Part shown: positions 1 through 64,000 of the stretch, one piece after another
Numbering within the stretch: the stretch's first letter is position 1
Layout: every line of letters starts with the position of its first letter
Assembly: GCF_000020005.1 (NCBI RefSeq)
Contig: NC_010718.1
Location: forward strand, 2,376,001 to 2,440,000
Length of the DNA stretch: 64,000 nt
Reading direction: 5' to 3'
From: Natranaerobius thermophilus JW/NM-WN-LF
Lineage (GTDB): Bacteria; Bacillota; Natranaerobiia; Natranaerobiales; Natranaerobiaceae
Notes under the pieces: generated by a model
Databases searched by the model: none
Told to the model about the DNA's origin: nothing
Seen by the model: the letters and a program-made list of their open reading frames with translations, nothing else
Translations under genes and position numbers: made by a program

Positions 1-58
1 TTATACAGGAATATATTGACACAAGTCCGAAATCCTAATTTGCACCTATAAATAAAGT

Positions 59-105
59 CGGCCGCTGGGAGCAAAAACTTAAATCACACAACTCCCCTGC
101 GGCCG
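59..105. other. GC-rich inverted repeat
   Basis: Arms at 59-71 and 92-105 (CGGCCGCtGGGAG against its near-perfect complement, one mismatch and one bulge) enclose a 20-nt loop. It sits beyond the yvyF stop codon, so it may be a terminator-type hairpin, but no T-run follows on either strand. The rest of 1-261 shows no gene. Confidence 0.5.
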
Positions 106-169
106 CATTAACTCCAATTAGCTCTTATATGCTTTTAAAAGCTATTTTATATCGCTTTTTTCGCAAAAA

Positions 170-262
170 TTTTATCATCCTTTTATCTTATCATCTTTTT
201 ATCTTATCATCCTATTATCCTATGATAATTATCCACCATATCTTATTATCATCCTAACATCT
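170..262. repeat. Degenerate TTATC/TTATCATCC low-complexity tract
   Basis: About ten imperfect copies of TTATC or TTATCATC run from 170 into the end of yvyF. The copies are irregular in spacing and have no unique spacers, so this is simple-sequence drift and not a CRISPR array. Confidence 0.5.
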
Positions 263-678
263 TATCTTCTGCGCTTGTCCACACGATCCTTAATATGTAC
301 TTTGCCTGTTTCTTTAGTTTCATCATCTGTTTGTTTGGGCTCTCCTTTGACGGATTCAAATTGCTGGGAAAGTTCTCCTTGACAGCTTTCACAATATTTA
401 CCTTGAGAAATCTCCTTACCACAGCGCTTACACTCAATTGTCAGGGCTTCGTATTTTGAGGTCAGTAATCTACCCTCTTCAATGAACTTTCTGATCTGTT
501 TTTGAGATACTTCTGTTTCTTCGGAAACTTCAACAATTGTCGCACCAGGATTCTTATCCAGATACTGTTTCACCTTCAAAAAATCATCTTCTTCCTTTTG
601 ATGACAATCAGGGCAAATATCTCGGGTCGTTTTTAAAAATAACTTTCCGCACCGCTTACAGTTTTTGAGGTTTTGCAT
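262..678 (-). CDS. yvyF: YvyF-type flagellar operon protein
   Basis: A 138-residue soluble protein with two zinc-ribbon-like clusters, C7-x2-C10 with C22-x2-C25 and C83-x2-C86 with C96-x2-C99, around a helix-turn-helix-like middle (about 33-75). This layout matches the YvyF family, which in Bacillus lies between comFC and flgM; its exact role in flagellar gene expression is unsettled. The acidic, charged C-terminal tail is not conserved. A GGGGAAAG site precedes ATG 678. The neighbour expected downstream (flgM) would lie outside the window; comFC is 23 kb away here, which is unusual. A hairpin, GGTTACT...AGTAACC at 689-708, sits in the leader. Confidence 0.8.
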   Translation of the reverse strand: MQNLKNCKRCGKLFLKTTRDICPDCHQKEEDDFLKVKQYLDKNPGATIVEVSEETEVSQKQIRKFIEEGRLLTSKYEALTIECKRCGKEISQGKYCESCQGELSQQFESVKGEPKQTDDETKETGKVHIKDRVDKRRR

Positions 679-1089
679 GGCTTTCCCCGGTTACTACTTT
701 TAGTAACCCAGGTTTTCACCTCCTGTTCGTGAGAATTTGGGTTCGGATTACTCCAAATTAATAACTTTTATATAATGTTAACTTTGACATGTACTAAATC
801 ATTATTTTGACCCTGGAAAATAATGTGGTCTATGTAACATTATTCAACACAATCTACTAAAACCCCTGTTTATCCAACTAATTTCATCATTTATTTCAAA
901 CAATTAAATAAGCCACATTATTTGTTAATCTTTATTAAAAGGAATAACCTAATAAATCAATAATTTAATTAAAAAATTAATGAACAAAGGTTAAATCATA
1001 CCATTTACCTATTGCTAATAGTACTAATGGCTTATAGCATGGACTCAACAAAGGGATTTCCATAAAATTACTTTCCAAGGGGTGTTCTC
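679..1089. other. AT-rich intergenic region
   Basis: This 410-bp spacer between divergent yvyF and the pilin gene holds a small hairpin at 689-708 in the yvyF leader. No ORF, known riboswitch or other structure was recognised. It must carry both promoters, but no single convincing -35/-10 pair stands out. Confidence 0.4.
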
Positions 1090-1461
1090 ATGATTAAAAT
1101 TATTAAACGACTGTTCCAGGAGGAACAGGGCTTTACCTTAATTGAGCTTTTGGCTGTTGTAGCTATTCTGGGAATATTAGTTGCAGTTGTTGCACCTAAT
1201 GTGATGCAATTTATAGAAGATGCAGAAGCTGGAGCTGAAGATGCAGAATGGGCAATAGTAGAAGATGCCATTGTTAATGCTGCAATGCAAGAAAATAAAG
1301 ATTTAGAAAATGTTAGTGCAGCTGATGCAAATGACTATATCGATGGTGATTTAAGTGCAATTGAGGAAGAAGAAAAAGAAGATATGGAAGTTCAGGGGGT
1401 TGATTTAGAGATAGAAATTGAGGACAACGAAATAGCTAGAATAAATGAGGCTAGCAACTAA
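1090..1461 (+). CDS. Type IV pilin-like protein
   Basis: A 123-residue prepilin. The leader MIKIIKRLFQEEQG ends at G14, followed by FTLIELLAVVAILGIL with the conserved Glu at mature position 5, so prepilin peptidase cleavage and N-methylation are predicted. Residues 15-38 form the hydrophobic pilin helix. The rest is short and extremely acidic (Asp/Glu and Ala rich), as in halophile surface proteins, and has no disulfide-loop cysteines. RBS AAGGGGTG precedes ATG 1090. No pilus assembly genes adjoin it, so it is a solitary pilin or pseudopilin; which assembly machine uses it cannot be told from this window. Confidence 0.85.
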   Translation: MIKIIKRLFQEEQGFTLIELLAVVAILGILVAVVAPNVMQFIEDAEAGAEDAEWAIVEDAIVNAAMQENKDLENVSAADANDYIDGDLSAIEEEEKEDMEVQGVDLEIEIEDNEIARINEASN

Positions 1462-1554
1462 AAGTTCATAAGACAATATTTCCTATCTATTGAAAATCTA
1501 CAAATTTATAAATATAGCTATTTTTTACATATTTATCGACATAATCTATACATA

Positions 1555-1585
1555 AAAAGCGGTAGCGTCAATGCTACCGTTTTTT
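1555..1585. terminator. Bidirectional intrinsic terminator
   Basis: Perfect 7-bp stem CGGTAGC/GCTACCG (1560-1566 and 1573-1579) with A-run before and T6 after. It ends the pilin transcript and the opposing GntR gene. Confidence 0.8.
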
Positions 1586-1616
1586 GCGTTTTCGCGAATA
1601 TAAGGATTTAGTCGGT

Positions 1617-2300
1617 TTAGTTGATATCGTCTTTAACACTGATCAGGTGAACTCTCATGGCTTCAGCGGCTTCCTCTGGTTTTCCTTTTTCAACAAAGTC
1701 AACGATTTTTGTGTGATCATTTATTGATTTTGTGTATCTTTCTTCGGTAATAAATTTTAGTTGAGTTAATCTGAGCACTTCTTGAATACTAATTAAAAAT
1801 TTTAAAAGGACCGAATTCCTTGCAGCTTTGGCTAAATTTAAATCAAATTCTACGTCCAGTTCGGCTTTTTCCGATTTCGTTTCAGCTTGTGAAGCTTTTC
1901 TGATTACTTCTCTAATATTCTTAATATCTTCTTCAGTTGCCCTTTTCGCCGCTTTTCTTGCCATTTCCACTTGGATTAATTCACGAGCTTCAAATAGTTC
2001 TTCTATATCATTTGTCAGTAAAAGGGGATAAGCCAGTGCGCTAACTGATCCCTCATCTTCCTCACTGGAAAGATAGACACCTCTTCCAGGGACAGATTTA
2101 AGCAGATTGATTTTTTCCAATGTTTTTAATGCCTCTCTTATGGAACTTCGACTAACACCAAATAACTCCACCAATTCTCTTTCAGAAGGAAGTTTATTAC
2201 CAGGTTTCAATTTACCTTGAACTATTAAATCTATAATTTGATCAATTACCCTATCACTTAAGCTAGTTGTTTTTAATTTTTTAATATTCCAATCTTCCAT
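1617..2300 (-). CDS. GntR/FadR-family transcriptional regulator
   Basis: 227 residues. The N-terminal winged helix (about 12-75) has the family signature LPSERELVELFGVSRSSIRE; the remainder is an all-helical FCD effector domain that normally binds small carboxylic acids or metals. RBS AAAGGAGTG lies upstream of ATG 2300. It is encoded on the same strand as, and downstream of, the NhaC/methionine-lyase block, separated by an inverted repeat, so it probably has its own promoter in 2301-2490. Regulation of the neighbouring catabolic genes by this protein is plausible but unproven; no clear FadR-type operator palindrome was seen. Confidence 0.85.
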   Translation of the reverse strand: MEDWNIKKLKTTSLSDRVIDQIIDLIVQGKLKPGNKLPSERELVELFGVSRSSIREALKTLEKINLLKSVPGRGVYLSSEEDEGSVSALAYPLLLTNDIEELFEARELIQVEMARKAAKRATEEDIKNIREVIRKASQAETKSEKAELDVEFDLNLAKAARNSVLLKFLISIQEVLRLTQLKFITEERYTKSINDHTKIVDFVEKGKPEEAAEAMRVHLISVKDDIN

Positions 2301-2494
2301 TAAACTTCACTCCTTTTGTTGGCACTAACCACTAACAACTACCTACAACCTACTTAATAAATAATTCCATAATTTTTCCTTCAAACCTTTTACCATTCTA
2401 ATATCATTTATTTTTGAATGATGATAATATATCAAAATAATTTACAATTTATACAGTTAATTATATCACTTTTTTGTAATTTTATAAATATTAA

Positions 2495-2557
2495 TAGTAG
2501 GGCATACTGCCCATATAAAAGACCATTCAACATTCAAAATAGACAGTACACCCTACT
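2495..2557 (-). terminator. Long inverted repeat downstream of nhaC
   Basis: Arms TAGTAGGGCATACTGC (2495-2510) and its imperfect complement (2542-2557, three mismatches) enclose a 31-nt loop. Position after the nhaC stop suggests a terminator-like or mRNA-stabilising hairpin, but the T-run is weak. Confidence 0.4.
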
Positions 2558-2607
2558 AATTTATTCTAAATTTCCAACATATTAATTTTCACAATCCAGC
2601 GTAAAAG

Positions 2608-3993
2608 TTACCCTTCAATAGATTCTTCTTGTTCCCAGTCCCAAGGTTCATCTTTAATGAGTTTGTTGGCAAATGGAATAAAGATAGACATGATTCCAAA
2701 GATGGCTAATAGCCCCTGATACCATAATAATGGAATAACATCTAAAGGACCAACGGCTCCGCCTGTAAGCCCCATTACCATAAGTATTTGAGCACCATAT
2801 GGGAGAGCCCCTTGCATTACACATGCAGCAATATCCATTAGTGCGGCACTTCTTCTCGGATCGACTTTAAAAGTCCTAGATATCTTTTTAGCTATTGGAC
2901 CATTAATTATGATTGCAATAGTATTATTAGCAATTGCAGCATCTGTTAAAGCAACTAGTCCAGCTATACCAAGTTCTGCAGAATTTTTACTCGTAATTCT
3001 CTTATTGATGGAATCTACAAGGTATTGCAGTCCACCGGCATCTGTTACCATTTTAGCCAATCCACCGGTAATTAACGAGACCAAGAATACATTCATCATT
3101 GATAAGAAACCATCATAAATCTCTTGGCCGAAAGTAAGAAAGTTCAGTTCCCCGTAAAGCATTCCTATCAAACCAGCCATTACAATCCCACTAGTTAGAA
3201 CTAAAAATACATTCCCACCTGCTATTGCAAAAATTAAGACAAAAATATACGGAATTATTTTAATCAGATTATAATCATAACCACCCGTTTGTAATTCATC
3301 TGGAGTTCCTGAAAAGAAAAATAGAAGGACAATAGTTACAAGGGCTGCTGGTACAGCAATAAATAAGTTAATTTTAAACTTATCACGCATTTTTACACCT
3401 TGAGAAGTTGTAGCTGCAATGGTGGTATCAGATATTACTGAAAGGTTATCCCCAAACATGGCACCACCTATTATAACCGCCATAATCAAAGGTAAACTCA
3501 AACCAGTTTCTTGAGCAAAACCCAAGGCAATGGGGGCAACTGCACCTAAGGCTCCCATAGATGTACCAGTTGAAATTGAAATAAAACCTGTAATCAAAAA
3601 TAATCCAATGGTTAAAAGGTTAACTGGAGCTAAAGACAATCCAAAATTAACGACAGAATCAACACCGCCCATGGCTTCAGATACTGCGGAGAAAGCTCCA
3701 GCTAATAGATAGATGGTACACATGGTTAATATGTTTTTCTCACCCATACCAGCTAAAAATGTTTCCGTTTTTTCTGCAACAGTACCTTTTAAGATTATAA
3801 ACGCCAGGACCACACCGATTGAAACGGCTACGGGCATCGGAAATTGGTAGAAAGGATCTTCCACACCGGTGACCTGTAAATAAATCCCTATACCCAGGTA
3901 TAAACCCAGAAACAAAATAAAAGGTAATAGTGCTATCGGATTTGCCTTTGGTCCTTCTTGAATTTCTTGAGCCTTGTCAATTTCATTTTTCAT
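2608..3993 (-). CDS. nhaC: NhaC-family Na+/H+ antiporter
   Basis: 461 residues with about 11 hydrophobic segments and the NhaC-superfamily signature region around GGAMFGDNLSVISDTTIAA (about 177-195), which forms the ion-translocation core. NhaC proteins exchange external H+ for cytoplasmic Na+, sometimes coupled to an organic substrate. The start ATG 3993 follows AGGAGG. An insertion sequence now occupies the DNA immediately upstream (4023-5240); without it, the racemase-like gene at 5250 would end only about 40 bp away, so this was probably the last gene of the methionine-lyase operon. The acidic terminal tails suit a haloalkaliphile. Substrate-coupled exchange (for example amino acid/Na+) cannot be excluded. 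Confidence 0.85.
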   Translation of the reverse strand: MKNEIDKAQEIQEGPKANPIALLPFILFLGLYLGIGIYLQVTGVEDPFYQFPMPVAVSIGVVLAFIILKGTVAEKTETFLAGMGEKNILTMCTIYLLAGAFSAVSEAMGGVDSVVNFGLSLAPVNLLTIGLFLITGFISISTGTSMGALGAVAPIALGFAQETGLSLPLIMAVIIGGAMFGDNLSVISDTTIAATTSQGVKMRDKFKINLFIAVPAALVTIVLLFFFSGTPDELQTGGYDYNLIKIIPYIFVLIFAIAGGNVFLVLTSGIVMAGLIGMLYGELNFLTFGQEIYDGFLSMMNVFLVSLITGGLAKMVTDAGGLQYLVDSINKRITSKNSAELGIAGLVALTDAAIANNTIAIIINGPIAKKISRTFKVDPRRSAALMDIAACVMQGALPYGAQILMVMGLTGGAVGPLDVIPLLWYQGLLAIFGIMSIFIPFANKLIKDEPWDWEQEESIEG

Positions 3994-4045
3994 TTCAAAT
4001 CCTCCTCTAAAACTTTTAAGTTCTGTTAAGTTATATGATATTTGA

Positions 4046-4115
4046 ATCAGTCTCCGTCCCGGAGTTAAGATAGTTTTAGACAGAAATCAAAACCCTCCGG
4101 GAGAAAGGAGACTGA
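4046..4115 (+). promoter_or_regulatory. Hairpin over the transposase ribosome-binding site
   Basis: Nested complementary arms: ATCAGTCTCC (4046-4055) with GGAGACTGAT (4106-4115), and CCCGGAG (4058-4064) with CTCCGGG (4095-4101). The Shine-Dalgarno GGAG (4107-4110) of the transposase is inside the right arm, so a transcript entering from outside would hide it, while one starting within the loop would not. Confidence 0.6.
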
Positions 4116-4118
4116 TCC

Positions 4119-5180
4119 ATGACTAAAGTTGTATGCCCTAGATGCAATAATAACTGCTCTGACAAGTTTTATAGGTTTGGTTTTGATAATCATGGTCATC
4201 AAAAGTATCAATGTCAAGAATGTTTTAGTCAGTTTGCACCTAAGACACTTTCTAAAGGCGGGGATAAAAGAGGTCCTAATAAACCTCGTAAATATCCCTC
4301 TTGCCCTAAATGCGGTAAAGCTACATTTTTACATCACGACTATGAATTTTATTCTAATTTGAGGTGTTGGGACAAAAGCTGTAATCATTCTTTCTATGTC
4401 CCTAAACCTCAAAGTATTCCTGAACCTTCGCAACTTGATATTGACGGCAAAGTAGACTTCTCTAACATGAGACATTCTCTTCATACTGTTATTCGAGCTC
4501 TTTACCTGTACTTTATCAATGGTAGCTCTACTAGAGGTGTCTCACAGTTCCTTATTGATTGTGAAGGAATTAAAGTATCTCATGTTACTATTGCTGACTG
4601 GACTAAAAAGTTTGCTCCTCTGTTTCTTTATATCTCTAGATATCTAAAGCCAATAGATCTTGACTCTTCTGATGAGTGGCATGTCGACGAAACTGTAATT
4701 AAAATTAAAGGCAAAAGATTCTACGCCTGGACTGTTATTGATGCTGAAACTAGATTTGTGCTTGCATTTCATCTATCTCCTTACAGAGATAGCCAGGCTG
4801 CTTTTAAAGTGCTGAACTATGCTAAGAAACATTTTGGACAGCCTCATAGTATCGTTACAGATAGATACTGGGCTTACAATGCTCCAATTAAAGTTCTGTT
4901 TCCAAACTCTAATCACATCAGAGTCGAGTCTTTTCAAGATGATATCTCTAATAACTTAATTGAATCTTTTTTTCAGATTTTCAAAAGCTGGGTTAAGCAA
5001 CGCAGAGGATTTGCTTCTTTCCAGTCAGCCAACAAGTTGATTGCGGTATTTGTGTTTGCTTTTAACTTTGTTAGGACAAGCAATGTTTTGAATCAGTCTA
5101 CTCCTGCTCAAGTTGCTGGGATTAATTACTCTAATCGTAATAGGACTTTTTGGCTTTTACATAGTAATAATGCCGCTTGA
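4119..5180 (+). CDS. DDE transposase with N-terminal zinc ribbons (IS6-like)
   Basis: 353 residues. Two Cys-rich zinc-ribbon stretches (CPRC...CQEC at 6-34 and CPKC...C at 63-86) precede the catalytic domain. The DDE residues are visible in EWHVDETVIKIKG, VTDRYWAYN and NLIESFFQIFK, followed by KQRRGFASF, the spacing and motifs of IS6/IS240-like enzymes. The frame is complete from ATG 4119 to stop, so the element may be active. Family assignment at the IS6 level is by motif only; a near relative with a similar DDE core is possible. Confidence 0.85.
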   Translation: MTKVVCPRCNNNCSDKFYRFGFDNHGHQKYQCQECFSQFAPKTLSKGGDKRGPNKPRKYPSCPKCGKATFLHHDYEFYSNLRCWDKSCNHSFYVPKPQSIPEPSQLDIDGKVDFSNMRHSLHTVIRALYLYFINGSSTRGVSQFLIDCEGIKVSHVTIADWTKKFAPLFLYISRYLKPIDLDSSDEWHVDETVIKIKGKRFYAWTVIDAETRFVLAFHLSPYRDSQAAFKVLNYAKKHFGQPHSIVTDRYWAYNAPIKVLFPNSNHIRVESFQDDISNNLIESFFQIFKSWVKQRRGFASFQSANKLIAVFVFAFNFVRTSNVLNQSTPAQVAGINYSNRNRTFWLLHSNNAA

Positions 5181-5249
5181 CTGCCAAATCTTTTGAAATC
5201 TTGCGAGCAAATGAGCTTATTTTTCATAACAACTTAACAGACTCAACTT

Positions 5250-5936
5250 TTAAATTTTTTGATAATTTAAGAATTTTTCTACCATCTTCTCTGCAGGATC
5301 AATCAATTCAAAAGTATACCCTTGTTCTGAAATAAGCTCGTCTACTTCATCTTTAAAATAAGGAAAATGCGTACAAGCAAGTATTAATGATTCAACCTTT
5401 AATTTACTTATTGCTGCTAACAGATCCTTTATACCCACTTCATGAACTATTTTCTCCGGCGCCACCCCTTTCTCAATTTGCAAGACTACTGGTAGTAAAC
5501 TAAAGCCCAGAACTGTAATATAAGAATTGTTCTGTCTCATGACCTTTTCGATGGTAATATTACTTGAGTTTGTTGCCGACATCAGAGCTATAGTCTGAAA
5601 ATCATTGGCAATTTCTTTATATATATCTAATGGTGTGACTATAGGAAGGGGAGATAACTTTTTCAGTTTATCTAAATCGAGGGAAGCGCTAAGTGAATTG
5701 CAATATATGATTACTCCCTCGGCACCCAAGTCCCTTAGTTCTTTCACTTTATTTAAAGTTTCTTCAAACAATCTCTGTTGTTCTAACACCTGCATTTTGG
5801 CTTGTTCTTCAGGAGTAGCCGAGATGCTTTTACCACTTGCTGTAAACGCTTTCGATCTTAACAGCATCTCCCCCATTTCCGTATCAACCGGTGTTCCCGC
5901 AATGACTCCTAGATGATTTATCTGTTCAGATTTCAT
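5250..5936 (-). CDS. Asp/Glu racemase-superfamily protein
   Basis: About 228 residues of the aspartate/glutamate/hydantoin racemase fold. Two catalytic-type cysteines are visible, in IIYCNSLSA and LACTHFPYF, one per half, as required for two-base racemisation; N-terminal LGVIAGTP is the phosphate or carboxylate-binding loop. ATG 5936 is preferred because CAGGAG stands 8 nt upstream; a GTG (5945) and ATG (5942) lie too close to the site. The gene follows methionine gamma-lyase by 22 bp and is surely cotranscribed, so it probably interconverts amino-acid enantiomers feeding that enzyme; the actual substrate is not shown. Confidence 0.75.
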   Translation of the reverse strand: MKSEQINHLGVIAGTPVDTEMGEMLLRSKAFTASGKSISATPEEQAKMQVLEQQRLFEETLNKVKELRDLGAEGVIIYCNSLSASLDLDKLKKLSPLPIVTPLDIYKEIANDFQTIALMSATNSSNITIEKVMRQNNSYITVLGFSLLPVVLQIEKGVAPEKIVHEVGIKDLLAAISKLKVESLILACTHFPYFKDEVDELISEQGYTFELIDPAEKMVEKFLNYQKI

Positions 5937-5958
5937 TTTCATCACTCCTGTAGATATC

Positions 5959-7131
5959 TTAGTTCAATCCTTGTTTTAAATCCTCAATAATATCGTTGAC
6001 ATTTTCTATTCCTACAGAAAGTCTTACTAATCCATCAGTAATACCATTTTTCTCACGTTCTTCTTTAGGAACTACATAATGAGTCATGGAAGCTGGATGC
6101 TGAATCAATGTATCTACATCACCTAAACTAGTCGCTAGAGTACAAACTTCAACATTGTTAAGCAGTTTTTTCCCGGCTTCATAGCCATCAGCAAGTTCGA
6201 AGGTCACGATTCCACCAAAGTTTCTCATCTGTCGCTTAGCTAGTTCGTGTTGAGGGTGACTTTCCAGTCCTGGATAATACACTTTTTCTATGGCAGGGTG
6301 ATTATCGAGAAATTCAGCTATTTTTTTGGCATTTTCGCAAATCTTGTCCATCCGAAGTGTTAGTGTCTTAACTCCTCTCAAAATCAAGAAAGCATCAAAG
6401 GGGCCTATAATTCCACCGAAGTTTTTAATTGTAGTCCCATTAATGTTGTCAATTATCTTTTTTGGTCCTACTATCATTCCAGCTACAGTATCACCATGCC
6501 CACAGAGATATTTAGTAGCACTATGGACAACCACATCTATGCCCAACTCAAGTGGTCTTTGTAGATATGGGCTCATGAACGTATTGTCAGTTATTGTGGT
6601 AAGATTTTTCTCCTTGGCAATTTTCGCAACTCGTTCTAAATCTATTAGATATAAGGTAGGATTAGCCGGTGTCTCGGTGTAAATAACTTTGGTATTACTT
6701 TTTATCGCTTTGTAAATATTGTCTGGATCTGTCATATCGACAAAAGTCACTTCAATACCCCATTCAGGCAATATATCCACACAAAAAGAATGAGTACATC
6801 CATACAGAGGATTTGAAACGATCATATGATCCCCACAGCTGAGTAAACTCATGATAGCAGAAGAGATAGCTGCCATGCCTGAACTCACGGCGAGAGCGTC
6901 TTCTCCTCCCTCTAAATTTGCCATAAGTTTTTCTAAGCTTGATTGAGTGGGATTACCTAATCTGGTGTAAATGTAGCCATCTTCTTCACCTGTAAACCTG
7001 GACGCACCCTGCTCAACACTGTCAAATACAAAGGTTGAGCTTTGATAAATTGGTACCCTAAGTGCACCTGCATCATTCTTGTGACCTTCATCGGCATGTA
7101 AAATCCTTGTCTCAAAATTTTGACTCGACAT
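5959..7131 (-). CDS. Methionine gamma-lyase (Cys/Met metabolism PLP enzyme)
   Basis: 390 residues of the fold-type I trans-sulfuration family. It would split L-methionine to methanethiol, ammonia and 2-oxobutyrate. The PLP lysine is in HSATKYLCGHGDTVAG, the phosphate-binding loop in SSGMAAISS, and NPLYGCTHS carries the cysteine typical of methionine gamma-lyases and absent from most cystathionine lyases. ATG 7131 has GGAGGTG 9 nt upstream; an upstream ATG at 7149 lacks a site. It sits between an MFS carrier and the racemase-like gene in one operon, which supports amino-acid catabolism. Cystathionine or homocysteine activity remains possible. Confidence 0.85.
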   Translation of the reverse strand: MSSQNFETRILHADEGHKNDAGALRVPIYQSSTFVFDSVEQGASRFTGEEDGYIYTRLGNPTQSSLEKLMANLEGGEDALAVSSGMAAISSAIMSLLSCGDHMIVSNPLYGCTHSFCVDILPEWGIEVTFVDMTDPDNIYKAIKSNTKVIYTETPANPTLYLIDLERVAKIAKEKNLTTITDNTFMSPYLQRPLELGIDVVVHSATKYLCGHGDTVAGMIVGPKKIIDNINGTTIKNFGGIIGPFDAFLILRGVKTLTLRMDKICENAKKIAEFLDNHPAIEKVYYPGLESHPQHELAKRQMRNFGGIVTFELADGYEAGKKLLNNVEVCTLATSLGDVDTLIQHPASMTHYVVPKEEREKNGITDGLVRLSVGIENVNDIIEDLKQGLN

Positions 7132-7172
7132 CTTAGAAAACACCTCCATAAATTTTTGTTATCTATGTTAAA

Positions 7173-8456
7173 TTAATACTTACCATTGACCATCAAACTG
7201 CCTTGTCGGGTTTTTCTAATAATAATTGCTGATATGGGCGCTAAAATTGCACCTAATCCTAAAATTATAAATGGTAAACTCCAGTTTTCCGCATGCATGG
7301 GATCGGCCCCATTGTTTTGTAAATCCAGAACTACACCAAATACATAGGGTGAAACCACAGTCATCAAATAGCCGGCAGCGGATTGAATTCCCAACATGGT
7401 TGATCTCAATCTGAAGTTGACCATCTCTGTTAGACCTGCCTTGTATATTCCTGAATCAGCTACTACCCAAAAACCTATCCAAAAACCAACAAGTGTTACA
7501 AAGACAAGGGAATGTCCGTGTAAAAATCCTAAAAACAATTGGGCAACTAGGCTGAATATCGAACACATGAATATGGTCTTACTTCTTCCCCATTTGTCAG
7601 CTATTTTCCCCATGACATACACAGCTGGGGCTCCACTCACTATAATCAAAGCTGCTAAAAAGTTACCCAGGGAAACGGCCTCTGCACTGCTATAACCCAC
7701 TTTAAATGCAGAAGCTGTCATGAATGGACCAATCCAACCCCAGAAGGCATACAGTTCCCACATATGCCCCATATACCCTGCAGTTATAACAGAAGGTCCT
7801 ACATAACCACCTTCGGGTGCCGGTTTGACATCGGTATTACTATAACTTGACTCGGATTCCTCTGCATCCTGCTTTGTTGATTCTTCGTATGTAGATTCTT
7901 CCGGCTCATGGACCATAAAGAAAACTATATAAGCTGCTATAAAAGCAGGAAGGGAAGTAAATAAGATACCGACTTGCCAGCCAAAATTTGATGCTAAAGG
8001 ACCTGCAATAAAGTACCCTCCGGCATAAGCTAAAGTCATAGCCCCTGTATAGCCGCCAATAACTTTCCCTCGTTCTTTAGGGGGAAACCATTTAGATAAA
8101 AGGGCCATTCCCGGAACATATATTGCCCCGGCTGAGAGTCCAGTTAACAGTCTTAAAACGAGAATACTCCAGAAACCACTGCTGAAAAATGTAAAAGCCG
8201 TAGAAAAAACTGCTGTACTCAATGTAGCCCAAGCAACCACTTTCTTGTCACCAACTTTGTCAGCAATCCATCCTGATAGAATAACTACAATGACATATCC
8301 CATTTGAAAAGCCGATAAGATCATTCCTGTTTGGTCTGATGACAAATTGAAGTCTTTAGCGATATAGTTCATTACTGCTGAAAAGTTATACCAGGGCAAG
8401 TAACCTAAGACCATGGAGATTACCATTAATATAAAGATTTTTGTCCGTTGTTGCAT
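7173..8456 (-). CDS. MFS transporter
   Basis: 427 residues with 12 predicted membrane helices in two halves and a charged, acidic central loop (about 190-225). The MFS loop 2-3 motif is visible as GWIADKVGDKK, and a second copy, GKIADKWGRSK, after helix 8. ATG 8456 is chosen for the AAAGGGGAG site 5 nt ahead; an upstream start at 8510 has none. It resembles CynX/nitrate-type or organic-anion MFS members. Tight spacing (41 bp) with methionine gamma-lyase suggests uptake of the lyase substrate or export of a product; direction is not decidable from sequence. Confidence 0.8.
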   Translation of the reverse strand: MQQRTKIFILMVISMVLGYLPWYNFSAVMNYIAKDFNLSSDQTGMILSAFQMGYVIVVILSGWIADKVGDKKVVAWATLSTAVFSTAFTFFSSGFWSILVLRLLTGLSAGAIYVPGMALLSKWFPPKERGKVIGGYTGAMTLAYAGGYFIAGPLASNFGWQVGILFTSLPAFIAAYIVFFMVHEPEESTYEESTKQDAEESESSYSNTDVKPAPEGGYVGPSVITAGYMGHMWELYAFWGWIGPFMTASAFKVGYSSAEAVSLGNFLAALIIVSGAPAVYVMGKIADKWGRSKTIFMCSIFSLVAQLFLGFLHGHSLVFVTLVGFWIGFWVVADSGIYKAGLTEMVNFRLRSTMLGIQSAAGYLMTVVSPYVFGVVLDLQNNGADPMHAENWSLPFIILGLGAILAPISAIIIRKTRQGSLMVNGKY

Positions 8457-8587
8457 AAATAACTCCCCTTTGAATTTAGGTTGTATTATTGTATGATGTC
8501 TGCTGGTCATACCAGTTACTCATCAATATTCTCTGAGATTATAAAAATTCCTCCCTTAATTTTTAAATTTTTTAAATATTAATTTAT

Positions 8588-8631
8588 TTAAGCGGCCTCA
8601 ACCCGTTTCACTGTGGGCTTTAGCCGCTTAA
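8588..8631. other. Hairpin between atoA and the MFS gene
   Basis: TTAAGCGGC/GCCGCTTAA (9 bp) plus an inner AGCCC/GGGTT pairing. It lies in the 280-bp gap that separates the atoE-D-A unit from the MFS unit. Neither strand has a strong T-run, so it is a weak terminator or a processing/stability element. The leader did not match any SAM riboswitch. Confidence 0.4.
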
Positions 8632-8736
8632 AAAATTTTGTTTACTTATTCCATTTTATTTAAGTCAATAACCTTTCCGTATCTCGCAGTTCCATGTTAA
8701 GGTTTCTGCAACCCTTGGTGTGAAATGGAATCCCAT

Positions 8737-9396
8737 TTATTTCAAAACACCGATATTATCAGGAATTATCAAATTAGCTTCAGTATTTTCAACCACTTCA
8801 TCTACTGTGGAATGTTCGGCGACTTCCAGTAGAACAGCACCTTCTGAAGTGATTTCTATAACTGCTAAATCTGTAACAATTAAATCTACTTCCTTTTCAG
8901 CAGTCAGAGGTAAGTTACATTGCTTTAAAATCTTGGGTTCTCCGTTTTTATTAACATGATCTGTTGCAATAATAACTTTTTTAGCACCAACTACAAGATC
9001 CATAGCCCCTCCCATACCAGGCACAATTTTTCCAGGGACCATCCAATTTGCCAAATTACCTTTTTCATCAACTTCCAAAGCTCCTAGTACAGTCGAATCT
9101 AAGTGCCCACCTCTAATTATACTAAATGATTCTGCACTATCAAAAGACGTACCTCCAGGTAAAATAGATACAGGTTGACCACCTGCATTTGTTAAATCTG
9201 GATCTTCTTGACCTTCTTCAGGAGTAGGCCCTACACCTGCTATTCCATTTTCGGATTGAATAGTTATGTTTTGCTCTTCATCAATAAAATTTGCCACTAG
9301 TGTGGGCATTCCAATGCCTAGATTCACAACTTCTCCTGTCTGAAACTCTCTTGCAATTCGCCTTGCTATTAGATTTCGTCTTTCATTCTTATCCAT
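8737..9396 (-). CDS. atoA: Acyl-CoA:acetate/acetoacetate CoA-transferase, subunit B
   Basis: 219 residues, the usual length of the beta subunit of family I CoA-transferases. The catalytic glutamate lies in the SENGIAGVGP motif (about residues 48-57), where it forms the glutamyl-CoA thioester; GGAMDLVVGAKKVI is the conserved glycine-rich stretch. ATG 9396 follows AGAGGAGGGG and is only 3 nt beyond the atoD stop, so the subunits are translationally coupled. With AtoD it would move CoA between acetyl-CoA and short-chain acids such as butyrate, propionate or acetoacetate; which acid is inference from the AtoE partner. Confidence 0.9.
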   Translation of the reverse strand: MDKNERRNLIARRIAREFQTGEVVNLGIGMPTLVANFIDEEQNITIQSENGIAGVGPTPEEGQEDPDLTNAGGQPVSILPGGTSFDSAESFSIIRGGHLDSTVLGALEVDEKGNLANWMVPGKIVPGMGGAMDLVVGAKKVIIATDHVNKNGEPKILKQCNLPLTAEKEVDLIVTDLAVIEITSEGAVLLEVAEHSTVDEVVENTEANLIIPDNIGVLK

Positions 9397-9399
9397 AAT

Positions 9400-10056
9400 T
9401 TACCCCTCCTCTCTTTTTACTAAATAATCTACATATACGCTAGGAGTATGAATATCATCTGGGTCAAAGGATGATGCCGGTTCTATACTTCCTACTTCTG
9501 CTATAACTATTTTTGCTGCTTTTGCCATAAGTGGGTTGAAATTACGAGCAGAAAGACGATATCTTAAATTACCAAATTCATCAGCTTGTTCAGCTTTAAT
9601 TAACGCTACATCTGCTGTTAAAGATTCGGCTAAAATGTAGTCTTTTCTATTTATTTTTATTTTTTGTTTTCCTTCTTCTGCTACAGTACCGATACCTGTA
9701 GGAGTTAATATTCCTCCTAAACCTGCTCCACCTGCTCTGATTTGTTCTGCCAAAGTTCCTTGAGGTACTAGGTTTACATCCAGTTCATCGTTATGCATTT
9801 TTTCTCCTGTATATTTGTTTGTACCAATGTGGGAAACGAAAACTTTTGAAAATTGATCATTTACAACTAAACGCCCAATCCCTTTCTCTGGATAACTGGT
9901 ATCGTTTGCAATTAATGTTAAATCCTTAACACCTTTATCCTCTAGTGCATCGACTAATGTTTCTGGAGTACCTGTCGCAAGAAAACCTCCTATCATAACT
10001 GTCATACCATCAAATATCTTTTCAACACTCTCTTTAGCACTTAAAATTTGTTTCAT
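9400..10056 (-). CDS. atoD: Acyl-CoA:acetate/acetoacetate CoA-transferase, subunit A
   Basis: 218 residues of the alpha subunit, with the CoA-binding glycine-rich segment GMTVMIGGFLATGTPE (about 17-32) and the family region GGAGLGGILTPTGIGT. It pairs with AtoA downstream (3-nt gap) and follows atoE by 29 bp, so atoE-atoD-atoA form one unit. RBS AGGTGG precedes ATG 10056. In anaerobes such enzymes either activate short-chain fatty acids taken up by AtoE or release the acids during amino-acid fermentation. Sigma-54 control is predicted from the promoter before atoE. Confidence 0.9.
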   Translation of the reverse strand: MKQILSAKESVEKIFDGMTVMIGGFLATGTPETLVDALEDKGVKDLTLIANDTSYPEKGIGRLVVNDQFSKVFVSHIGTNKYTGEKMHNDELDVNLVPQGTLAEQIRAGGAGLGGILTPTGIGTVAEEGKQKIKINRKDYILAESLTADVALIKAEQADEFGNLRYRLSARNFNPLMAKAAKIVIAEVGSIEPASSFDPDDIHTPSVYVDYLVKREEG

Positions 10057-10085
10057 AATAGCTTCACCACCTAATTAGATTTTGC

Positions 10086-11408
10086 TTAAAATATGAGTAA
10101 TCCAAAGATTATAATTACGCCTGAAAATAAGAGGGCCATTAGACAATAACCCATTATGTCTCTTGCACCCAATCCTGCAATTCCAAGGGCGGGAAGTGCC
10201 CAGAAAGGTTGTATCATATTAGTCCAAGCGTCACCCCAAGCTACTGCCATACATGTTTTTGCAACATCTACTCCCATTTCAAGTGAAGCAGGTAGCATTA
10301 TTGGTGCTTGAACTGCCCATTGACCACCTCCAGAAGGAACAAAGAAGTTTACAATACCAGCACTTAAGAATGAAAATATAGGGAAAGTGGTTTCAGTAGA
10401 CATATTTACAAGTCCTTGTGAAATCACAGCTGCTAGGCCAGAAGCAGTCATCATACCCATGATACCAGCATAAAACGGAAATTGAATAATGATCCCACTA
10501 GCTGCTTTTGCAGCTTCAGGTAGTGCCTTAAGATACTGTTTAGGTGTCCCATGAAGTAAGATCCCAACAAATAAGAATATAAAGTTAACAATGTTCAATC
10601 CAAGGGTCCCTTCTTCTATCAAAAAATAATATCCGATATAAGCAAGTCCCATTATACCAATGATTAAAGAGATGGCTTTGCTATTTTCTATGCGGTCAGC
10701 CACTGTTTCCAATTCATTTTCTTCATCAGTAGCGCTGACTTCATCTTCTAATAAAGATGCATCGATTTCTACTACTTCTTCCTTTTTAGGCATCATTGCC
10801 TTATTTAATAAAGGAAGCATCACTATAACTGCCGCAGATATAATCAGGTTTTCAATAGAAAAAATTGTTTCACTTGTACTAATAACACCTACCAGTTCTT
10901 CAAAATCATGGCCTTCAGTTGCAACAGCTAAGGGTACAGAAGCGGAAAATCCAGCGTGCCAAACCAAAAAGCCAGAATAAGCACTAGCTATTACAAGCCG
11001 ATAGTCTAAGCCTCGAACAACTTTAGCCATTTCTTTTGCAAACAATGCTCCAACAACCAAACCAAATCCCCAGTTAATCCAACAAGCAACAGCAGATATA
11101 AAAGACACCATTACTATAGCCTGAGTTGGATTGTTAGGTATAGAAGCCCCATAATTCAAGATTCTCTTAATAGGCCTACTATTAGCCATAACATGTCCAG
11201 TTACAAGGACCAAAGCCATCTGCATGGCAAACTCCAGTAAGTTCCAAAAACCATCGCCCCAATAAATCACCATATCTCCGGGACCAGAATCAGTAGCTAC
11301 AATACCTAAAACAAAAACAATCAAGGTCAAAATAATAGCAAATAAGAACGGTGCAGGTAAGTACTTTTGCATTAGATGAACAAAAAAGCGAGCTAAACGA
11401 TTAAGCAA
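10086..11408 (-). CDS. atoE: AtoE-family short-chain fatty acid transporter
   Basis: 440 residues, the normal AtoE length when translation begins at TTG 11408, which has GGAGG 7 nt upstream. A longer frame back to 11471 would overlap the sigma-54 promoter and has no ribosome site, so it is rejected. About a dozen hydrophobic segments; family regions include PSGGGQWAVQAP and AWGDAWTNMIQPFW near the C-terminus. An acidic cytoplasmic loop around 205-235 is longer than in E. coli. It probably carries acetoacetate, butyrate or similar acids across the membrane and is cotranscribed with atoDA. Confidence 0.88.
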   Translation of the reverse strand: MLNRLARFFVHLMQKYLPAPFLFAIILTLIVFVLGIVATDSGPGDMVIYWGDGFWNLLEFAMQMALVLVTGHVMANSRPIKRILNYGASIPNNPTQAIVMVSFISAVACWINWGFGLVVGALFAKEMAKVVRGLDYRLVIASAYSGFLVWHAGFSASVPLAVATEGHDFEELVGVISTSETIFSIENLIISAAVIVMLPLLNKAMMPKKEEVVEIDASLLEDEVSATDEENELETVADRIENSKAISLIIGIMGLAYIGYYFLIEEGTLGLNIVNFIFLFVGILLHGTPKQYLKALPEAAKAASGIIIQFPFYAGIMGMMTASGLAAVISQGLVNMSTETTFPIFSFLSAGIVNFFVPSGGGQWAVQAPIMLPASLEMGVDVAKTCMAVAWGDAWTNMIQPFWALPALGIAGLGARDIMGYCLMALLFSGVIIIFGLLIF

Positions 11409-11454
11409 AATAAAACCTCCTTTGTCATATTTTTTGAATTTATAATTAGTATAT

Positions 11455-11470
11455 TGCAATTTATATGCCA
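11455..11470 (-). promoter_or_regulatory. Sigma-54 (-24/-12) promoter of atoE-atoD-atoA
   Basis: On the minus strand TGGCATATAAATTGC has GG and GC exactly 12 nt apart, matching TGGCAC-N5-TTGC except for one base. It lies 47 nt upstream of the atoE TTG start and beside a gene for a sigma-54 activator. Confidence 0.85.
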
Positions 11471-11593
11471 ATTTTTTAAAAAGCGTCTTATTTGTCTGTT
11501 AATTCACAAGGAAACTAAAATATTGGAGTTTTTAAAAAATACATTATATTGAAGTTAATATTTTTAATACTGTCAAAATGCTAAAATTATTCA

Positions 11594-11627
11594 TTGATAA
11601 ATCAAAACCGATACATTATTGAATAAT
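11594..11627. promoter_or_regulatory. Possible activator-binding palindromes upstream of the sigma-54 promoter
   Basis: Two adjacent palindromes, TTGATaaATCAA (11594-11605) and ATTATTgAATAAT (11615-11627), lie 125-160 bp upstream of the promoter, the usual enhancer distance. An AACCGATACATT segment between them recurs in the terminator at 11702. Assignment as enhancer sites is inference. Confidence 0.35.
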
Positions 11628-11691
11628 TTCTATGCCATAATATTTAGTAACTAATTTATTTCCGACTATCACGAGATTTTTCTAACTAAAT

Positions 11692-11736
11692 AAAAAGCCG
11701 AAACCGATACATTTTTGTATCAGTTTCGGCTTTTTT
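11692..11736. terminator. Bidirectional terminator after the activator gene
   Basis: A 16-bp stem (AGCCGAAACCGATACA against its near-complement) with A5 before and T6 after; it ends the activator transcript and insulates the atoE promoter. Confidence 0.85.
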
Positions 11737-11749
11737 ATAACAGATCTTA

Positions 11750-13465
11750 TTAACTTATTAAATCTTTATTCAGGTTATGTTTTTTTATTTTTCTTACTAC
11801 CGTTGGCTGTGACACTCCTAGTTTTTCAGCAGTTTCTCTAGTAGTTTGTGAATCTCCTAATGCTCGTTTTAACATATTTTTTTCGACTTCATTCAATGCT
11901 TCAGAAAGTGACATGTTTATTGATGTATCGCTAGTATGATGAGCTAGTCCAGGCAAGTCAGTTTCTTCTATAAGATTTTTAGATACCATAATAATTAATC
12001 TCTCAATCATATTATTTAGCTCTCTAACATTACCTAGCCAATTATATTTTATCAATTGATTTAAGGCTTCCGTAGAAAATCCTTTATTAATATTATATTT
12101 ATTATTATACTTTCTTGTAAAATGTCTAATTAAAAATGGGATATCTTCAGAACGTTCTCGCAATGGGGGTATGTATATTGGAACAACGCTTATCCGATAG
12201 TATAAATCTTCCCGAAATTTGTCTTCAGATACCAATTTATTCAGATTTTGATTAGTACATGCTAATATCCGAACATCCATTTTTTTAGGCTTGACCCCGC
12301 CAACTCGATAAATTTCCTGATCTTGAAGTGCTCTCAGCAATTTCACCTGTAAGTTTTTCGAAAGTTCACCTATTTCATCCAGCAATAAAGTCCCACCATC
12401 GGCCATTTCAAATTTTCCGGGCTTACCTTTTTGAGAAGCACCGGTAAAAGAACCAGGTGCATAACCAAATAGCTCACTTTCTAATAAATTCTCAGGTATT
12501 GCTCCGCAGTTAATTTTTACAAAAGGATCTTCTTTTCTGTTGCTCTGTTGATGAATATATTTAGCAATCACTTCCTTACCCACTCCAGTTTCCCCAGTTA
12601 TAAGAACTGTTGAGTCAAATAAAGCTACTCTAGCAGATTGGTCCAGTATATTTTTCATCACTTTACTCTTAGCTATGACTTCACCTTCACCTAGCTTGAT
12701 TTCCATTTCAGTTAATTTTTCTTTATAGTGTTGAGTTAAAACTTGGGTCCGCTCTAATTCTTGCTTTAAACTTAATAGTTCAGAAATATCTCTGACATTA
12801 GTTACTACCTTTGTGATATTTCCATCACTATCAAACACCGGATTACCAGTAACCATGACTTTTTTTCCAGAAAATAATTCGTGCATTAATGTTACCCGTT
12901 CTTTTTGTTCTAATACTTTTAAGGTTACAGATTCCGAGCAAAATCCTTCTTCTTCCAATTTCTTCATATGCCTTCCTACTACTTCTTCTGCTCTGGCACC
13001 GGAAATGCGCTCGTAAGAACTATTTATCATGATAGTATAACCTTCACCATCTGTTATCCAAAAACCATCATAAGAAGATTCAATAATTGCTCTTAACTCA
13101 TCATTTATTGCTTTAGTTTTGGCAAGTTCTTGGGATATGTGTTCTAATTCCGAGATATCTTGAAAAACCCCTAGAGCCCCAATTACTTGCCCATCCTTTA
13201 TAATAGGCGAACGATTTGTCAACATAGTTTTATTATTAAATTGTCCTTTTTCCGATGAGTAAGTTTTTTCTGTTTCCATGACCTTGAATAATTCAGTTTT
13301 CGGAATTACATCTCGAATGTCTTTTCCTATTGCCTTTTCTTTTGATATGTTTAATAACTCACTAGCAGATCTGTTGAAGAGCATGATCTCCCCCGCCCTA
13401 TTTATAGCTATAATCCCATTATAGACCGATTCCAAAACTGAATCTATATCAAAATTCTGACTCAT
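11750..13465 (-). CDS. PAS-domain sigma-54-dependent transcriptional activator
   Basis: 571 residues from ATG 13465 (AGGAGGGGG upstream; the longer frame to 13507 lacks a site). Two PAS domains (about 5-115 and 120-235) precede a coiled linker, a complete AAA+ domain (about 260-490: Walker A GETGVGKE, sigma-54 loop GSFTGA, Walker B GTLLLDEIGEL) and a TyrR-type C-terminal HTH (TRETAEKLGVSQPTVVRKI). The GAFTGA loop has Ser for Ala, a known natural variant. No receiver domain, so the PAS domains probably sense a ligand or redox state directly. Divergent from nothing, it lies directly upstream of the sigma-54 promoter of atoEDA, its likely target. Confidence 0.9.
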   Translation of the reverse strand: MSQNFDIDSVLESVYNGIIAINRAGEIMLFNRSASELLNISKEKAIGKDIRDVIPKTELFKVMETEKTYSSEKGQFNNKTMLTNRSPIIKDGQVIGALGVFQDISELEHISQELAKTKAINDELRAIIESSYDGFWITDGEGYTIMINSSYERISGARAEEVVGRHMKKLEEEGFCSESVTLKVLEQKERVTLMHELFSGKKVMVTGNPVFDSDGNITKVVTNVRDISELLSLKQELERTQVLTQHYKEKLTEMEIKLGEGEVIAKSKVMKNILDQSARVALFDSTVLITGETGVGKEVIAKYIHQQSNRKEDPFVKINCGAIPENLLESELFGYAPGSFTGASQKGKPGKFEMADGGTLLLDEIGELSKNLQVKLLRALQDQEIYRVGGVKPKKMDVRILACTNQNLNKLVSEDKFREDLYYRISVVPIYIPPLRERSEDIPFLIRHFTRKYNNKYNINKGFSTEALNQLIKYNWLGNVRELNNMIERLIIMVSKNLIEETDLPGLAHHTSDTSINMSLSEALNEVEKNMLKRALGDSQTTRETAEKLGVSQPTVVRKIKKHNLNKDLIS

Positions 13466-13542
13466 CAATAACCAGCCCCCCCTCCTGTTAATAAAGACTA
13501 TTAACAATTTGAAAGACCATAAAATTGTCCTTAATCTGTATT

Positions 13543-15294
13543 TTAATAAAGTTTATAAAGCGTTTCTTTTAACCATCCATATATTTCCTTCGCTTCATCT
13601 TCCATTTTTTCCTTTATTTCCTGATACTCTTCTTCTTTTTCGTCCAAATCATGATACATCAAGGCAAGATAAGGAAGTAACTCACCTTCCCAGGAGAGGT
13701 CCGCTTCTTCTGCAAGCTCTTTGGCTTTTTCATATTTTCCTTGCTCATCACCTTCAAGGTCATCACTTTCAAGATGTCCTAAAAGAACATACGCTTTGAA
13801 AACCTCCTGATCAAAATCCCGAGACTGGGAATTGTACTCTAAAAACTCCTCCCGGAACTCAATCAATTCCTGCAACCTTTCCTGACCCTCTCGGTATTTT
13901 TCCTGGAACAGATAGGTTTCGCTTACAGATATCAAAGCTTCGGTATACACTAGATACTTGTCCTCATTATAAGGTTGGTTCTGATAAGCCCTTTTTAGAT
14001 GCTCAAGTCCACCTTCTATATCACCTATCCGAAGCATAAACTGACCGTAATTTCTGTTTAAAACAGCATCTTCAGGGTTTAGCTCGATGGCCCGGTCTGC
14101 ATGTTGGACTGCTTTTCTAATATTGTCTTCATTGGAGGTTTCCTGGTATAGCCCTTCATAAGCCTGGACCAAACTAAAGTGATAGTCATAGTTAAGGGAA
14201 TCGTATTTCACTGCCTTTTCATAGGTGGGGATAGCCGTACCCCAAAATTCAAGTTCCATGGCAGAAAGGGCCTCTTCCCCTTGTCTGTAACCGTAAAACA
14301 TGGTACTAGAATAAACTAACAATCCAATACAAACCACAAAAACAGCATATCTCACACCTTGATGCCATTTATAAAATCTTTTATCCCCTTTTTCCTGATC
14401 CTGTCCTTTCTCTTCCTCGGACTGGCCCAATTCACTTGACTCCTCCAGTTTCATTTGATCCGACATTTGATCCGATTGTGCTGACCTATCCGACCGGTTC
14501 GAATCAATAACCTCTCGGTAATAAAAAGTTACCAGTCCAAAGAGGGCCCAGAGATATACTGAAACAGCTCCCAGGGACAAGTTGAAATCAATCAAACTGT
14601 GACCTCCAAGGGCCAGTGCCGCTACAAAGACACCGGCAGCGGGATACAACTCGCGAGCAGTTCCCCTTCGCCGGATAACAAGCAACTGATATATCAGTCC
14701 AGCCCAAATCCCCCCGAAGATAATCATCCCGGGGATGCCTGTCTCGACTCCTATCTGAAATATATGGGAATGGACTTTGGAAGAGGTGTAATCCCTCTCC
14801 ATATACTGGGGATATAAAGGATCCCAGCCTCCACCTCCTACACCAAAGGGATGGTCTTCTATAATATCCCAGGCAGTTTCCATGAGCTCTACTCTTGTGG
14901 TAAATCCAGTTTCATCAAAATCCACCCTATCAATTCTGTCCTGTACCGTTTCGGGCATGTATCCCAGGGCCTTTTCATAATTAGTTGCTCCATACATTGA
15001 ACCGACCAGGATAATCACTGCTAACAAGGTAATCATACTGTACTTAACTGCCTTCTTTTCAATCTTCTCCACACCCTTAAAAAAGTAGGAAAATGCAAAG
15101 GTCAGGATAAAAGAGGCCATAACACCGTAGCCAATATAATGCCAACCGGCTGCTGAATTTTCTTCAATAGCTTCCCAAACAGGTAAAGCAGATACTAAAA
15201 CTATCCCTGCAGGGATAGCAGCATACACAAAGGAATTCAAAAACCTTTTCAAGTTAAGGAACCAGTATATTAGTAAAATCACAGGAAAGTACAA
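13543..15294 (-). pseudogene. O-antigen ligase-like membrane protein with TPR tail, 5' truncated
   Basis: About 583 residues remain. An O-antigen ligase/polymerase (Wzy_C) core is visible, with TRVELMETAWDIIEDHPFGVG and VHSHIFQIGVETGIPG, followed by two membrane helices, an acidic linker and TPR-like repeats (about 330-580). Full-length relatives have some 200 further N-terminal residues with six or more helices. Here the frame opens upstream only to stops at 15331 and 15343, the first candidate start is TTG 15294 without a ribosome site, and the first codons align with the middle of a normal protein. It is probably a 5'-deleted remnant, though expression of a shortened protein cannot be excluded. 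Confidence 0.6.
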
Positions 15295-15459
15295 CCACGC
15301 CCACTTTTTAGAATAACTATAATTGTCCCACTAATAATCTTAAAAGACACTATTTACATTTATATAAGTTTATCTTAATAAGTAGTTGTTGTCAATAAAA
15401 GGTGTAAAATGTCGAAAACACAAACAATTTCACTTAAAAGCTTCCCCTAATTTAAAAAT

Positions 15460-15495
15460 CCCCCCGTGTGATCAGGTGGAAGGATGTTAGGGGGG
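15460..15495 (-). terminator. G6/C6 hairpin
   Basis: CCCCCC (15460-15465) and GGGGGG (15490-15495) can pair; on the minus strand the stem is followed by ATTTTTAAA, so it may act as a secondary terminator behind the one at 15508-15552. The remainder of 15295-15459 shows nothing recognisable. Confidence 0.4.
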
Positions 15496-15507
15496 TCAAA
15501 TGGAGGT

Positions 15508-15552
15508 TAAAAAAAAGCTGTCCAGGGTGTGATATGACATCACTGGACAGCC
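15508..15552 (-). terminator. Intrinsic terminator of the SLH protein operon
   Basis: Stem GCTGTCCAG/CTGGACAGC (15517-15525, 15543-15551) followed on the minus strand by T8. Confidence 0.85.
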
Positions 15553-15633
15553 AAAAGTTTAACTATAAAAAATCAAAATCCCTTCATATAAGAGTGAAAA
15601 CTCATTCGTGTTAGCAATTTCTCTCGGTGGCAT

Positions 15634-18129
15634 TTAATTTTTCATATCACCGAGTTCTTCATCCAGTTGATACAAAATAGTGATGGCCTCGGCACGGCTT
15701 AATTTTTCCTGGGGTGAAAATTCTTGGCCGTCGCCATTCATTATACCCAAGCCAGTAACCAGGCCAACGTAATCCCGAAGTTCGGGAGAGATTTCATCCT
15801 GGTCTTGATAGTCCATACTGAAGGTTAAGTCATTATGCATTAGAAGTTCCAGATCCAAAGTCTTTATTATCAACTGGGCCATTTCTTCCCTGGTTACCTT
15901 TTCATCAGCGGGAAAACGATCCTGATCCTTGTCAAATATCCCCTCATCAGCTGTCAGCTGTATCTCGTCAAATTTAGGATGATTCTTATGAACATTGTTA
16001 AAATAAGGCTCTTCCGGAATATCAGGACCGTAACCAGTGTCCTGAACACTAATCAAATAAGCGAGCATTACACTAAGCTCTTCCTTAGTGATGTCCGCAT
16101 CAGAATGCAGCTGACCCTCTCTAAGGGGAAGCATTCCTTGGGCCAGGCCAAGCTCTAAATATGTTGCGGCCCAGTGATCGTCGTCTACGAGTTGAAAGAT
16201 ATCTTCTTCTATGAAAGGACTGCCATCGTAGCGATAAACCTCTCCCGTCTCAGCTTCGATATAAGGGGCACTACTTAAACGATCTATCTGCTGTACATAA
16301 GGTTTAAGCTGATAAACCGGGCGCATCTCGTATTTTACATCTTCTTCCGCTATCTGGCGCACATCTGTCACCAATTCACCTTCTTCGGAGATTGTTTTAG
16401 GTGCATAGGTAATTTCTATGTCCAACTCTGAAAGCAGTTGTTCCCGTGCATCTTGTTTGCTCATATTCACCTCTTCAGGGTCCTGTAAACTCTCTCGATC
16501 AATATCCGCTGTACGCAAAGTATTGAGAAATCCAGTGGCCTGATCAAGCATCACATGATAACCACTGGCCTCTACGGGAATATTATCGATTATCCTGATT
16601 AATTCCGCGCCTCTAAAAGTCCTACCAGGTTCGTGTTCTCCAGGATCCTCCACAATTTGATGCTCATGGGGTTCATCAGCATCTTGGGTAACAGTTAGAT
16701 TCCAACTGTCAAGCAATTTCTTATCTTGGGAAGGTTTAGGTCTCATATTTTCAACCAAGTCTTGGGAAATTTCGCTTAGATCCAGCCTTTCCGGGCGGTC
16801 ACCAACCAGCTCTAATAGTTGTGCTTCACCTCTAGGCCGAAACTCAAAGCCGATGATATCTCCACTTTCAGTACAGGCTTTCACTCTTAAATGTCTCAGA
16901 GAACGGATTTCTTCATGGCTGAAAGTCATTTCATAGACTTCCCGGGCTTCGGCCCTTTCGACAATAGGCCGCCTAATGCTCCGAATACTAGTTCTATCTA
17001 ATTCAACATCTTCTATTCCCAGATAGTGAAGAAACTCCTTACCCCTGTCTGCAGTATAATCTTCATCTATTTCTTTCTGATCCGGGGGGGTCTCTCCCTG
17101 AAGCTCGATAGCATACTGTTCTAAGAACTTATCAGTTAACCTTCCGTCCTGGGTCAGTGTTTCAGCAATATTCTCGTGCTCTATCTGTTCAAAATTAGTG
17201 ACTAGTTCACCTTCATTAACATCTACTGAATAACCTCTATTAAGATAACCTCTGGAATCGACATCTACCTGGCCAAAGAAGGTAAAATACAGTTTCCCCG
17301 AATCAAGTTCTGTATTCCGGGCATTGTTCATATATACCAGCTGCAAGGGAAGTTGCTCTTTAAAGATTTCCATGGCTTTCTCCGCTTTTATAGCTTTGTC
17401 TTTTACGGGAACAAATCGGTCAACATCGGTAAAGTCTTTATTGATGCTAAAAAGTTCACCATTTATGGCATTGATCACAATAGTTATACCTTCACCCTTA
17501 ACCGGAATATCATTGTACTGTCTGGAAAATTCAAACTGATAGTAAGAATTGTAGCTGCGCTCATCGTCTATTCTTCGGTTAATTATGGGTTCCGGGTCAA
17601 GATAACCCTGGTCTAACAGATCGGGATACAGTTTCTTTAGATAGTCTATGGCTTTTTCTTTTGCCTCAGCAGTAGTTATCTGGGCCAGAGTGGGTTCTCG
17701 CCTGGGAACATGGGAATCAAGCCTGACGATTCGTTCATTTTCTAAATTATATACAACTGAAATGCTGTGGTTATCGTCCTGGTACTTAAATCGCTTATGT
17801 CCTTCTTCTCGATATTCATCGACATCATCGAGCCGATAACCATCCAAAATATCCAGTTTCGACCTGATCTTATCATCTACTCGTGTCAGCTCCTGGTCTA
17901 GCTCATCACTTTTATCAGGTTCCTGTTCTTCTTCCACTGTTTCCTTTTCTACGGCATTAGGCGCTTCTTCCACAACTTCTTCTAATTCGGGTTCTGCTGC
18001 AAAAGTTTGGTTTCCTAGTCCGAAAAAAGAACCGACGATCAACCATATAGCCATGGTGGCTAAGATTAAGCCCAGTCTCGAGTTATTTCTAGGGCTTAGC
18101 TTTGAGCTTACAGTTATTATTCTTCTCAT
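15634..18129 (-). CDS. YcdB/PepSY-like secreted protein with SLH anchor (second of pair)
   Basis: 831 residues. A signal-anchor segment (about 18-45) leads into an acidic stretch, then several YcdB/YcdC-type repeats whose signature is a mixed strand region ending in INAxTGE-like turns (for example VINAINGELFSI and IEAETGEVYRY). Three S-layer homology motifs fill the last 160 residues (ITKEELSVMLAYL, KVTREEMAQLI, KLSRAEAITIL). SLH repeats bind pyruvylated wall polymer, so the protein is displayed on the cell surface. Its start overlaps the stop of the preceding paralogue by 4 nt (ATGA). Function is unknown; YcdB domains are proposed peptidase-inhibitor-like modules. Confidence 0.8.
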   Translation of the reverse strand: MRRIITVSSKLSPRNNSRLGLILATMAIWLIVGSFFGLGNQTFAAEPELEEVVEEAPNAVEKETVEEEQEPDKSDELDQELTRVDDKIRSKLDILDGYRLDDVDEYREEGHKRFKYQDDNHSISVVYNLENERIVRLDSHVPRREPTLAQITTAEAKEKAIDYLKKLYPDLLDQGYLDPEPIINRRIDDERSYNSYYQFEFSRQYNDIPVKGEGITIVINAINGELFSINKDFTDVDRFVPVKDKAIKAEKAMEIFKEQLPLQLVYMNNARNTELDSGKLYFTFFGQVDVDSRGYLNRGYSVDVNEGELVTNFEQIEHENIAETLTQDGRLTDKFLEQYAIELQGETPPDQKEIDEDYTADRGKEFLHYLGIEDVELDRTSIRSIRRPIVERAEAREVYEMTFSHEEIRSLRHLRVKACTESGDIIGFEFRPRGEAQLLELVGDRPERLDLSEISQDLVENMRPKPSQDKKLLDSWNLTVTQDADEPHEHQIVEDPGEHEPGRTFRGAELIRIIDNIPVEASGYHVMLDQATGFLNTLRTADIDRESLQDPEEVNMSKQDAREQLLSELDIEITYAPKTISEEGELVTDVRQIAEEDVKYEMRPVYQLKPYVQQIDRLSSAPYIEAETGEVYRYDGSPFIEEDIFQLVDDDHWAATYLELGLAQGMLPLREGQLHSDADITKEELSVMLAYLISVQDTGYGPDIPEEPYFNNVHKNHPKFDEIQLTADEGIFDKDQDRFPADEKVTREEMAQLIIKTLDLELLMHNDLTFSMDYQDQDEISPELRDYVGLVTGLGIMNGDGQEFSPQEKLSRAEAITILYQLDEELGDMKN

Positions 18130-20399
18130 TGTACAAACCTCCCTAATCCAACCAATCTATCAAAAACTTGGGCCATTTCGTTTCTGGTCACAGACTCCTG
18201 GGGTCTAAATTCACTATCTTTCAGGGAGATAATATCTAAACCCACTGTTAAGAGCACATGATTTTCAGTCTGATTATGGATCTCTTCCTGATCGGAAATT
18301 TGATAGTCTAGTTCCATATTATCCAGTTCAGCCACTTCCTGTAAATTCATGGCCTTGACTAGCATAGTGGCCAACTCTTCCCTGGTAATATTTTGGTCAG
18401 GTTTGAATTTATCCCCATCTTCACCTGCAAGGATTTGTTCAGGAATTAATCCCTGTTCGTAAATATCTTCAATGATAGCACAGTCGGGATGGTCCTTTTC
18501 CACATCAGTAAATACATCGCCTTCCGTATCATGGGATCCTCGGTGCCCACCGGATGGCGGGACGCGATCCCTGGCCTCACCCGTCAAAGACTTAATTAAG
18601 CGAGCAGCTTCCCCTTTAGTGACTGTTTTTTCGGCATCAATCACCTGGCTTTCTTCAGGGACAATCACGTTTACTGCATGAAGCCATTCAATCAGCTTAT
18701 CATTATCAGCATTGTTGATCTCCAGGGGATCTGTATACATTTGTGCCCTTGACCTTCCTTCTAGCTCACCGGTGATAGCGTTGATGGCATCATGATCGTA
18801 ATTAATAAACTCAAAGTAAAATTCTCCTTCATGTCCATAGAAGGGTTGAATTTCAGTGTCTTCCAGATAAGTTTTCAAGGCTTCTTCCATATCAATTAAA
18901 TCCTCTGGTTTATCGATATCTTCTTTGAAAACAGGCATATTAACAGTGAGATTGTTAAGCTTTCCCGTTTCCTGACAAAGGACTAGATGTATATGTGATC
19001 TATTAAGGGGCAGTCCATAAGCCTTCATAGGAAAATTGACCCTGTACAAATCACCGAAGTGCTCTTCTCGTTCTGTTATAGTAGCTTCACTGTAGTCCAG
19101 ATAATCTAAAAACTCTGGGGTCAACTTGGTTAGATATTTCTCAGCTACTTGTTCAAAGTTTGCTTCTGTTTCATCTTCTGCCAGCTCTGTCAAGGCTTGA
19201 GCAAGTTGTTCGCTATACTCCTCATCTCCTACTGAAATCAGAGGGTCGTCGGTCATGGGCTTCACGTCAATTTTGTTTAGATAACCACGGTTTTTCTCAA
19301 TATTGACGTCTAAAACCACATCAGGATCCTCGACCTGATAATCAGTACTGACACGTTCAATTTCTAATGGACCGCTTCTTAAGGTTCCGCCTGAGCCTGT
19401 TTGAGAAGGTTCACCTTCAACATCGAAGGCTGATGATACTACTTCTTCCACCTTATTAGAGAGCCTAGCTTGATCCCTTCGATCCAGAGGCTCATCAAGT
19501 CTGTCAATCTCCAGAGCACCCATATCCAAATCTACTTCGGGCTTTGAGTTTTTGATCTCTTCCAAATCTTTGGTTTCGCCATCAAAATCTAGATACTCTC
19601 CCGTCTCTGCATCTATTTTGGCATCATTGCCTACAATGGGACTGTACTGTAGATCAATTTTTTCATTTCGATAATCAATGTCGTATTCCAGTTCTGCTCC
19701 CGCCTGAATAAAGAGGTCTTCGGCCTTGTCTTTGTCTATAACATGATCAACTTCCTCAAATTCCAAATCTGAATCATAATTATTTAAAAAACGCGTAACT
19801 TCTCCCGTTCGTGAACTGACGTATACGGTAAATTCATTGTTTGATCCGTAACCATCGTAGAGCTGGCGAAAAGTAAAGTTGTGAGACAGATTTGTACCAT
19901 AATGATGAACTTTTTCACTAGGTGAAATCTCCTGGGTCAGTAGTTCAAATTCTCCCAGTTCTTCAAGATCATAATCCGCTCGTTTCAGAAATTCCCTGGC
20001 AATTTCTTCACTTTTCTGATGAGTTACGTATTTGGGATCTTCTACTTCCAGTTCTCTCATGAGCATTGTAAAACTTTCTAAATTCTTATTTTCATCACAA
20101 ATATAGACATTCGTACTATAATACTTATCTTCTACTTCTTGGGGCGTTTCAAACCCTAATTGCCATCTCCCAAAGTTATCATTGAAGTCTGCTCTTTCCA
20201 GCTCTAAATCCTGGGTTGTGGGAATAAGTTCTTCCACTAGTTGAATCACTTCTTCCTCGGTCAAGTTTGCATCTTTTTGTTCTGCTTCTATTACGGGATG
20301 AGGTTCTGCTTCTTTTAAAACCGCTGTTTCTCCTAATCCAGGGGCCAACCAGGAGGAGATCAAAAAAGTTGCTCCTAGTAACACTGTGATTAATCTCAA
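18126..20399 (-). CDS. YcdB/PepSY-like secreted protein with SLH anchor (first of pair)
   Basis: 757 residues beginning at TTG 20399, with GGAGG eight bases before. A clear signal peptide (about 1-24) precedes YcdB-like repeats with the same turn motif (DAETGEYLDF, VSSRTGEVTRF, NAITGELEG) and three C-terminal SLH motifs (TVTKGEAARLI, NITREELATML, SVTRNEMAQVF). It is the paralogue of the next gene and is translationally coupled to it, so the two probably form a surface pair arising from tandem duplication. Highly acidic composition suits a salty exterior. The molecular role is not known. Confidence 0.8.
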   Translation of the reverse strand: MRLITVLLGATFLISSWLAPGLGETAVLKEAEPHPVIEAEQKDANLTEEEVIQLVEELIPTTQDLELERADFNDNFGRWQLGFETPQEVEDKYYSTNVYICDENKNLESFTMLMRELEVEDPKYVTHQKSEEIAREFLKRADYDLEELGEFELLTQEISPSEKVHHYGTNLSHNFTFRQLYDGYGSNNEFTVYVSSRTGEVTRFLNNYDSDLEFEEVDHVIDKDKAEDLFIQAGAELEYDIDYRNEKIDLQYSPIVGNDAKIDAETGEYLDFDGETKDLEEIKNSKPEVDLDMGALEIDRLDEPLDRRDQARLSNKVEEVVSSAFDVEGEPSQTGSGGTLRSGPLEIERVSTDYQVEDPDVVLDVNIEKNRGYLNKIDVKPMTDDPLISVGDEEYSEQLAQALTELAEDETEANFEQVAEKYLTKLTPEFLDYLDYSEATITEREEHFGDLYRVNFPMKAYGLPLNRSHIHLVLCQETGKLNNLTVNMPVFKEDIDKPEDLIDMEEALKTYLEDTEIQPFYGHEGEFYFEFINYDHDAINAITGELEGRSRAQMYTDPLEINNADNDKLIEWLHAVNVIVPEESQVIDAEKTVTKGEAARLIKSLTGEARDRVPPSGGHRGSHDTEGDVFTDVEKDHPDCAIIEDIYEQGLIPEQILAGEDGDKFKPDQNITREELATMLVKAMNLQEVAELDNMELDYQISDQEEIHNQTENHVLLTVGLDIISLKDSEFRPQESVTRNEMAQVFDRLVGLGRFVQ

Positions 20400-20601
20400 A
20401 ATAATACCTCCTTAGGAACTTGCTTTATTTATTTGTAGGGCCTCTTCTAATAGCAGGTTAATGAAGGTCAGGAGAGAGCCCAACATTAGTTTTTACGTTT
20501 AAGGTGGTTCAAAGTGTTTTTAATGGTAATATATTCCATACATAATATGAATTATACCTTATATTATGCGTCTGTTCAAATTTGTGAATTTTAATGCAAA
20601 T

Positions 20602-20630
20602 AAAAAAGAGCCCTCAAAAGGCTCCTTTAT
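20602..20630 (-). terminator. Terminator of the DUF554 gene
   Basis: GAGCC/GGCTC stem followed on the minus strand by T6. The other part of 20400-20679 has only a weak inverted repeat, CATAATAT...ATATTATG, at 20540-20567. Confidence 0.75.
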
Positions 20631-20679
20631 GTTTCATTCCATTCATATGTTGTATTCACATGTTTTCATTTAAATATTT

Positions 20680-21387
20680 TTAAAACACGAAATTTGCGAT
20701 GACAGCGGCAACCAGAATTGCAGGCAGGAGATTAGCTATTTTAATTTGGGTAACCTCTAAAACATTCAATCCAATAGCCATTATCAATATTCCTCCTACA
20801 GAGCTCATCTCGGCTACTACTTCATCGGATAGATAATCCGAAACTCCGCTGGCAAACACGGCAATAAAACCCTGATATATAAAGACCGGTAGAGCGGAAA
20901 ATGCTACTCCCAGCCCCAAGCTGGATGTAAAGGCAATGGCAGTCACACCATCTATGGCTGACTTGGTGTACAAAATTTCATGATTGCTATTTAAGCCACT
21001 TTCCAGAGAACCTACTACAGCCAGTGCTCCTACACAGTAAATTAAGCTGGCAAAAACAAAACCTTCCGTAAACTGGCCTTCTTCACTGCCAAACCTGGCT
21101 TTTAATTTGTCTCCAAAGGAATTTAGGCGTTGTTCTACCTTGGCCAGTTCTCCTAAAATTCCTCCCAGAACTAAACTGAAAATAGCTATTAACATCTCTT
21201 GTCCCTCAAAGGCCATGGAAAGGCCAAGATACAAGACAACCAGCCCCATACCCTGAAGGACGGTGTTTTTCATCTGTTCCGGAACACCTTTTTTCAAGAC
21301 CAGCCCTAAAACCGCCCCGGCTATAATTGCAATCACATTAACTACAGTACCCTGTAATGCATCACCTAGTTCCAATATTAAGGGCAT
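20680..21387 (-). CDS. DUF554 family membrane protein
   Basis: 235 residues with about six to seven membrane helices; the N-terminal GTVVNVIAIIAGAVLGLVL and the central FVFASLIYCVGALAVVGSLE and SAIDGVTAIAF regions are characteristic of the DUF554 (YqgA/YdfK) family. The function of the family is not established; a transport role has been suggested. ATG 21387 has GGGAGGG six bases upstream, while an ATG or alternate start at 21402 lies inside that site. Monocistronic, with its own terminator. Confidence 0.85.
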   Translation of the reverse strand: MPLILELGDALQGTVVNVIAIIAGAVLGLVLKKGVPEQMKNTVLQGMGLVVLYLGLSMAFEGQEMLIAIFSLVLGGILGELAKVEQRLNSFGDKLKARFGSEEGQFTEGFVFASLIYCVGALAVVGSLESGLNSNHEILYTKSAIDGVTAIAFTSSLGLGVAFSALPVFIYQGFIAVFASGVSDYLSDEVVAEMSSVGGILIMAIGLNVLEVTQIKIANLLPAILVAAVIANFVF

Positions 21388-21525
21388 GTAAAACCCTCCC
21401 ACCTGTCACTTGTAGAATTTAATTAACTAAAGTTAAAAGTCGCTAAAATTTCAATGATATATGTTAGTCTAATACAGTCAACAGAGTTTGTAAATAAGTT
21501 TTTCCATATTAATTAGGAGTGGAAG

Positions 21526-21569
21526 AAAAGCTTTCTGTTGCCGTTTTACGTTAAACAGCAACAGAAAGC
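21526..21569 (-). terminator. Terminator after the BY-kinase-like gene
   Basis: Perfect 12-bp stem GCTTTCTGTTGC/GCAACAGAAAGC (21530-21541, 21558-21569) followed on the minus strand by TTTTCTT. Confidence 0.8.
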
Positions 21570-21646
21570 CACTGTTTTAGCTGTAGGAGCATCCAGAATA
21601 TGTCAATGCTATCTATTGGGCTAACTGCAGTCTAACCTAGTTCAAG

Positions 21647-22294
21647 CTAATTGAAAACCACTCCTAGAACTTTGCCTTGCAGTTTGTCAAGCTGATTTTG
21701 AGTATCATCTTCCTTGCTTTCATCATCCTCACTATTACTGCTAGCTTCTTGAGAGCTCACTACCAGGACGATACCCTCCAGATAGCTGGCGAAAGTTGAC
21801 AGGTCCGTCTCCTCATAGACACATGGTGCATCAATAACAATTGTATGATACTTCTGGGACAACTGTTGTAATAAGGCTTGTCCAGATTGAGAGTTTAACT
21901 GGTCAAGGGGATACTTGGGAAGTGAACCTATAGTAAGGATATCAGGATAATCTGTATCTAGAAAATCCACGGGTTTATCCATAAAGGATTCAGGTCTTTG
22001 AATTACCTTTGATAACTGAAGGCTGGAATTGTCTATTACATCGAAAAAACCAGGATTGTCTTGTACCCCGAACAGACTGTGCTGAGATGGCTCCTGAAAA
22101 TCACAGTCTATCAGTAGGATTTTTCTGTCATTTCTACAATCGTTAATGGCAAGTTTGGCAGCTACTGTTGACTTTCCCGTGTTGTCCTCTGAACTTGTCA
22201 CCATTACACTTTTTAAATTTTGCTTAATTCGATATAACTCCAGGTTTGTTTTCTTTTTTTCATTGCTAAATGGGAAATCGGAAGGAGTTTTCAA
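21647..22294 (-). CDS. CpsD/CapB-like tyrosine-kinase ATPase domain protein
   Basis: 215 residues of the bacterial tyrosine-kinase/ParA-like fold that in gram-positives controls capsule and exopolysaccharide synthesis with a membrane partner. Walker A is SSEDNTGKSTVAAKL, Walker A' is KILLIDCDFQEPSQH, and a later VIDAPC matches Walker B. The nucleotide loop has N-T-G-K-S instead of the usual G-E-G-K-S. The C-terminus lacks the tyrosine cluster seen in active BY-kinases, so autophosphorylation is doubtful. TTG 22294 with AAAAGGGGTG is the start. The LCP-like protein gene upstream on the same strand may be functionally linked. Confidence 0.75.
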   Translation of the reverse strand: MKTPSDFPFSNEKKKTNLELYRIKQNLKSVMVTSSEDNTGKSTVAAKLAINDCRNDRKILLIDCDFQEPSQHSLFGVQDNPGFFDVIDNSSLQLSKVIQRPESFMDKPVDFLDTDYPDILTIGSLPKYPLDQLNSQSGQALLQQLSQKYHTIVIDAPCVYEETDLSTFASYLEGIVLVVSSQEASSNSEDDESKEDDTQNQLDKLQGKVLGVVFN

Positions 22295-22466
22295 TAGTAC
22301 TTTTCACCCCTTTTCAAGTATTCTGGTCCAACTCCTCGTTAATAAATTTAGGAATTATGTTCCATAATTTTCTAGTACCAATATACATGATTTTAGCCTG
22401 CTCGTAATGTGACTTTATTCCTATCTTTTAAAATTTATATGTCTAAATATTGTTGAATTTACGTTA

Positions 22467-23273
22467 TCAAAGCTCCTCTTTCCATTCCAGCAGCTCCTCT
22501 AAATTAATATCTGTCTCTACATTCCCCTGGAACTCAAAAAATAGATCCATCATATTATCACGGTCTAGTTCTATCTGATCTTTGAGTTCATCTTCGATGC
22601 CATCCTCTTCTAAAGCATCTACATTTAAGTTATCAATGTCTATATTTTTTTGTCTGCAGACATTTTTCAGGGTTTCTTCATTGGTTCGAACATAATTATC
22701 CGGATACTGTCCTGTTAACAATTCTACAGCGTACTTCACCAAAACATGTTTACCTAGGTTATGTAGCTCTTTCAGTGGCTGAATGCCCTTGTCTGAGATG
22801 TGCAATTGTTCAGATACGGGAATTCCAATGAGATCAATCTCTCGCTCGGATATATTCACAGCTGCGTACATTATTGTTTCAATTTCGTCACTATCATCTT
22901 CTAATGTATAAAAGAGAATATGTTTCGGGGCTTGTGATATCTGATATAGAGGTGAATCATGTTCATGGATTTTTTTGTTTTGGTTGTCCTCCAGATCATC
23001 TGGGTTAGAAGAGTTTGTGGAATTTGGACTGTAATTTTCTCGGTCCTTTTGGTCTTCTCGGCCCTCTGCTCGATCGTATGAGTTATCAGTTGAATTATCC
23101 GGGCTATCTTTTGGAATAGAAAGATCCTTCTGGGAGAATTCTCGGGAAAGCTCAGATTCACTTTCTCCATCCTCTCCAGGTTGTAGATCATCCAAAAACA
23201 AATAAAAGTTGACAAAGATGATCCCAATTGCTAATAAGATTAATAAAGAAAACACCAGGGTGGTTTTATTCAT
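22467..23273 (-). CDS. Membrane-anchored LCP-like (LytR-CpsA-Psr-like) protein, divergent
   Basis: 268 residues: an N-terminal membrane helix (7-28), a low-complexity acidic Ser/Asn/Asp linker (30-108), and a domain starting HILFYTLEDDSDEIETIMYA. That segment and IGIPVSEQLHI resemble the start of LCP domains (LL.G.D...SDTI and IPRDT), which join wall polymers to peptidoglycan. The conserved arginines of LCP active sites are missing and the domain is only about 150 residues, so catalysis is unlikely or the resemblance superficial. Next to a BY-kinase-like gene, it may be an envelope accessory protein. Confidence 0.45.
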   Translation of the reverse strand: MNKTTLVFSLLILLAIGIIFVNFYLFLDDLQPGEDGESESELSREFSQKDLSIPKDSPDNSTDNSYDRAEGREDQKDRENYSPNSTNSSNPDDLEDNQNKKIHEHDSPLYQISQAPKHILFYTLEDDSDEIETIMYAAVNISEREIDLIGIPVSEQLHISDKGIQPLKELHNLGKHVLVKYAVELLTGQYPDNYVRTNEETLKNVCRQKNIDIDNLNVDALEEDGIEDELKDQIELDRDNMMDLFFEFQGNVETDINLEELLEWKEEL

Positions 23274-23483
23274 ACTAGCTCCTCCTATGGCTCTGATGAC
23301 TCATTTATATTATTGTTAATAGCTCTCTTTCACTTATGTCTCATGTATTGAGAGTTATTTAATATTAATATAATTTAATACTCGAAGAACTAGTTTTCCC
23401 TGGTGTTAATATATTTATTTTTTAATTTAACCATCTTTCATTTCCACATATATTAATCTATTTTGCTTTTTCTAATCCCTGCT

Positions 23484-24395
23484 TTAATGGGAAAGGGTCA
23501 AAAGGGTTATTTCATGAAATCCCATGGTTTTCAAAACTTTTGCCATTTCACTGGCAGTAGCACCTGTTGTGTAAATATCATCGATTATCAAGATTTTTCC
23601 GGCATTGGAGATGCTATTGGAGAAAACATTAAAAACATTGACATCAGTATTCCTCTTTGCACTCCTTTTAGTGTTGTTTTTGTTGTTGACATTGAATTTA
23701 TCATTGGCATTTGGCTTGGAACTTCCAACTTTCCCTTTCAATTGCCCCATGGGTTTAGGAATGAAAGCTCCCGAAAGCTCTCGAGACCGTTCCTGGGGAT
23801 CTTTTTCTTTTAACGGTGAGGTAGCTTTACACCTGATCAGCATTTCTTGTAGGGATATTCCAGTTTCATAGGCCAACACTCTCCCTAACAATAATGACTG
23901 ATTATAACCTCGTTCTACTAATCGATCTCTGTACAGAGGAACGGGAACTGCAGCAAAATAGGGCAGGGGAAGATAGAGCTTTTTCCAATCAGAAATATTT
24001 TTAAAATAACTAGTTTCCAAATACAACATTAAGGCCAAAGCCATTAGTTTTCCTAAAGGAATTGCCAATTCTTTCTCACCTTGATATTTAAGCCGCAGGA
24101 TTAACTCCTTCATGTAACCTCTATAGTTTCCCGCATAGATCACCTCTGTGATTAATTCCATTGGTTTCAGGGAATAATTTTCACTAACGGAAAAACAGGC
24201 AAGTTCTAATTTTTCCAAACAATCAGCGCAGATAAAATCTGTCTCTGATAGATACAGATTATCACCCAAAAAAGTGTAAGGAGGATATACAAGCCTCCCT
24301 TGTGTTGAAACCTGTTCTCTACAAAGGGAGCAACTGGTATTTTGGGCATTCTTTAAAATAATAACAGGCAGTTTTAAAACTTTATTGATTGTCAT
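23484..24395 (-). CDS. comFC: ComF family phosphoribosyltransferase-like protein
   Basis: 303 residues. An N-terminal Cys pair region (C22...C25, C57...C60) is the ComFC zinc site; VPVPLYRDRLVERGYNQS and ILIIDDIYTTGATASEMA are the hallmark PRTase-like motifs. ComFC assists natural DNA uptake. An Asn/Lys-rich insertion of about 45 residues (about 220-265) separates the two motifs, longer than in most homologues. RBS GAAAGGGG precedes ATG 24395. comFA is 1 kb upstream with degV inverted between them, so the usual comF operon is broken up. Confidence 0.88.
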   Translation of the reverse strand: MTINKVLKLPVIILKNAQNTSCSLCREQVSTQGRLVYPPYTFLGDNLYLSETDFICADCLEKLELACFSVSENYSLKPMELITEVIYAGNYRGYMKELILRLKYQGEKELAIPLGKLMALALMLYLETSYFKNISDWKKLYLPLPYFAAVPVPLYRDRLVERGYNQSLLLGRVLAYETGISLQEMLIRCKATSPLKEKDPQERSRELSGAFIPKPMGQLKGKVGSSKPNANDKFNVNNKNNTKRSAKRNTDVNVFNVFSNSISNAGKILIIDDIYTTGATASEMAKVLKTMGFHEITLLTLSH

Positions 24396-24482
24396 AAAAG
24401 CTATCCCCTTTCAATATTATAAAAGGAAAATTTTGATTCTACCGAGAAGTATTGTATATTGGGAAGAAAGGAGGTGTAAGAT

Positions 24483-25364
24483 TTGGTTAAATTAATAACC
24501 GACAGCGGGGCCGACCTTCCCGAAAAATTGACTAAGGAATACGATATACATATAATACCCTTTTACTTTTATATAGACGACAAGGAATTTAGGGACGGCG
24601 ATTTATCTTTAAAGGAATTTTACGACGAAATGAGAGCTGGTAAGAAGACTAAAACGGCCCAACTAACTTACATGGACCTGAGAGAAACCTTTGAACATTA
24701 TGCCAAGGAACAGGAAAGCGTCATTTATATGTGTTTTTCATCCCAGCTTTCGGGTACTTACCAAACTGCCTGTATGGTCAAGGACGAATTATTAGAAGAG
24801 TATCCTGACTTTGATTTAGAAATAATTGATACTAAATGTGCTTCCCTGGGCCAGGGAATGGCAGTTTACCGAACAGCTCGACTGCTGAAACAAGGTTACG
24901 ACAAAGAAAGTTTACTTAGGGCAGCCCGGTTTTATGCGGGGCATACGGAACACATTTTCACTGTAGATGATTTGAAATACCTAGAGCGTGGTGGGCGAGT
25001 CAGTAAAACCTCGGCTTTTGTGGGAACCATGCTCCATATTAAGCCCATACTACACGTAGACGACGGTAAGCTCATCCCCATCAGAAAGGTTAGAGGCCGT
25101 AAAAAAGTCCACAAAAATATGTTTGAAATAGTAAAAGACCGGGGCATCAACCTGGATAAGCAGGTCATCGGCATCAATCATGGTGATGATTACGAAGGTG
25201 CCAATAAACTTAAAGAAATGATTGCAGATAATTTCGGCACTCAGCAGTTTGTAGAAGGGATGATCGGTTCTGTAATTGGAGCCCATTCAGGGCCAGGTAC
25301 TTTATCAGTTTACTTTTTAAATGAATTCCCGGAAGAATTCCAAAATGTATTTGATTACGAATAG
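24483..25364 (+). CDS. degV: DegV family fatty-acid-binding protein
   Basis: 293 residues, full length. DegV proteins bind a fatty acid and present it to the fatty acid kinase FakA. The N-terminal KLITDSGADLP, the TAQLTYMDLRETFE region, the SSQLSGTYQTA loop, and GHTEHIFTVDDLKYLERGGRVS are all family signatures. Start TTG 24483 has AAAGGAGGTG at the right distance. It is the only plus-strand gene in this stretch, placed between comFC and comFA; in Bacillus degV also neighbours comFA but in the same orientation, so a local inversion is likely. Confidence 0.9.
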   Translation: MVKLITDSGADLPEKLTKEYDIHIIPFYFYIDDKEFRDGDLSLKEFYDEMRAGKKTKTAQLTYMDLRETFEHYAKEQESVIYMCFSSQLSGTYQTACMVKDELLEEYPDFDLEIIDTKCASLGQGMAVYRTARLLKQGYDKESLLRAARFYAGHTEHIFTVDDLKYLERGGRVSKTSAFVGTMLHIKPILHVDDGKLIPIRKVRGRKKVHKNMFEIVKDRGINLDKQVIGINHGDDYEGANKLKEMIADNFGTQQFVEGMIGSVIGAHSGPGTLSVYFLNEFPEEFQNVFDYE

Positions 25365-25399
25365 CATTACAACAGCACAATGGTATCATCAGTCTTTGA

Positions 25400-27550
25400 T
25401 TAGGGATCAATTAAAAAACCCAGTCTGCGTCCTTCGCGGTTTAACTTGACAATGGCGGCCCTGGCAGTTTTCATATCTTTAGTGATTTTCTCGCCTATAA
25501 ACAGGACCTCTCCAGTAGGGTCCTGTTTTTTTCTGCCGGCTCGTCCCGCCATTTGAATCAAGGTTCGACTATCGAATATTTCATGATCTGCAAACAGAAC
25601 CACCACTTGAACTCCTGTAACTGTAATCCCCCGCTCCATGATCGTAGTTGTCACCAAAATATCTATTTCGCCATTATGAAAATCCAGGCGCTTTTGGTCC
25701 CTGTCAGGGTCTTGAGAGGACACCCCGGAAACCACGGCCTGTGAAATTTTCTTGGTCCTTTGTTCGGAAATTTGTTCCCAGTGAGGCTGCTGATGGGCTT
25801 TTAATTTAAGCCAGTGGGACAGAGCCCGGCAAACTTTTTCCACCATATAAACAGAAGGGACAAACACAAAGATTGGCTTTACACCAGTGTTTTTTAATAA
25901 TAATTTCTCTAGTTGATCATTTAGAAACAGGGTTTTTTTGGTGCCTTTTAACAATTTTGGTTCCGGTGCTGGATAGCCATGATACCTGGCCGGGATTGTA
26001 ATCAATTCCGGTGGATTTTCTTTCATGATAGGATTAAAAGGATTAGAAAAATTTGTGTGATTGGTATGATTAGAAAGTTCACGTCCCTTTCCCTGGATTA
26101 GATCTTTATGAGGTGTTGCCGTTATGTAGATAATTTTTGCTTCTGGCCCAGAATAATTCCAACTCTCCCTTTTAGGATATTGGCTTTTTTTGCGAGCCCT
26201 ACGAATTAATAAGGGTAATCGATCACTCCCGTGATAAGGAAAAGCATCTACCTCATCTAAAATCACCAACTCAAAGGCATCATAAAACCTCATAACCTGA
26301 TGAGTAGTGGCAATTATTAGTTCACCATCAGAAAATTTGTTTTTGCTGCCACCATAAATAGCTAAAATCTTGGTCCGGGGGAAAGCATTTTGCAGCCGCT
26401 CCGATAATTCCCGTACCAAGTCCCTCCGGGGAGTGGCATACAATACCTTGCCTCCCCGGTTTAATACAGATAGTACTGCCCCAAAGACGGTTTCTGTCTT
26501 ACCAGCACCGCAGACGGCGTAGATTAGGGCAGTAAGGGGCGAAGAAGAAGAAGAAGAGGAGGAGGAAGAGGAAGAGGAGGAACAGGAATAGGAATAGGAA
26601 GTATCAAAGCGATAAGAATTGAATCCCACAAATTTCTGGGCCTTTTCATAGGCTCGCTTTTGTGCCGGTGTCAGCTTAAAATCCAGGTTTAAAACATGTG
26701 AATCTTCTCCATTGTTGTTGACAAGACAGCTTTCTGGGAAAAGAAACAGGGGTGTGCATTCTGTGGACTCGCCCATCTGATAACATTCTCGACAGGAGTG
26801 ACAGTATCTACCACATCTGGGACAGGGATCTTCTAATTCCTCGATTCCCTCGATATTTGATAGCTTATCGGAGCCACAGCGTAGGCATATGCCCTTAGTT
26901 GAATTGTCGAGGAAGATTTTGTTACTGAGGTTTTTGCTGAAGGATTTAATTTTTGTGAAAAAAGTATGTTTTAGAATGATATGTTTTAGATCAGAACTTT
27001 CACCCTTTCTCTTTTTCGCCATAGAAGGCTTATCTGTTTGAAAAACTATATCAAGCAATTTCTGATAAGCTGGATGATGGGCTGATATGACTCCTGGAAC
27101 AATTATTGGATTTAAATAGATTAAGCTTTTAAATATTTCTTCTATTTCCCGTTCTAATACCTTTGGGCCTAAATCCTGGTTTCGGCCTTTCAATAAAGCG
27201 AGATCGGGTTGTATTTCAGACAATATTTCATTAAAAAACAGCGCCCTTCCCTGTAAGGCGCTGTTGTAGTCGGTTCTCACCTGATTATGTCCTTGTAGTT
27301 TTGTACTTGGGGCGAAGGGTAACAGCTCCCAAAAGGCCTGTCCCGAATCACAAAGTCGCCAAGCCTGGTTAATATCATATCCCTGAGATGGAATCTCGGT
27401 ATAAGATAAACACAGAGGCCTAATTTGGCAATCAAAGCGAAATATCCTTGGGGCCTTCATCTTTGGCTTCACTTTAGTTGTGCCACCTCTCCCATTGTCA
27501 ATTAAACCGACCGATTTATGATCCAAGTGAATCATAACTAATTTAAACAT
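25400..27550 (-). CDS. comFA: ComFA-like DEAD/DEAH-box helicase
   Basis: 716 residues. A four-cysteine-pair zinc domain (CLRCGSDK...CPRCGRYCHSC, about 222-252) precedes a superfamily 2 helicase: Walker A YAVCGAGKTE, DEVD box VILDEVDAF, ITATP motif, and motif VI QMAGRAGRK. This arrangement is that of ComFA, the ATPase that helps draw single-stranded DNA in during transformation. The first 200 residues are poorly conserved. A run of about 14 serines directly before Walker A is a lineage-specific expansion. ATG 27550 has only a distant AGGGAG site, so the true start is somewhat uncertain. Confidence 0.82.
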   Translation of the reverse strand: MFKLVMIHLDHKSVGLIDNGRGGTTKVKPKMKAPRIFRFDCQIRPLCLSYTEIPSQGYDINQAWRLCDSGQAFWELLPFAPSTKLQGHNQVRTDYNSALQGRALFFNEILSEIQPDLALLKGRNQDLGPKVLEREIEEIFKSLIYLNPIIVPGVISAHHPAYQKLLDIVFQTDKPSMAKKRKGESSDLKHIILKHTFFTKIKSFSKNLSNKIFLDNSTKGICLRCGSDKLSNIEGIEELEDPCPRCGRYCHSCRECYQMGESTECTPLFLFPESCLVNNNGEDSHVLNLDFKLTPAQKRAYEKAQKFVGFNSYRFDTSYSYSCSSSSSSSSSSSSSSPLTALIYAVCGAGKTETVFGAVLSVLNRGGKVLYATPRRDLVRELSERLQNAFPRTKILAIYGGSKNKFSDGELIIATTHQVMRFYDAFELVILDEVDAFPYHGSDRLPLLIRRARKKSQYPKRESWNYSGPEAKIIYITATPHKDLIQGKGRELSNHTNHTNFSNPFNPIMKENPPELITIPARYHGYPAPEPKLLKGTKKTLFLNDQLEKLLLKNTGVKPIFVFVPSVYMVEKVCRALSHWLKLKAHQQPHWEQISEQRTKKISQAVVSGVSSQDPDRDQKRLDFHNGEIDILVTTTIMERGITVTGVQVVVLFADHEIFDSRTLIQMAGRAGRKKQDPTGEVLFIGEKITKDMKTARAAIVKLNREGRRLGFLIDP
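26541..26601 (-). repeat. Serine-codon microsatellite inside comFA
   Basis: A GAA/GAG/GGA purine tract encodes about 14 consecutive serines plus a Ser-Tyr-Ser-Tyr stretch just before Walker A. The triplet periodicity keeps the frame, so length variation is expected to be tolerated. Confidence 0.8.
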
Positions 27551-27620
27551 AAACTTTTTAAAATTAATCTAAATTTAATATTCTCCCTAAAATGGAAATA
27601 TCCTCTTTTTATTATTTTAC

Positions 27621-28025
27621 TTAATTTAAATTCATGTCACCTTGTAGTTTTACCTTAGGAGAGATCACCATGGGGCTGCCTCTCATTTTATCAGTTAACT
27701 GGGCTACCAAGAGGGCATTTTGCTCTCCCGCAGGAAACAGAAGACTTTCCATATTGTTTTCTATTTGATCGCGGCTAATATCTTCTCGGCAGCGATAGAC
27801 CAGGGAAAACTCGCTCAGAATTTCAAATAATCCCTCGGGTACGAATCTGGTGCGACATGTGGCTGAAATTACTACAAAATCGCTGGTCTTTTTATTAATA
27901 ACATAATTCCATTCTGTTAACATGCGCAGGCGTTCACCGGACTTTCGTTCGGATTTAATTGTTCTGGAATCCACTTTCTCCAATCTAGTTTTAACCAGTT
28001 CTAATTTAGGTTTATCTTGACTCAT
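27621..28025 (-). CDS. SecB-like fold protein
   Basis: 134 residues, not firmly recognised. The second half, with NNMESLLFPAGEQNALLVAQLT and a following SPMVISPKV, resembles the C-terminal helix-strand of SecB chaperones (ILFPY.R..VS.LT...PPL.LP), and the earlier strands alternate as in the SecB sheet. ATG 28025 has AAGGGGG. It stands alone between comFA and an amidotransferase gene. A general chaperone, a toxin-antitoxin-linked SecB or an unrelated beta protein are all possible. Confidence 0.4.
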   Translation of the reverse strand: MSQDKPKLELVKTRLEKVDSRTIKSERKSGERLRMLTEWNYVINKKTSDFVVISATCRTRFVPEGLFEILSEFSLVYRCREDISRDQIENNMESLLFPAGEQNALLVAQLTDKMRGSPMVISPKVKLQGDMNLN

Positions 28026-28118
28026 TATTATCCCCCTTACATAAAGTTATTTCCTATTTTGAACAATTCTTTCCGTGATTTATTTTCTTCTTATGTCTCT
28101 TTTCTTCTACCTATATAT

Positions 28119-29057
28119 TTATTTTCGGCTCTCTTCTACTAACCGAACAAAGAGCTCATATCCACCCGGGCTATTGTCATGGCCCTCCGGATGCCATTGT
28201 ACTCCTAAACAGAAAGTATGATTTTTAGACTCAATGGCTTCGATGATACCGTCACCGGATCGTCCACTGACCACTAAATCCTCACCGGGGCTTTTGACAG
28301 CCTGATGATGGAAACTGTTTACTCTGATCTTACTTCGGCCCACAATTTCCTCAAGCAAAGAACCTTCTGTAATATATAATTTGTGTGTAGGATAATGCCT
28401 GGGAGCTTGTTGCTTGTGTTTCACCCATTCTTCCGCCTTACCCAACTGTAACTGACTGTCCATATCCTGATAGTTAGATCCTCCCTTAATCACATTTATT
28501 ATCTGCATACCTCGACAAACTCCTAAAATGGGAAGGGAACGCTCCATAGCCAGAGCCGTCAGCTTTAATTCCATTATATCCCGTTCCGGCTCAATACCAC
28601 CTTGTCCGGGTATAACTTCTTCGCCGAAATAGATGGGATCGGGGTCGTCGCCACCTGACAGGACTAATCCATCCAATCTGTCCAAAAATTTACCTAGATA
28701 AGACCGGGAAAATTCCCCTGGTTTTAGAGCTTCTAGTCTATCTTGATTCTCAAAAAGATCCAAGATATCTCCCGGCACGGGTTTTTCCTGATCAAGAACT
28801 TCTGTTAGGAGTTTTTGACCAGTATCCCGGCTGGGATTGGGTATTACCAGGGGAATCCCCCCTGCCGCCTCGATGGCTCTAATATAGGAGTGATTAATTC
28901 GAGTTTTGTCCCCGGATGTATCTTGAAAAGCAGTTACACCTATAATGGGGCGTGATATAGTCTCGGGTTTTTTCTCTAGGGAATAGCGATCTTCCACATG
29001 AGAAATATTGGAATTGGAATGGGAATTGGTATGGGAATTAATTTCATTACTATTCAT
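28119..29057 (-). CDS. Class I glutamine amidotransferase-like (gamma-Glu-GABA hydrolase family)
   Basis: 312 residues of the peptidase C26/PuuD family. The nucleophile elbow GVCRGMQIINV and the HVQWHPEG-type C-terminal His-Glu pair (LGVQWHPEGHD) are both present, together with SFHHQAVKSPG. Such enzymes hydrolyse gamma-glutamyl bonds, for example of gamma-glutamyl-GABA. The first 25 residues are an Asn/Ser-rich low-complexity extension read from an ATTGGAAT repeat in the DNA. The start ATG 29057 with AAAGGAGG lies within the end of hflX (8-nt overlap), so the two are cotranscribed. Substrate unknown. Confidence 0.85.
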   Translation of the reverse strand: MNSNEINSHTNSHSNSNISHVEDRYSLEKKPETISRPIIGVTAFQDTSGDKTRINHSYIRAIEAAGGIPLVIPNPSRDTGQKLLTEVLDQEKPVPGDILDLFENQDRLEALKPGEFSRSYLGKFLDRLDGLVLSGGDDPDPIYFGEEVIPGQGGIEPERDIMELKLTALAMERSLPILGVCRGMQIINVIKGGSNYQDMDSQLQLGKAEEWVKHKQQAPRHYPTHKLYITEGSLLEEIVGRSKIRVNSFHHQAVKSPGEDLVVSGRSGDGIIEAIESKNHTFCLGVQWHPEGHDNSPGGYELFVRLVEESRK

Positions 29058-30357
29058 GACGAGAATTACCTCCTTTAATTTCAGCTAGATCTTTTTCTAG
29101 GCGCTGATCCTCGTGGGGCGGCACCCTGGCGTAAACTTCCATAACTGTTTCTTTATACTCTATATCTAGAACTTCACCCACTTCATACAATCTGGCTTTT
29201 AGATCTTCCCTATGATAGGGAATGATATATTCTTTTCGGACCCAGGAACTTTCCAAATAACGTTGGATAGCCTTTCTCAACCTGTGAAGACCATCTTTTT
29301 TTAAGGCGGAAATGGCAACTTCCTTGGGGAAACCACTCTCCATCAAAGGCTCGGATTCTTGCAACAGATCTGTTTTGTTATACACTTTGATTATGGGGGT
29401 CCCTTCCAAATCAAGGGAGGATAATACTTCTTCCACTGCTTCTATCTCTTCATACATTCTAGGGCTCGAAGCGTCGATTACATGAAGTATTAAATCTGCC
29501 TCTTCCACCTCTTCAAGTGTAGCTCTAAAAGCTGCCACCAGGTGATGGGGCAGTTTATTAATAAATCCCACAGTATCCGAAAGCAGGGCTTTGGAACCAG
29601 ATGACATGCTCATATCTGCTAGTTTAGGGTCTAAAGTATTAAAGAGCTCGTCCTTGGCAGTCACTTTGCTTCCCGTCAAGGTAGATAAAAGGGTTGATTT
29701 ACCAGCATTGGTATAACCAACGAGGGATACCACGGGTAAATTATGTTTTTTGCGGTACTGGCGATTTTCTTCCCGACGCTTTCTTACTTCTGCCAGCTTA
29801 CGCCTAATCTCTTGAATTTGTTCTCTCAAATGGCGTCTGTCGATCTCTAGTTTCTGTTCTCCCCGTCCTCTAGTACCGATACCACCGGCAAGTCGGCTCA
29901 TCTCACTTCCGCGGCCCACCAATCGGGGGAGTAGATACTCTAAACGGGCCAGTTCTACTTGCAGCTTGGCCTCTTTGGAATTAGCCCGCCGGTAAAATAT
30001 ATCCAAGATTAAAGCTGTCCGATCCCAAACATCGGTATCTAAAGTATCTTCTAAGTTGCGAATCTGACCTGGAGACAATTCATCATCAAAAATCACCATA
30101 TTACAATCAAGTTCTTCTAGCAGCAATCCGATCTCACGAGCTTTACCTTTACCAATGAAAAACCCGGGATGGGGTTTAGGTCGTTTTTGCACAATTTCCG
30201 TTACGCACTCTATCTCTGCCGTATCTGCCAAACGCTGTAACTCCTCCAGAGATTCTTCCGTACTAAAACGCTCGTTCCTGTCCGTTTGCTCTAAAGCTAC
30301 TAAAATAGCCCTTTTGGGCTCCATTCTATTGTCAAAGCCATCAAAACTATTACTCAT
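29050..30357 (-). CDS. hflX: HflX ribosome-associated GTPase
   Basis: 435 residues. An N-terminal HflX domain (KPHPGFFIGKGKAREI, FDDELSPGQIRNLE, GIGTRGRGEQKLE) precedes a GTPase domain with P-loop GYTNAGKSTL, switch GFINKLPHHLVAAFRATLEE and base motif YNKTDL. HflX splits stalled or stress-inactivated 70S ribosomes. ATG 30357 has GGAGGT. The C-terminal beta domain (about 375-435) is normal in length. It leads a two-gene unit with the amidotransferase. Confidence 0.92.
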   Translation of the reverse strand: MSNSFDGFDNRMEPKRAILVALEQTDRNERFSTEESLEELQRLADTAEIECVTEIVQKRPKPHPGFFIGKGKAREIGLLLEELDCNMVIFDDELSPGQIRNLEDTLDTDVWDRTALILDIFYRRANSKEAKLQVELARLEYLLPRLVGRGSEMSRLAGGIGTRGRGEQKLEIDRRHLREQIQEIRRKLAEVRKRREENRQYRKKHNLPVVSLVGYTNAGKSTLLSTLTGSKVTAKDELFNTLDPKLADMSMSSGSKALLSDTVGFINKLPHHLVAAFRATLEEVEEADLILHVIDASSPRMYEEIEAVEEVLSSLDLEGTPIIKVYNKTDLLQESEPLMESGFPKEVAISALKKDGLHRLRKAIQRYLESSWVRKEYIIPYHREDLKARLYEVGEVLDIEYKETVMEVYARVPPHEDQRLEKDLAEIKGGNSRHE

Positions 30358-30390
30358 GTAAACTTACCTCCATTGTCATACTCTTAACAC

Positions 30391-30431
30391 GCTCCCACAG
30401 CTACAACAAAGGAAGCTACAACACAGGGAGC
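30391..30431. other. Hairpin between hflX and the upstream gene
   Basis: GCTCCC (30391-30396) can pair with GGGAGC (30426-30431) around two copies of AGCTACAAC/AGCTACAACAC. No T-run follows, so this may be only a stability element. Confidence 0.35.
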
Positions 30432-30461
30432 AGGGGGCAGTGACTTTCTCCTTGAGTTCCA

Positions 30462-31286
30462 TTAAAAGCTGATATCTACTTGTATCTCTTGAATCTCATG
30501 GGCTTGGGGTGAGTCTCCTTCCCAAGACCTGGACCTGGGAGCATACAATATAAAAGCGGGTAATGTGATATCTTCAACAAGGTTCTTCCCTTCACCTGTT
30601 ACTTGAAAAAATATTTCTTCGTGAAACTGTCTGGGAGAGCTAACATTCTTTTCTTGGTCTGTCCCGCCATTATCCCCGTCATTATTTAGTTCACCTTCGG
30701 TTAGTTCATGATCTAAAATTAGATAAACCTCTTCCATTGTAATATTTTCCTGTTGATTTTCTAGCTCCTTACCAAAGTTATAACCTCCAGTGGCCACTTT
30801 TATGTATTCCAAATAATCAAATTCCTCTTGATGTTCGAGAACTATATCTCGCATAGTATTAGCAGATTCCTCTGGAAAGTCACTTTTTTGAAGGGGTTGG
30901 CCTGGAATTGCTTCTTGGAAGGGACTAGTAGCCCTTTCCGGATCTAAGTAATTTTCGGGATAGAAAACAGCCATAACAGGAGAAGCTTCTCCTTCAGATA
31001 AGATCTGACCACCAGAAATCTGAGCTTCTAATTCTAAGCGGACCCGATCTTCTGTATAGTTTTCCATACTGCCTTCAATTTCTTCAATCACAAGTTCGGG
31101 ACCTTCCATAATATGTTGATAAAGAGGGAGATAAAATAACCACACAAAAGCTCCGGCTAGAGCTGCCATTACAGCTATACTAAACATGAATTGTTTAGGT
31201 TTATCTGCCGTAACTATCCTTAGCAGATAGGCCAGCAGTAGAAAAGCTAGTATTGCAACTACAGCAACCACAATTAAAACTTCCAT
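30462..31286 (-). CDS. Membrane-anchored protein of unknown function
   Basis: 274 residues. Two membrane helices at 2-24 and 34-55, then a large acidic extracytoplasmic domain with no recognised motif. A stretch rich in Asp, Gly and Asn (about 195-212) may be a flexible linker. AGGGGG precedes ATG 31286. It lies upstream of hflX with a 104-bp gap containing a hairpin, so cotranscription is uncertain. I cannot name a family. Confidence 0.6.
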   Translation of the reverse strand: MEVLIVVAVVAILAFLLLAYLLRIVTADKPKQFMFSIAVMAALAGAFVWLFYLPLYQHIMEGPELVIEEIEGSMENYTEDRVRLELEAQISGGQILSEGEASPVMAVFYPENYLDPERATSPFQEAIPGQPLQKSDFPEESANTMRDIVLEHQEEFDYLEYIKVATGGYNFGKELENQQENITMEEVYLILDHELTEGELNNDGDNGGTDQEKNVSSPRQFHEEIFFQVTGEGKNLVEDITLPAFILYAPRSRSWEGDSPQAHEIQEIQVDISF

Positions 31287-31472
31287 ATTAATGCCCCCTA
31301 ATATTCAACATCTGCCGTGTTGAGATACATACCTGATTTCAGTTATAGCCACTATAAGTATAGTATAACACAATTATGATATTAATTATTAACCTTAAAA
31401 ACCAGTTCATTTATCATTCGTTATCATTCCCCGCACCATTGGCCTGTTTGCCGTAATCACCTTGATCAAAGT

Positions 31473-31513
31473 AAAAAAACGACCCTCAACCCCCGGTTAT
31501 CCGGGGTGAGGGC
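31473..31513 (-). terminator. Terminator of the H-NOX chemoreceptor gene
   Basis: A strong stem CCCTCAACCCCCGG (31483-31496) against CCGGGGTGAGGG (31501-31512), followed on the minus strand by T7. Confidence 0.85.
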
Positions 31514-31559
31514 CGGTAAATATAACGATACTACAATACGAGTCATGCCACCAAACTAC

Positions 31560-31648
31560 ATCTCTAATATACCTTCATCTCTGATTAAATCTTCATTTCT
31601 AACTATATCTTCATCTCTAACTATACTTTCATTTCTAATTAAACCTTG
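31560..31648 (-). repeat. 18-bp tandem repeat, about five copies, at the end of the H-NOX gene
   Basis: Units at 31577, 31595, 31613 and 31631 are 18 bp each and preceded by a 17-bp copy at 31560. The array begins at the stop codon. In the chemoreceptor frame it contains repeated stops; in another frame it reads as a hexapeptide repeat I-V-R-N/D-E-D. Confidence 0.8.
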
Positions 31649-33453
31649 TGTCGTTTTAGTTCGCCTTGAAGCTCACTTGTCAACACTTTTAACTGCTCGG
31701 TGTATTCGGACATTTCTTTGATTTTTTCAGAGTACTCACTGACATTAGAACTCATCTCTTCTGAAGCGGCACTGTTTTCTTCGGCTATGGCCGCTAGGGA
31801 GTTAATACTTTCAAAGACCTGGTTCATGTTCTCCGTTTCCTTAGAAAGCTTGTCCACCATATCGGCGATTTTTTCAGCCACCTGATTGATCTGATTTGTG
31901 GCATGTCCGGTTTCCTCGGCAGTACTGTGAAGAGTTGTGGTACTTTCCTCAAGCCGAGAAAATTGATTGGTGATATCATTGACCAGATTATCAACTTCTG
32001 AAACAAAGCTTTTCAAATTGTCACTGATAGTTCCCACAGCTTTCCCCGAGTTTTCAGCCAGGTTACGGACTTCGTTGGCTACCACAGCAAAACCTTGACC
32101 GTGTTCTCCTGCCCTAGCCGCTTCTATGGAAGCATTGAGAGCCAGTAGATTGGTCTGTTCCGCTATTTCTTCCACAGTTGTCACTATTTCCAGCATATGT
32201 TCCACATTTTTAGAAAGTTCCTTACCCTTGGAGTCTACTCCCGCAAATTGCTGTCGGACGTCTTCCAGCTTTTCGGCAACATTGCGAACATCTTCATGAC
32301 TTGACTTGATATTCTGAACTGCCTTCTCCAGAGCTTCTTTATCTTCAAGTTCTTCATTGGCAATGGATTGGATTGTTTCTACATTACTTTGCAGACTGTT
32401 AACGGAACCTTCTGTTTCTTCCGCTTGTTGAATAGCTCCTTGAGAAACTTCCTGCACCATTTGGGAAATGTCACCCGACAGCTCTTTCATATTATCGGAT
32501 ACATTTCCGTAGCGCTCAACAAATTTATATAAATCATCTGTACCGCCTTTTAAAAATAATAAACCTTTTTTGATATTAGTCTTGGACTCAAATAAATCAT
32601 TTTGTAGTGTTTCTATGTAGTCACCGGAACTTACCCTGAGGGCCTGAGAAAAATCCAGTTCCTTCAACTTGTTCAATTCATTTCTGACTACATCTAAAGG
32701 CGCCAGAGCAATCTTGGCTGAACCGTATATAACTGCAAAACTAGCCACCAGAATCACTGCCAGATTGGTGTCGAGTTGAAAGCCATTCAAGGCAGCAGCT
32801 ATTATTGTTATAACAACACTACTTGAAAGAGCAATTTTACCTGGTACTCCTCTGATTATTCCCAAGGACAAGAAACGGCTCAAGGGAAATTCTTTAATTC
32901 CAGCTGTAGCTTGTTCTGTAGTAATTTTTACATCTAAATATTGTTCTCCATTGGAGTCTTCTCCCCGATCCAGTTCTTCAAAATTGATTTCCTCATCAAA
33001 ATAATCTCCGACTCCTTCCAGAAGTCCTAAGAAATAATCAAATAAACCCCGGTTAGAAACATATTTAATTTTAATAGTATTTGGAGAAAGTTCTTCAGCC
33101 ACAAGACCCGGGGGAGTTGCACCAGAGATCATTTTGGTAAGCTGGCGGTGGACTTCATCCATCATCATTAGGAATTCCTTTGCCGTACTCTGATCAAAAT
33201 AAGACGGAAACAATTCAGCAAAGGACCAGATATTTTTTCTTCCCAACTTTCTAAAAACATGGGAACTACTAGAACCTTGTTTTTCTGCCATTTTTTCTAT
33301 CAGTCCACGGGCATCCCGATCAGATACATTCATGGTGGGTGTGATAATTTCATCACCTTCCCATCCCAATTCTGAAAGTACCTGAGTTACTTGGTCTTCT
33401 CCATACAAATCCTTTAAACTATTAATCCAGGCGAGAACTACTGTGCCTTTCAT
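31639..33453 (-). CDS. H-NOX-domain methyl-accepting chemotaxis protein
   Basis: 604 residues. Residues 1-190 are an H-NOX heme sensor: MKGTVVLAW start, proximal heme ligand H102 ([13 protein letters not shown]), heme-propionate motif Y131-x-S-x-R135, and P115. W9, N74 and Y140 match the distal-pocket residues that give Thermoanaerobacter tengcongensis H-NOX its oxygen binding. Two membrane segments (about 207-250), then a coiled methyl-accepting domain with the invariant tip [19 protein letters not shown]. It should bind O2 and signal through CheA to steer the cell away. ATG 33453 follows GGGAGTG. The fusion is the same as in the known Tar4H protein. Confidence 0.93.
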
Positions 33454-33568
33454 CGCAAGCTGTCACTCCCTTCTAATTCAAATAAAAAATATTAGTAATG
33501 ATTTCTTATCTCATCTACCAGCTTCTATTTATTTCTACAATTTAGCACAAAATTCCTGTAACTTTTAT

Positions 33569-34570
33569 CTATTTTTTTATGGTCGAAGAAATCAAATTGG
33601 CTATTGTTACTGAAATAAATGAGACCAACAGGGTAAACCAGAAAGTAGTTAATCTACTCAATAAACTCAAACTAAAGCCCAGGCCTCGAGAAAGCCCCAT
33701 GCGATATAACTGTACTGTCATAGCACCTTCGTAAGTACCCAAACCTCCTGGACTCACCGGAATCATTCCAAATAAATAACCAATAAAAGTGGCATTGGTT
33801 ACCTGTAAAAAGGAGAGCTCAACACCCATTCCCAGACTGATAAGATAAGATTTTACGCCCAGTAGGAACCAAATTATTAGACCAATGACAAAGGCAGAAG
33901 TTACAAGCAGTTTATGCTTCCAAAACAATCTGATAAAAAAACCGGATTTTTCAAGAACCATGTTTAACCAAGAATCAGTACTAATCCTTTGTTTAATCTT
34001 AGGAAGCAGGCAAAGGATTATTAGTACCAAGGCCAGTATAGATAGAAGTGTAACGATCACTGGTTTATCAAGTAAAAACCTAGGAATTGCCATGAATAAG
34101 CCGTAATAAAAGGCAGCCATGACAACAAAAAAGCTTCCCATACTGATGATTTTATGGCAAAGAACCAAGAGGATTGCCTCTTCTTTCGAATAGTGAAGGT
34201 TTCTGCTTATCATTACTGCTTTTAGACCTTCCCCACCTGTTTTGGCTGCCGGGGTCACCCCTTCCAACAGGGTACCGTAGCTGTTGATTATCCAAAAATC
34301 TCGTATTCGCCCTATTTCCCTGTGTTCAAAAACTCCTGAACAAAGGCGCCATTGATAGGCTACCAAGACTAAAGTTATTAGCTGTAAAATCAACACAGAA
34401 GCAATGGTCCAGGGTGATATTATTTTGAGATTTCCTATTAATTGGGGTATATGTTGAATGATAACTAGGGCAACTATAATTAAAAACAGGACTTTGCCCA
34501 CTTTTAGAACCATTTTTTTGATATTGTCTTCCCATAAGCTGTTTTTAAGTTTTGATATAATTCCTGACAT
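33569..34570 (-). CDS. Lysylphosphatidylglycerol synthase TM-domain/flippase-like (UPF0104) protein
   Basis: About 333 residues with eight or more membrane helices. The conserved stretches EGVTPAAKTGGEGLKA and GMIPVSPGGLGTYEGAM are the hallmarks of the UPF0104/MprF N-terminal flippase domain. There is no aminoacyl-transferase domain, so this is a stand-alone lipid-transport-like protein. ATG 34570 is the preferred start (weak GGGAT ahead); a TTG at 34648 would add 26 residues without a site. Lipid substrate unknown. Confidence 0.8.
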   Translation of the reverse strand: MSGIISKLKNSLWEDNIKKMVLKVGKVLFLIIVALVIIQHIPQLIGNLKIISPWTIASVLILQLITLVLVAYQWRLCSGVFEHREIGRIRDFWIINSYGTLLEGVTPAAKTGGEGLKAVMISRNLHYSKEEAILLVLCHKIISMGSFFVVMAAFYYGLFMAIPRFLLDKPVIVTLLSILALVLIILCLLPKIKQRISTDSWLNMVLEKSGFFIRLFWKHKLLVTSAFVIGLIIWFLLGVKSYLISLGMGVELSFLQVTNATFIGYLFGMIPVSPGGLGTYEGAMTVQLYRMGLSRGLGFSLSLLSRLTTFWFTLLVSFISVTIANLISSTIKK

Positions 34571-34648
34571 AGTTATCCCGTCCCATCTAAGACTATCTTT
34601 TTTCCATGGCACTGTTATATTTAGTTGTTGACACTGTATAATTTTCAA

Positions 34649-34718
34649 TTGAACGGTTTATGCGGTTCAAACGGTTTAAAAAGTTTATGCGGGTTTGAAC
34701 GGATTATGCGGCTTTGAC
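34649..34718. repeat. Tandem TTGAACGG-TTTATGCGG repeats
   Basis: Three imperfect copies of a unit with core TTGAACGGNTTATGCGG; the middle copy has an AAAAAG insertion. Upstream of the flippase-like gene, possibly within its leader. No known family recognised. Confidence 0.55.
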
Positions 34719-34749
34719 AGTACATTTAACGAGTGAGCAGTCAATTTAA

Positions 34750-34779
34750 ATCAGCAAATAACAGGATTTATTTGCTGAT
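34750..34779. other. Perfect 12-bp hairpin
   Basis: ATCAGCAAATAA (34750-34761) and its exact complement (34768-34779) with a 6-nt loop, in the non-coding stretch 34571-35095. Confidence 0.6.
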
Positions 34780-34849
34780 CTATTCATAGATGAATATTTC
34801 TTGTCATCTAGGTCTATTCCTTCCAGTTCATAAAATGTCAATCAATTAA

Positions 34850-34904
34850 TTGACATACTCCCACAGCTGAAGCAGTGGAATTTCTGCTGCTGTTTATCGT
34901 GAAT
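34850..34904 (+). repeat. 55-bp repeat, copy A (IS200/IS605-end-like)
   Basis: About 89% identical to 36412-36466 in the same orientation. The core CTCCCACAGCTgaAGCAGTGG forms an imperfect hairpin of the kind seen at the right ends (guide-RNA region) of IS200/IS605 and tnpB elements. No tnpA or tnpB gene is near. Confidence 0.65.
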
Positions 34905-34983
34905 TTTATTTAAAAATAATTATTTGCAGGATTTAGGAATTTTTTGGAGAATATTATTGGATACAGGTGATATAAATAAACTA

Positions 34984-35020
34984 GGCCGGATATAATATTA
35001 ATATGAATCAATAACCGGCC
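34984..35020 (+). promoter_or_regulatory. GGCCGG inverted repeat upstream of the Asp23 gene
   Basis: GGCCGG (34984-34989) and CCGGCC (35015-35020) enclose TATAATATTAATATG. The TATAAT at 34990 could be a -10 box, so the repeat may flank the promoter; no -35 with standard spacing was found. Confidence 0.4.
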
Positions 35021-35095
35021 AACCAGTTGACCTTTGATTTAAGTTTATAAAATCATGGTCTTCTGGAGAAATTAATTACAAAGGAGAGGTTCGTA

Positions 35096-35518
35096 ATGGC
35101 TGATAATGAAAAACGTAAAAATGAAGTGACTGACATTTCAAGGGAAGACAACATTGAAATAGTTGACGACGTTATTGCAATCATTGCTGGGATTGCTGCT
35201 AATAAAGTCGAAGGTGTTAGAGGAATGGCAGGAGGTTCTTTTGTAGGTAACATTGCAGAAAGAGTTGGCAGAAAAGACCTTGCTAAAGGAGTTAAAGTAG
35301 AAACTACCCAAGAAAATGAAGTCAATGTAAGTATTAGTATTGTAGTTCAATACGGAGTAAAAATTCATGAAACGGCAAAAGAAGTGCAAAAAGCTGTCAG
35401 AGAAGCAATTCAGTCCATGACAGGCCTAGAAGTACCAGCAGTAAGGGTTAATGTACAAGGTGTAGAAATGGAAAAGGAAGAAGAAGAAAATGTTCAAGAA
35501 CTTCCCGAATCCGAATAG
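35096..35518 (+). CDS. Asp23/Gls24 family envelope stress protein
   Basis: 140 residues, typical for the family. The core from IVDDVIAIIAGIAANKVEGVRGM to KAVREAIQSMTGLEVPAVRVNVQGV is the Asp23/DUF322 fold, which coats the membrane face and responds to alkaline or cell-wall stress. RBS AAAGGAGAGG precedes ATG 35096. The C-terminal tail is strongly acidic. Monocistronic, with its own terminator, and bracketed by the two 55-bp repeats together with the following methyltransferase. Confidence 0.9.
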   Translation: MADNEKRKNEVTDISREDNIEIVDDVIAIIAGIAANKVEGVRGMAGGSFVGNIAERVGRKDLAKGVKVETTQENEVNVSISIVVQYGVKIHETAKEVQKAVREAIQSMTGLEVPAVRVNVQGVEMEKEEEENVQELPESE

Positions 35519-35576
35519 TTATCAGAATCCCGAGTAAACCAGTTTTACTCAAAATTCCAGAGATAAGTTTCCCAGG

Positions 35577-35626
35577 AACTCCCTCAGGTCTCTTGATATT
35601 ATCAATGAGCCTGGGGGAGTTTTTTA
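35577..35626 (+). terminator. Terminator of the Asp23 gene
   Basis: AACTCCCTCAGG (35577-35588) pairs with CCTGGGGGAGTT (35610-35621) and T6 follows. Confidence 0.85.
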
Positions 35627-35646
35627 TTCAAATTTAGATTGAAAGC

Positions 35647-36273
35647 TTATTTTGGTGATTTTATAGCAACTCCAATCCCTAGATAGTACTTTTTATCGGG
35701 AAGGGGCAGTTCAATCGTCTCGTCAAGTTGCCTGTATAATGTTACATTCTCAGAGCCGAAATAATCTTTCATGGTCCCTTCAAATTCTTCCTCTGTCAAT
35801 TGATGAACATGATAAGGATCATTACAAGGTTTATCTCGCCCTCTGCCAAAGGGAGTCGAAATAATTATAAGCCCTCCTGGTTCTGTCAAACGATACATAT
35901 TGGCTAGATACTGAGCTTCATCTTCCACATGTTCCATAGTTTCTAGACTGACAACACAATCAAAGGTTCCTAACTTTTCAGGTAAAGTTTCGTCCAAAGT
36001 GTCTCCAATTCGATAACTGACTTTGGGATTATTATAGTGATTCCGAGCGTATTCAATAGTTTCAGGGCACAGGTCTACACCCAGGACTTCTCTGACCTTT
36101 TGTGAACTTGCCAAAATTTTAGATCCGTATCCCACCCCACAGGCAATATCTAGTACTCTGCCCGTAGAGAATTTTTTGCTGAGCTCATATCTCGCAATAT
36201 GCTCAAGGAGTGTTCCATTGTTGGGACTCATTTTTTTCGGAATCACTCGTTCTTCCGTCTTTGCCCAGTTCAT
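35647..36273 (-). CDS. Class I SAM-dependent methyltransferase
   Basis: 208 residues with SAM-binding motif I RVLDIACGVGYGSKIL, an acidic loop VLGVDLCPE, and FDCVVSLETMEHVED, the pattern of a methyltransferase-11-type enzyme. TGAGGTG is upstream of ATG 36273. It converges on the Asp23 gene and is not in an operon. Substrate cannot be deduced; small-molecule or quinone/lipid methylation are equally possible. Confidence 0.8.
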   Translation of the reverse strand: MNWAKTEERVIPKKMSPNNGTLLEHIARYELSKKFSTGRVLDIACGVGYGSKILASSQKVREVLGVDLCPETIEYARNHYNNPKVSYRIGDTLDETLPEKLGTFDCVVSLETMEHVEDEAQYLANMYRLTEPGGLIIISTPFGRGRDKPCNDPYHVHQLTEEEFEGTMKDYFGSENVTLYRQLDETIELPLPDKKYYLGIGVAIKSPK

Positions 36274-36411
36274 TATTTTATCAACACCTCAATAAATTTA
36301 AGATTTAAATTAATTGATACTTTTATTTGAACCTTATAAATAATATTTTATCTTTAATTTTTCCACAAAACAACATAATCAAGTTTCAACCCTTGCAATA
36401 AATGAGCGTTC

Positions 36412-36466
36412 TTGATATACTCCCACAGCTAAAGCAGTGGGATTTCTGCTGCTATTCATCGTAAAT
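36412..36466 (+). repeat. 55-bp repeat, copy B (IS200/IS605-end-like)
   Basis: Second copy of the repeat at 34850-34904, about six mismatches. Here the hairpin core CCCACaGCTaaAGCaGTGGG is complete. The two copies bracket 1.5 kb containing the Asp23 and methyltransferase genes. Confidence 0.65.
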
Positions 36467-36486
36467 CATTGTCTTTGTTTATGCAC

Positions 36487-36520
36487 AAACAAAAGTTGGG
36501 CATCCCATAGGATGCCCAAC
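36487..36520 (-). terminator. Terminator of the selenoprotein gene
   Basis: Perfect 11-bp stem GTTGGGCATCC/GGATGCCCAAC (36495-36520) followed on the minus strand by TTTTGTTTG. Confidence 0.8.
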
Positions 36521-36566
36521 TTCCTAAATAAACGTTGGTAATTATTAAGTAGTTAAGTTTGTTATA

Positions 36567-37412
36567 TTAATCGAAGTCTCCGAATTCACCGTCATGGGGG
36601 TCACCATGACATTCCGTACAGTCTTCTTTTCCCTGGCTTGGATATGGCTCGTTTTCGTGACAGGTCATACAATCATCAGCTACGGCTGCGGGAGCCATTT
36701 CTCTTACATAGCCTTCTTCATGTTCTTTATTCAACATTTCAACTACGAATTTTGCGGTATCAGCTGTAACTCCTGCACAGCGTTCTCCTCTTTCTTCCGC
36801 ACCTCTGGATTCAACACCTGCTACATTCATCCACTTAGTAACCGATACGTGACACAGACTAGAATTCACCTCAACCTGGGGTAAATCCAGTCCTGCAGGT
36901 TGATACTCAGGGAATGGGAACTTTTGATACCAGGCCATTAGTTCATCATTTAAATCCATAAATTTCTCTTCTTCATGTACCATGCTAATTATAGTTGCTG
37001 CCGGAGGTAATACACCACAGATTGAGCCCCATCCTGCAAGACCACCTCTAAAGGGCCAGAATGCCATAGTGGGAATTTGATCAAAAGGATAACCGACCTG
37101 ATCTTGCAGTTCGCCGAGGACCCCCTCGGCTAAACCATAACCTCATCCACCTTCAAAATAAGCGTGGTATGCCCTTTCGGCAACCTTGTCAGGATCTAGA
37201 GGTTGATATTCAAAGGGATGTTCTGGTACTTCTATCTTCGAGTCTTGAGAGTCTGCTGCAGCTCTTTCACCATCTTCAGCACATCCTGTCATTAATGATC
37301 CGAAACCACCCAATAGGGCAACACCTGCCACTGTAGTTCCAGCACCTTTCAGGAATTTTTTCCGTGATATCTGGGAAGTTTCGACCTGTTTGTTTGAATC
37401 TTCTTTTGCCAT
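36567..37412 (-). CDS. Split-Soret-type C_GCAxxG_C_C cytochrome, selenocysteine-containing
   Basis: 281 residues if the in-frame TGA at 37143-37145 (codon 90) is read as selenocysteine; otherwise it splits into two frames. The pieces are exactly in phase and give one coherent protein: Tat-like signal SRKKFLK (16-22), lipobox LMTGC44, EGG-U90-GYG, GSIC132G, C187, C212 (the C_GCAxxG_C_C redox pattern with the first Cys as Sec), and two heme-c sites CMTCH (248-252) and CTECH (265-269). This matches split-Soret cytochromes, exported electron carriers of anaerobes. ATG 37412 has GGGGAGGAG; an upstream start at 37508 is less likely. A SECIS-like hairpin follows the TGA. Confidence 0.85.
37113..37145 (-). 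promoter_or_regulatory. UGA codon and SECIS-like hairpin
   Basis: The TGA is at 37143-37145. Twelve bases on begins a perfect 6-bp stem GCCGAG/CTCGGC (37125-37130 and 37113-37118) with the loop GGGGUC. The loop starts 18 nt after UGA and opens with G, as bacterial SECIS elements require; its GGUC resembles the E. coli fdhF loop. Confidence 0.75.
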
Positions 37413-37758
37413 ATTTAACTCCTCCCCTCTAATTATTCTGTAAGACTCGATTTGCAATTGTTTCTTAGTAACTAATAGAGTTTCGAAAATTAGATAGTTA
37501 AAAACCATCTAATCTTTTTATTATTTAGTTTATTATGTTCATTATTATTTTATCTAATTTTTTATAATAATAATAGTTAGTTAATTCACTACTATAGACA
37601 GTTAATAAACATTTAAAATCACTCTAAATACAGGCGTGACAGTCTTTTGCTAATAGTGCGAATTTTCTGACCTCCATAAAAAACTTCTATTCCCATAACA
37701 TATTTGTATAACATTTTGAGGATTAATTAGGATTTATTGTTAACAATTGCCATGATAG
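37413..37758. other. Selenoprotein gene leader and AT-rich spacer
   Basis: About 350 bp between the selenoprotein start and the insertion sequence. No gene. It should hold the selenoprotein promoter, but no single strong sigma-A box was picked out. Confidence 0.3.
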
Positions 37759-37775
37759 TCGCTTTTCTGACATAA
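37759..37775. repeat. 17-bp target-site duplication, left copy
   Basis: TCGCTTTTCTGACATAA directly abuts the left terminal repeat and is identical to 39257-39273. Confidence 0.9.
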
Positions 37776-39256
37776 TGTCAATGTTCTTTGAAAATGTCAC
37801 CTAAAAACGCATAAATTTGTTCAGAGAAAATGTCACCCCCCAGGAAGGTAGACCGAGTTTTAAACTCGGTCCCTGGTATTTAGTATAGTATCTAAAAGTT
37901 CTTGATCAGTCAGGTCGTAGTTAAGATTTGTTCTTTCACTTTGTTTTCTCCAAGGGTGATTTTCATCTGGGACTATTCTATTTTTAGGTGATTGCGTTGT
38001 TTTAACTTTTTTGGTCATTTTAGTAGTTGAAGGCTTGTCCACAATTTGAGTTTCAAACACCATATCTTTATATTTTACTTTAACTCCAAATTTAGGATTA
38101 GATAGGACAGTAACTTTAGATTTAGGAACCAGTTGACTATTTTTATCTAAAATTTGATAGTAACTTCCTTCAAAAGAGAAAGTGGCACTGTTGTCCACAG
38201 TTCTTTTGAATTTAGAACAAAGTATATGATCAAGATTAATATCTTGATTTAAACAGGTAAAAGCCGATAGCTCATTTTCGGGCTTTAGGGCAAATCTTTT
38301 ATTAAAATCAGGCAAGAAATCTTTTTGTAAAAATTCATTAGCTTTCTCCATGGTAGTTATATTGTGTAGCTTAAAAAGTGTGGGCAGTCTGCTTTGTAAA
38401 GTATCAAAAAGCCTTTCAACTCGTCCTTTTGCTTGTGGAGAGTTAGCAGGTATAATAGTGACTCCTAACTCTTCCATAGCTGCACCAAATTGAGTAGGCT
38501 TAACTTGTTTACCTGCGAGCTGTTCATCAATCGAAAGCTTGTCCGATTTAGGTGATCTAAAAATAGTGTGCTTATCGCTATAAAGACTTGCAGGAATACC
38601 ATAGTTTGAAATTAACTGATGCATAATCTGAAAGTATCCCTCAAGACATTCATTTTCAACAAAAAATAATCCTAGCAAAGCTCCTGTGGCATCATCGATA
38701 GCAGCGTGTAAATCACAATCAAAGCCAGTGTCAAACCAGTCATAAGGTGAGGCGTCTATTTGTACTAAAAGTCCCATTCTGTCCTTGCGTTTGCGTCTGT
38801 GGTGACTCTTACTCTTTTTATGTTTTTTAGGACTAGAAATTCCAGCTTTACTAAGAATTCTATGAACAACTGGCCTACTGATAGAGATTTTTTCTCGCTC
38901 GTTTAAAAGTTCTGTAAAATGAGTGAAATTTGCATTTGGGTATTTTTCTAACTTTAGAGAAATGATATGTTTTTCAGTACTTTCAGGAACAGAATGATCA
39001 GGCTTTTTACCTCGGCTTTTATGTATGACAAAACTGGGTCCTTCTAGTTGCACTCCTTTCTTCAGTCGTTTAATTTGTCGATCACTGAGGTTCAAAGCTC
39101 GTGCTGCATCTCTAATGGTTAAGTAGCCATCAATTGTTTGATTGATAATATTTAGTTTTTTAATTTCTTCTTGGGTCATTTGATATGTCACCTTTTTAGT
39201 CATAGTGACATTTTCACAGAACATTCTAGGGGTGACAATATCACAGAACAATTACA
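37776..39256 (-). mobile_element. Complete insertion sequence, IS1202/ISNCY-like, 1481 bp
   Basis: Terminal inverted repeats of 26 bp (37776-37801 and 39231-39256, about 21 matches, both beginning TGTNA and ending TGTCACC) enclose one intact transposase gene. A perfect 17-bp target duplication flanks it, which is long for an IS but known for the IS1202 group. Intact ends, perfect duplication and complete frame indicate a recent insertion, immediately upstream of the glnA -35 box. Confidence 0.9.
37860..39179 (-). CDS. ISNCY/IS1202-type DDE transposase
   Basis: About 439 residues. An N-terminal HTH (TIRDAARALNLSDRQIKRLKK) and a basic hinge (KKHKKSKSHHRRKRKDR) precede an rve-type core: VQIDASPYDWF, SLYSDKHTIF and NSPQAKGRVERLFDTLQ supply the D, D and E. 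ATG 39179 has AAGGTG nine bases upstream; frames further up run into the terminal repeat. The C-terminal beta region is complete. Family by motif and by target duplication length. Confidence 0.88.
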   Translation of the reverse strand: MTQEEIKKLNIINQTIDGYLTIRDAARALNLSDRQIKRLKKGVQLEGPSFVIHKSRGKKPDHSVPESTEKHIISLKLEKYPNANFTHFTELLNEREKISISRPVVHRILSKAGISSPKKHKKSKSHHRRKRKDRMGLLVQIDASPYDWFDTGFDCDLHAAIDDATGALLGLFFVENECLEGYFQIMHQLISNYGIPASLYSDKHTIFRSPKSDKLSIDEQLAGKQVKPTQFGAAMEELGVTIIPANSPQAKGRVERLFDTLQSRLPTLFKLHNITTMEKANEFLQKDFLPDFNKRFALKPENELSAFTCLNQDINLDHILCSKFKRTVDNSATFSFEGSYYQILDKNSQLVPKSKVTVLSNPKFGVKVKYKDMVFETQIVDKPSTTKMTKKVKTTQSPKNRIVPDENHPWRKQSERTNLNYDLTDQELLDTILNTRDRV

Positions 39257-39273
39257 TCGCTTTTCTGACATAA
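39257..39273. repeat. 17-bp target-site duplication, right copy
   Basis: Same TCGCTTTTCTGACATAA as 37759-37775; the next base starts the TTGACA box of glnA. Confidence 0.9.
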
Positions 39274-39302
39274 TTGACACTCATACTATAAAGTGCTAAA
39301 AT
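39274..39302 (+). promoter_or_regulatory. Sigma-A promoter of glnA
   Basis: TTGACA (39274-39279), 17-nt spacer, TAAAAT (39297-39302). It lies about 50 nt before the glnA start and begins exactly where the IS target duplication ends. No TGTNA-N7-TNACA GlnR box was found. Confidence 0.75.
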
Positions 39303-39354
39303 TTTAAGATATTGATAATCAGTCTCAGAGAAAATATAAAGGGAGTGACAATTT

Positions 39355-40677
39355 ATGAAACCCGAAGATATTATAGCGGCGGTAAAAGAACATAATGTAG
39401 AGTTTATTCGTCTTCAGTTCACAGATATCACAGGTGTACTGAAAAACGTGGCCATAACTGTCAACCAGCTCGATAAAGCCCTGGACGGCGAATTGATGTT
39501 TGATGGTTCTTCTATTGAAGGTTTTGTCAGGATTGAAGAATCGGATATGTATTTAAAACCCGATCCTGATACTTTTATGATCTTCCCTTGGACAAACAAT
39601 GGAAGTAAAATTGCTCGAATTATCTGCGATGTTTACGATGCCAATCAAGAGCCCTTCATTGGTTGTCCCAGATGTACTTTAAGACGTGCCATCCAGGAAG
39701 CGGACGAAATGGGATATTCCATGAAAGTAGGACCGGAAAATGAATTTTTCTTATTCCACACTGGTTCCGACGGTGAACCTACCCTAAAAACCCACGATAA
39801 AGCGGGATATTTCGATCTAGCTCCCGTTGATAAAGGCGAAGAAGCCAGACGAGATATGGCTATAACTCTTCAGCAAATGGGTTTTGAAATAGAAGCTACT
39901 CACCACGAAGTTGCCCCAGGCCAGCACGAAATCGATTTCAAATATGAAGATGCCCTAAAAACAGCCGATATGATCGCCACATTCCGCTATGTTGTCAGAA
40001 CTATCGCCAAGCAACACGACCTTCATGCCACTTTCATGCCAAAACCCATCCAAGGTATCAACGGTTCCGGAATGCATGCAAATATTAGCTTATTTAAAAA
40101 CGGGAAAAACGCTTTTTATGATCCCGAGGATCCCAATGGACTTAGCCAAGAATGCTATTATTTTATCGGAGGTTTATTACAGCATGCCAAAGCTATGTCA
40201 GCCATAACCAATCCCACCGTCAATTCATTTAAACGTCTTGTTCCGGGATATGAAGCTCCTGTATATATTGCCTGGAGTGAGAAAAATAGAAGTCCCCTGA
40301 TACGAATTCCAGCAAAAAGAGAAACTTCTACCAGGGTAGAGCTTCGTAATCCCGATACTGCTTGTAATCCATATTTAGCTACAGCAGTTATGTTAAAAGC
40401 AGGCTTACATGGTATTAAGCACAAAATTGAGCCTCCTGCATCAATTGACAAAAATATTTATAATATGACTCCAGAAGAACGAAAAGAACTGGGAATTGAT
40501 AGACTACCTGAGAATTTATTGGAGGCATTGACTTACTTGCAAGCAGATGGTGTTATTCAGGAAGGTTTAGGCGATCATATCTACAAAAGATTCATCGATG
40601 CTAAAAAATACGAATGGCAGAGTTATACCGAAGCTGTTCATCCTTGGGAAAGAGAGCAATACTTGACTAAATTTTAA
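39355..40677 (+). CDS. glnA: Glutamine synthetase, type I-alpha
   Basis: 440 residues, the short GSI-alpha form. It makes glutamine from glutamate, ammonia and ATP. Visible signatures: [17 protein letters not shown] near the N-terminus, the catalytic/metal regions [10 protein letters not shown] and [15 protein letters not shown], the ATP-binding stretch [20 protein letters not shown], and [22 protein letters not shown]. The adenylylation-type insertion of GSI-beta is absent, so feedback control as in Bacillus is likely. RBS AAAGGGAGTG precedes ATG 39355. A fresh insertion sequence sits just upstream of its promoter and may alter its expression. Confidence 0.95.
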
Positions 40678-40693
40678 ATTCCAAATATCTGTT

Positions 40694-40722
40694 AAAAAGC
40701 TGGCTAATTAGCCAGCTTTTTT
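40694..40722 (+). terminator. glnA terminator
   Basis: AAAAAGCTGGCT/AGCCAGCTTTTTT perfect stem with a 4-nt loop and T6. Confidence 0.9.
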
Positions 40723-40883
40723 ATTTGCAAATTTTTAAACTTAATTATGAATTAAAGTTTAATGTTGATAACTTTAAAATACAATAGGCTTTTGCATAAA
40801 TTTCCGCTCTGGGTCAGATAATAATAAAAGCAAAGCAATCAAGATTATATTAAGCACGATCTATTAAAAGGAGGTCAAAAACA

Positions 40884-41126
40884 ATGTCAACTGCCTCTCT
40901 AACACAAAAAGAACAACAGTACTTACAAGAGGCTAGGAACTATGAAGAGTTGTGTATTGCAAAATACGAAACTTATGCGAATCAGTTCAATGATCGAGAA
41001 CTCAAAAATTTATTTCAAAGATTGGCCGATAAAGAGCGAGCTCATTATAATCAGATCGATCAGCTAATGCAACAGTATCAACAACCCAATCAGCAACAGG
41101 GGCAGCAGCAGAATCAGCAGAGTTAA
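40884..41126 (+). CDS. CotF-like spore coat protein
   Basis: 80 residues. A ferritin-like helical pair with YEELCIAKYETYANQ and LADKERAHYNQIDQLMQ, plus a Gln-rich C-terminus, is the pattern of the small CotF/DUF2383-type coat proteins. RBS AAAGGAGG. Followed after 37 bp by a related gene, so they are probably coexpressed in the mother cell late in sporulation; no sigma-K or sigma-E box was confirmed. Confidence 0.65.
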   Translation: MSTASLTQKEQQYLQEARNYEELCIAKYETYANQFNDRELKNLFQRLADKERAHYNQIDQLMQQYQQPNQQQGQQQNQQS

Positions 41127-41163
41127 CGCCTGTATCAAATCACACAAAAGGAGGGAACTAGAA

Positions 41164-41409
41164 TTGTTCCAATATCAACCTAATCAGAAGGGTAATCAAA
41201 AACAAAAAAATAACCAGCAATTAAATGATCAGGCTATGCTTCACGATATGCTAATGACAGAAAAGCATATCTCTTCCTACTATGATGTTAGTGTACTGGA
41301 AAGTGATAAAACTAATATTCGCCAAACTCTACAACAAATTCAACAAGAAGAACAACAGCATGCCGAAGAGATATACCAAGCCATGCAAAAACGTGGTTGG
41401 TATTCATAA
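41164..41409 (+). CDS. CotF-family spore coat protein
   Basis: 81 residues from TTG 41164 (AAAGGAGGG upstream). DQAMLHDMLMTEKHISSYYDVSVLESDKTNIRQTL is truncated here as a description, but this region and QEEQQHAEEIYQAMQKRGWY match the CotF coat family (helical hairpin with a terminal Tyr-rich end). The N-terminal 20 residues are Gln/Asn/Lys-rich. It forms a two-gene unit with the preceding CotF-like gene and precedes a strong terminator. Confidence 0.75.
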   Translation: MFQYQPNQKGNQKQKNNQQLNDQAMLHDMLMTEKHISSYYDVSVLESDKTNIRQTLQQIQQEEQQHAEEIYQAMQKRGWYS

Positions 41410-41457
41410 GCTAACCCTTCCTTACCCCCTCTAATCTACTGATCCGCGCAATATGTT

Positions 41458-41496
41458 AAAAGGCCCCTCAATCATTATAGTTGAGGGGCCTAAATT
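41458..41496. terminator. Bidirectional terminator between cotF-like genes and queT
   Basis: Perfect 11-bp stem AGGCCCCTCAA/TTGAGGGGCCT (41461-41491) with A-rich 5' and T-rich 3' flanks on both strands. Confidence 0.85.
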
Positions 41497-41502
41497 TAGT
41501 TT

Positions 41503-41985
41503 TTATTCTTCTCCAAAAAACCGCATCAATTCAGGGGTTCGCTTTATGAATAATAATAGCGGTAAACCCAATCCGTAACACGCAATTAATTGTCCTGCGC
41601 CTACTGTCAGCATAGTCAAAATCAATGGACCATCTTCAATACCCAAAATCAAATTCAAATATCCCCCGACAATCAAGGCATTTATTATTACCGGTGGCAG
41701 CGGGGCCAGGTATGTTTTGGGCATTTTCCAGGTCAAAAGAGCCGCCAACAGTGTAGCCAAACTTCCCAACACCATATCCACAATTCCCAGAGGACCAAGT
41801 GAGTTGGCTATAAACACACCAATTGTCAGTCCAGGGATGGCATGTTTGGTTAAAAATGGCAGGACAGTCAGGGCTTCAGGTACCCTAATCTGAACAGCGT
41901 GGAAAGCAAAAGGTGAGACTACTTGAGTGACGGCGATATAAATGGCCGCAATTATTGCCGTCCGGGCAATGTCTCTAGATGTCAT
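41503..41985 (-). CDS. queT: QueT queuosine-precursor ECF transporter S component
   Basis: 160 residues with five or six membrane helices. QueT is the substrate-binding subunit of an ECF transporter that takes up queuosine precursors such as preQ1. The conserved ALTVLPFL and AIPGLTIGVFIANSLGP stretches are family signatures. ATG 41985 is chosen because AAGGAG stands upstream at the end of a preQ1 riboswitch; a longer frame to 42060 would pass through the riboswitch. No de novo queuosine genes are seen in the window. Confidence 0.9.
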   Translation of the reverse strand: MTSRDIARTAIIAAIYIAVTQVVSPFAFHAVQIRVPEALTVLPFLTKHAIPGLTIGVFIANSLGPLGIVDMVLGSLATLLAALLTWKMPKTYLAPLPPVIINALIVGGYLNLILGIEDGPLILTMLTVGAGQLIACYGLGLPLLLFIKRTPELMRFFGEE

Positions 41986-41995
41986 TTTTATCACG

Positions 41996-42036
41996 CTCCT
42001 TGTTTTTTGATAAGGCAGGGTGGCCGCGACCTGCCT
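41996..42036 (-). promoter_or_regulatory. preQ1-I riboswitch controlling queT
   Basis: On the minus strand P1 is GGCAGG (42030-42035) with CCTGCC (42014-42019), the loop begins TCGC, ACCC leads into the 3' arm of P1, and an A-rich tail AAAAAACAAGGAG follows. This matches the class I preQ1 aptamer, closest to the T. tengcongensis form (GGUCGC...ACCCC...AACAAAACAAGG). The Shine-Dalgarno lies in the tail, so ligand binding would block translation. Confidence 0.9.
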
Positions 42037-42183
42037 TTCAATAATTAAAATCACGATCATAATTATAACAAAAATCTTACTTCACTAAAACTGTTATCTC
42101 AAAAACTTCCAGGCATTATGCAGGCTATTATGTTTCATAATATTTAATAGAAGGGTCAGCCTTCTCCAGAAAGGAGGGGAAAT

Positions 42184-42351
42184 TTGGATAAAAGTAATCA
42201 ACCTTTAAATGGTGTTAAATGTGTTGTGAATACCTGTTATTATTGGAATCAAGGTAACCAGTGCAAAGCACCGAAAATAGAGGTGCAACCACCAGGTGCC
42301 CAGGATACCCAGGAAACTGACTGTGCCACCTTCTATCCAACTAACGGTTGA
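42184..42351 (+). CDS. DUF1540 mini-protein
   Basis: 55 residues from TTG 42184, with AAAGGAGGGG immediately upstream. VKCVVNTCYYWNQGNQCKAPKI and DCATFYP show the four-cysteine DUF1540 pattern (C13, C18, C27 and C47), a likely small metal- or disulfide-bound knuckle. Family members are common in spore-forming Firmicutes and their role is unknown. A terminator follows at 42452. Confidence 0.85.
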   Translation: MDKSNQPLNGVKCVVNTCYYWNQGNQCKAPKIEVQPPGAQDTQETDCATFYPTNG

Positions 42352-42451
42352 CCTAAAGAAGTATAACTTTTACTGAAAGTAAAAGTAAGCAAAGACTGGG
42401 ATAATTCCCATCACCTTCCCCACTCAACCTTTACCCTCCCCCTCCAAAAGT

Positions 42452-42482
42452 AATCTCCGGGGATTTCCCCGGAGATTTTATA
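42452..42482. terminator. Terminator between DUF1540 and NYN genes
   Basis: AATCTCCGGGG/CCCCGGAGATT stem with a short loop and T-rich tail on the plus strand; it overlaps the approach to the NYN gene stop on the minus strand. Confidence 0.8.
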
Positions 42483-42485
42483 TTT

Positions 42486-43052
42486 TTATAATTCCATTTC
42501 TTTTATATCATCCATAGTTAAGTATATTACCTCATCACAGGCATCTACCAAGTCGTGATGAGGTTTTATTTCGTGACTATATAAAAGGTAAACTATTATA
42601 CCCTTGTCCTTAGCCATCTGAATAGCAGGGACAAAATCACTATCACTTGAAATCAGGGCAATGTGACTAATGCGCTGTTCAAAGGCTGACCGAGCAATGT
42701 CTAGGGCCATTAGAACATCAACCTTTTTTTGCTCAAAAATAGGTTGTTTTTCTTCACTGCGTCCTCTAAAAGCCAGGCTACCCAGCCTCACTTCTGAACG
42801 AGGCAAGCTGCTGATTTTGTTAAAAAATCGCTGTTTCTTGCTAAATCTATCCTTCTCTCCCTGGCTCGGCGGATTTCCCTGATAAGGTAAACAGTGATAA
42901 TAATATGTACGTAAACGCGGAATCATGACTTGTCTACTGATCCAGCTGTACAATCTAAGATAATCTATTTTAGGTTCACCTAGCTTGGCGAATACTTTTT
43001 CCAAAAAACCACCATCTATAAAAATATTCAGACTTTGGCGATAATTTCTCAA
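42486..43052 (-). CDS. NYN (LabA/PIN-like) domain protein
   Basis: 188 residues from TTG 43052 (GGGAGGTG 6 nt ahead; the longer frame to 43085 reads through that site). The acidic metal-site residues of PIN-like NYN nucleases are visible in NIFIDGGF, KKVDVLMALDIA and ISSDSDFVPAI. NYN proteins are RNA-processing nucleases. Standing between a DUF1540 gene and a candidate RNA, it is probably monocistronic. Which RNA it cuts is unknown. Confidence 0.85.
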   Translation of the reverse strand: MRNYRQSLNIFIDGGFLEKVFAKLGEPKIDYLRLYSWISRQVMIPRLRTYYYHCLPYQGNPPSQGEKDRFSKKQRFFNKISSLPRSEVRLGSLAFRGRSEEKQPIFEQKKVDVLMALDIARSAFEQRISHIALISSDSDFVPAIQMAKDKGIIVYLLYSHEIKPHHDLVDACDEVIYLTMDDIKEMEL

Positions 43053-43163
43053 ATTTTCACCTCCCTTCTGTTCGGAATAGCCCATTCTTGGAGGTTCGTC
43101 CTTCGACAGTTAATTACAAACTTGTACATATTATGACATTAATAATACAATGTGTTAAAGTTT

Positions 43164-43197
43164 TAATAAAAAAATTAGGGGTCGCCCTAGCGACCCC
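43164..43197 (-). terminator. Strong minus-strand terminator
   Basis: Perfect 8-bp stem GGGGTCGC/GCGACCCC (43178-43197) with CTAG-type loop, followed on the minus strand by TAATTTTTTTATT. There is no protein gene for it to end, which points to a non-coding transcript. Confidence 0.75.
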
Positions 43198-43400
43198 ACG
43201 TCCGGGATTTTGTCCTGTCATCCCTTTTTAGAACGACAGGAAGTATTTTGATGGGAACTCATTTTCCGATTAAAATTGTACCACCAAAAAATAAAAAAAG
43301 CAATACCCGGAGTGGGTTTCTCAGACGGTTCAATAGCTAATGAATTGTATTTACGTTACGAGTTCGCCGTTATTGTTTAAATTCCTTCTATTATCAGAAT
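43165..43400 (-). ncRNA. Candidate structured non-coding RNA
   Basis: The 500-bp gap 43086-43629 has no protein gene but ends in an orphan terminator. On the minus strand conserved-looking pairings include CCTGTC with GACAGG (hairpin, 43213-43240 region), CCGGG (43307-43311) with CCCGG (43202-43206), and GAACTC (43361 region) with GAGTTC (43256 region), which would cross to form a pseudoknot. A local ACCCactccGGGT hairpin competes with one of them. No known family matched; T-box and 6S were considered and not supported. Confidence 0.35.
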
Positions 43401-43629
43401 AAATCTAAAATTTTACCAAAAACTACAAAAATAGACATTAAAACAACACTTAATATAAACTATAAACTAATCACCTCCATTAGAGTAAATAGGCACATTT
43501 CTAGATATTTTTCCCAATTTTTAACTTATTATTAATATTTTTTCTAATAATAAGGAAGGGATTTTTTCTTAGAAACTCGAAAGGACATTGGAGGAAGATA
43601 ATTATTACTGCAACAGGAGGGTTTCTGAA

Positions 43630-44820
43630 ATGTTGTTAATTAAAAATGGAACATTGCTTACTATGAAAGGTTCCCCCAGGGAAGGGGAAGATATTTTGAT
43701 TAAGGGTGGAAAAATTGCTCAAATCGGCCCCAACCTTGATGCTCCAGAAGGAGCTAAAATTATTGATGCAGAGGGTAAAACAGTTATGCCCGGAATGATC
43801 GATGCTCATACACATATTGGCATATCGGAAGAAGGCATTGGATTTGAGGGCAGCGATTTCAATGAAATTACCAGCCCTATAACCCCTGAACTACGAGCTA
43901 TTGACGCAATCAATCCCAGTGAAGAAGGGGTTAAAGACGCCAGAACTAACGGAATTACTTCAGTAGTAACTGGACCCGGAAGTGCCAATGTTATCGGTGG
44001 GCAATCTCTAGCCATGAAAACCGTAGGTGAAATTATCGATCAAATGGTAATCAAAGATCCAGTAGGACTAAAAGCCGCATTTGGAGAAAATCCGAAAAGA
44101 GTTTACAGTTCACAAAGTAAAAATCCCTCAACCCGAATGGCAACAGCTGCCCAAATGAGAAAAGCCTTTTTCGATGCCAGTGAATACTTGAAAAAAGTAG
44201 AAGAACATGAACAAAAACAGGAACAAGAGGATGAAAACAAAGATAGTAAGGGACCTGACAAGGATTTCAAAAAAGAGGTCTTGATAAAAGTGTTAAAAGG
44301 TGAATTAACTTTAAGAGCCCACGCTCATAGGGCTGACGATATAATGACTGCTATCAGAATAGCAAAGGAATTTGAATTCCCTATATCTATAGAACATTGT
44401 ACTGAGGGTCATAAAGTAGCTGGGGAGTTGAAAAAACACGATATCCCTGCTGTAGTAGGGCCAAGCATGACCTCTAGAGCCAAAGTGGAATTAAGGGATA
44501 GAACCTTTGAAACTCCCCGCGTTTTACATGAAGATGGAGTGAAATTTGCCATCACAACAGACCATCCGGTAATCCCTATTTATACACTACCATTCTGTGC
44601 CGGATTGGCTGTCAGGGAAGGGCTCCCCTGGGAAGAAGCCTTAAAAGCAGTAACAATTAATGCCGCAGAAATTGCTGAAATCGATCACCGAGTAGGTAGC
44701 CTAGAAGTAGGTAAGGACGGAGATGTGCTGGTATTTGATGGCGATCCTTTAAGCCTTGATCCTAAGTTAGAACATGTTTTCATTAATGGTGAAGAAGTTA
44801 CTCGAGACCAAAGTCTTTAA
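43630..44820 (+). CDS. Amidohydrolase
   Basis: 396 residues from ATG 43630 (CAGGAGGG nine bases upstream; a longer frame to 43588 lacks a site). Metal-dependent amidohydrolase barrel: [13 protein letters not shown] (metal His-x-His), [20 protein letters not shown], and [10 protein letters not shown] with the catalytic Asp. An acidic Glu/Lys-rich insertion (about 195-215) is unusual. Similar enzymes hydrolyse imidazolonepropionate-like rings or act as carboxypeptidase-like hydrolases; substrate is not clear. Opposite in direction to the tungsten module and separated by a terminator. Confidence 0.8.
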
Positions 44821-44932
44821 GCTTTAGTATATAAGCTTTAGTTTTTAAGCTTTTCTAGCTTCAGAGTTTGTTTTATAAATTAGCATTCCTAAAACCAAAA
44901 ACAATAAGAATAATAAGAATACAAAAGAAAAA

Positions 44933-44964
44933 GGGAAGCAGTCTATGACTGCTTCCCTTCTTTT
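44933..44964. terminator. Shared terminator between amidohydrolase and fdhD
   Basis: GGGAAGCAGT/ACTGCTTCCC stem (44933-44957) with A-rich and T-rich flanks; the left side overlaps the fdhD stop, so it serves both convergent transcripts. Confidence 0.85.
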
Positions 44965-45719
44965 AGCTTAGGTTTAATTCTATCTGTATGACAGTAAAAA
45001 TATTTTTGGGTACGATGAGCACGGCCCACCAGGGTAATTCCAGCTGTTTCAGCAATTTCCAAAGCCATTGAAGTAGGAATACTTCGAGTAGCCACCAAAG
45101 GAAATCCTGCACCCAAGGCTTTAAGAACCATATCCGAAGATAACCTGCCCGTTGTAATTAATGCTAATTTTCCGGACTCATATCCTTTGAATAATGTTGT
45201 TCCTAGAAGTTTATCAATAGCATTGTGTCTACCTACGTCCTCTTGGACTGTCAATACACCGGACTCATTCACTAAAGCTGCCGAGTGTAGGCCTCCGGTT
45301 CTCTGGTATTCTACTGCCTGGCGATGCATTTCTGTAAAGGCCTCTTTTAAAACGGTCTCACTAAGCTCAAAGTTGGAATCAATCTTACGATTGACAATGT
45401 TCTCATTGTTTATAGCACTGCCACTTCCACAACCTGATGCGATGACTTTTCCAAGGGACAAGTCTTGTTCAGGCAATTCCTTGCCAATTTTAACATAAAT
45501 TTTACGCATGTCATCACAGGCTCCGATCATGTGGATATCAGCTATGGATGTAATCATTTGCCTTGCCAGTAAATGACCAACGGCTAGCTGTTTTAATTCT
45601 TTGGGGGTACACATAAAAGTTGTTAAATGCTGGTCATTTACTATTAAATCTACAGGGCGTTCCTCACTTACTGGTAGTTCTATTCTGTTAATAGTCGAGC
45701 CCCCCTTTAACTGTATCAT
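44943..45719 (-). CDS. fdhD: FdhD-family sulfurtransferase for pterin-enzyme maturation
   Basis: 258 residues. FdhD passes sulfur to the molybdenum or tungsten cofactor of formate dehydrogenase-type enzymes. TTGRLSSDMVLKALGAGFPL and ESGVLTVQEDVGRHNAIDK are family signatures. The active loop reads SGCGSGS (C97), so the second Cys of the common CxxC is replaced by Gly. Gap to the YdhW-like gene is 6 nt, and it lies at the end of the AOR operon, which suggests it serves the tungsten oxidoreductase or a distant formate dehydrogenase. Confidence 0.88.
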   Translation of the reverse strand: MIQLKGGSTINRIELPVSEERPVDLIVNDQHLTTFMCTPKELKQLAVGHLLARQMITSIADIHMIGACDDMRKIYVKIGKELPEQDLSLGKVIASGCGSGSAINNENIVNRKIDSNFELSETVLKEAFTEMHRQAVEYQRTGGLHSAALVNESGVLTVQEDVGRHNAIDKLLGTTLFKGYESGKLALITTGRLSSDMVLKALGAGFPLVATRSIPTSMALEIAETAGITLVGRAHRTQKYFYCHTDRIKPKLKEGKQS

Positions 45720-45725
45720 ATTAGC

Positions 45726-46334
45726 CTAGCCTTTAAGACGATACTCTATGTTATCGGCTAATTTAGCTGCATACCTCTCATTCATGTGTTGTTCGGAGTA
45801 CAAGTATTTAACTCCGTTAAAGGATGTCACTGATTTAATGTCTTGAAAGTCAGGATGCTTTTGCATATCTGACAGGATATCTTCAATTTCCTGTTTGTTC
45901 ATAAAAAAGGGAAATTTGTGAAACAAATTAATATTAGTCGGTCTGGGATACTTTTTACAATCTCGCCTTACTATTTCTGCCATCAAAGAAGGGTTGTCTC
46001 CTTCTTCTAGCTTAATTAACATATTAGCATATTCCGAAGTCATATACAATTCACTGATAAAGTACATTCCTTTAGCACCCTGTAATAATTTGATATCTTC
46101 ATTTTCCTCTGATTCTTTTATGGATATCAGTAGCTTCTTTGGTGTTAATTGATCACTTGAAAACTTATTTGGGGTATCCTCATTAGCTTGTAAGGAATTT
46201 TCAGAGGATGTCTCCTTTGTTAAGAGGGGGTCTATCAATGTGGCAGATTGGGTAAGGGTGCCCTTTTGTGAATTGTCTCGGATTTTTGTCACTATATTTT
46301 GTAATTGTTCATGAGATAAATTGGCAGCAGTCAA
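45726..46334 (-). CDS. AOR-associated protein, positional YdhW counterpart
   Basis: 202 residues from TTG 46334, which has AAAGGGGG six bases upstream; longer frames cross a G/C hairpin. Two similar segments, KGMYFISELYMTSEYANML and GVKYLYSEQHMNERYAAKL, indicate an internal repeat, each after a helical stretch. No cofactor motif is seen. Ferredoxin-AOR-this gene follows the order ydhY-ydhV-ydhW of E. coli, where the third protein is also about 200 residues and of unknown function. Homology is inferred mainly from position and size. Confidence 0.5.
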   Translation of the reverse strand: MTAANLSHEQLQNIVTKIRDNSQKGTLTQSATLIDPLLTKETSSENSLQANEDTPNKFSSDQLTPKKLLISIKESEENEDIKLLQGAKGMYFISELYMTSEYANMLIKLEEGDNPSLMAEIVRRDCKKYPRPTNINLFHKFPFFMNKQEIEDILSDMQKHPDFQDIKSVTSFNGVKYLYSEQHMNERYAAKLADNIEYRLKG

Positions 46335-46425
46335 GTTTATCCCCCTTTGATTTTCAGTGTTTTGTAAAACCAACATTTTCATACGTAAAATCGTTTTTGC
46401 TTTTAATGTGAAATGAAACAGATAA

Positions 46426-46443
46426 GGGGGGCTAGCGCCCCCC
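46426..46443 (-). other. G6C hairpin between the AOR gene and its downstream gene
   Basis: GGGGGGC (46426-46432) and GCCCCCC (46437-46443) with a 4-nt loop. In the intergenic space on the minus strand it could be a partial terminator or RNA-stability element reducing expression of the downstream genes relative to AOR. Confidence 0.55.
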
Positions 46444-46511
46444 GAATTTAAAACCATGTAATACTAAGTACACCAAAAATACTAAGTATACATTAAACGT
46501 ATTTGTTTAGC

Positions 46512-48614
46512 TTAGCTTGGAAGTAATCCTTGTTCCTCTAGTTCATCGGCTACATATCCTAAATCTAGTTCTTCTAAACATTCTCTAGTCGGAGCACCTG
46601 TTTCTTCATCCCAGCCCATTTCTTTATAGAATAAAGTAAGTGCTTTTTGCATATCGTCTCTATCCATCTTGATAGTTCCTTCTTCAAAGGGTTCCATATC
46701 CGGATCCATATCAAATACCCAATCACTGATAACATCGTGTTCGTTTCTCATGTCAGCGGTGTCCATCTGCTTAACAGTCAAGGCCCTATGCAGTGTAAAC
46801 ATTCTTTCTCCAAGTCTGTCCAATTCTTCTTCAGTATATTCTTCACCAGTAGCAACACTTAAGAATTTAGCTTCTAAAGCAGTGTCGCCACGATAATCCC
46901 ATTCTTTTCTTGGTGAAGCATGCATTGGCCACATCCAGTTACAGAGAGTTAAGGAATCATGAAGTAAGTTTCGAATGATGCTCCACTTTGCATATTTAGC
47001 CTTATATTCATTTACTGGTGTGTAATCAGCCGGTGGATCAATGGCATCTTTGGAGCCCACAATTTCTTCTACAATTTCTTCCTGAATTTCATGAGGAAGA
47101 CCGCTTCCCTGCAAGTTAACATGAGTGTGTAACTGGGCGTCTCTGTTAAACATACAGTTGATAAGTGCTCCTACCTGACCATATGTCTCATTGGAATGAT
47201 GCTGTGGATATCCGAATTTGTAGTTCCAAACAGAGAATAAGCCATAGTCATCTCCGTGCCAGTAATCGTCACCGAATTCCCATTCTGTCGCTACCCAATA
47301 GGAACCTTTGCCCATGGTCTCTCCAAATTTCCCTTCTTTAAAGGCAATACGGCGGTAAAAGTCTTTCAAGAAAGCTGGATCGCCATCTTCAAGTAAATCC
47401 CAGGGGATTTCTTCATATTCTTCTTCAGGAAGTACTTCTTCAAGTATACCATTTTCATAGGCATATTCGAAGTCCGCTACTATCAAGCAGTAGTTATCCC
47501 AGATACCATAATCATCTACCAAGTGTTTACCTAGTGTTCTGGCCATAAAGTCTCCTTCATCACTAGTTCCTTTAATCATCATTCGAGCAGGAGTGGCCCA
47601 CCCTACACAAGTATTACCTGAGTATCTAGAATAACCATGTTCTTCTAGCTGAGGGAACTCTACCCTTGCATGACATCTTACAGGGCAGGCATGGCAACCT
47701 CCCATTCTAACAGTATACTTCTCGGCAATGTCACCTGCATCAAATACAGCTTTTTGACATCTATAGCCGAGGCTATTAACATCATCGGGATGACATTCAC
47801 CTGTTTCTACCGGTGGATCAGCTGCTCCCCAGTATAAACCTGGCTTCCCTGTCCATCTACTGCCAGGATCATAATGTTCAGCCCATGGTAAAGGAGAGTT
47901 GGGAACTACATGCTGGTTGTTGGATCCAATGACTTTATTCATTTTTTGTTGTAGTTCACGCCACTCATTCTGGTCACCTGCTATATTAACAGGTTTAGTC
48001 CCGCGAATACCAATGGCTTTTAAGTTTTTTGAACCCATAACTCCACCATGGCCACCTGCAGAATGACTAAAGCCAGTCATTATGGTAGACATGTTCACCA
48101 TGTTTTCTCCAGCTTGTCCAATAGCGGCTACCTGGGCTGCTTCTCCCATGGCATTGTTGATTTCTTGAGTGGCTCGATAAGTACCATTTCCCCAAATACT
48201 ATCAGCCTCTTCAATAAATACATCATCATTTTCAATTCTCAACCATACTGGTTTGTCAGCCTTACCTTCTATAATGATAGCATCGTAGCCAGCAAACTTC
48301 ATTTCTGGGGAGAAATGTCCACCCATGTGACTGTCAGTTATTGCATTGTAAGGATTCAATGGTGACAGAGAAGTGATATTAGTTCTACCACTACAAGGCA
48401 TTCCTGTACCAGTTAATGGTCCAGCACCAAAAATAATTTTGTTCTCTTCATCGTAAGCTTTTGTACCTTTGGGAACTTCATCCCAAATAACTTTGTAACC
48501 AATACCCATTCCGCCAATATAATCTTTGTAATCTAGGGTGTCTTCCTTAGTTATTTCACCTGTGGAAAGATTCACCCTGAGTATCTTTCCAGCCCAACCA
48601 CCAGGGTTAGTCAT
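46512..48614 (-). CDS. Tungsten-dependent aldehyde ferredoxin oxidoreductase (YdhV-like)
   Basis: 700 residues, full length for the family. Such enzymes hold a tungsten bis-pyranopterin and one [4Fe-4S] cluster and oxidise aldehydes with ferredoxin. The cluster motif is GGCHACPVRC (C-x2-C-x3-C); GWAGKILRVNLSTGEI, GGMGIGYKVIWDE, SGRTNITSLSPL and AGYDAIIIEGKA are N-terminal AOR signatures. ATG 48614 has AAGGAGG 8 nt away. It has no signal peptide, whereas the preceding ferredoxin does. Substrate is unknown; the YdhV branch is uncharacterised. Tungstate uptake genes tupBC lie 4.3 kb away. Confidence 0.92.
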   Translation of the reverse strand: MTNPGGWAGKILRVNLSTGEITKEDTLDYKDYIGGMGIGYKVIWDEVPKGTKAYDEENKIIFGAGPLTGTGMPCSGRTNITSLSPLNPYNAITDSHMGGHFSPEMKFAGYDAIIIEGKADKPVWLRIENDDVFIEEADSIWGNGTYRATQEINNAMGEAAQVAAIGQAGENMVNMSTIMTGFSHSAGGHGGVMGSKNLKAIGIRGTKPVNIAGDQNEWRELQQKMNKVIGSNNQHVVPNSPLPWAEHYDPGSRWTGKPGLYWGAADPPVETGECHPDDVNSLGYRCQKAVFDAGDIAEKYTVRMGGCHACPVRCHARVEFPQLEEHGYSRYSGNTCVGWATPARMMIKGTSDEGDFMARTLGKHLVDDYGIWDNYCLIVADFEYAYENGILEEVLPEEEYEEIPWDLLEDGDPAFLKDFYRRIAFKEGKFGETMGKGSYWVATEWEFGDDYWHGDDYGLFSVWNYKFGYPQHHSNETYGQVGALINCMFNRDAQLHTHVNLQGSGLPHEIQEEIVEEIVGSKDAIDPPADYTPVNEYKAKYAKWSIIRNLLHDSLTLCNWMWPMHASPRKEWDYRGDTALEAKFLSVATGEEYTEEELDRLGERMFTLHRALTVKQMDTADMRNEHDVISDWVFDMDPDMEPFEEGTIKMDRDDMQKALTLFYKEMGWDEETGAPTRECLEELDLGYVADELEEQGLLPS

Positions 48615-48666
48615 CAGCAAAACCTCCTTGTCTGAGAGTGTAGTTTTGACAAGTATTTAACTACGA

Positions 48667-49347
48667 TTATGATAAGACCGATTCATGGTTTCTAATAGGT
48701 TGATCTTTGGACCTATCCTGCCATCTTTCTAAGCTTATAGCACCATTTGGACAGTTAGCAGCACACTGTGGATCACCATGGCACATATGACACTTAGCTG
48801 CCACATTATCATTGGGATCCATAGCAATCATTTCCCAAGGACAAGCATCCACACATTCACCACATCCAACGCATTCATCTTCATCAATAACTCTAGCCCC
48901 TGTTTCAGGATGGCTACCAATTGCGTTTTGGGGGCATACTTCTGCACACATTACTGGTTCTTCACACTGAATGCAAGTTTCTGGTATAATTCTGAAGTTG
49001 CCAAACAATCCCTCTCCATTCCAGAAGCCTAAAGTGGAGCTTTGTTGACCATAATTTTGATTTCGAGCAATTTTGATTCCCGAAACATTCGGGTTGGAAC
49101 TTCCTCGGTTGAAGACTGAGCAAATAGTTTCACACCGGCGACATCCTGAACACCTAGTGGAATCAACTACCAGCATATACTCGGAAGATGATAGATCTTC
49201 GCCGGCCTCAACACTGCTGTCTTTACCACATCCTGATAAACTTAGACCAGCTGCTGTCAAAGCTGCACCGGCACCACTAATTTTTAAGAATTTTCGCCTG
49301 TTAATAGGTGCTTTAATAATAGAAGTAAAAAAGTTGTTTTCTGACAT
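48667..49347 (-). CDS. Tat-exported four-cluster ferredoxin subunit (YdhY-like)
   Basis: 226 residues. A Tat signal NRRKFLK (17-23) with a lipobox LSGC precedes four [4Fe-4S] binding motifs: CSGCRRC, CIQC...C, CVGCGECVDACP and CHMCHGDPQCAANCP. It is the electron-transfer partner of the AOR-like enzyme, to which it is adjacent by 52 bp. A lipoprotein anchor outside the membrane would put the AOR partner there too, perhaps carried along with it by the Tat system (hitchhiking), since AOR itself lacks a signal. Confidence 0.88.
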   Translation of the reverse strand: MSENNFFTSIIKAPINRRKFLKISGAGAALTAAGLSLSGCGKDSSVEAGEDLSSSEYMLVVDSTRCSGCRRCETICSVFNRGSSNPNVSGIKIARNQNYGQQSSTLGFWNGEGLFGNFRIIPETCIQCEEPVMCAEVCPQNAIGSHPETGARVIDEDECVGCGECVDACPWEMIAMDPNDNVAAKCHMCHGDPQCAANCPNGAISLERWQDRSKDQPIRNHESVLS

Positions 49348-49485
49348 AACTATCCCCCTTTTATATAGTAATAATTAAACAGATTAAAGGACGGGTAAAA
49401 ACCACCTCCTAAAAAATATCTATATTTAATGATAGATTTCAATGTTAGTCCAGTGATTGCTATAACTTTCACTATTAAAAGATAT

Positions 49486-49527
49486 AAAATCAAGTGATAT
49501 TTTTGCTAAAAAAATTCACTTGATTTT
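49486..49527 (-). terminator. Terminator after the TatA-like gene
   Basis: 12-bp perfect stem AAAATCAAGTGA/TCACTTGATTTT (49486-49497 and 49516-49527) with T-rich flank on the minus strand; it overlaps the tatA stop and separates two transcription units. Confidence 0.7.
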
Positions 49528-49674
49528 AAATATTTTTCTGATACTATTAAATTCTCTTCCTGCCTTTACTGCCATTTTCCCATACTTAGCTATCTTTTGG
49601 GGCATTCTCCTGCCAAAAAAAGCTGCACCTATAATAAAAGCAATAATTAGCAACTCCGCAATTCCAACTAGCAC
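49516..49674 (-). CDS. tatA: TatA/Hcf106-like protein translocase subunit, 52 residues
   Basis: GTG 49674 with AAAGGGGTG seven bases upstream. The peptide begins with the hydrophobic GIAELLIIAFIIGAAFF, then FGRRMPQKIAKYGKMAVKAG, which is the TatA/TatE pattern (membrane helix, Phe-Gly hinge, amphipathic helix; usual wording FGPKKLPELGRALGK). The tail is basic and short. It lies between the four-cluster ferredoxin gene and the Tat-dependent ferredoxin, so it probably serves the export of that protein. TatC is not in the window. Confidence 0.8.
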   Translation of the reverse strand: MLVGIAELLIIAFIIGAAFFGRRMPQKIAKYGKMAVKAGREFNSIRKIFKIK

Positions 49675-49763
49675 TTGAATTCACCCCTTTAAAACCCAAT
49701 CCCAACTAAACAGCTTTTTTCCTATAACAATTTTTTATTACTTCTTAACCCTTTGTTTATATA

Positions 49764-50765
49764 TTACATGATTTTCCGCTGCATTGTAAACAGTTTTTTT
49801 GAATTTAATATATTTTTAATTTTTCCACCAACTGCAGTTCTTTTCAAAACTTTGGGAGGACAGATATTCCGACATATACCGCAGTTAAAGCATCGCCAGG
49901 GCTTATGAAATAATTCGGTTTCATATTCTCCTGTCTGTAGACTTAATGCCTGGTTCATACAGCTTTTAACGCAAAGCCCACATGCTGTACACTGTGATAC
50001 TACTTTTAACCCACCCAAAGTCAAGGTGTTTTTAGCGGGCAAGTCACTTTCCTGATACTTTTTTAACTGGGCTACTAGTAAGCGCCTACTCTCTGGTAGC
50101 CCGGTTCTATCCCGGGGAATAATATCTTCTGTCACGTCTTGAACAGCTTTAAAAGTATCTTCTCTAAAAACTCGTAATATTTCTCGCCTGGAATAATAAT
50201 AAGTATTGGGTTTCAAATTTTCTTTGCTAGTTATGCTGTTGAAATTGAAATTCAATCCTAAACTATTTATTAAAGTACTGGCTTTTTTCAATGACTTCAT
50301 AAACTGTGGATACATATCAAAGTTTTCACATTCAAAACAATTGCCAAAATAAAAGCTGAGCTGTTGTCCTCCCTGTTCACCTAGTTTTAAGACCAAGGAT
50401 TGTAAAAATTCTCCATCTAATGAGAACAAACAGGGAAAGCTGACATCTACATTGTCAGACTCCATATCACAACCTAGCACCGGTTGTTCTTTCTGAACAA
50501 TTTCTTTAAATTTAGTATGATAGTTGAGGTTTTCCGGTTTAATTGCATGAGTAGGGCAAGCCCCTGCACAAATCCCGCAGCCAGAGCAGTCTTCAGGTGA
50601 TAATAAAACCTTGCCTTTACGCACTTTAATAGCATTTTGTGGACACTTCCGACTACACTTGTCACAGTCCATTAATCTCATCTTATATGAAATACATCGT
50701 TCTTGGATAACTTGTGGAGGATCAACTTTCAACAATTTTTTTAGAAACCAGCGCTGCCATAACAT
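49764..50765 (-). CDS. Four-cluster (2+2) ferredoxin-type protein
   Basis: 333 residues. An N-terminal pair CDKCSRKCPQNAI and CSGCGICAGACPTHAI and a C-terminal pair CTACGLCVKSCMNQA and CFNCGICRNICPPKV each bind two [4Fe-4S] clusters, separated by a domain of about 170 residues with extra cysteines. This is a soluble or membrane-associated electron-wire protein; related ones accompany AOR and formate dehydrogenase loci. ATG 50765 has AGGGTG upstream. It is upstream of the TatA-like gene and downstream of the chaperone-like gene in one unit. Confidence 0.82.
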   Translation of the reverse strand: MLWQRWFLKKLLKVDPPQVIQERCISYKMRLMDCDKCSRKCPQNAIKVRKGKVLLSPEDCSGCGICAGACPTHAIKPENLNYHTKFKEIVQKEQPVLGCDMESDNVDVSFPCLFSLDGEFLQSLVLKLGEQGGQQLSFYFGNCFECENFDMYPQFMKSLKKASTLINSLGLNFNFNSITSKENLKPNTYYYSRREILRVFREDTFKAVQDVTEDIIPRDRTGLPESRRLLVAQLKKYQESDLPAKNTLTLGGLKVVSQCTACGLCVKSCMNQALSLQTGEYETELFHKPWRCFNCGICRNICPPKVLKRTAVGGKIKNILNSKKLFTMQRKIM

Positions 50766-50840
50766 AACGAAAATCACCCTAACCTGATATCTGATATCAA
50801 TTTTCAACTTAAAGCATTTTCAACTTAAAACACTTTTAGA

Positions 50841-51359
50841 TTAACTTCTTGCCAAGTTTAGCAAAAAATCCGCAGTTTTTTCTAGCATTATCTTTCGTTC
50901 TAATTTAGACTGCGCCCCTTGCAGGGTTACTTTTTCTTTAGCTGCTTCGAAGGGAATCTGATTCTCCCGGGCTAATTGATTTATTTCCTCGTCAAGTTCC
51001 TCCGTAGTCGCAGATATATCTTCTTGTTCAGCTATCTTAATAAGCAAAAGTTCCACCTTTAATCTGTATTCGGCTTGTTCAGCCAGTTCCTCTTTAAATT
51101 CATTAATTGATTTGTCTTGTTCTTGTAAATACTCGAATAAATTTTTACCATGATAACGGATCTGTTTTTCCATGTCTTTTAGCATGTCATTTGCCTCTTG
51201 CAATGTCAGTTCCCGGGGGATTTTAATCTGGGAGTCATTCAGTATCGATTCTAAAATCTGATGTTGGCTGTTCTGATAATCTTCTTGACAGCCAATTTGT
51301 TTACAGATTTTACGATAATCACCCAGTTTTATTGAGATATCATATCCCTTATATTTCAA
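50841..51359 (-). CDS. Trigger-factor C-terminal domain-only chaperone-like protein
   Basis: 172 residues from TTG 51359 (GGAGGG ahead). The sequence from IPRELTLQEANDMLKDMEKQ through AEYRLKVELLLIKIAEQE to the end follows the trigger-factor C-terminal domain (IP...ML..., AE.RVK..LVL..IAE.E). The ribosome-binding and prolyl-isomerase domains are absent. It is placed 35 bp behind a methyltransferase and just before the ferredoxin and TatA-like genes, so a dedicated folding role for the redox proteins is inferred. No experimental link is known to me. Confidence 0.72.
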   Translation of the reverse strand: MKYKGYDISIKLGDYRKICKQIGCQEDYQNSQHQILESILNDSQIKIPRELTLQEANDMLKDMEKQIRYHGKNLFEYLQEQDKSINEFKEELAEQAEYRLKVELLLIKIAEQEDISATTEELDEEINQLARENQIPFEAAKEKVTLQGAQSKLERKIMLEKTADFLLNLARS

Positions 51360-51394
51360 CTGAAACCCTCCATTATTGTTTATTATCTATATGT

Positions 51395-52189
51395 CTATAG
51401 ATTTGAATCATCTTTGTTAGCAACAACAATCATCCTGGGAGAATTAATGGAATAAGCTGTTCGCTTAAAGTTGCCGTAAACCTTATGATAGTTCAAGCCG
51501 TTATTTTCTAAGAAAGTCACCATCTCTTTCAGGGTATAGGTTCTCATCCATTGATAATATATCTCTTCTTCCCCATCAGGTGTCTTGAGATACTTTTGGT
51601 TGATAGTGCAGCTGGATTTGAAATCAAATTTAGTTTTACGCAGCCGGGTATAGCCTCCCCTGGTTTTTGTCCAATCCTTTTCATTAAATTCCCTTAATAA
51701 ATTTTCTCTATTAATTACATCTATTATCAGATATCCACCGGGATCTAGAAGATGATAAACACCTGTCAACATATTGTTAAAATCTTGGTCAGTCATATGA
51801 AAGCCTACGGTGGCCAAACAATAAGCTGCTTTAAAATTCGTCTCAAGCTTCAGCTTATGGAGTTTTCTCACATCACCCTGAATAAAGTCAACTTGATCCT
51901 TAACCGAACTTTCACTTGCCCTTCTCTTGCTAGCTTCAACCAGACCATTGCTCAGGTCTAAGCCCATTACTTGATAACCTCTTTTAGCCATTGATATGGC
52001 ATGGCGTCCAGACCCCGAACACAGATCTAATAGCTTGTCCCCGTAAAATAAGTTTATAGCACCTTCTATAAAATTCGCTTCTCGTTCTGTCTGGCTTTCC
52101 GGATATTTTTCGTCCATCATTTCCAAATAATATTTCACATAGAGCTCGTCACTCCAAATATTCTCTGGTTTACTTGTATCAGTCACCAT
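51395..52189 (-). CDS. Class I SAM-dependent methyltransferase
   Basis: 264 residues. SAM-binding motif KLLDLCSGSGRHAISMAKRG, then VMGLDLSNGLVEASK and a C-terminal half with YYQWMRTYTLKEMVTFLEN typical of methyltransferases 11/25-like folds. AGGAGG precedes ATG 52189. The following chaperone-like gene is 35 bp downstream and probably cotranscribed. The methylated substrate is not apparent; a link with the redox cluster is only positional. Confidence 0.8.
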   Translation of the reverse strand: MVTDTSKPENIWSDELYVKYYLEMMDEKYPESQTEREANFIEGAINLFYGDKLLDLCSGSGRHAISMAKRGYQVMGLDLSNGLVEASKRRASESSVKDQVDFIQGDVRKLHKLKLETNFKAAYCLATVGFHMTDQDFNNMLTGVYHLLDPGGYLIIDVINRENLLREFNEKDWTKTRGGYTRLRKTKFDFKSSCTINQKYLKTPDGEEEIYYQWMRTYTLKEMVTFLENNGLNYHKVYGNFKRTAYSINSPRMIVVANKDDSNL

Positions 52190-52291
52190 TTAATCCCTCC
52201 AGGAAAATGATTGTCTATACTAAGTCTATCATGTCTTTTCTTAAAGTTTAAAGCTTTTTAACCCTGTGTTTTAAATCTTGAATATTAACTT

Positions 52292-52816
52292 TTACAGTTC
52301 TTCATCCAGGGGTTCACCGGTATAAATATGGCCAGCTATGCTTTCTGGAATTTCACCTTCGATTTTAAACTGGACTTTATCAATTTCATCAAACTGTACC
52401 AATGTATGAACTATGGATTTGACCAGATTGAGCTCAATTTCCGAACCGTATGCTCCCTGGGTTAATTCTTCTGTGAAATTGGCATAACAAATACCATCTT
52501 CTACATTTATATCTATTAACTCGGTCTCTTCATGAATAATAGTTTCAACTTCTTCAGACTCGGGTCCTTCAAGGAGTAACTCTAACGCCGTTTGGGGAGT
52601 GGCTTCTGATTCTTGGACTTCCCTTTCCTCCTCAGCCAGATGAAAAGCCTTTTCTTTCTGCTCTAGGAAGAATAAAGTAATAATAGCTGTTTCTTCACCA
52701 TTCTCCTTCTCTTTGTCTTCCAATTTTTCTTTTGCTTCCTCACCATTTCCACATCCTGCTGCCAGTAGCAGGGTACCCATTATAACTAATGACAGCAATA
52801 ACTTCCATAACTTCAT
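52292..52816 (-). CDS. GerMN-domain lipoprotein
   Basis: 174 residues. Signal peptide with lipobox LLAAGCGNGE, an acidic linker, then a GerMN domain (TALELLLEGPESEE, the LIDINVEDGICYANFTEEL pattern, and IVHTLVQFDEIDKVQFKIEG). GerM domains act in spore assembly and germination and in cell-envelope lipoproteins. ATG 52816 is 8 nt after AGGGGG; a start at 52822 is too close. Monocistronic and divergent from tupB. Confidence 0.8.
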   Translation of the reverse strand: MKLWKLLLSLVIMGTLLLAAGCGNGEEAKEKLEDKEKENGEETAIITLFFLEQKEKAFHLAEEEREVQESEATPQTALELLLEGPESEEVETIIHEETELIDINVEDGICYANFTEELTQGAYGSEIELNLVKSIVHTLVQFDEIDKVQFKIEGEIPESIAGHIYTGEPLDEEL

Positions 52817-52930
52817 GTTCATAACCCCCTAAATATAATAGATTTTAGTGATCACTCTTCTCCCCTAATTGCAAATGTATTTATATTAACTTATACTTAT
52901 GAAGAGATTGATTTTATGGTGGTGAGAATT

Positions 52931-53620
52931 ATGGATGGTTTTTTAGAAGCATTCCAATTAGTACTTTCTCTTGACAGTGATCTCTGGGAAATTATCATTT
53001 TATCATTACAAGTATCAGGAATAGCCATTGGACTAGCCACCCTTATCGGAGTCCCATTAGGTACTTTTTTGGGGCTCTATATTAAAGGACGTCTATCTTA
53101 TATTTCTGTAATTATTTACACTCTAATGGGTACTCCACCTGTGGTGGTTGGTCTATTTATATTTTTAGTTTTTACTAGAGGCGGTCCTTTAGGACATTTA
53201 GAATTGTTATTTACACCTACTGTCATGATAATTGCCCAAACTATCCTGTCATTACCTTTGATTACAGCATTAACCTTATTAGGCGTTCAGGAAAGAGGAA
53301 AACAGCTACGCGAAGTGGCAATCACCCTGGGCGCAGGTCCTTTAAAAACTGCATGGACTGTAGTGATCGAATCTCGTAATGCAATTTTAGGAGCTATTTT
53401 AGCCGGTTTTGGACGGGTTATTTCCGAAGTAGGAGCAGTTATGCTGGTAGGTGGTAATATAGAAGGACAAACTAGAGTTATGACTACAGCTATTTTGCTC
53501 GAAGTCCGGCGTGGTAATACCGCCCTGGCCCTAGGGCTGGGTTTCATTTTGCTGTTTTTAGCTTTCCTGTTCAATTTCATTCTATACTTTTTACAGGGAG
53601 AGTCAAGATATGGGCGATAA
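52931..53620 (+). CDS. tupB: Tungstate ABC transporter permease
   Basis: 229 residues with five or six membrane helices. The EAA loop is visible as EVAITLGAGPLKTAWTVV, and the C-terminal GGNIEGQTRVMTTAILLEV region is shared with TupB/WtpB. ATG 52931 follows GGTGGTGAG; a start at 52916 lies before that site. It overlaps tupC by 11 nt, so they are cotranslated. The tungstate-binding protein TupA is not in the window. Next to a tungsten AOR cluster, tungstate is the likely substrate. Confidence 0.85.
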   Translation: MDGFLEAFQLVLSLDSDLWEIIILSLQVSGIAIGLATLIGVPLGTFLGLYIKGRLSYISVIIYTLMGTPPVVVGLFIFLVFTRGGPLGHLELLFTPTVMIIAQTILSLPLITALTLLGVQERGKQLREVAITLGAGPLKTAWTVVIESRNAILGAILAGFGRVISEVGAVMLVGGNIEGQTRVMTTAILLEVRRGNTALALGLGFILLFLAFLFNFILYFLQGESRYGR

Positions 53621-54386
53621 AAAAATCGAAATAAATGAGTATTCAAGTGAAAATTTAACAAGTCTGTACCGGCTCAAAAATGTTATAAAACAAGAAAGTG
53701 GGCAAACAATATTATCAGTACCTGATTTAACATTAAAAGAAGGTGAAGTTTACGGCATAATTGGTCCAAGCGGTGCCGGTAAAAGTACTCTTGTCAGGAT
53801 ACTTAACGGATTATCTCAGCCAACTTCTGGGGAAGTTTATTTCCTAAATAAAGAGCTATTTAACAAAAAAAACCTACGCCAGCTCCAAAAAGAAATGACT
53901 TTAGTGTTTCAAAAACCTCATCTCTTTAATACTACGGTTTTAGAAAACGTAGCTTACGGATTGAAAGTAAGAGGTTATCCTAGTAAAAAAGCTTTTAAAA
54001 TTGCTGAAAATTCACTGAAAGAAATGGGAATTCTAGAGTTAAAAAAAAGAAAGGCCGCTTCTCTATCAGGAGGAGAGGCTCAGCGAGTAGCCTTGGCGAG
54101 AGCTATGGCCTTTAAGCCTAGAGTTCTGCTTTTAGACGAACCTACGGGTAATTTAGACCCAGGGAATATTAAATTGATTGAAAATAAGGTTAACTCTTTG
54201 TACTCTCAAGAACACACTACAGTTATAATGGTTACCCATAACATGTTTCAAGCCAAGCGAATAGCGACTCGGGGCATGTTTATTTATCAAGGTAAACTAA
54301 TTGAAGAAGGCCCAATAGACCAAATTTTTTCAGAACCGGAAAGCAATCTTACTAAACAATTTGTCAACGGGGAAATGATTTTTTAG
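53610..54386 (+). CDS. tupC: Tungstate ABC transporter ATP-binding protein
   Basis: 258 residues. Walker A GPSGAGKSTL, signature LSGGEAQRVALARAMAF, Walker B VLLLDEPTGNLDP and H-loop MVTHNMFQAKRIA are all intact. It energises TupB; the pair would bring in tungstate for the AOR. ATG start overlaps the tupB end. The C-terminal extension (about 220-258) is ordinary. Molybdate specificity cannot be excluded from the ATPase alone. Confidence 0.87.
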   Translation: MGDKKIEINEYSSENLTSLYRLKNVIKQESGQTILSVPDLTLKEGEVYGIIGPSGAGKSTLVRILNGLSQPTSGEVYFLNKELFNKKNLRQLQKEMTLVFQKPHLFNTTVLENVAYGLKVRGYPSKKAFKIAENSLKEMGILELKKRKAASLSGGEAQRVALARAMAFKPRVLLLDEPTGNLDPGNIKLIENKVNSLYSQEHTTVIMVTHNMFQAKRIATRGMFIYQGKLIEEGPIDQIFSEPESNLTKQFVNGEMIF

Positions 54387-54492
54387 AACTTTTTTCCCGC
54401 GTAATTCGTCTAAAAATAGTGATGGCTGTTTTAAGTTTTCTAAACATCACGCCAGTGACCAGACAAAACTTTGGAGGTGAAGAACAAATAAG

Positions 54493-56649
54493 ATGAAAAA
54501 ATTTAGAATTCGTATGAGCATTGTGCCTATCATGCTCATCACACTAATGTTTTTCGCCGGGTCTGTCCTGCCAGGGGGAATATCTCAGGCCCAAGCTGCA
54601 ATGCAGGTGAATGATGACCCTGGCATCCCTGTCTTTATTGATGAAGAAGAAATTACAGAAGGTTTATTACCCCGTTTAAGAAACGGACGTCTATTAGGCC
54701 CTGTCCGAAACATTTCCGAAACTCTAGGAGCCTATGTAGATTATTCGGAAGCCGATCAAGAAGCTATCATTATCAAAGACGACACTGAAGTTCGAATGCA
54801 AGTCGATAGTGATGTAGCTAGGACTTACAGTCCCGGTGAAGAAGTACCAGAAAAAACTCAACTTGATGCTCCCATGTTTATTGATGAGGGTAGATCCTTT
54901 GTACCCCTGAGATTCTTGGCAGAAAACTTTGGTTATTACGTAATATGGGACGAGTCTTCTAGAACCGTTTCCTTGGTCTCTCCGGATCAGGATGAAGATG
55001 AGGAAATAGCTGATGAACCAGAAGAAGTTGACGAAGATCAGAAAGAAAAAGACCAGGAAGAAGATGAGGAAAAGGATCAACAAGAGCCAGAACAACCTGA
55101 AGAAAAAGATGAGGAAGATGAGAAAGAAACTGAAGTTGAACCAAATGATGAAGAAGACAAGATTAAAGATATTCAGGAACAGATTGACGCTAGAACTGAA
55201 GAACTTGATTTACAAGTAAAATTTGAAGATAAAAAAATTGATATAATCACTGAACGTGCTGGGACTGATTTCCCCCAACATGAAGTGGATTTTTCTAAAA
55301 ATGAAGAGCAGTTTATAATCACTGTGAAAAATAGTAAAATTGAGGATAAAAACTGGGATTTTGACAATCAACTGTTAGACAAATTATCAGCAACTACTGT
55401 AGTAACAGAACAAAAAGTAGAAGAAGTTATGGAAGATACTGTTATTGAAGAGGACGAAAATACTGAAATCGGGGATACTGTTAGTACTTACAAGGGTAAA
55501 ATAACTGTTGAGTTAAATTATCCTGTACCTGAATTGGACCCTGATATCTCAAAGAATGACGGAGAAAGTACCTCTTTGATTGTTACCATCCCGAAAGTTT
55601 TTGAAACAATTTTAGAGGAACAAGAAATTGCCAATGGGTTGAAATATACCTCCATTAGAAAAGGCCAAGAAAATGGACCGATAAAAATTCACGAACTACG
55701 ACTAGATCCCCATGGTGATGTCAAACCTGAACTAATCATGGCTCAAGACGGTTTTTCCGGATTTGAGAGACTAGATTCCATGGCCAAAAGAAATAATGCT
55801 ATAGCAGCTATCAATGGAGGGTTTTACTGGCGTGCAGGTCATCCGATTGGTCTTTACATATCGGATCAAAGATTGATCCGAGAACCTATGCCCAACAGAT
55901 CAGCTTTCTTCTACTCAAAGGATGGGGAAGCTACAATAGAGAGGACTGCCTTTAACGGTGGGCTTATGTATATTGATGACATCAATACAAATCTATCAAT
56001 TGACGGTGTGAACAGAAGTAGAGGTCGGGAAGAATTAATTGTCTATACACCTGAGCAAGGTAACACTACAGGTACCACCTCTTCAACTTTTAGAGGTCAT
56101 AAAGAAATTGTTATTTCAGACGAGGAAATCATTGCTATAAACCATGGTGACAGCCAGATACCCGATGATGGTTATGTATTGTCCATTCACGAGCAATATG
56201 TTAGAGCAAACCAAGATTTAATCGATGAACTTGAAACCGGTATGACAACTAAATTACATTGGAACATGGGACAAAGCAAAAACGTGGAAGATGTTGTCTT
56301 TGCCCTCGGAGGAGGACCAAGGATTTTAGAAAAGGGTGAAGTAGATATTCGTTCTATGGAAGAGGTTATCTCAGACAATGTTTCTCAAGGGCGGTCTCCC
56401 AGAACTGCTGTCGGAGTCACCCGAGATGGCCAACTACTATTAACTGCTGTAGACGGAAGGCAAAGTGGATTGAGCATTGGTATGACCTTAGAAGAGCTTG
56501 GAAATTTCATGAAGGACCGAGGTGCTCAAGACGCCCTAAACCTGGATGGAGGCGGTTCCACAATGATGTGGTTTGACAATGAATTTCAAAATAACCCCTC
56601 CAATGGGATAAGAAATATTGGTAACTCCATTGTAATCCGTGAAAAATAG
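54493..56649 (+). CDS. Secreted phosphodiester glycosidase (NAGPA) domain protein
   Basis: 718 residues. Signal peptide (1-35), two copper-amine-oxidase-N-like strands (about 40-155, with FVPLRFLAENFGYYVIWD), a long Glu/Asp-rich linker (about 155-230), a second beta domain (about 235-370), and a NAGPA domain (about 425-718) with AAINGGFYW and ALNLDGGGSTMMW. NAGPA domains cleave phosphodiester-linked sugars, so a wall or exopolysaccharide role is likely. RBS GGAGGTG is 13 nt before ATG 54493, a wide spacing. The acidic linker fits a halophile. Confidence 0.85.
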   Translation: MKKFRIRMSIVPIMLITLMFFAGSVLPGGISQAQAAMQVNDDPGIPVFIDEEEITEGLLPRLRNGRLLGPVRNISETLGAYVDYSEADQEAIIIKDDTEVRMQVDSDVARTYSPGEEVPEKTQLDAPMFIDEGRSFVPLRFLAENFGYYVIWDESSRTVSLVSPDQDEDEEIADEPEEVDEDQKEKDQEEDEEKDQQEPEQPEEKDEEDEKETEVEPNDEEDKIKDIQEQIDARTEELDLQVKFEDKKIDIITERAGTDFPQHEVDFSKNEEQFIITVKNSKIEDKNWDFDNQLLDKLSATTVVTEQKVEEVMEDTVIEEDENTEIGDTVSTYKGKITVELNYPVPELDPDISKNDGESTSLIVTIPKVFETILEEQEIANGLKYTSIRKGQENGPIKIHELRLDPHGDVKPELIMAQDGFSGFERLDSMAKRNNAIAAINGGFYWRAGHPIGLYISDQRLIREPMPNRSAFFYSKDGEATIERTAFNGGLMYIDDINTNLSIDGVNRSRGREELIVYTPEQGNTTGTTSSTFRGHKEIVISDEEIIAINHGDSQIPDDGYVLSIHEQYVRANQDLIDELETGMTTKLHWNMGQSKNVEDVVFALGGGPRILEKGEVDIRSMEEVISDNVSQGRSPRTAVGVTRDGQLLLTAVDGRQSGLSIGMTLEELGNFMKDRGAQDALNLDGGGSTMMWFDNEFQNNPSNGIRNIGNSIVIREK

Positions 56650-56729
56650 AATCTTGAAAAATTCTTGAAATTAGTTTAAATTTAAGTTTAAGTCTAAACT
56701 ATATAAGTTTTACGCGGAGTTGATAATCC

Positions 56730-57347
56730 ATGATAGCTGAATTGGACAAAGCAATATTTCAAGCATTTCAATCCATCCAAGGCACTTTTCCCGCCTTGGA
56801 TGGAATCTTCATTTTTATAGCAGGCCAGTCCAAGTATTTCATGGGAATACTTTTTCTCGTCGGATTTATCCTGTTATTTCTTAACAGATATCAAAAACTA
56901 CAACGGAGCGAGATCAGTTGGACCGGATTAATAGGAACCATGTTAATAGCAGCCCTTTTGGTACTTATACCAATTATATTGTCAGATTTTATCCGGGAGC
57001 TAGTGCAACGAGAAAGGCCCTTTGTTATTTTTGATTTAGAGCCCATGATTGAACAGGATATCAGACCTTCGCTACCCAGCAACCATACGGCTGCCAGCTT
57101 TGCCATAGCAGGTTTCTTTTTGGTTTATTTTCGAAACGCATTTCCTTTCGTTGCCCTACTAGCTGCATTAGTAGGCATAGCTAGAATATATACCGGTATC
57201 CATTTTCCTCTGGATATTCTAGCAGGATCAGTTGTCGGTATATTACCGGCTTTGCTGTTCCTGGCCTTAAGCAGCAGGATAAACTATCGAGGCTGGTCCC
57301 AGGATTACCTTTCGCGTTATCGAAAGCCAAAACTAAAACGAAAGTAA
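56730..57347 (+). CDS. PAP2-family undecaprenyl-pyrophosphate phosphatase-like protein
   Basis: 205 residues with about five helices. The phosphatase signature is split into RERPF (about 92-96), PSNHTAASFA and YTGIHFPLDILAGSVVG, which supply the catalytic His pair. Such enzymes recycle the lipid carrier of cell-wall synthesis. RBS CGGAGTTG before ATG 56730. It is 80 bp behind the NAGPA gene and may be cotranscribed; a terminator follows. Confidence 0.85.
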   Translation: MIAELDKAIFQAFQSIQGTFPALDGIFIFIAGQSKYFMGILFLVGFILLFLNRYQKLQRSEISWTGLIGTMLIAALLVLIPIILSDFIRELVQRERPFVIFDLEPMIEQDIRPSLPSNHTAASFAIAGFFLVYFRNAFPFVALLAALVGIARIYTGIHFPLDILAGSVVGILPALLFLALSSRINYRGWSQDYLSRYRKPKLKRK

Positions 57348-57398
57348 ACAACTGTCAGTCGCTGTTAGACTGTCATAATCAGACTGTCATAAATCGTT

Positions 57399-57438
57399 AA
57401 CCGTTGTTACTAACAATCAGTAACAGCGGTTTTTTTTA
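57399..57438 (+). terminator. Terminator of the PAP2 phosphatase gene
   Basis: AACCGTTGTTACT (57399-57411) and AGTAACAGCGGTT (57419-57431) pair with one mismatch; T8 follows. Confidence 0.88.
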
Positions 57439-57600
57439 TTTTACTTTTTTATTATTTTTTAAAAATCGAATACTTTTAGTGTGCAGGAATACTGCCCCTC
57501 CTCACAGAATAGTTTATTTGGGAAATTGTTCACCGAAAACTTCCACAAAGAAAGGAAATTTCAACAAAAGAATCACCAATTAGAGAGGAGCTGTTAAAAA

Positions 57601-58125
57601 ATGAATACTCTAGCCAAGAACTCACCGGTACAATTAGCCTTTGCCGGTCTTTTTATTGCACTAGGAGTCTTATTACCGATACCATTTCATATAGCCGGAA
57701 TTGCTGGATCCATTTTTTTGCCTATGCATATCCCGGTTCTTCTAGCCGGTTTTTATTTAGGCGGTCTATACGGCCTGTGTATTGGGATGATCACCCCTTT
57801 AATTAGCCACCTGGTCACCGGAATGCCTCCCTTATCTCCTATCCCTATGCTTCCCATCATGATTATGGAATTGGGTACATACGGTCTTTTAGCTGGACTT
57901 TTATATAACAAAAGTAGAGGGGCCTTAATTTCATTAATAGGAAGTATGATTGGTGGGCGTTTAGTGGCTGGTTTAATGGTTTGGTTGTTGATCACTGTCT
58001 TTGGCTTTCAACAGCTAGATTATCCCATGGCTTATCTAAGCGGAGCCGTAGTAACTGGTTTACCTGGAATAGGGTTGCAGTTATTCTTAATACCTTTAAT
58101 AATTAACCGCCTAGAAAGTAAGTAA
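57601..58125 (+). CDS. ECF transporter S component, substrate unknown
   Basis: 174 residues with five or six helices. The LPMHIPVLLAGFYLGGLYG and LISHLVTGMPP stretches are found in the vitamin-type ECF S-component family (pfam12822-like). It would use the shared ECF energising module, which is not in this window. AGAGGAG precedes ATG 57601. The leader 57439-57600 shows no riboswitch I could recognise, so the vitamin cannot be named. A methyltransferase gene follows after 48 bp. Confidence 0.75.
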   Translation: MNTLAKNSPVQLAFAGLFIALGVLLPIPFHIAGIAGSIFLPMHIPVLLAGFYLGGLYGLCIGMITPLISHLVTGMPPLSPIPMLPIMIMELGTYGLLAGLLYNKSRGALISLIGSMIGGRLVAGLMVWLLITVFGFQQLDYPMAYLSGAVVTGLPGIGLQLFLIPLIINRLESK

Positions 58126-58173
58126 ATTTGCCGCCAGAAAAGTAAGTCTAATGCTTAAACAGGAGGGATACAA

Positions 58174-58854
58174 GTGGATATTAATAAAAAGTCAAACAAT
58201 AATGAATCTACAAATAATGAGAATGATGTAAATACGGATGAAAAGCAAGAAAATACGAATGAAAGACAAGAAACAAAAGCCTTTTTTGATACAGCATCCC
58301 AGTACTGGGATGACCGCATTGTTCACAATGAAGATATCATCCGGGATTCCCTGAGTTATATTGATTTCGAGTCGAAGAATAGAGTACTTGATGTAGGAAC
58401 CGGTACCGGCATCATGCTAAAGTTTTTACTCCCAAATCTATCAGAGACAGCTTCAATTCTAGCTGTTGACTTATCACCACAGATGATTGCCAAGGCAAAA
58501 GGAAAATATCGTGACCAACGCATTAAGTTTCAAGAACTAGATGTAGAAACAGAACCTTTTCAAAATGAACAGTTTGATTTGATAATCCTATACTCTGTAT
58601 TCCCTCACTTGAACGATAAAAGCCGAGTTTTAAGACATTTAAGCAAATCTCTGATAACCGGTGGAGAACTTTGCATTCTCCATTCCAAGTCCAGAGCAGA
58701 AATTAATGACATGCATAAAAGTTTAGGTAATCCTGTTTCAAATCACCTGCTCCCACCTATTAGTGAACTTCAAAAAATGGCAGAAAAAAACCGCCTGACA
58801 ACACAGGTGGCCCAATCCGATGAAAATAGCTATTTTTACTTGGGAAAAAAGTAA
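58174..58854 (+). CDS. Class I SAM-dependent methyltransferase
   Basis: 226 residues from GTG 58174 (AGGAGG upstream). The first 35 residues are Asn/Glu-rich low complexity. SAM site VLDVGTGTGIMLKFL, with AVDLSPQMIAKAKG and the post-motif FDLIILYSVFPHL. Like methyltransferase 11/25 proteins; cotranscription with the ECF S component suggests work on the imported compound, but this is inference. It converges on the MATE gene with 14 bp between them. Confidence 0.78.
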   Translation: MDINKKSNNNESTNNENDVNTDEKQENTNERQETKAFFDTASQYWDDRIVHNEDIIRDSLSYIDFESKNRVLDVGTGTGIMLKFLLPNLSETASILAVDLSPQMIAKAKGKYRDQRIKFQELDVETEPFQNEQFDLIILYSVFPHLNDKSRVLRHLSKSLITGGELCILHSKSRAEINDMHKSLGNPVSNHLLPPISELQKMAEKNRLTTQVAQSDENSYFYLGKK

Positions 58855-58868
58855 TAATTCACTTTTTA

Positions 58869-60251
58869 CTATGAATGGACAAATCTAGTCATCCTCTTAA
58901 AGGTACTCTTGAACCAAAGCATTCCCACACCGAAAAAGGTGAAATCACTTAATCCAAGGGCTAGCCAGATTCCGGACGCTCCCAAACCAGTTTGAGAAGT
59001 CAAAAATAGAGCCAGAGGGATCCCCACCAGACCAACCCTGATTAGACTGATAATCAGAGCCGGAATGGCTTTGCCCAGTCCTTGGAATGAATGAGCTGAA
59101 ATCAGGCCACTACCCAGGAAGGGATAAAAGATAGGTAATATCCTAAGGTAACTGACTCCGTGACTCATAACGTCTTGTTCCTGGGAAAATATGCCAATAA
59201 AAAATTCCGGAAACGCAAATAAAAATACACCTACAGAGGCCATAAAACCAGCAGCCATGGCCTGGGCAGTCCAATAAGACCTACGTACTCGTTCGAGTTC
59301 ACCAGCTCCATAATTTTGTCCCACCATGGTAACCATACTAATTCCAATAGCAATTCCAGGCAGTATTGCCAGGGAATCTATCCTAAAGCCAAGGCCCAGG
59401 GCAGCCACGGCTTCGTCACCGAAACCAGAAGCTAGACGATTGTATACAAACAGAGTCAAAGACATCATGGCCTGAGAGGCTGATGTAGGCAATCCGACAG
59501 CCATGATTTGTTTGATAATTTCCGATTCAAAGACAAACTTGGTCATATTAAATTTAATTGTAGACCTTCCCGTAGAAAAGTGCCATACCAGAAATAATAA
59601 TCCTAAAAACCTACTAAGTACTATGGCTAAGGCCGCTCCTGCAACTCCCATGGCAGGCACAGGCCCCAGTCCAAATATAAAAATCGGATCCAAAAGAATA
59701 TTGAAACCAACCCCAACCACTTGCTTCATCATTGAGGTTTTCATATCTCCTTCTCCCCGGAGAACTCCATCTAAAGCCAAAAATAAAAAGAATATCAAAT
59801 TACCCCAGAATATGATGCTGGTATATTCCACTGCCAAAGAATACAATTCTCCTTCGGCTCCCATAAATGAAATTATATATGGGGCAAAACTGACACCTAT
59901 AATTGTGGCAACTATCCCTAGGATTACTGCCAGGGTTATGGCTTGGGATGCTGTTTTCCGTGCTTTTTCATCTTCGCCTGCTCCAATACTGCGAGCAATA
60001 TAAGAACTGGTACCAACGGCCACAGCATTACCCATGGCTATTAGAATAAATAAGATGGGCATATTCATGCTAACTGCCGCAATAGCATTATGACCCAGCT
60101 GACTTACAAAAAAAGTGTCTACTATATTGAATATCGTTTGGAGAAACATACCCCCCATAATGGGAAGTGCCAATCTTATTAGTTTTTTCGGTATACTACC
60201 TGTAGTCAGGTCGCGTTTATTCTGCTGGGCTAATTGAGCTCCCCCGGCCAT
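58869..60251 (-). CDS. MATE family multidrug/Na+-coupled efflux transporter
   Basis: 460 residues with 12 helices. LIRLALPIMGGMFLQTIFNIVDTFFVSQLG is abbreviated here as the family start, followed by GNAVAVGTSSYIARSIGAG and a second repeat with the analogous VGLPTSASQAMMSL and VTMVGQNYGAGE. MATE exporters use a Na+ or H+ gradient. ATG 60251 has GAGGTG ahead; a GTG at 60260 is less likely. Substrate unknown. Confidence 0.9.
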   Translation of the reverse strand: MAGGAQLAQQNKRDLTTGSIPKKLIRLALPIMGGMFLQTIFNIVDTFFVSQLGHNAIAAVSMNMPILFILIAMGNAVAVGTSSYIARSIGAGEDEKARKTASQAITLAVILGIVATIIGVSFAPYIISFMGAEGELYSLAVEYTSIIFWGNLIFFLFLALDGVLRGEGDMKTSMMKQVVGVGFNILLDPIFIFGLGPVPAMGVAGAALAIVLSRFLGLLFLVWHFSTGRSTIKFNMTKFVFESEIIKQIMAVGLPTSASQAMMSLTLFVYNRLASGFGDEAVAALGLGFRIDSLAILPGIAIGISMVTMVGQNYGAGELERVRRSYWTAQAMAAGFMASVGVFLFAFPEFFIGIFSQEQDVMSHGVSYLRILPIFYPFLGSGLISAHSFQGLGKAIPALIISLIRVGLVGIPLALFLTSQTGLGASGIWLALGLSDFTFFGVGMLWFKSTFKRMTRFVHS

Positions 60252-60331
60252 TCCCCTCACCTCTCACTTAATATTTATAATAAAATAGCTATCACTTAAT
60301 CCCTAGCAGTCATATTATCACTTATCAATAA

Positions 60332-60394
60332 AATAAAAAAGAGCCCAAGGAGCCCTTTCCAAAATTTTAGAATTGGAAAGGGACATGAGGCTCT
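60332..60394 (-). terminator. Terminator of the ferredoxin gene
   Basis: A two-tier hairpin: inner CCCTTTCCAA/TTGGAAAGGG (60353-60382) and outer AGAGCC/GGCTCT (60340-60394), followed on the minus strand by T6. Confidence 0.8.
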
Positions 60395-60479
60395 AAATTA
60401 TATGCTTACTTTTTGTTGTTATTCGGCTTTTGTCTCTTAGGCTGTTTATCTTTTTTAAATTATTTTATATCTTATAGAT

Positions 60480-61256
60480 TTATTTTTTGTCACCTTGTAC
60501 GCCAATGACAACTTGCTCCAGGGGAATATTCTGTTCAGATAGTTCTAAGGCTTTTTTGACGATGGAAAGCATCCCTGAACAGCAAGGTACTTCCATTATA
60601 GCTACAGTTACACTGTTGATATCATTTACTGTGAAAATTTGTGCCAGTTTTTCTACATAACTGTTGCCGTCATCCAATTTAGGACAACCTATTGCTACGC
60701 TTTTATCTTTAAGCAAATTGTTGTGAAATTCCGGATAGGCAAAGGGTACACAATCCGCTGCGATTAACAGATCACTTCCATCAAAGTATGGGGCATGGGG
60801 TGATACTAAATGTAATTGAACCGGCCATTGAGTCAGTTGGGAAACAGCTTGACATTCATCTTCCTCTGATCCAGTTTCTTTTTGTTCTTTAGCTTTTCCG
60901 GGATTTGATTGAGGTCTGCTGCTAGGACAACCTCCACCATTCTGCATTTGCATCATGCGGCTTCCGGGGCATCCCCCTGCTGTTGCTTCAGTTTTGGCTT
61001 GTTGTTCAGATTTCAATTCTTTTAGCCTTTCTTTAACTGCTTCTTCGTCAAATTCATCAGCTTCTCTTTCAATGATTTCAATGGCACCCTGAGGACACTC
61101 ACCCAGGCAGTCACCTAAACCGTCACATAACTTATCGTCCAATAGACGTGCTTTCCCGTCCACTATTTGAATAGCACCTTCTTCACATGCTGGTACACAC
61201 AGACCACAGCCATCACATTTTTCTTCATCTATACGCACAATTTTTCTCTTTACCAT
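60480..61256 (-). CDS. Two-[4Fe-4S] ferredoxin-like protein with C-terminal Cys domain
   Basis: 258 residues. CDGCGLCVPACEEGAI and CDGLGDCLGECPQGAI are two cluster sites (the second spacing is CxxxxxC and less regular). A charged linker with CPGSR and CPSSR follows, then a domain with AADCVPFAYPEFHN, GCPKLDD and EVPCCSGM. The family is common in anaerobes with unknown role, sometimes near hydroxylamine reductase. RBS AGGAGG; a terminator follows. Soluble, cytoplasmic. Confidence 0.82.
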   Translation of the reverse strand: MVKRKIVRIDEEKCDGCGLCVPACEEGAIQIVDGKARLLDDKLCDGLGDCLGECPQGAIEIIEREADEFDEEAVKERLKELKSEQQAKTEATAGGCPGSRMMQMQNGGGCPSSRPQSNPGKAKEQKETGSEEDECQAVSQLTQWPVQLHLVSPHAPYFDGSDLLIAADCVPFAYPEFHNNLLKDKSVAIGCPKLDDGNSYVEKLAQIFTVNDINSVTVAIMEVPCCSGMLSIVKKALELSEQNIPLEQVVIGVQGDKK

Positions 61257-61365
61257 TTTAATTACCTCCTCTGTGTTGAATTGTTATGTTCATTTTAGCA
61301 GCGAATTTTGGCCGGGTCTGTGATACATATCATACTCATAAATTTTATGAGGTTTTTCCTGATAT

Positions 61366-62445
61366 TTATTCAGTTGGGTATGGAACCTCTTGGATCTCTT
61401 GAGATTCTAATTCGTATATTTCCACATCTCGAAGGGGTGTTTCGTAAACCAGGCGATTACCGTCGGGAGACCAGGAGGCATTGTTCAATTCCAGGGTTTC
61501 TATAATATCAAAATTTTCTAGATCTATAATTTCTGCCGTGGGACCACCCTTGTCTTCTGTTTTTACGACCAAATGATTGCCCTGGGGAGAAAGCATTACT
61601 TTTGGTTCAAAACCTTCTAGTTCCAGACTCTCCTGTTCATTGCCTTCCAGGTCATAACCGTACAGTATCGAGCTGGCTCCAGTATCCTGAACTATAAATA
61701 TCATCTCCTGTTCTTGTGGCTCTACAAAACCAGCATCCATATCAAGAGCTGCATCATTCAATGAGATAATGTCTTCAGTAGTTCCTTCAGCCAGGTCAAT
61801 TTCTTTAAGATGATAATCTGTGTTGTATTCTTCGTACATTATCCCCTGGCCTTGGGATATCATCTCAAGTTCCAAATAACCCTCCGAATCGTAAATTGTC
61901 TCAAAATCCGAAGACTCTAGGTTGTATTTTTCTAGCTTACTTTGACCGGGCTCCATACCTGCTGGTTTGAAATACAGATAATCATCTCCTGGAAAATGCC
62001 TGGCCCAGTCAGCCATCAAAATATCAACAGTCTCTAAATCCTCATTAATTATCTCCAATTCCTGATCACCAGAAGGAACGAATAAATATTCGCCAGAATA
62101 GTCCATTAAAGGAAGAATACCAGACCACATCTTTTCAAATAGGATTTCATCCGTCTCTTCCTGTAAATCTAGATAGTAAATTTCCCAAAGTTCTTGCTCA
62201 TCCTCTTCATCGATATACTCTGTGCGCAAACCGGAGTATACAATTTCGTCATCGGAGATAAACTGAGGAGTTTCCCGTCGTGTCAGTTCTATTTCTTCGG
62301 ACACCTCTTCAATTTCTTTTCCATTATCATCCTTTTCAGCAGTGTCATTTCCTGTTTGTTCTTCTTCATCATTATTACAACCAGGAATGATAATCAAAGA
62401 AAAGCTTAATATCAGTATCATTATCGTTGACTTAACCTTGCTCAT
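61366..62445 (-). CDS. Lipoprotein with predicted beta-propeller (WD40-like)
   Basis: 359 residues. Signal peptide with lipobox LIIIPGCNND, then an acidic domain with repeating SPDG/SPQG turns (for example LSPQGNHLVVKT and WSPDGNRLVYET), the hallmark of TolB-like WD40 propellers. Attached to the outer face of the membrane. GGAGGTG precedes ATG 62445. A chaperone, sensor or wall-binding role cannot be chosen. Confidence 0.75.
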   Translation of the reverse strand: MSKVKSTIMILILSFSLIIIPGCNNDEEEQTGNDTAEKDDNGKEIEEVSEEIELTRRETPQFISDDEIVYSGLRTEYIDEEDEQELWEIYYLDLQEETDEILFEKMWSGILPLMDYSGEYLFVPSGDQELEIINEDLETVDILMADWARHFPGDDYLYFKPAGMEPGQSKLEKYNLESSDFETIYDSEGYLELEMISQGQGIMYEEYNTDYHLKEIDLAEGTTEDIISLNDAALDMDAGFVEPQEQEMIFIVQDTGASSILYGYDLEGNEQESLELEGFEPKVMLSPQGNHLVVKTEDKGGPTAEIIDLENFDIIETLELNNASWSPDGNRLVYETPLRDVEIYELESQEIQEVPYPTE

Positions 62446-62535
62446 AATCTATCACCTCCAATATTGCATTTAAACCTCTTATGACTAAAGTCACGAGAAA
62501 GCGTGACGACTGTTTCAAACTTGACCAATGGCATA

Positions 62536-63771
62536 CTAATCAATTAAATCTTTTAAAGTTTTAGCCCTGGCTTCCACCGAACGTTCCAAAATCTCTTGTA
62601 AGTTGTGAAGTTCTTTTACTTGAGGCATGGGAGTAGTGCGTGTCTCTAATACAATTCTTTGTCTATCTTCATTTAAGGTATACAGAGCAACCTGGCCTAG
62701 TTCTAGGGATTCTAACTTTTCTTTATTTAAGTGACTATTAGGGAAGTATTTTGTATCAACAAAGGCCGCATCCTCTTCTTCGAGACGGAAAAAAGCCAAT
62801 ACGCGGCAATGTTCTGTCAAGGCGGAGTACTTGTGGAAAATACCTCGGCTTCGCTGAGTCATATTCAGTGAAATTTTGAGCTTTTCACCTGTTTTCAACC
62901 ATTCTCTCAGGACATGAGTTTTTAAAACTGAAGGATATGCCGGAAGTTCGTTAAAGTACATGTAGCAAGGTACTAATTCGGTACTAAACTCTTCTCTTAG
63001 CTCAGAGGATACCTTTAACTTTAGCAAGACCAGATCCATCATTACTCTGGAAGCGGTATAGCCCAATTCATCCTGAGGAAGATTGAAAATCAATACCTGT
63101 CCTCTATCCATAACCTTTTTTAAATTAAATGTAGATTTTTGCTCTTTAGAAATCCTCTTAATTAATTCATTGTCCATTAGGTAATTTATTTTCTCTTTTA
63201 ATTCAGAAAATATATCTGGATTATTTTCTTCAATTTTGACTGCTTCCTGATTCCAGAACTCGTGTTCTTCTTGTGACATTTCCTCTTGTAGTGATTCGAT
63301 AGGACTTTTATCGCCTTTAAGAACCTTAAAACCGTCCAGAGTGGTCAGCGAATAAGTTAAGGCCGTATCAGCCAATTGGCTCAAGTATTTGTACACTTCT
63401 TCTGAAAATTCGCCTTCATCTAATCCTTTTTCTATCAAACCTTTGACCAGTATAGGAAAGTAATCTTTGATCAGTTGTCTTTCACGGTCCTTAATTTGAT
63501 TAGTCTGAGAATGCAATTCAAAAATGTTCCAGCCAAGGGGATAAAACTTGTGAGTACAATCAAGATAATAAATATCTCTTCGGTCAACTTTAATATGCTC
63601 TATAACACGACTGGCCAGCGACCCTTGGGTATCAAAGGCTATCACTCCATCGCCACGTTCGATATCATTCAAAATCATGTTTCCCAGCAAGGTGCTTTTA
63701 CCCGTTTTTTTAACACCCAGAGCCAGGAAATGTTCAAACCGATAATCTTCACCGTGAAATAATCTAAACAT
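62536..63771 (-). CDS. HerA/VirD4-like AAA+ ATPase
   Basis: 411 residues from ATG 63771 (GGGGGG site seven bases upstream). Walker A GVKKTGKSTLLGNM and a Walker B-like PCYMYFNELPAYP with the conserved acidic residue, then Q-loop-like NMTQRSRG. This matches the DNA-pumping HerA/TraD/VirD4 family, which moves DNA or plugs secretion channels. Without a relaxase, channel or partition gene nearby, its job is open. The gene to its upstream side runs off the window. Confidence 0.7.
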   Translation of the reverse strand: MFRLFHGEDYRFEHFLALGVKKTGKSTLLGNMILNDIERGDGVIAFDTQGSLASRVIEHIKVDRRDIYYLDCTHKFYPLGWNIFELHSQTNQIKDRERQLIKDYFPILVKGLIEKGLDEGEFSEEVYKYLSQLADTALTYSLTTLDGFKVLKGDKSPIESLQEEMSQEEHEFWNQEAVKIEENNPDIFSELKEKINYLMDNELIKRISKEQKSTFNLKKVMDRGQVLIFNLPQDELGYTASRVMMDLVLLKLKVSSELREEFSTELVPCYMYFNELPAYPSVLKTHVLREWLKTGEKLKISLNMTQRSRGIFHKYSALTEHCRVLAFFRLEEEDAAFVDTKYFPNSHLNKEKLESLELGQVALYTLNEDRQRIVLETRTTPMPQVKELHNLQEILERSVEARAKTLKDLID

Positions 63772-63862
63772 AACCATACCCCCCTAATTTTTTATCATCC
63801 ACATAGAACTTATGGTGAATAGCCAGAAAATTATTACTACTATATAAGGTATTCGCCATAAG

Positions 63863-64000
63863 TTACGCCTTTCCTGTCACTTTACTGGAAAAATTTTCAG
63901 AGGAGCTTTCTGTAATTTCTTTGTCCTTCCACTTACCTTCTCGGAATTTTAAGGCAGTCAATACACCTTGAATCACCTGTGTTACAGCTATTCCAATCCA
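63863..64000 (-). CDS. C-terminal end of a gene running off the window
   Basis: Open frame of 45 codons to the edge, stop TAA at 63863-63865. The visible piece starts with hydrophobic GIAVTQVIQGVLTAL and ends charged (KDKEITESSSENFSSKVTGKA). It is cotranscribed with the HerA-like ATPase if there is no terminator in the 91-bp gap, where no stem was seen. Function unknown. Confidence 0.6.
   Translation of the reverse strand, partial: WIGIAVTQVIQGVLTALKFREGKWKDKEITESSSENFSSKVTGKA

Follow-up and report, generated by a model that had tools for sequence, protein, structure and literature searches.

A putative selenocysteine in an exported split-Soret family protein with two heme c sites from Natranaerobius thermophilus

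The locus and its product

The window analysed here, a 64-kb stretch of the Natranaerobius thermophilus genome, carries on its minus strand a gene (36567..37412) which, translated with TGA as U, is predicted to encode an exported diheme selenoprotein of 281 amino acids; profile and fold matches assign it to the split-Soret cytochrome c / C_GCAxxG_C_C family. The gene consists of two frames, 37412..37143 and 37142..36567, which are in the same phase across a single TGA (37143..37145, minus strand). The preliminary description had read both frames as one protein, and the translation agrees, with U at residue 90. Upstream of the ATG at 37412, at a distance of 6 nt, lies the Shine-Dalgarno-like GGGGAGGAG (37419..37427, minus strand), while no ribosome-binding site was found in the sequence upstream of the internal ATG at 37067. 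A terminator-like hairpin of 15 bp is located 3' of the gene (36491..36524, minus strand; -25.2 kcal/mol for the fold of 36481-36545) and is consistent with a single transcript across both frames. The window was scanned for TGA-spanning coding frames, with a coding-like frame required on both sides and the codon usage taken from the window itself. The TGA at 37145..37143 was the sole case, which indicates that TGA serves as a stop elsewhere in the window.

The N-terminal region (37281..37412, minus strand) contains a Tat-like signal, SRKKFLK, followed by the lipobox LMTGC. The Tat-like character assigned in the preliminary description held for the overall type, an RRxFL-type motif being present family-wide, but the motif itself has Arg-Lys in place of Arg-Arg. 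A tatC gene is present elsewhere in the host genome, and the sequence predicts export of the diheme protein with a lipid anchor. The two heme c sites anticipated together with the lipobox are the CxxCH motifs CMTCH (residues 248-252, 36657..36671) and CTECH (residues 265-269, 36606..36620), both on the minus strand and invariant in alignment A1. Equally invariant in this alignment are the minus-strand codons of Cys132 (SICG, 37017..37019), Cys187 (SLCH, 36852..36854) and Cys212 (ERCA, 36777..36779), the second, third and fourth cysteines of the C_GCAxxG_C_C set. Position 132 was Cys in all homologous copies spanning it.

Family membership, as first proposed, holds by sequence as well as by fold. 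The protein scored 52 bits against PF09719 (C_GCAxxG_C_C), above the cut-off of 27, with U90, C132, C187 and C212 at the pattern positions. Its score of 150.5 bits against NF047622, the NCBIfam model for split-Soret cytochrome c, lies far below the equivalog cut-off of 400 and marks it as a distant relative, so that a function of the Desulfovibrio protein need not carry over. The sole relative in a sequence search of the PDB was 1h21 (E 6e-30), the split-Soret cytochrome c of D. desulfuricans ATCC 27774, with a Cys aligned to U90. An AlphaFold model, built with Cys at residue 90, reached a mean pLDDT of 75, with good prediction between about residues 61 and 240; its only significant Foldseek match in the PDB was again 1h21 (prob 1.00, TM 0.77 by target, 31% identity). 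Homology to 1h21 in sequence and fold and the two CxxCH motifs strongly support membership in the broad split-Soret cytochrome c family. The two proteins share the fold, two heme c sites and the positions of four non-heme cysteines, but 1h21 has Cys where the window protein has the putative selenocysteine (Sec).

Recoding of the TGA at residue 90

The selenocysteine genes named in the preliminary description, selA, selB, selC and selD, were all found in the 3.19-Mb host genome. The tRNA-Sec scored 74.8 bits and has the anticodon TCA; the profile scores were 404.8 bits for selB, 614.5 bits for selA and 398.2 bits for selD. The selB gene adjoins selD, itself interrupted by a single in-frame TGA; SelD with Sec is among the known selenoproteins (PMC13188914). 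The single tRNA-Sec gene (L001, G000:C2:1218522-1221613) lies between two transposase-like ORFs, apart from selA and selB-selD. In the phylum survey described below, selA exceeded the cut-off in 17 of the 18 genomes with a Sec copy, the exception (G168) being a draft.

A survey of the phylum covered 399 genomes and gave homolog matches in 52 of them. The residue-90 column held TGA in 23 copies, Cys in 64 and nothing else, and other in-frame TGAs were rare in the homolog segments. A second survey addressed named genomes, with a 6-row alignment of closer sequences as query; it was seeded with Sec forms, and its yield of 30 TGA and 2 Cys among 32 copies is thus uninformative on the frequency of Sec. 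These copies came from Alkaliphilus, Sedimentibacter, Anaerosolibacter, Tissierella, Dethiobacter and several MAGs. Six copies were common to both surveys (L160, L163, L164, L169, L173 and L185), and after removal of duplicates about 113 distinct copies remained, about 48 with TGA and about 65 with Cys, none with another codon. Two Sec copies occur in one genome of the same order as the host (G002). A tree calculated without the residue-90 column indicated at least five switches between Sec and Cys, the exact number being soft because the tree was a quick one. The earlier proposal that the TGA replaces the first Cys of the redox pattern is thus matched by the family alignment, in which every homolog has Cys or Sec at position 90, with no other stop or residue.

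The surveys also returned exported homologs lacking the heme sites, with Sec at the same column (L162, L165-L184 and L219-L222), from Alkaliphilus, Sedimentibacter, Tissierella and Anaerosolibacter; their occurrence shows that Sec accompanies the redox domain rather than the hemes. In a small soluble C_GCAxxG_C_C protein (L139, G034:C66:11513-11893), U takes the place of the first Cys (GFNUAES). One Sec-type homolog (L025, G026:C27) contains an extra in-frame TAA and is cut by the contig end; it is perhaps a decaying copy. Tandem split-Soret cytochrome genes were seen at two loci, four genes in L210 (G211:C64) and three in L207 (G382:C4).

Downstream of the TGA, the minus strand at 37113..37130 can form a hairpin of the bacterial SECIS type (GCCGAGG-GGGU-CCUCGGC), assigned on its fold, its covariation and the bSECIS constraints. 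It starts 12 nt after the TGA, at the distance first described, and its apical loop lies 19 nt after this codon. The preliminary description had given it 6 bp and a GGGGUC loop; this form was recovered, together with an alternative of 7 bp with the loop GGGU (-17.2 kcal/mol, z -2.7). The hairpin alone folds at -12.8 kcal/mol, and its GGGU loop, 7 bp and 19 nt conform to the bSECIS model with constraints taken from PMC13188914. In the first survey 22 of the 23 Sec copies conformed to this model, as against one of the 64 Cys copies. Over the 45 nt after the codon, the mean minimum free energy was -15.6 kcal/mol in Sec copies and -8.4 kcal/mol in Cys copies, and the mean z from synonymous-codon shuffles was -1.87 versus -0.08 (p ~1e-8). 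Among 35 in-register sequences, 94.7% of the stem cells were paired. Three of the pairs together showed 15 double changes, a count reached in 0 of 500 shuffles; such counts overstate the number of events, since related sequences are not independent. Shifting the partner by one base lowered stem pairing to 47-58%. At one stem pair, a change from G-C to C-G coincides with a change from Glu to Gln in the protein. A search of the whole window with Rfam at gathering scores gave no match. Altogether, the fold predicted downstream of the TGA is a covarying, SECIS-like hairpin that agrees with the bSECIS model.

Readings other than Sec fare poorly against these data. A UGA translated as Trp, Cys or Gly through a variant code or suppression is highly improbable: a frame opened by reading through a stop does not in itself prove Sec, but the window uses TGA as a stop elsewhere, the host has the full Sec machinery and the bSECIS-type hairpin follows nearly all Sec copies of the first survey and hardly any of its Cys copies. 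There is just as little room for a true stop that ends the protein at residue 89, be it through two genes, a pseudogene or a sequencing error, for although the standard code yields two ORFs and the second in-frame stop of L025 indicates that decay occurs in the family, the same TGA recurs in many genera at the sole column where other copies have Cys, the downstream protein is conserved, the internal ATG lacks a ribosome site and the covariation is of the SECIS type. Gene splitting, pseudogene and variant code were therefore rejected on the conserved TGA/Cys column, the Sec machinery and the SECIS covariation. The Sec machinery, a column restricted to TGA or Cys, the bSECIS hairpin, the lone coding-frame TGA and the repeated Sec/Cys switches together argue for a selenoprotein, and we regard it as very probable that the locus encodes one exported two-heme protein of the split-Soret family whose UGA at residue 90 is recoded as Sec. 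In this reading SelB and tRNA-Sec would decode the UGA, directed by the hairpin downstream. Within the redox domain, the alignment strongly supports Sec in place of the first of four non-heme cysteines.

Gene neighbourhood

The gene is flanked in the window by a methyltransferase gene (35647-36273), a transposase-like gene (37860-39251) and a glutamine synthetase gene (39355-40677, assigned by translation). These neighbours gave no hint of a pathway, and no YeeE/YedE genes stand beside the window copy. Farther off in the window, translations suggest a row of fdhD-like, tungsten-type aldehyde ferredoxin oxidoreductase-like and Tat-signal ferredoxin genes (44943-49347), and a helicase-like protein with a long serine run (25400-27550).

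In many related genomes, genes for LysR, YeeE/YedE and TusA proteins, often with TatC, lie beside the homologs, whether these have Sec or Cys. This module was found at five heme-bearing Sec loci (L187 in G002, L189 in G307, L160, L163 and L164), at many heme-free Sec loci (L162, L165, L167, L168, L170, L172 and L174-L176, as well as in G056, G094 and G234) and at several Cys loci (L192, L195, L197-L199, L201, L204 and L207). In other Sec lineages (G012, G026, G034, G080 and G106) the adjoining genes were mostly without it. The neighbouring LysR proteins are nearest to NF040786, the model for a selenium metabolism-associated LysR; the protein at L192 scored 262.6 against a cut-off of 250, the one at L187 stayed below it with 219. 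The transporters scored to both YedE/FdhT (selenium) and TsuA (thiosulfate), below both cut-offs, and the TusA proteins to TsuB/YeeD, likewise below the curated cut-offs. Away from the locus in the window, the host genome has a YedE gene, with 469.8 bits against TIGR04112, and, at 2.61 Mb, a YedF-like gene.

YedE, YedF and LysR_Se were proposed as selenium genes, and LysR_Se and YedE track SelD across genomes (PMC5322559). Relatives of this system, namely LysR, YeeE/YedE and TusA proteins, flank many homologs of the window gene; a cytochrome is mentioned nowhere in that study, and the transporter and TusA neighbours seen here score below the curated cut-offs. The association of the gene family with a module of LysR, YeeE/YedE, TusA and often TatC is new here and offers a first clue to its function, which the conserved module may define.

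Relation to known proteins and possible function

Split-Soret cytochrome c has been known by structure since 2003, and to our knowledge there is no agreement on its function. Features that go with the broad family are a dimer with stacked hemes, a split Soret band and an iron centre. In the D. desulfuricans protein, cysteines reportedly bind a labile iron-sulfur centre. The PDB title of 1h21 speaks of 'a novel iron centre' in the Desulfovibrio protein.

Within the C_GCAxxG_C_C family (PF09719, TIGR01909), the small soluble member and the heme-free exported homologs share the U position with the window protein, which differs from that family by its additional C-terminal diheme region and export signal. 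Predicted C_GCAxxG_C_C selenoproteins have been listed as 'form 1' and 'form 2' (PMC13188914), and WP_012158890.1 perhaps belongs with the relatives that lack heme sites. Selenocysteine-containing c-type cytochromes were also listed before, as ExtKL multiheme cytochromes and octaheme cytochromes of the tetrathionate-reductase family (PMC13188914). Like the window protein these are c-type and carry one Sec, but by their listed domain identifiers they belong to other families and not to the split-Soret cytochromes. Selenoprotein inventories of 2022 and 2026 (PMC13188914) include C-GCAxxG-C-C proteins, and a split-Soret cytochrome is named in neither of them. Among the openly available papers searched, none had both 'split-Soret cytochrome' and 'selenoprotein'; a prior RefSeq annotation is possible.

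The preliminary description had called the position at residue 90 a catalytic-type Cys and supposed that Sec tunes the redox site. We infer as much from the invariance of Sec or Cys at this residue and from its place in a conserved set of four cysteines. The selenol of Sec90 would then form a redox site, possibly with iron, together with Cys132, Cys187 and Cys212, to which the two hemes might pass electrons. The protein would probably be lipid-anchored on the outside of the membrane, with a sulfur or selenium compound as its presumed substrate.

The role of such a site can be read in several ways. There is close to an even chance that Sec is present but the protein, unconnected with selenium uptake, serves thiosulfate or general sulfur metabolism or simply carries electrons; the YeeE/YedE neighbours score to TsuA and the TusA neighbours to TsuB/YeeD, and the module stands beside Cys forms too, but the best score of the LysR regulator is to the selenium-metabolism model, with the L192 protein above its cut-off, and LysR_Se and YedE track SelD (PMC5322559). 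We tentatively consider a reductase that is exported and acts on a compound of sulfur or selenium, in a module with the YeeE/YedE-type transporter, the TusA-type carrier and the LysR regulator; Sec would make its redox site more reactive or less prone to over-oxidation. A more specific proposal, in which Sec90 would be a direct ligand of an iron centre and the diheme protein would act outside the cell on oxyanions of selenium or sulfur, reducing them so that YeeE/YedE and TusA can take them up, seems unlikely as a whole. Still less can be expected of the UGA as a selenium switch, by which low selenium would leave a short lipoprotein of 89 residues and the redox domain would be made only with selenium: such an outcome is a general consequence of Sec decoding, and the short product would retain signal and lipobox, but Pfam and NCBIfam profiles recognised no domain within these first 89 residues.

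Annotation that treats the TGA as a stop splits or shortens genes of this kind. That several lineages have Sec at residue 90 singles this residue out as the reactive one, and since the neighbourhood suggests uptake of sulfur or selenium, the function is directly testable. If Sec touches an iron centre, this would be an unusual case of a natural, extracytoplasmic selenium-iron site. Should the protein reduce selenium oxyanions that YeeE/YedE and TusA then take up, a selenoprotein would help to supply the selenium from which selenoproteins are made.
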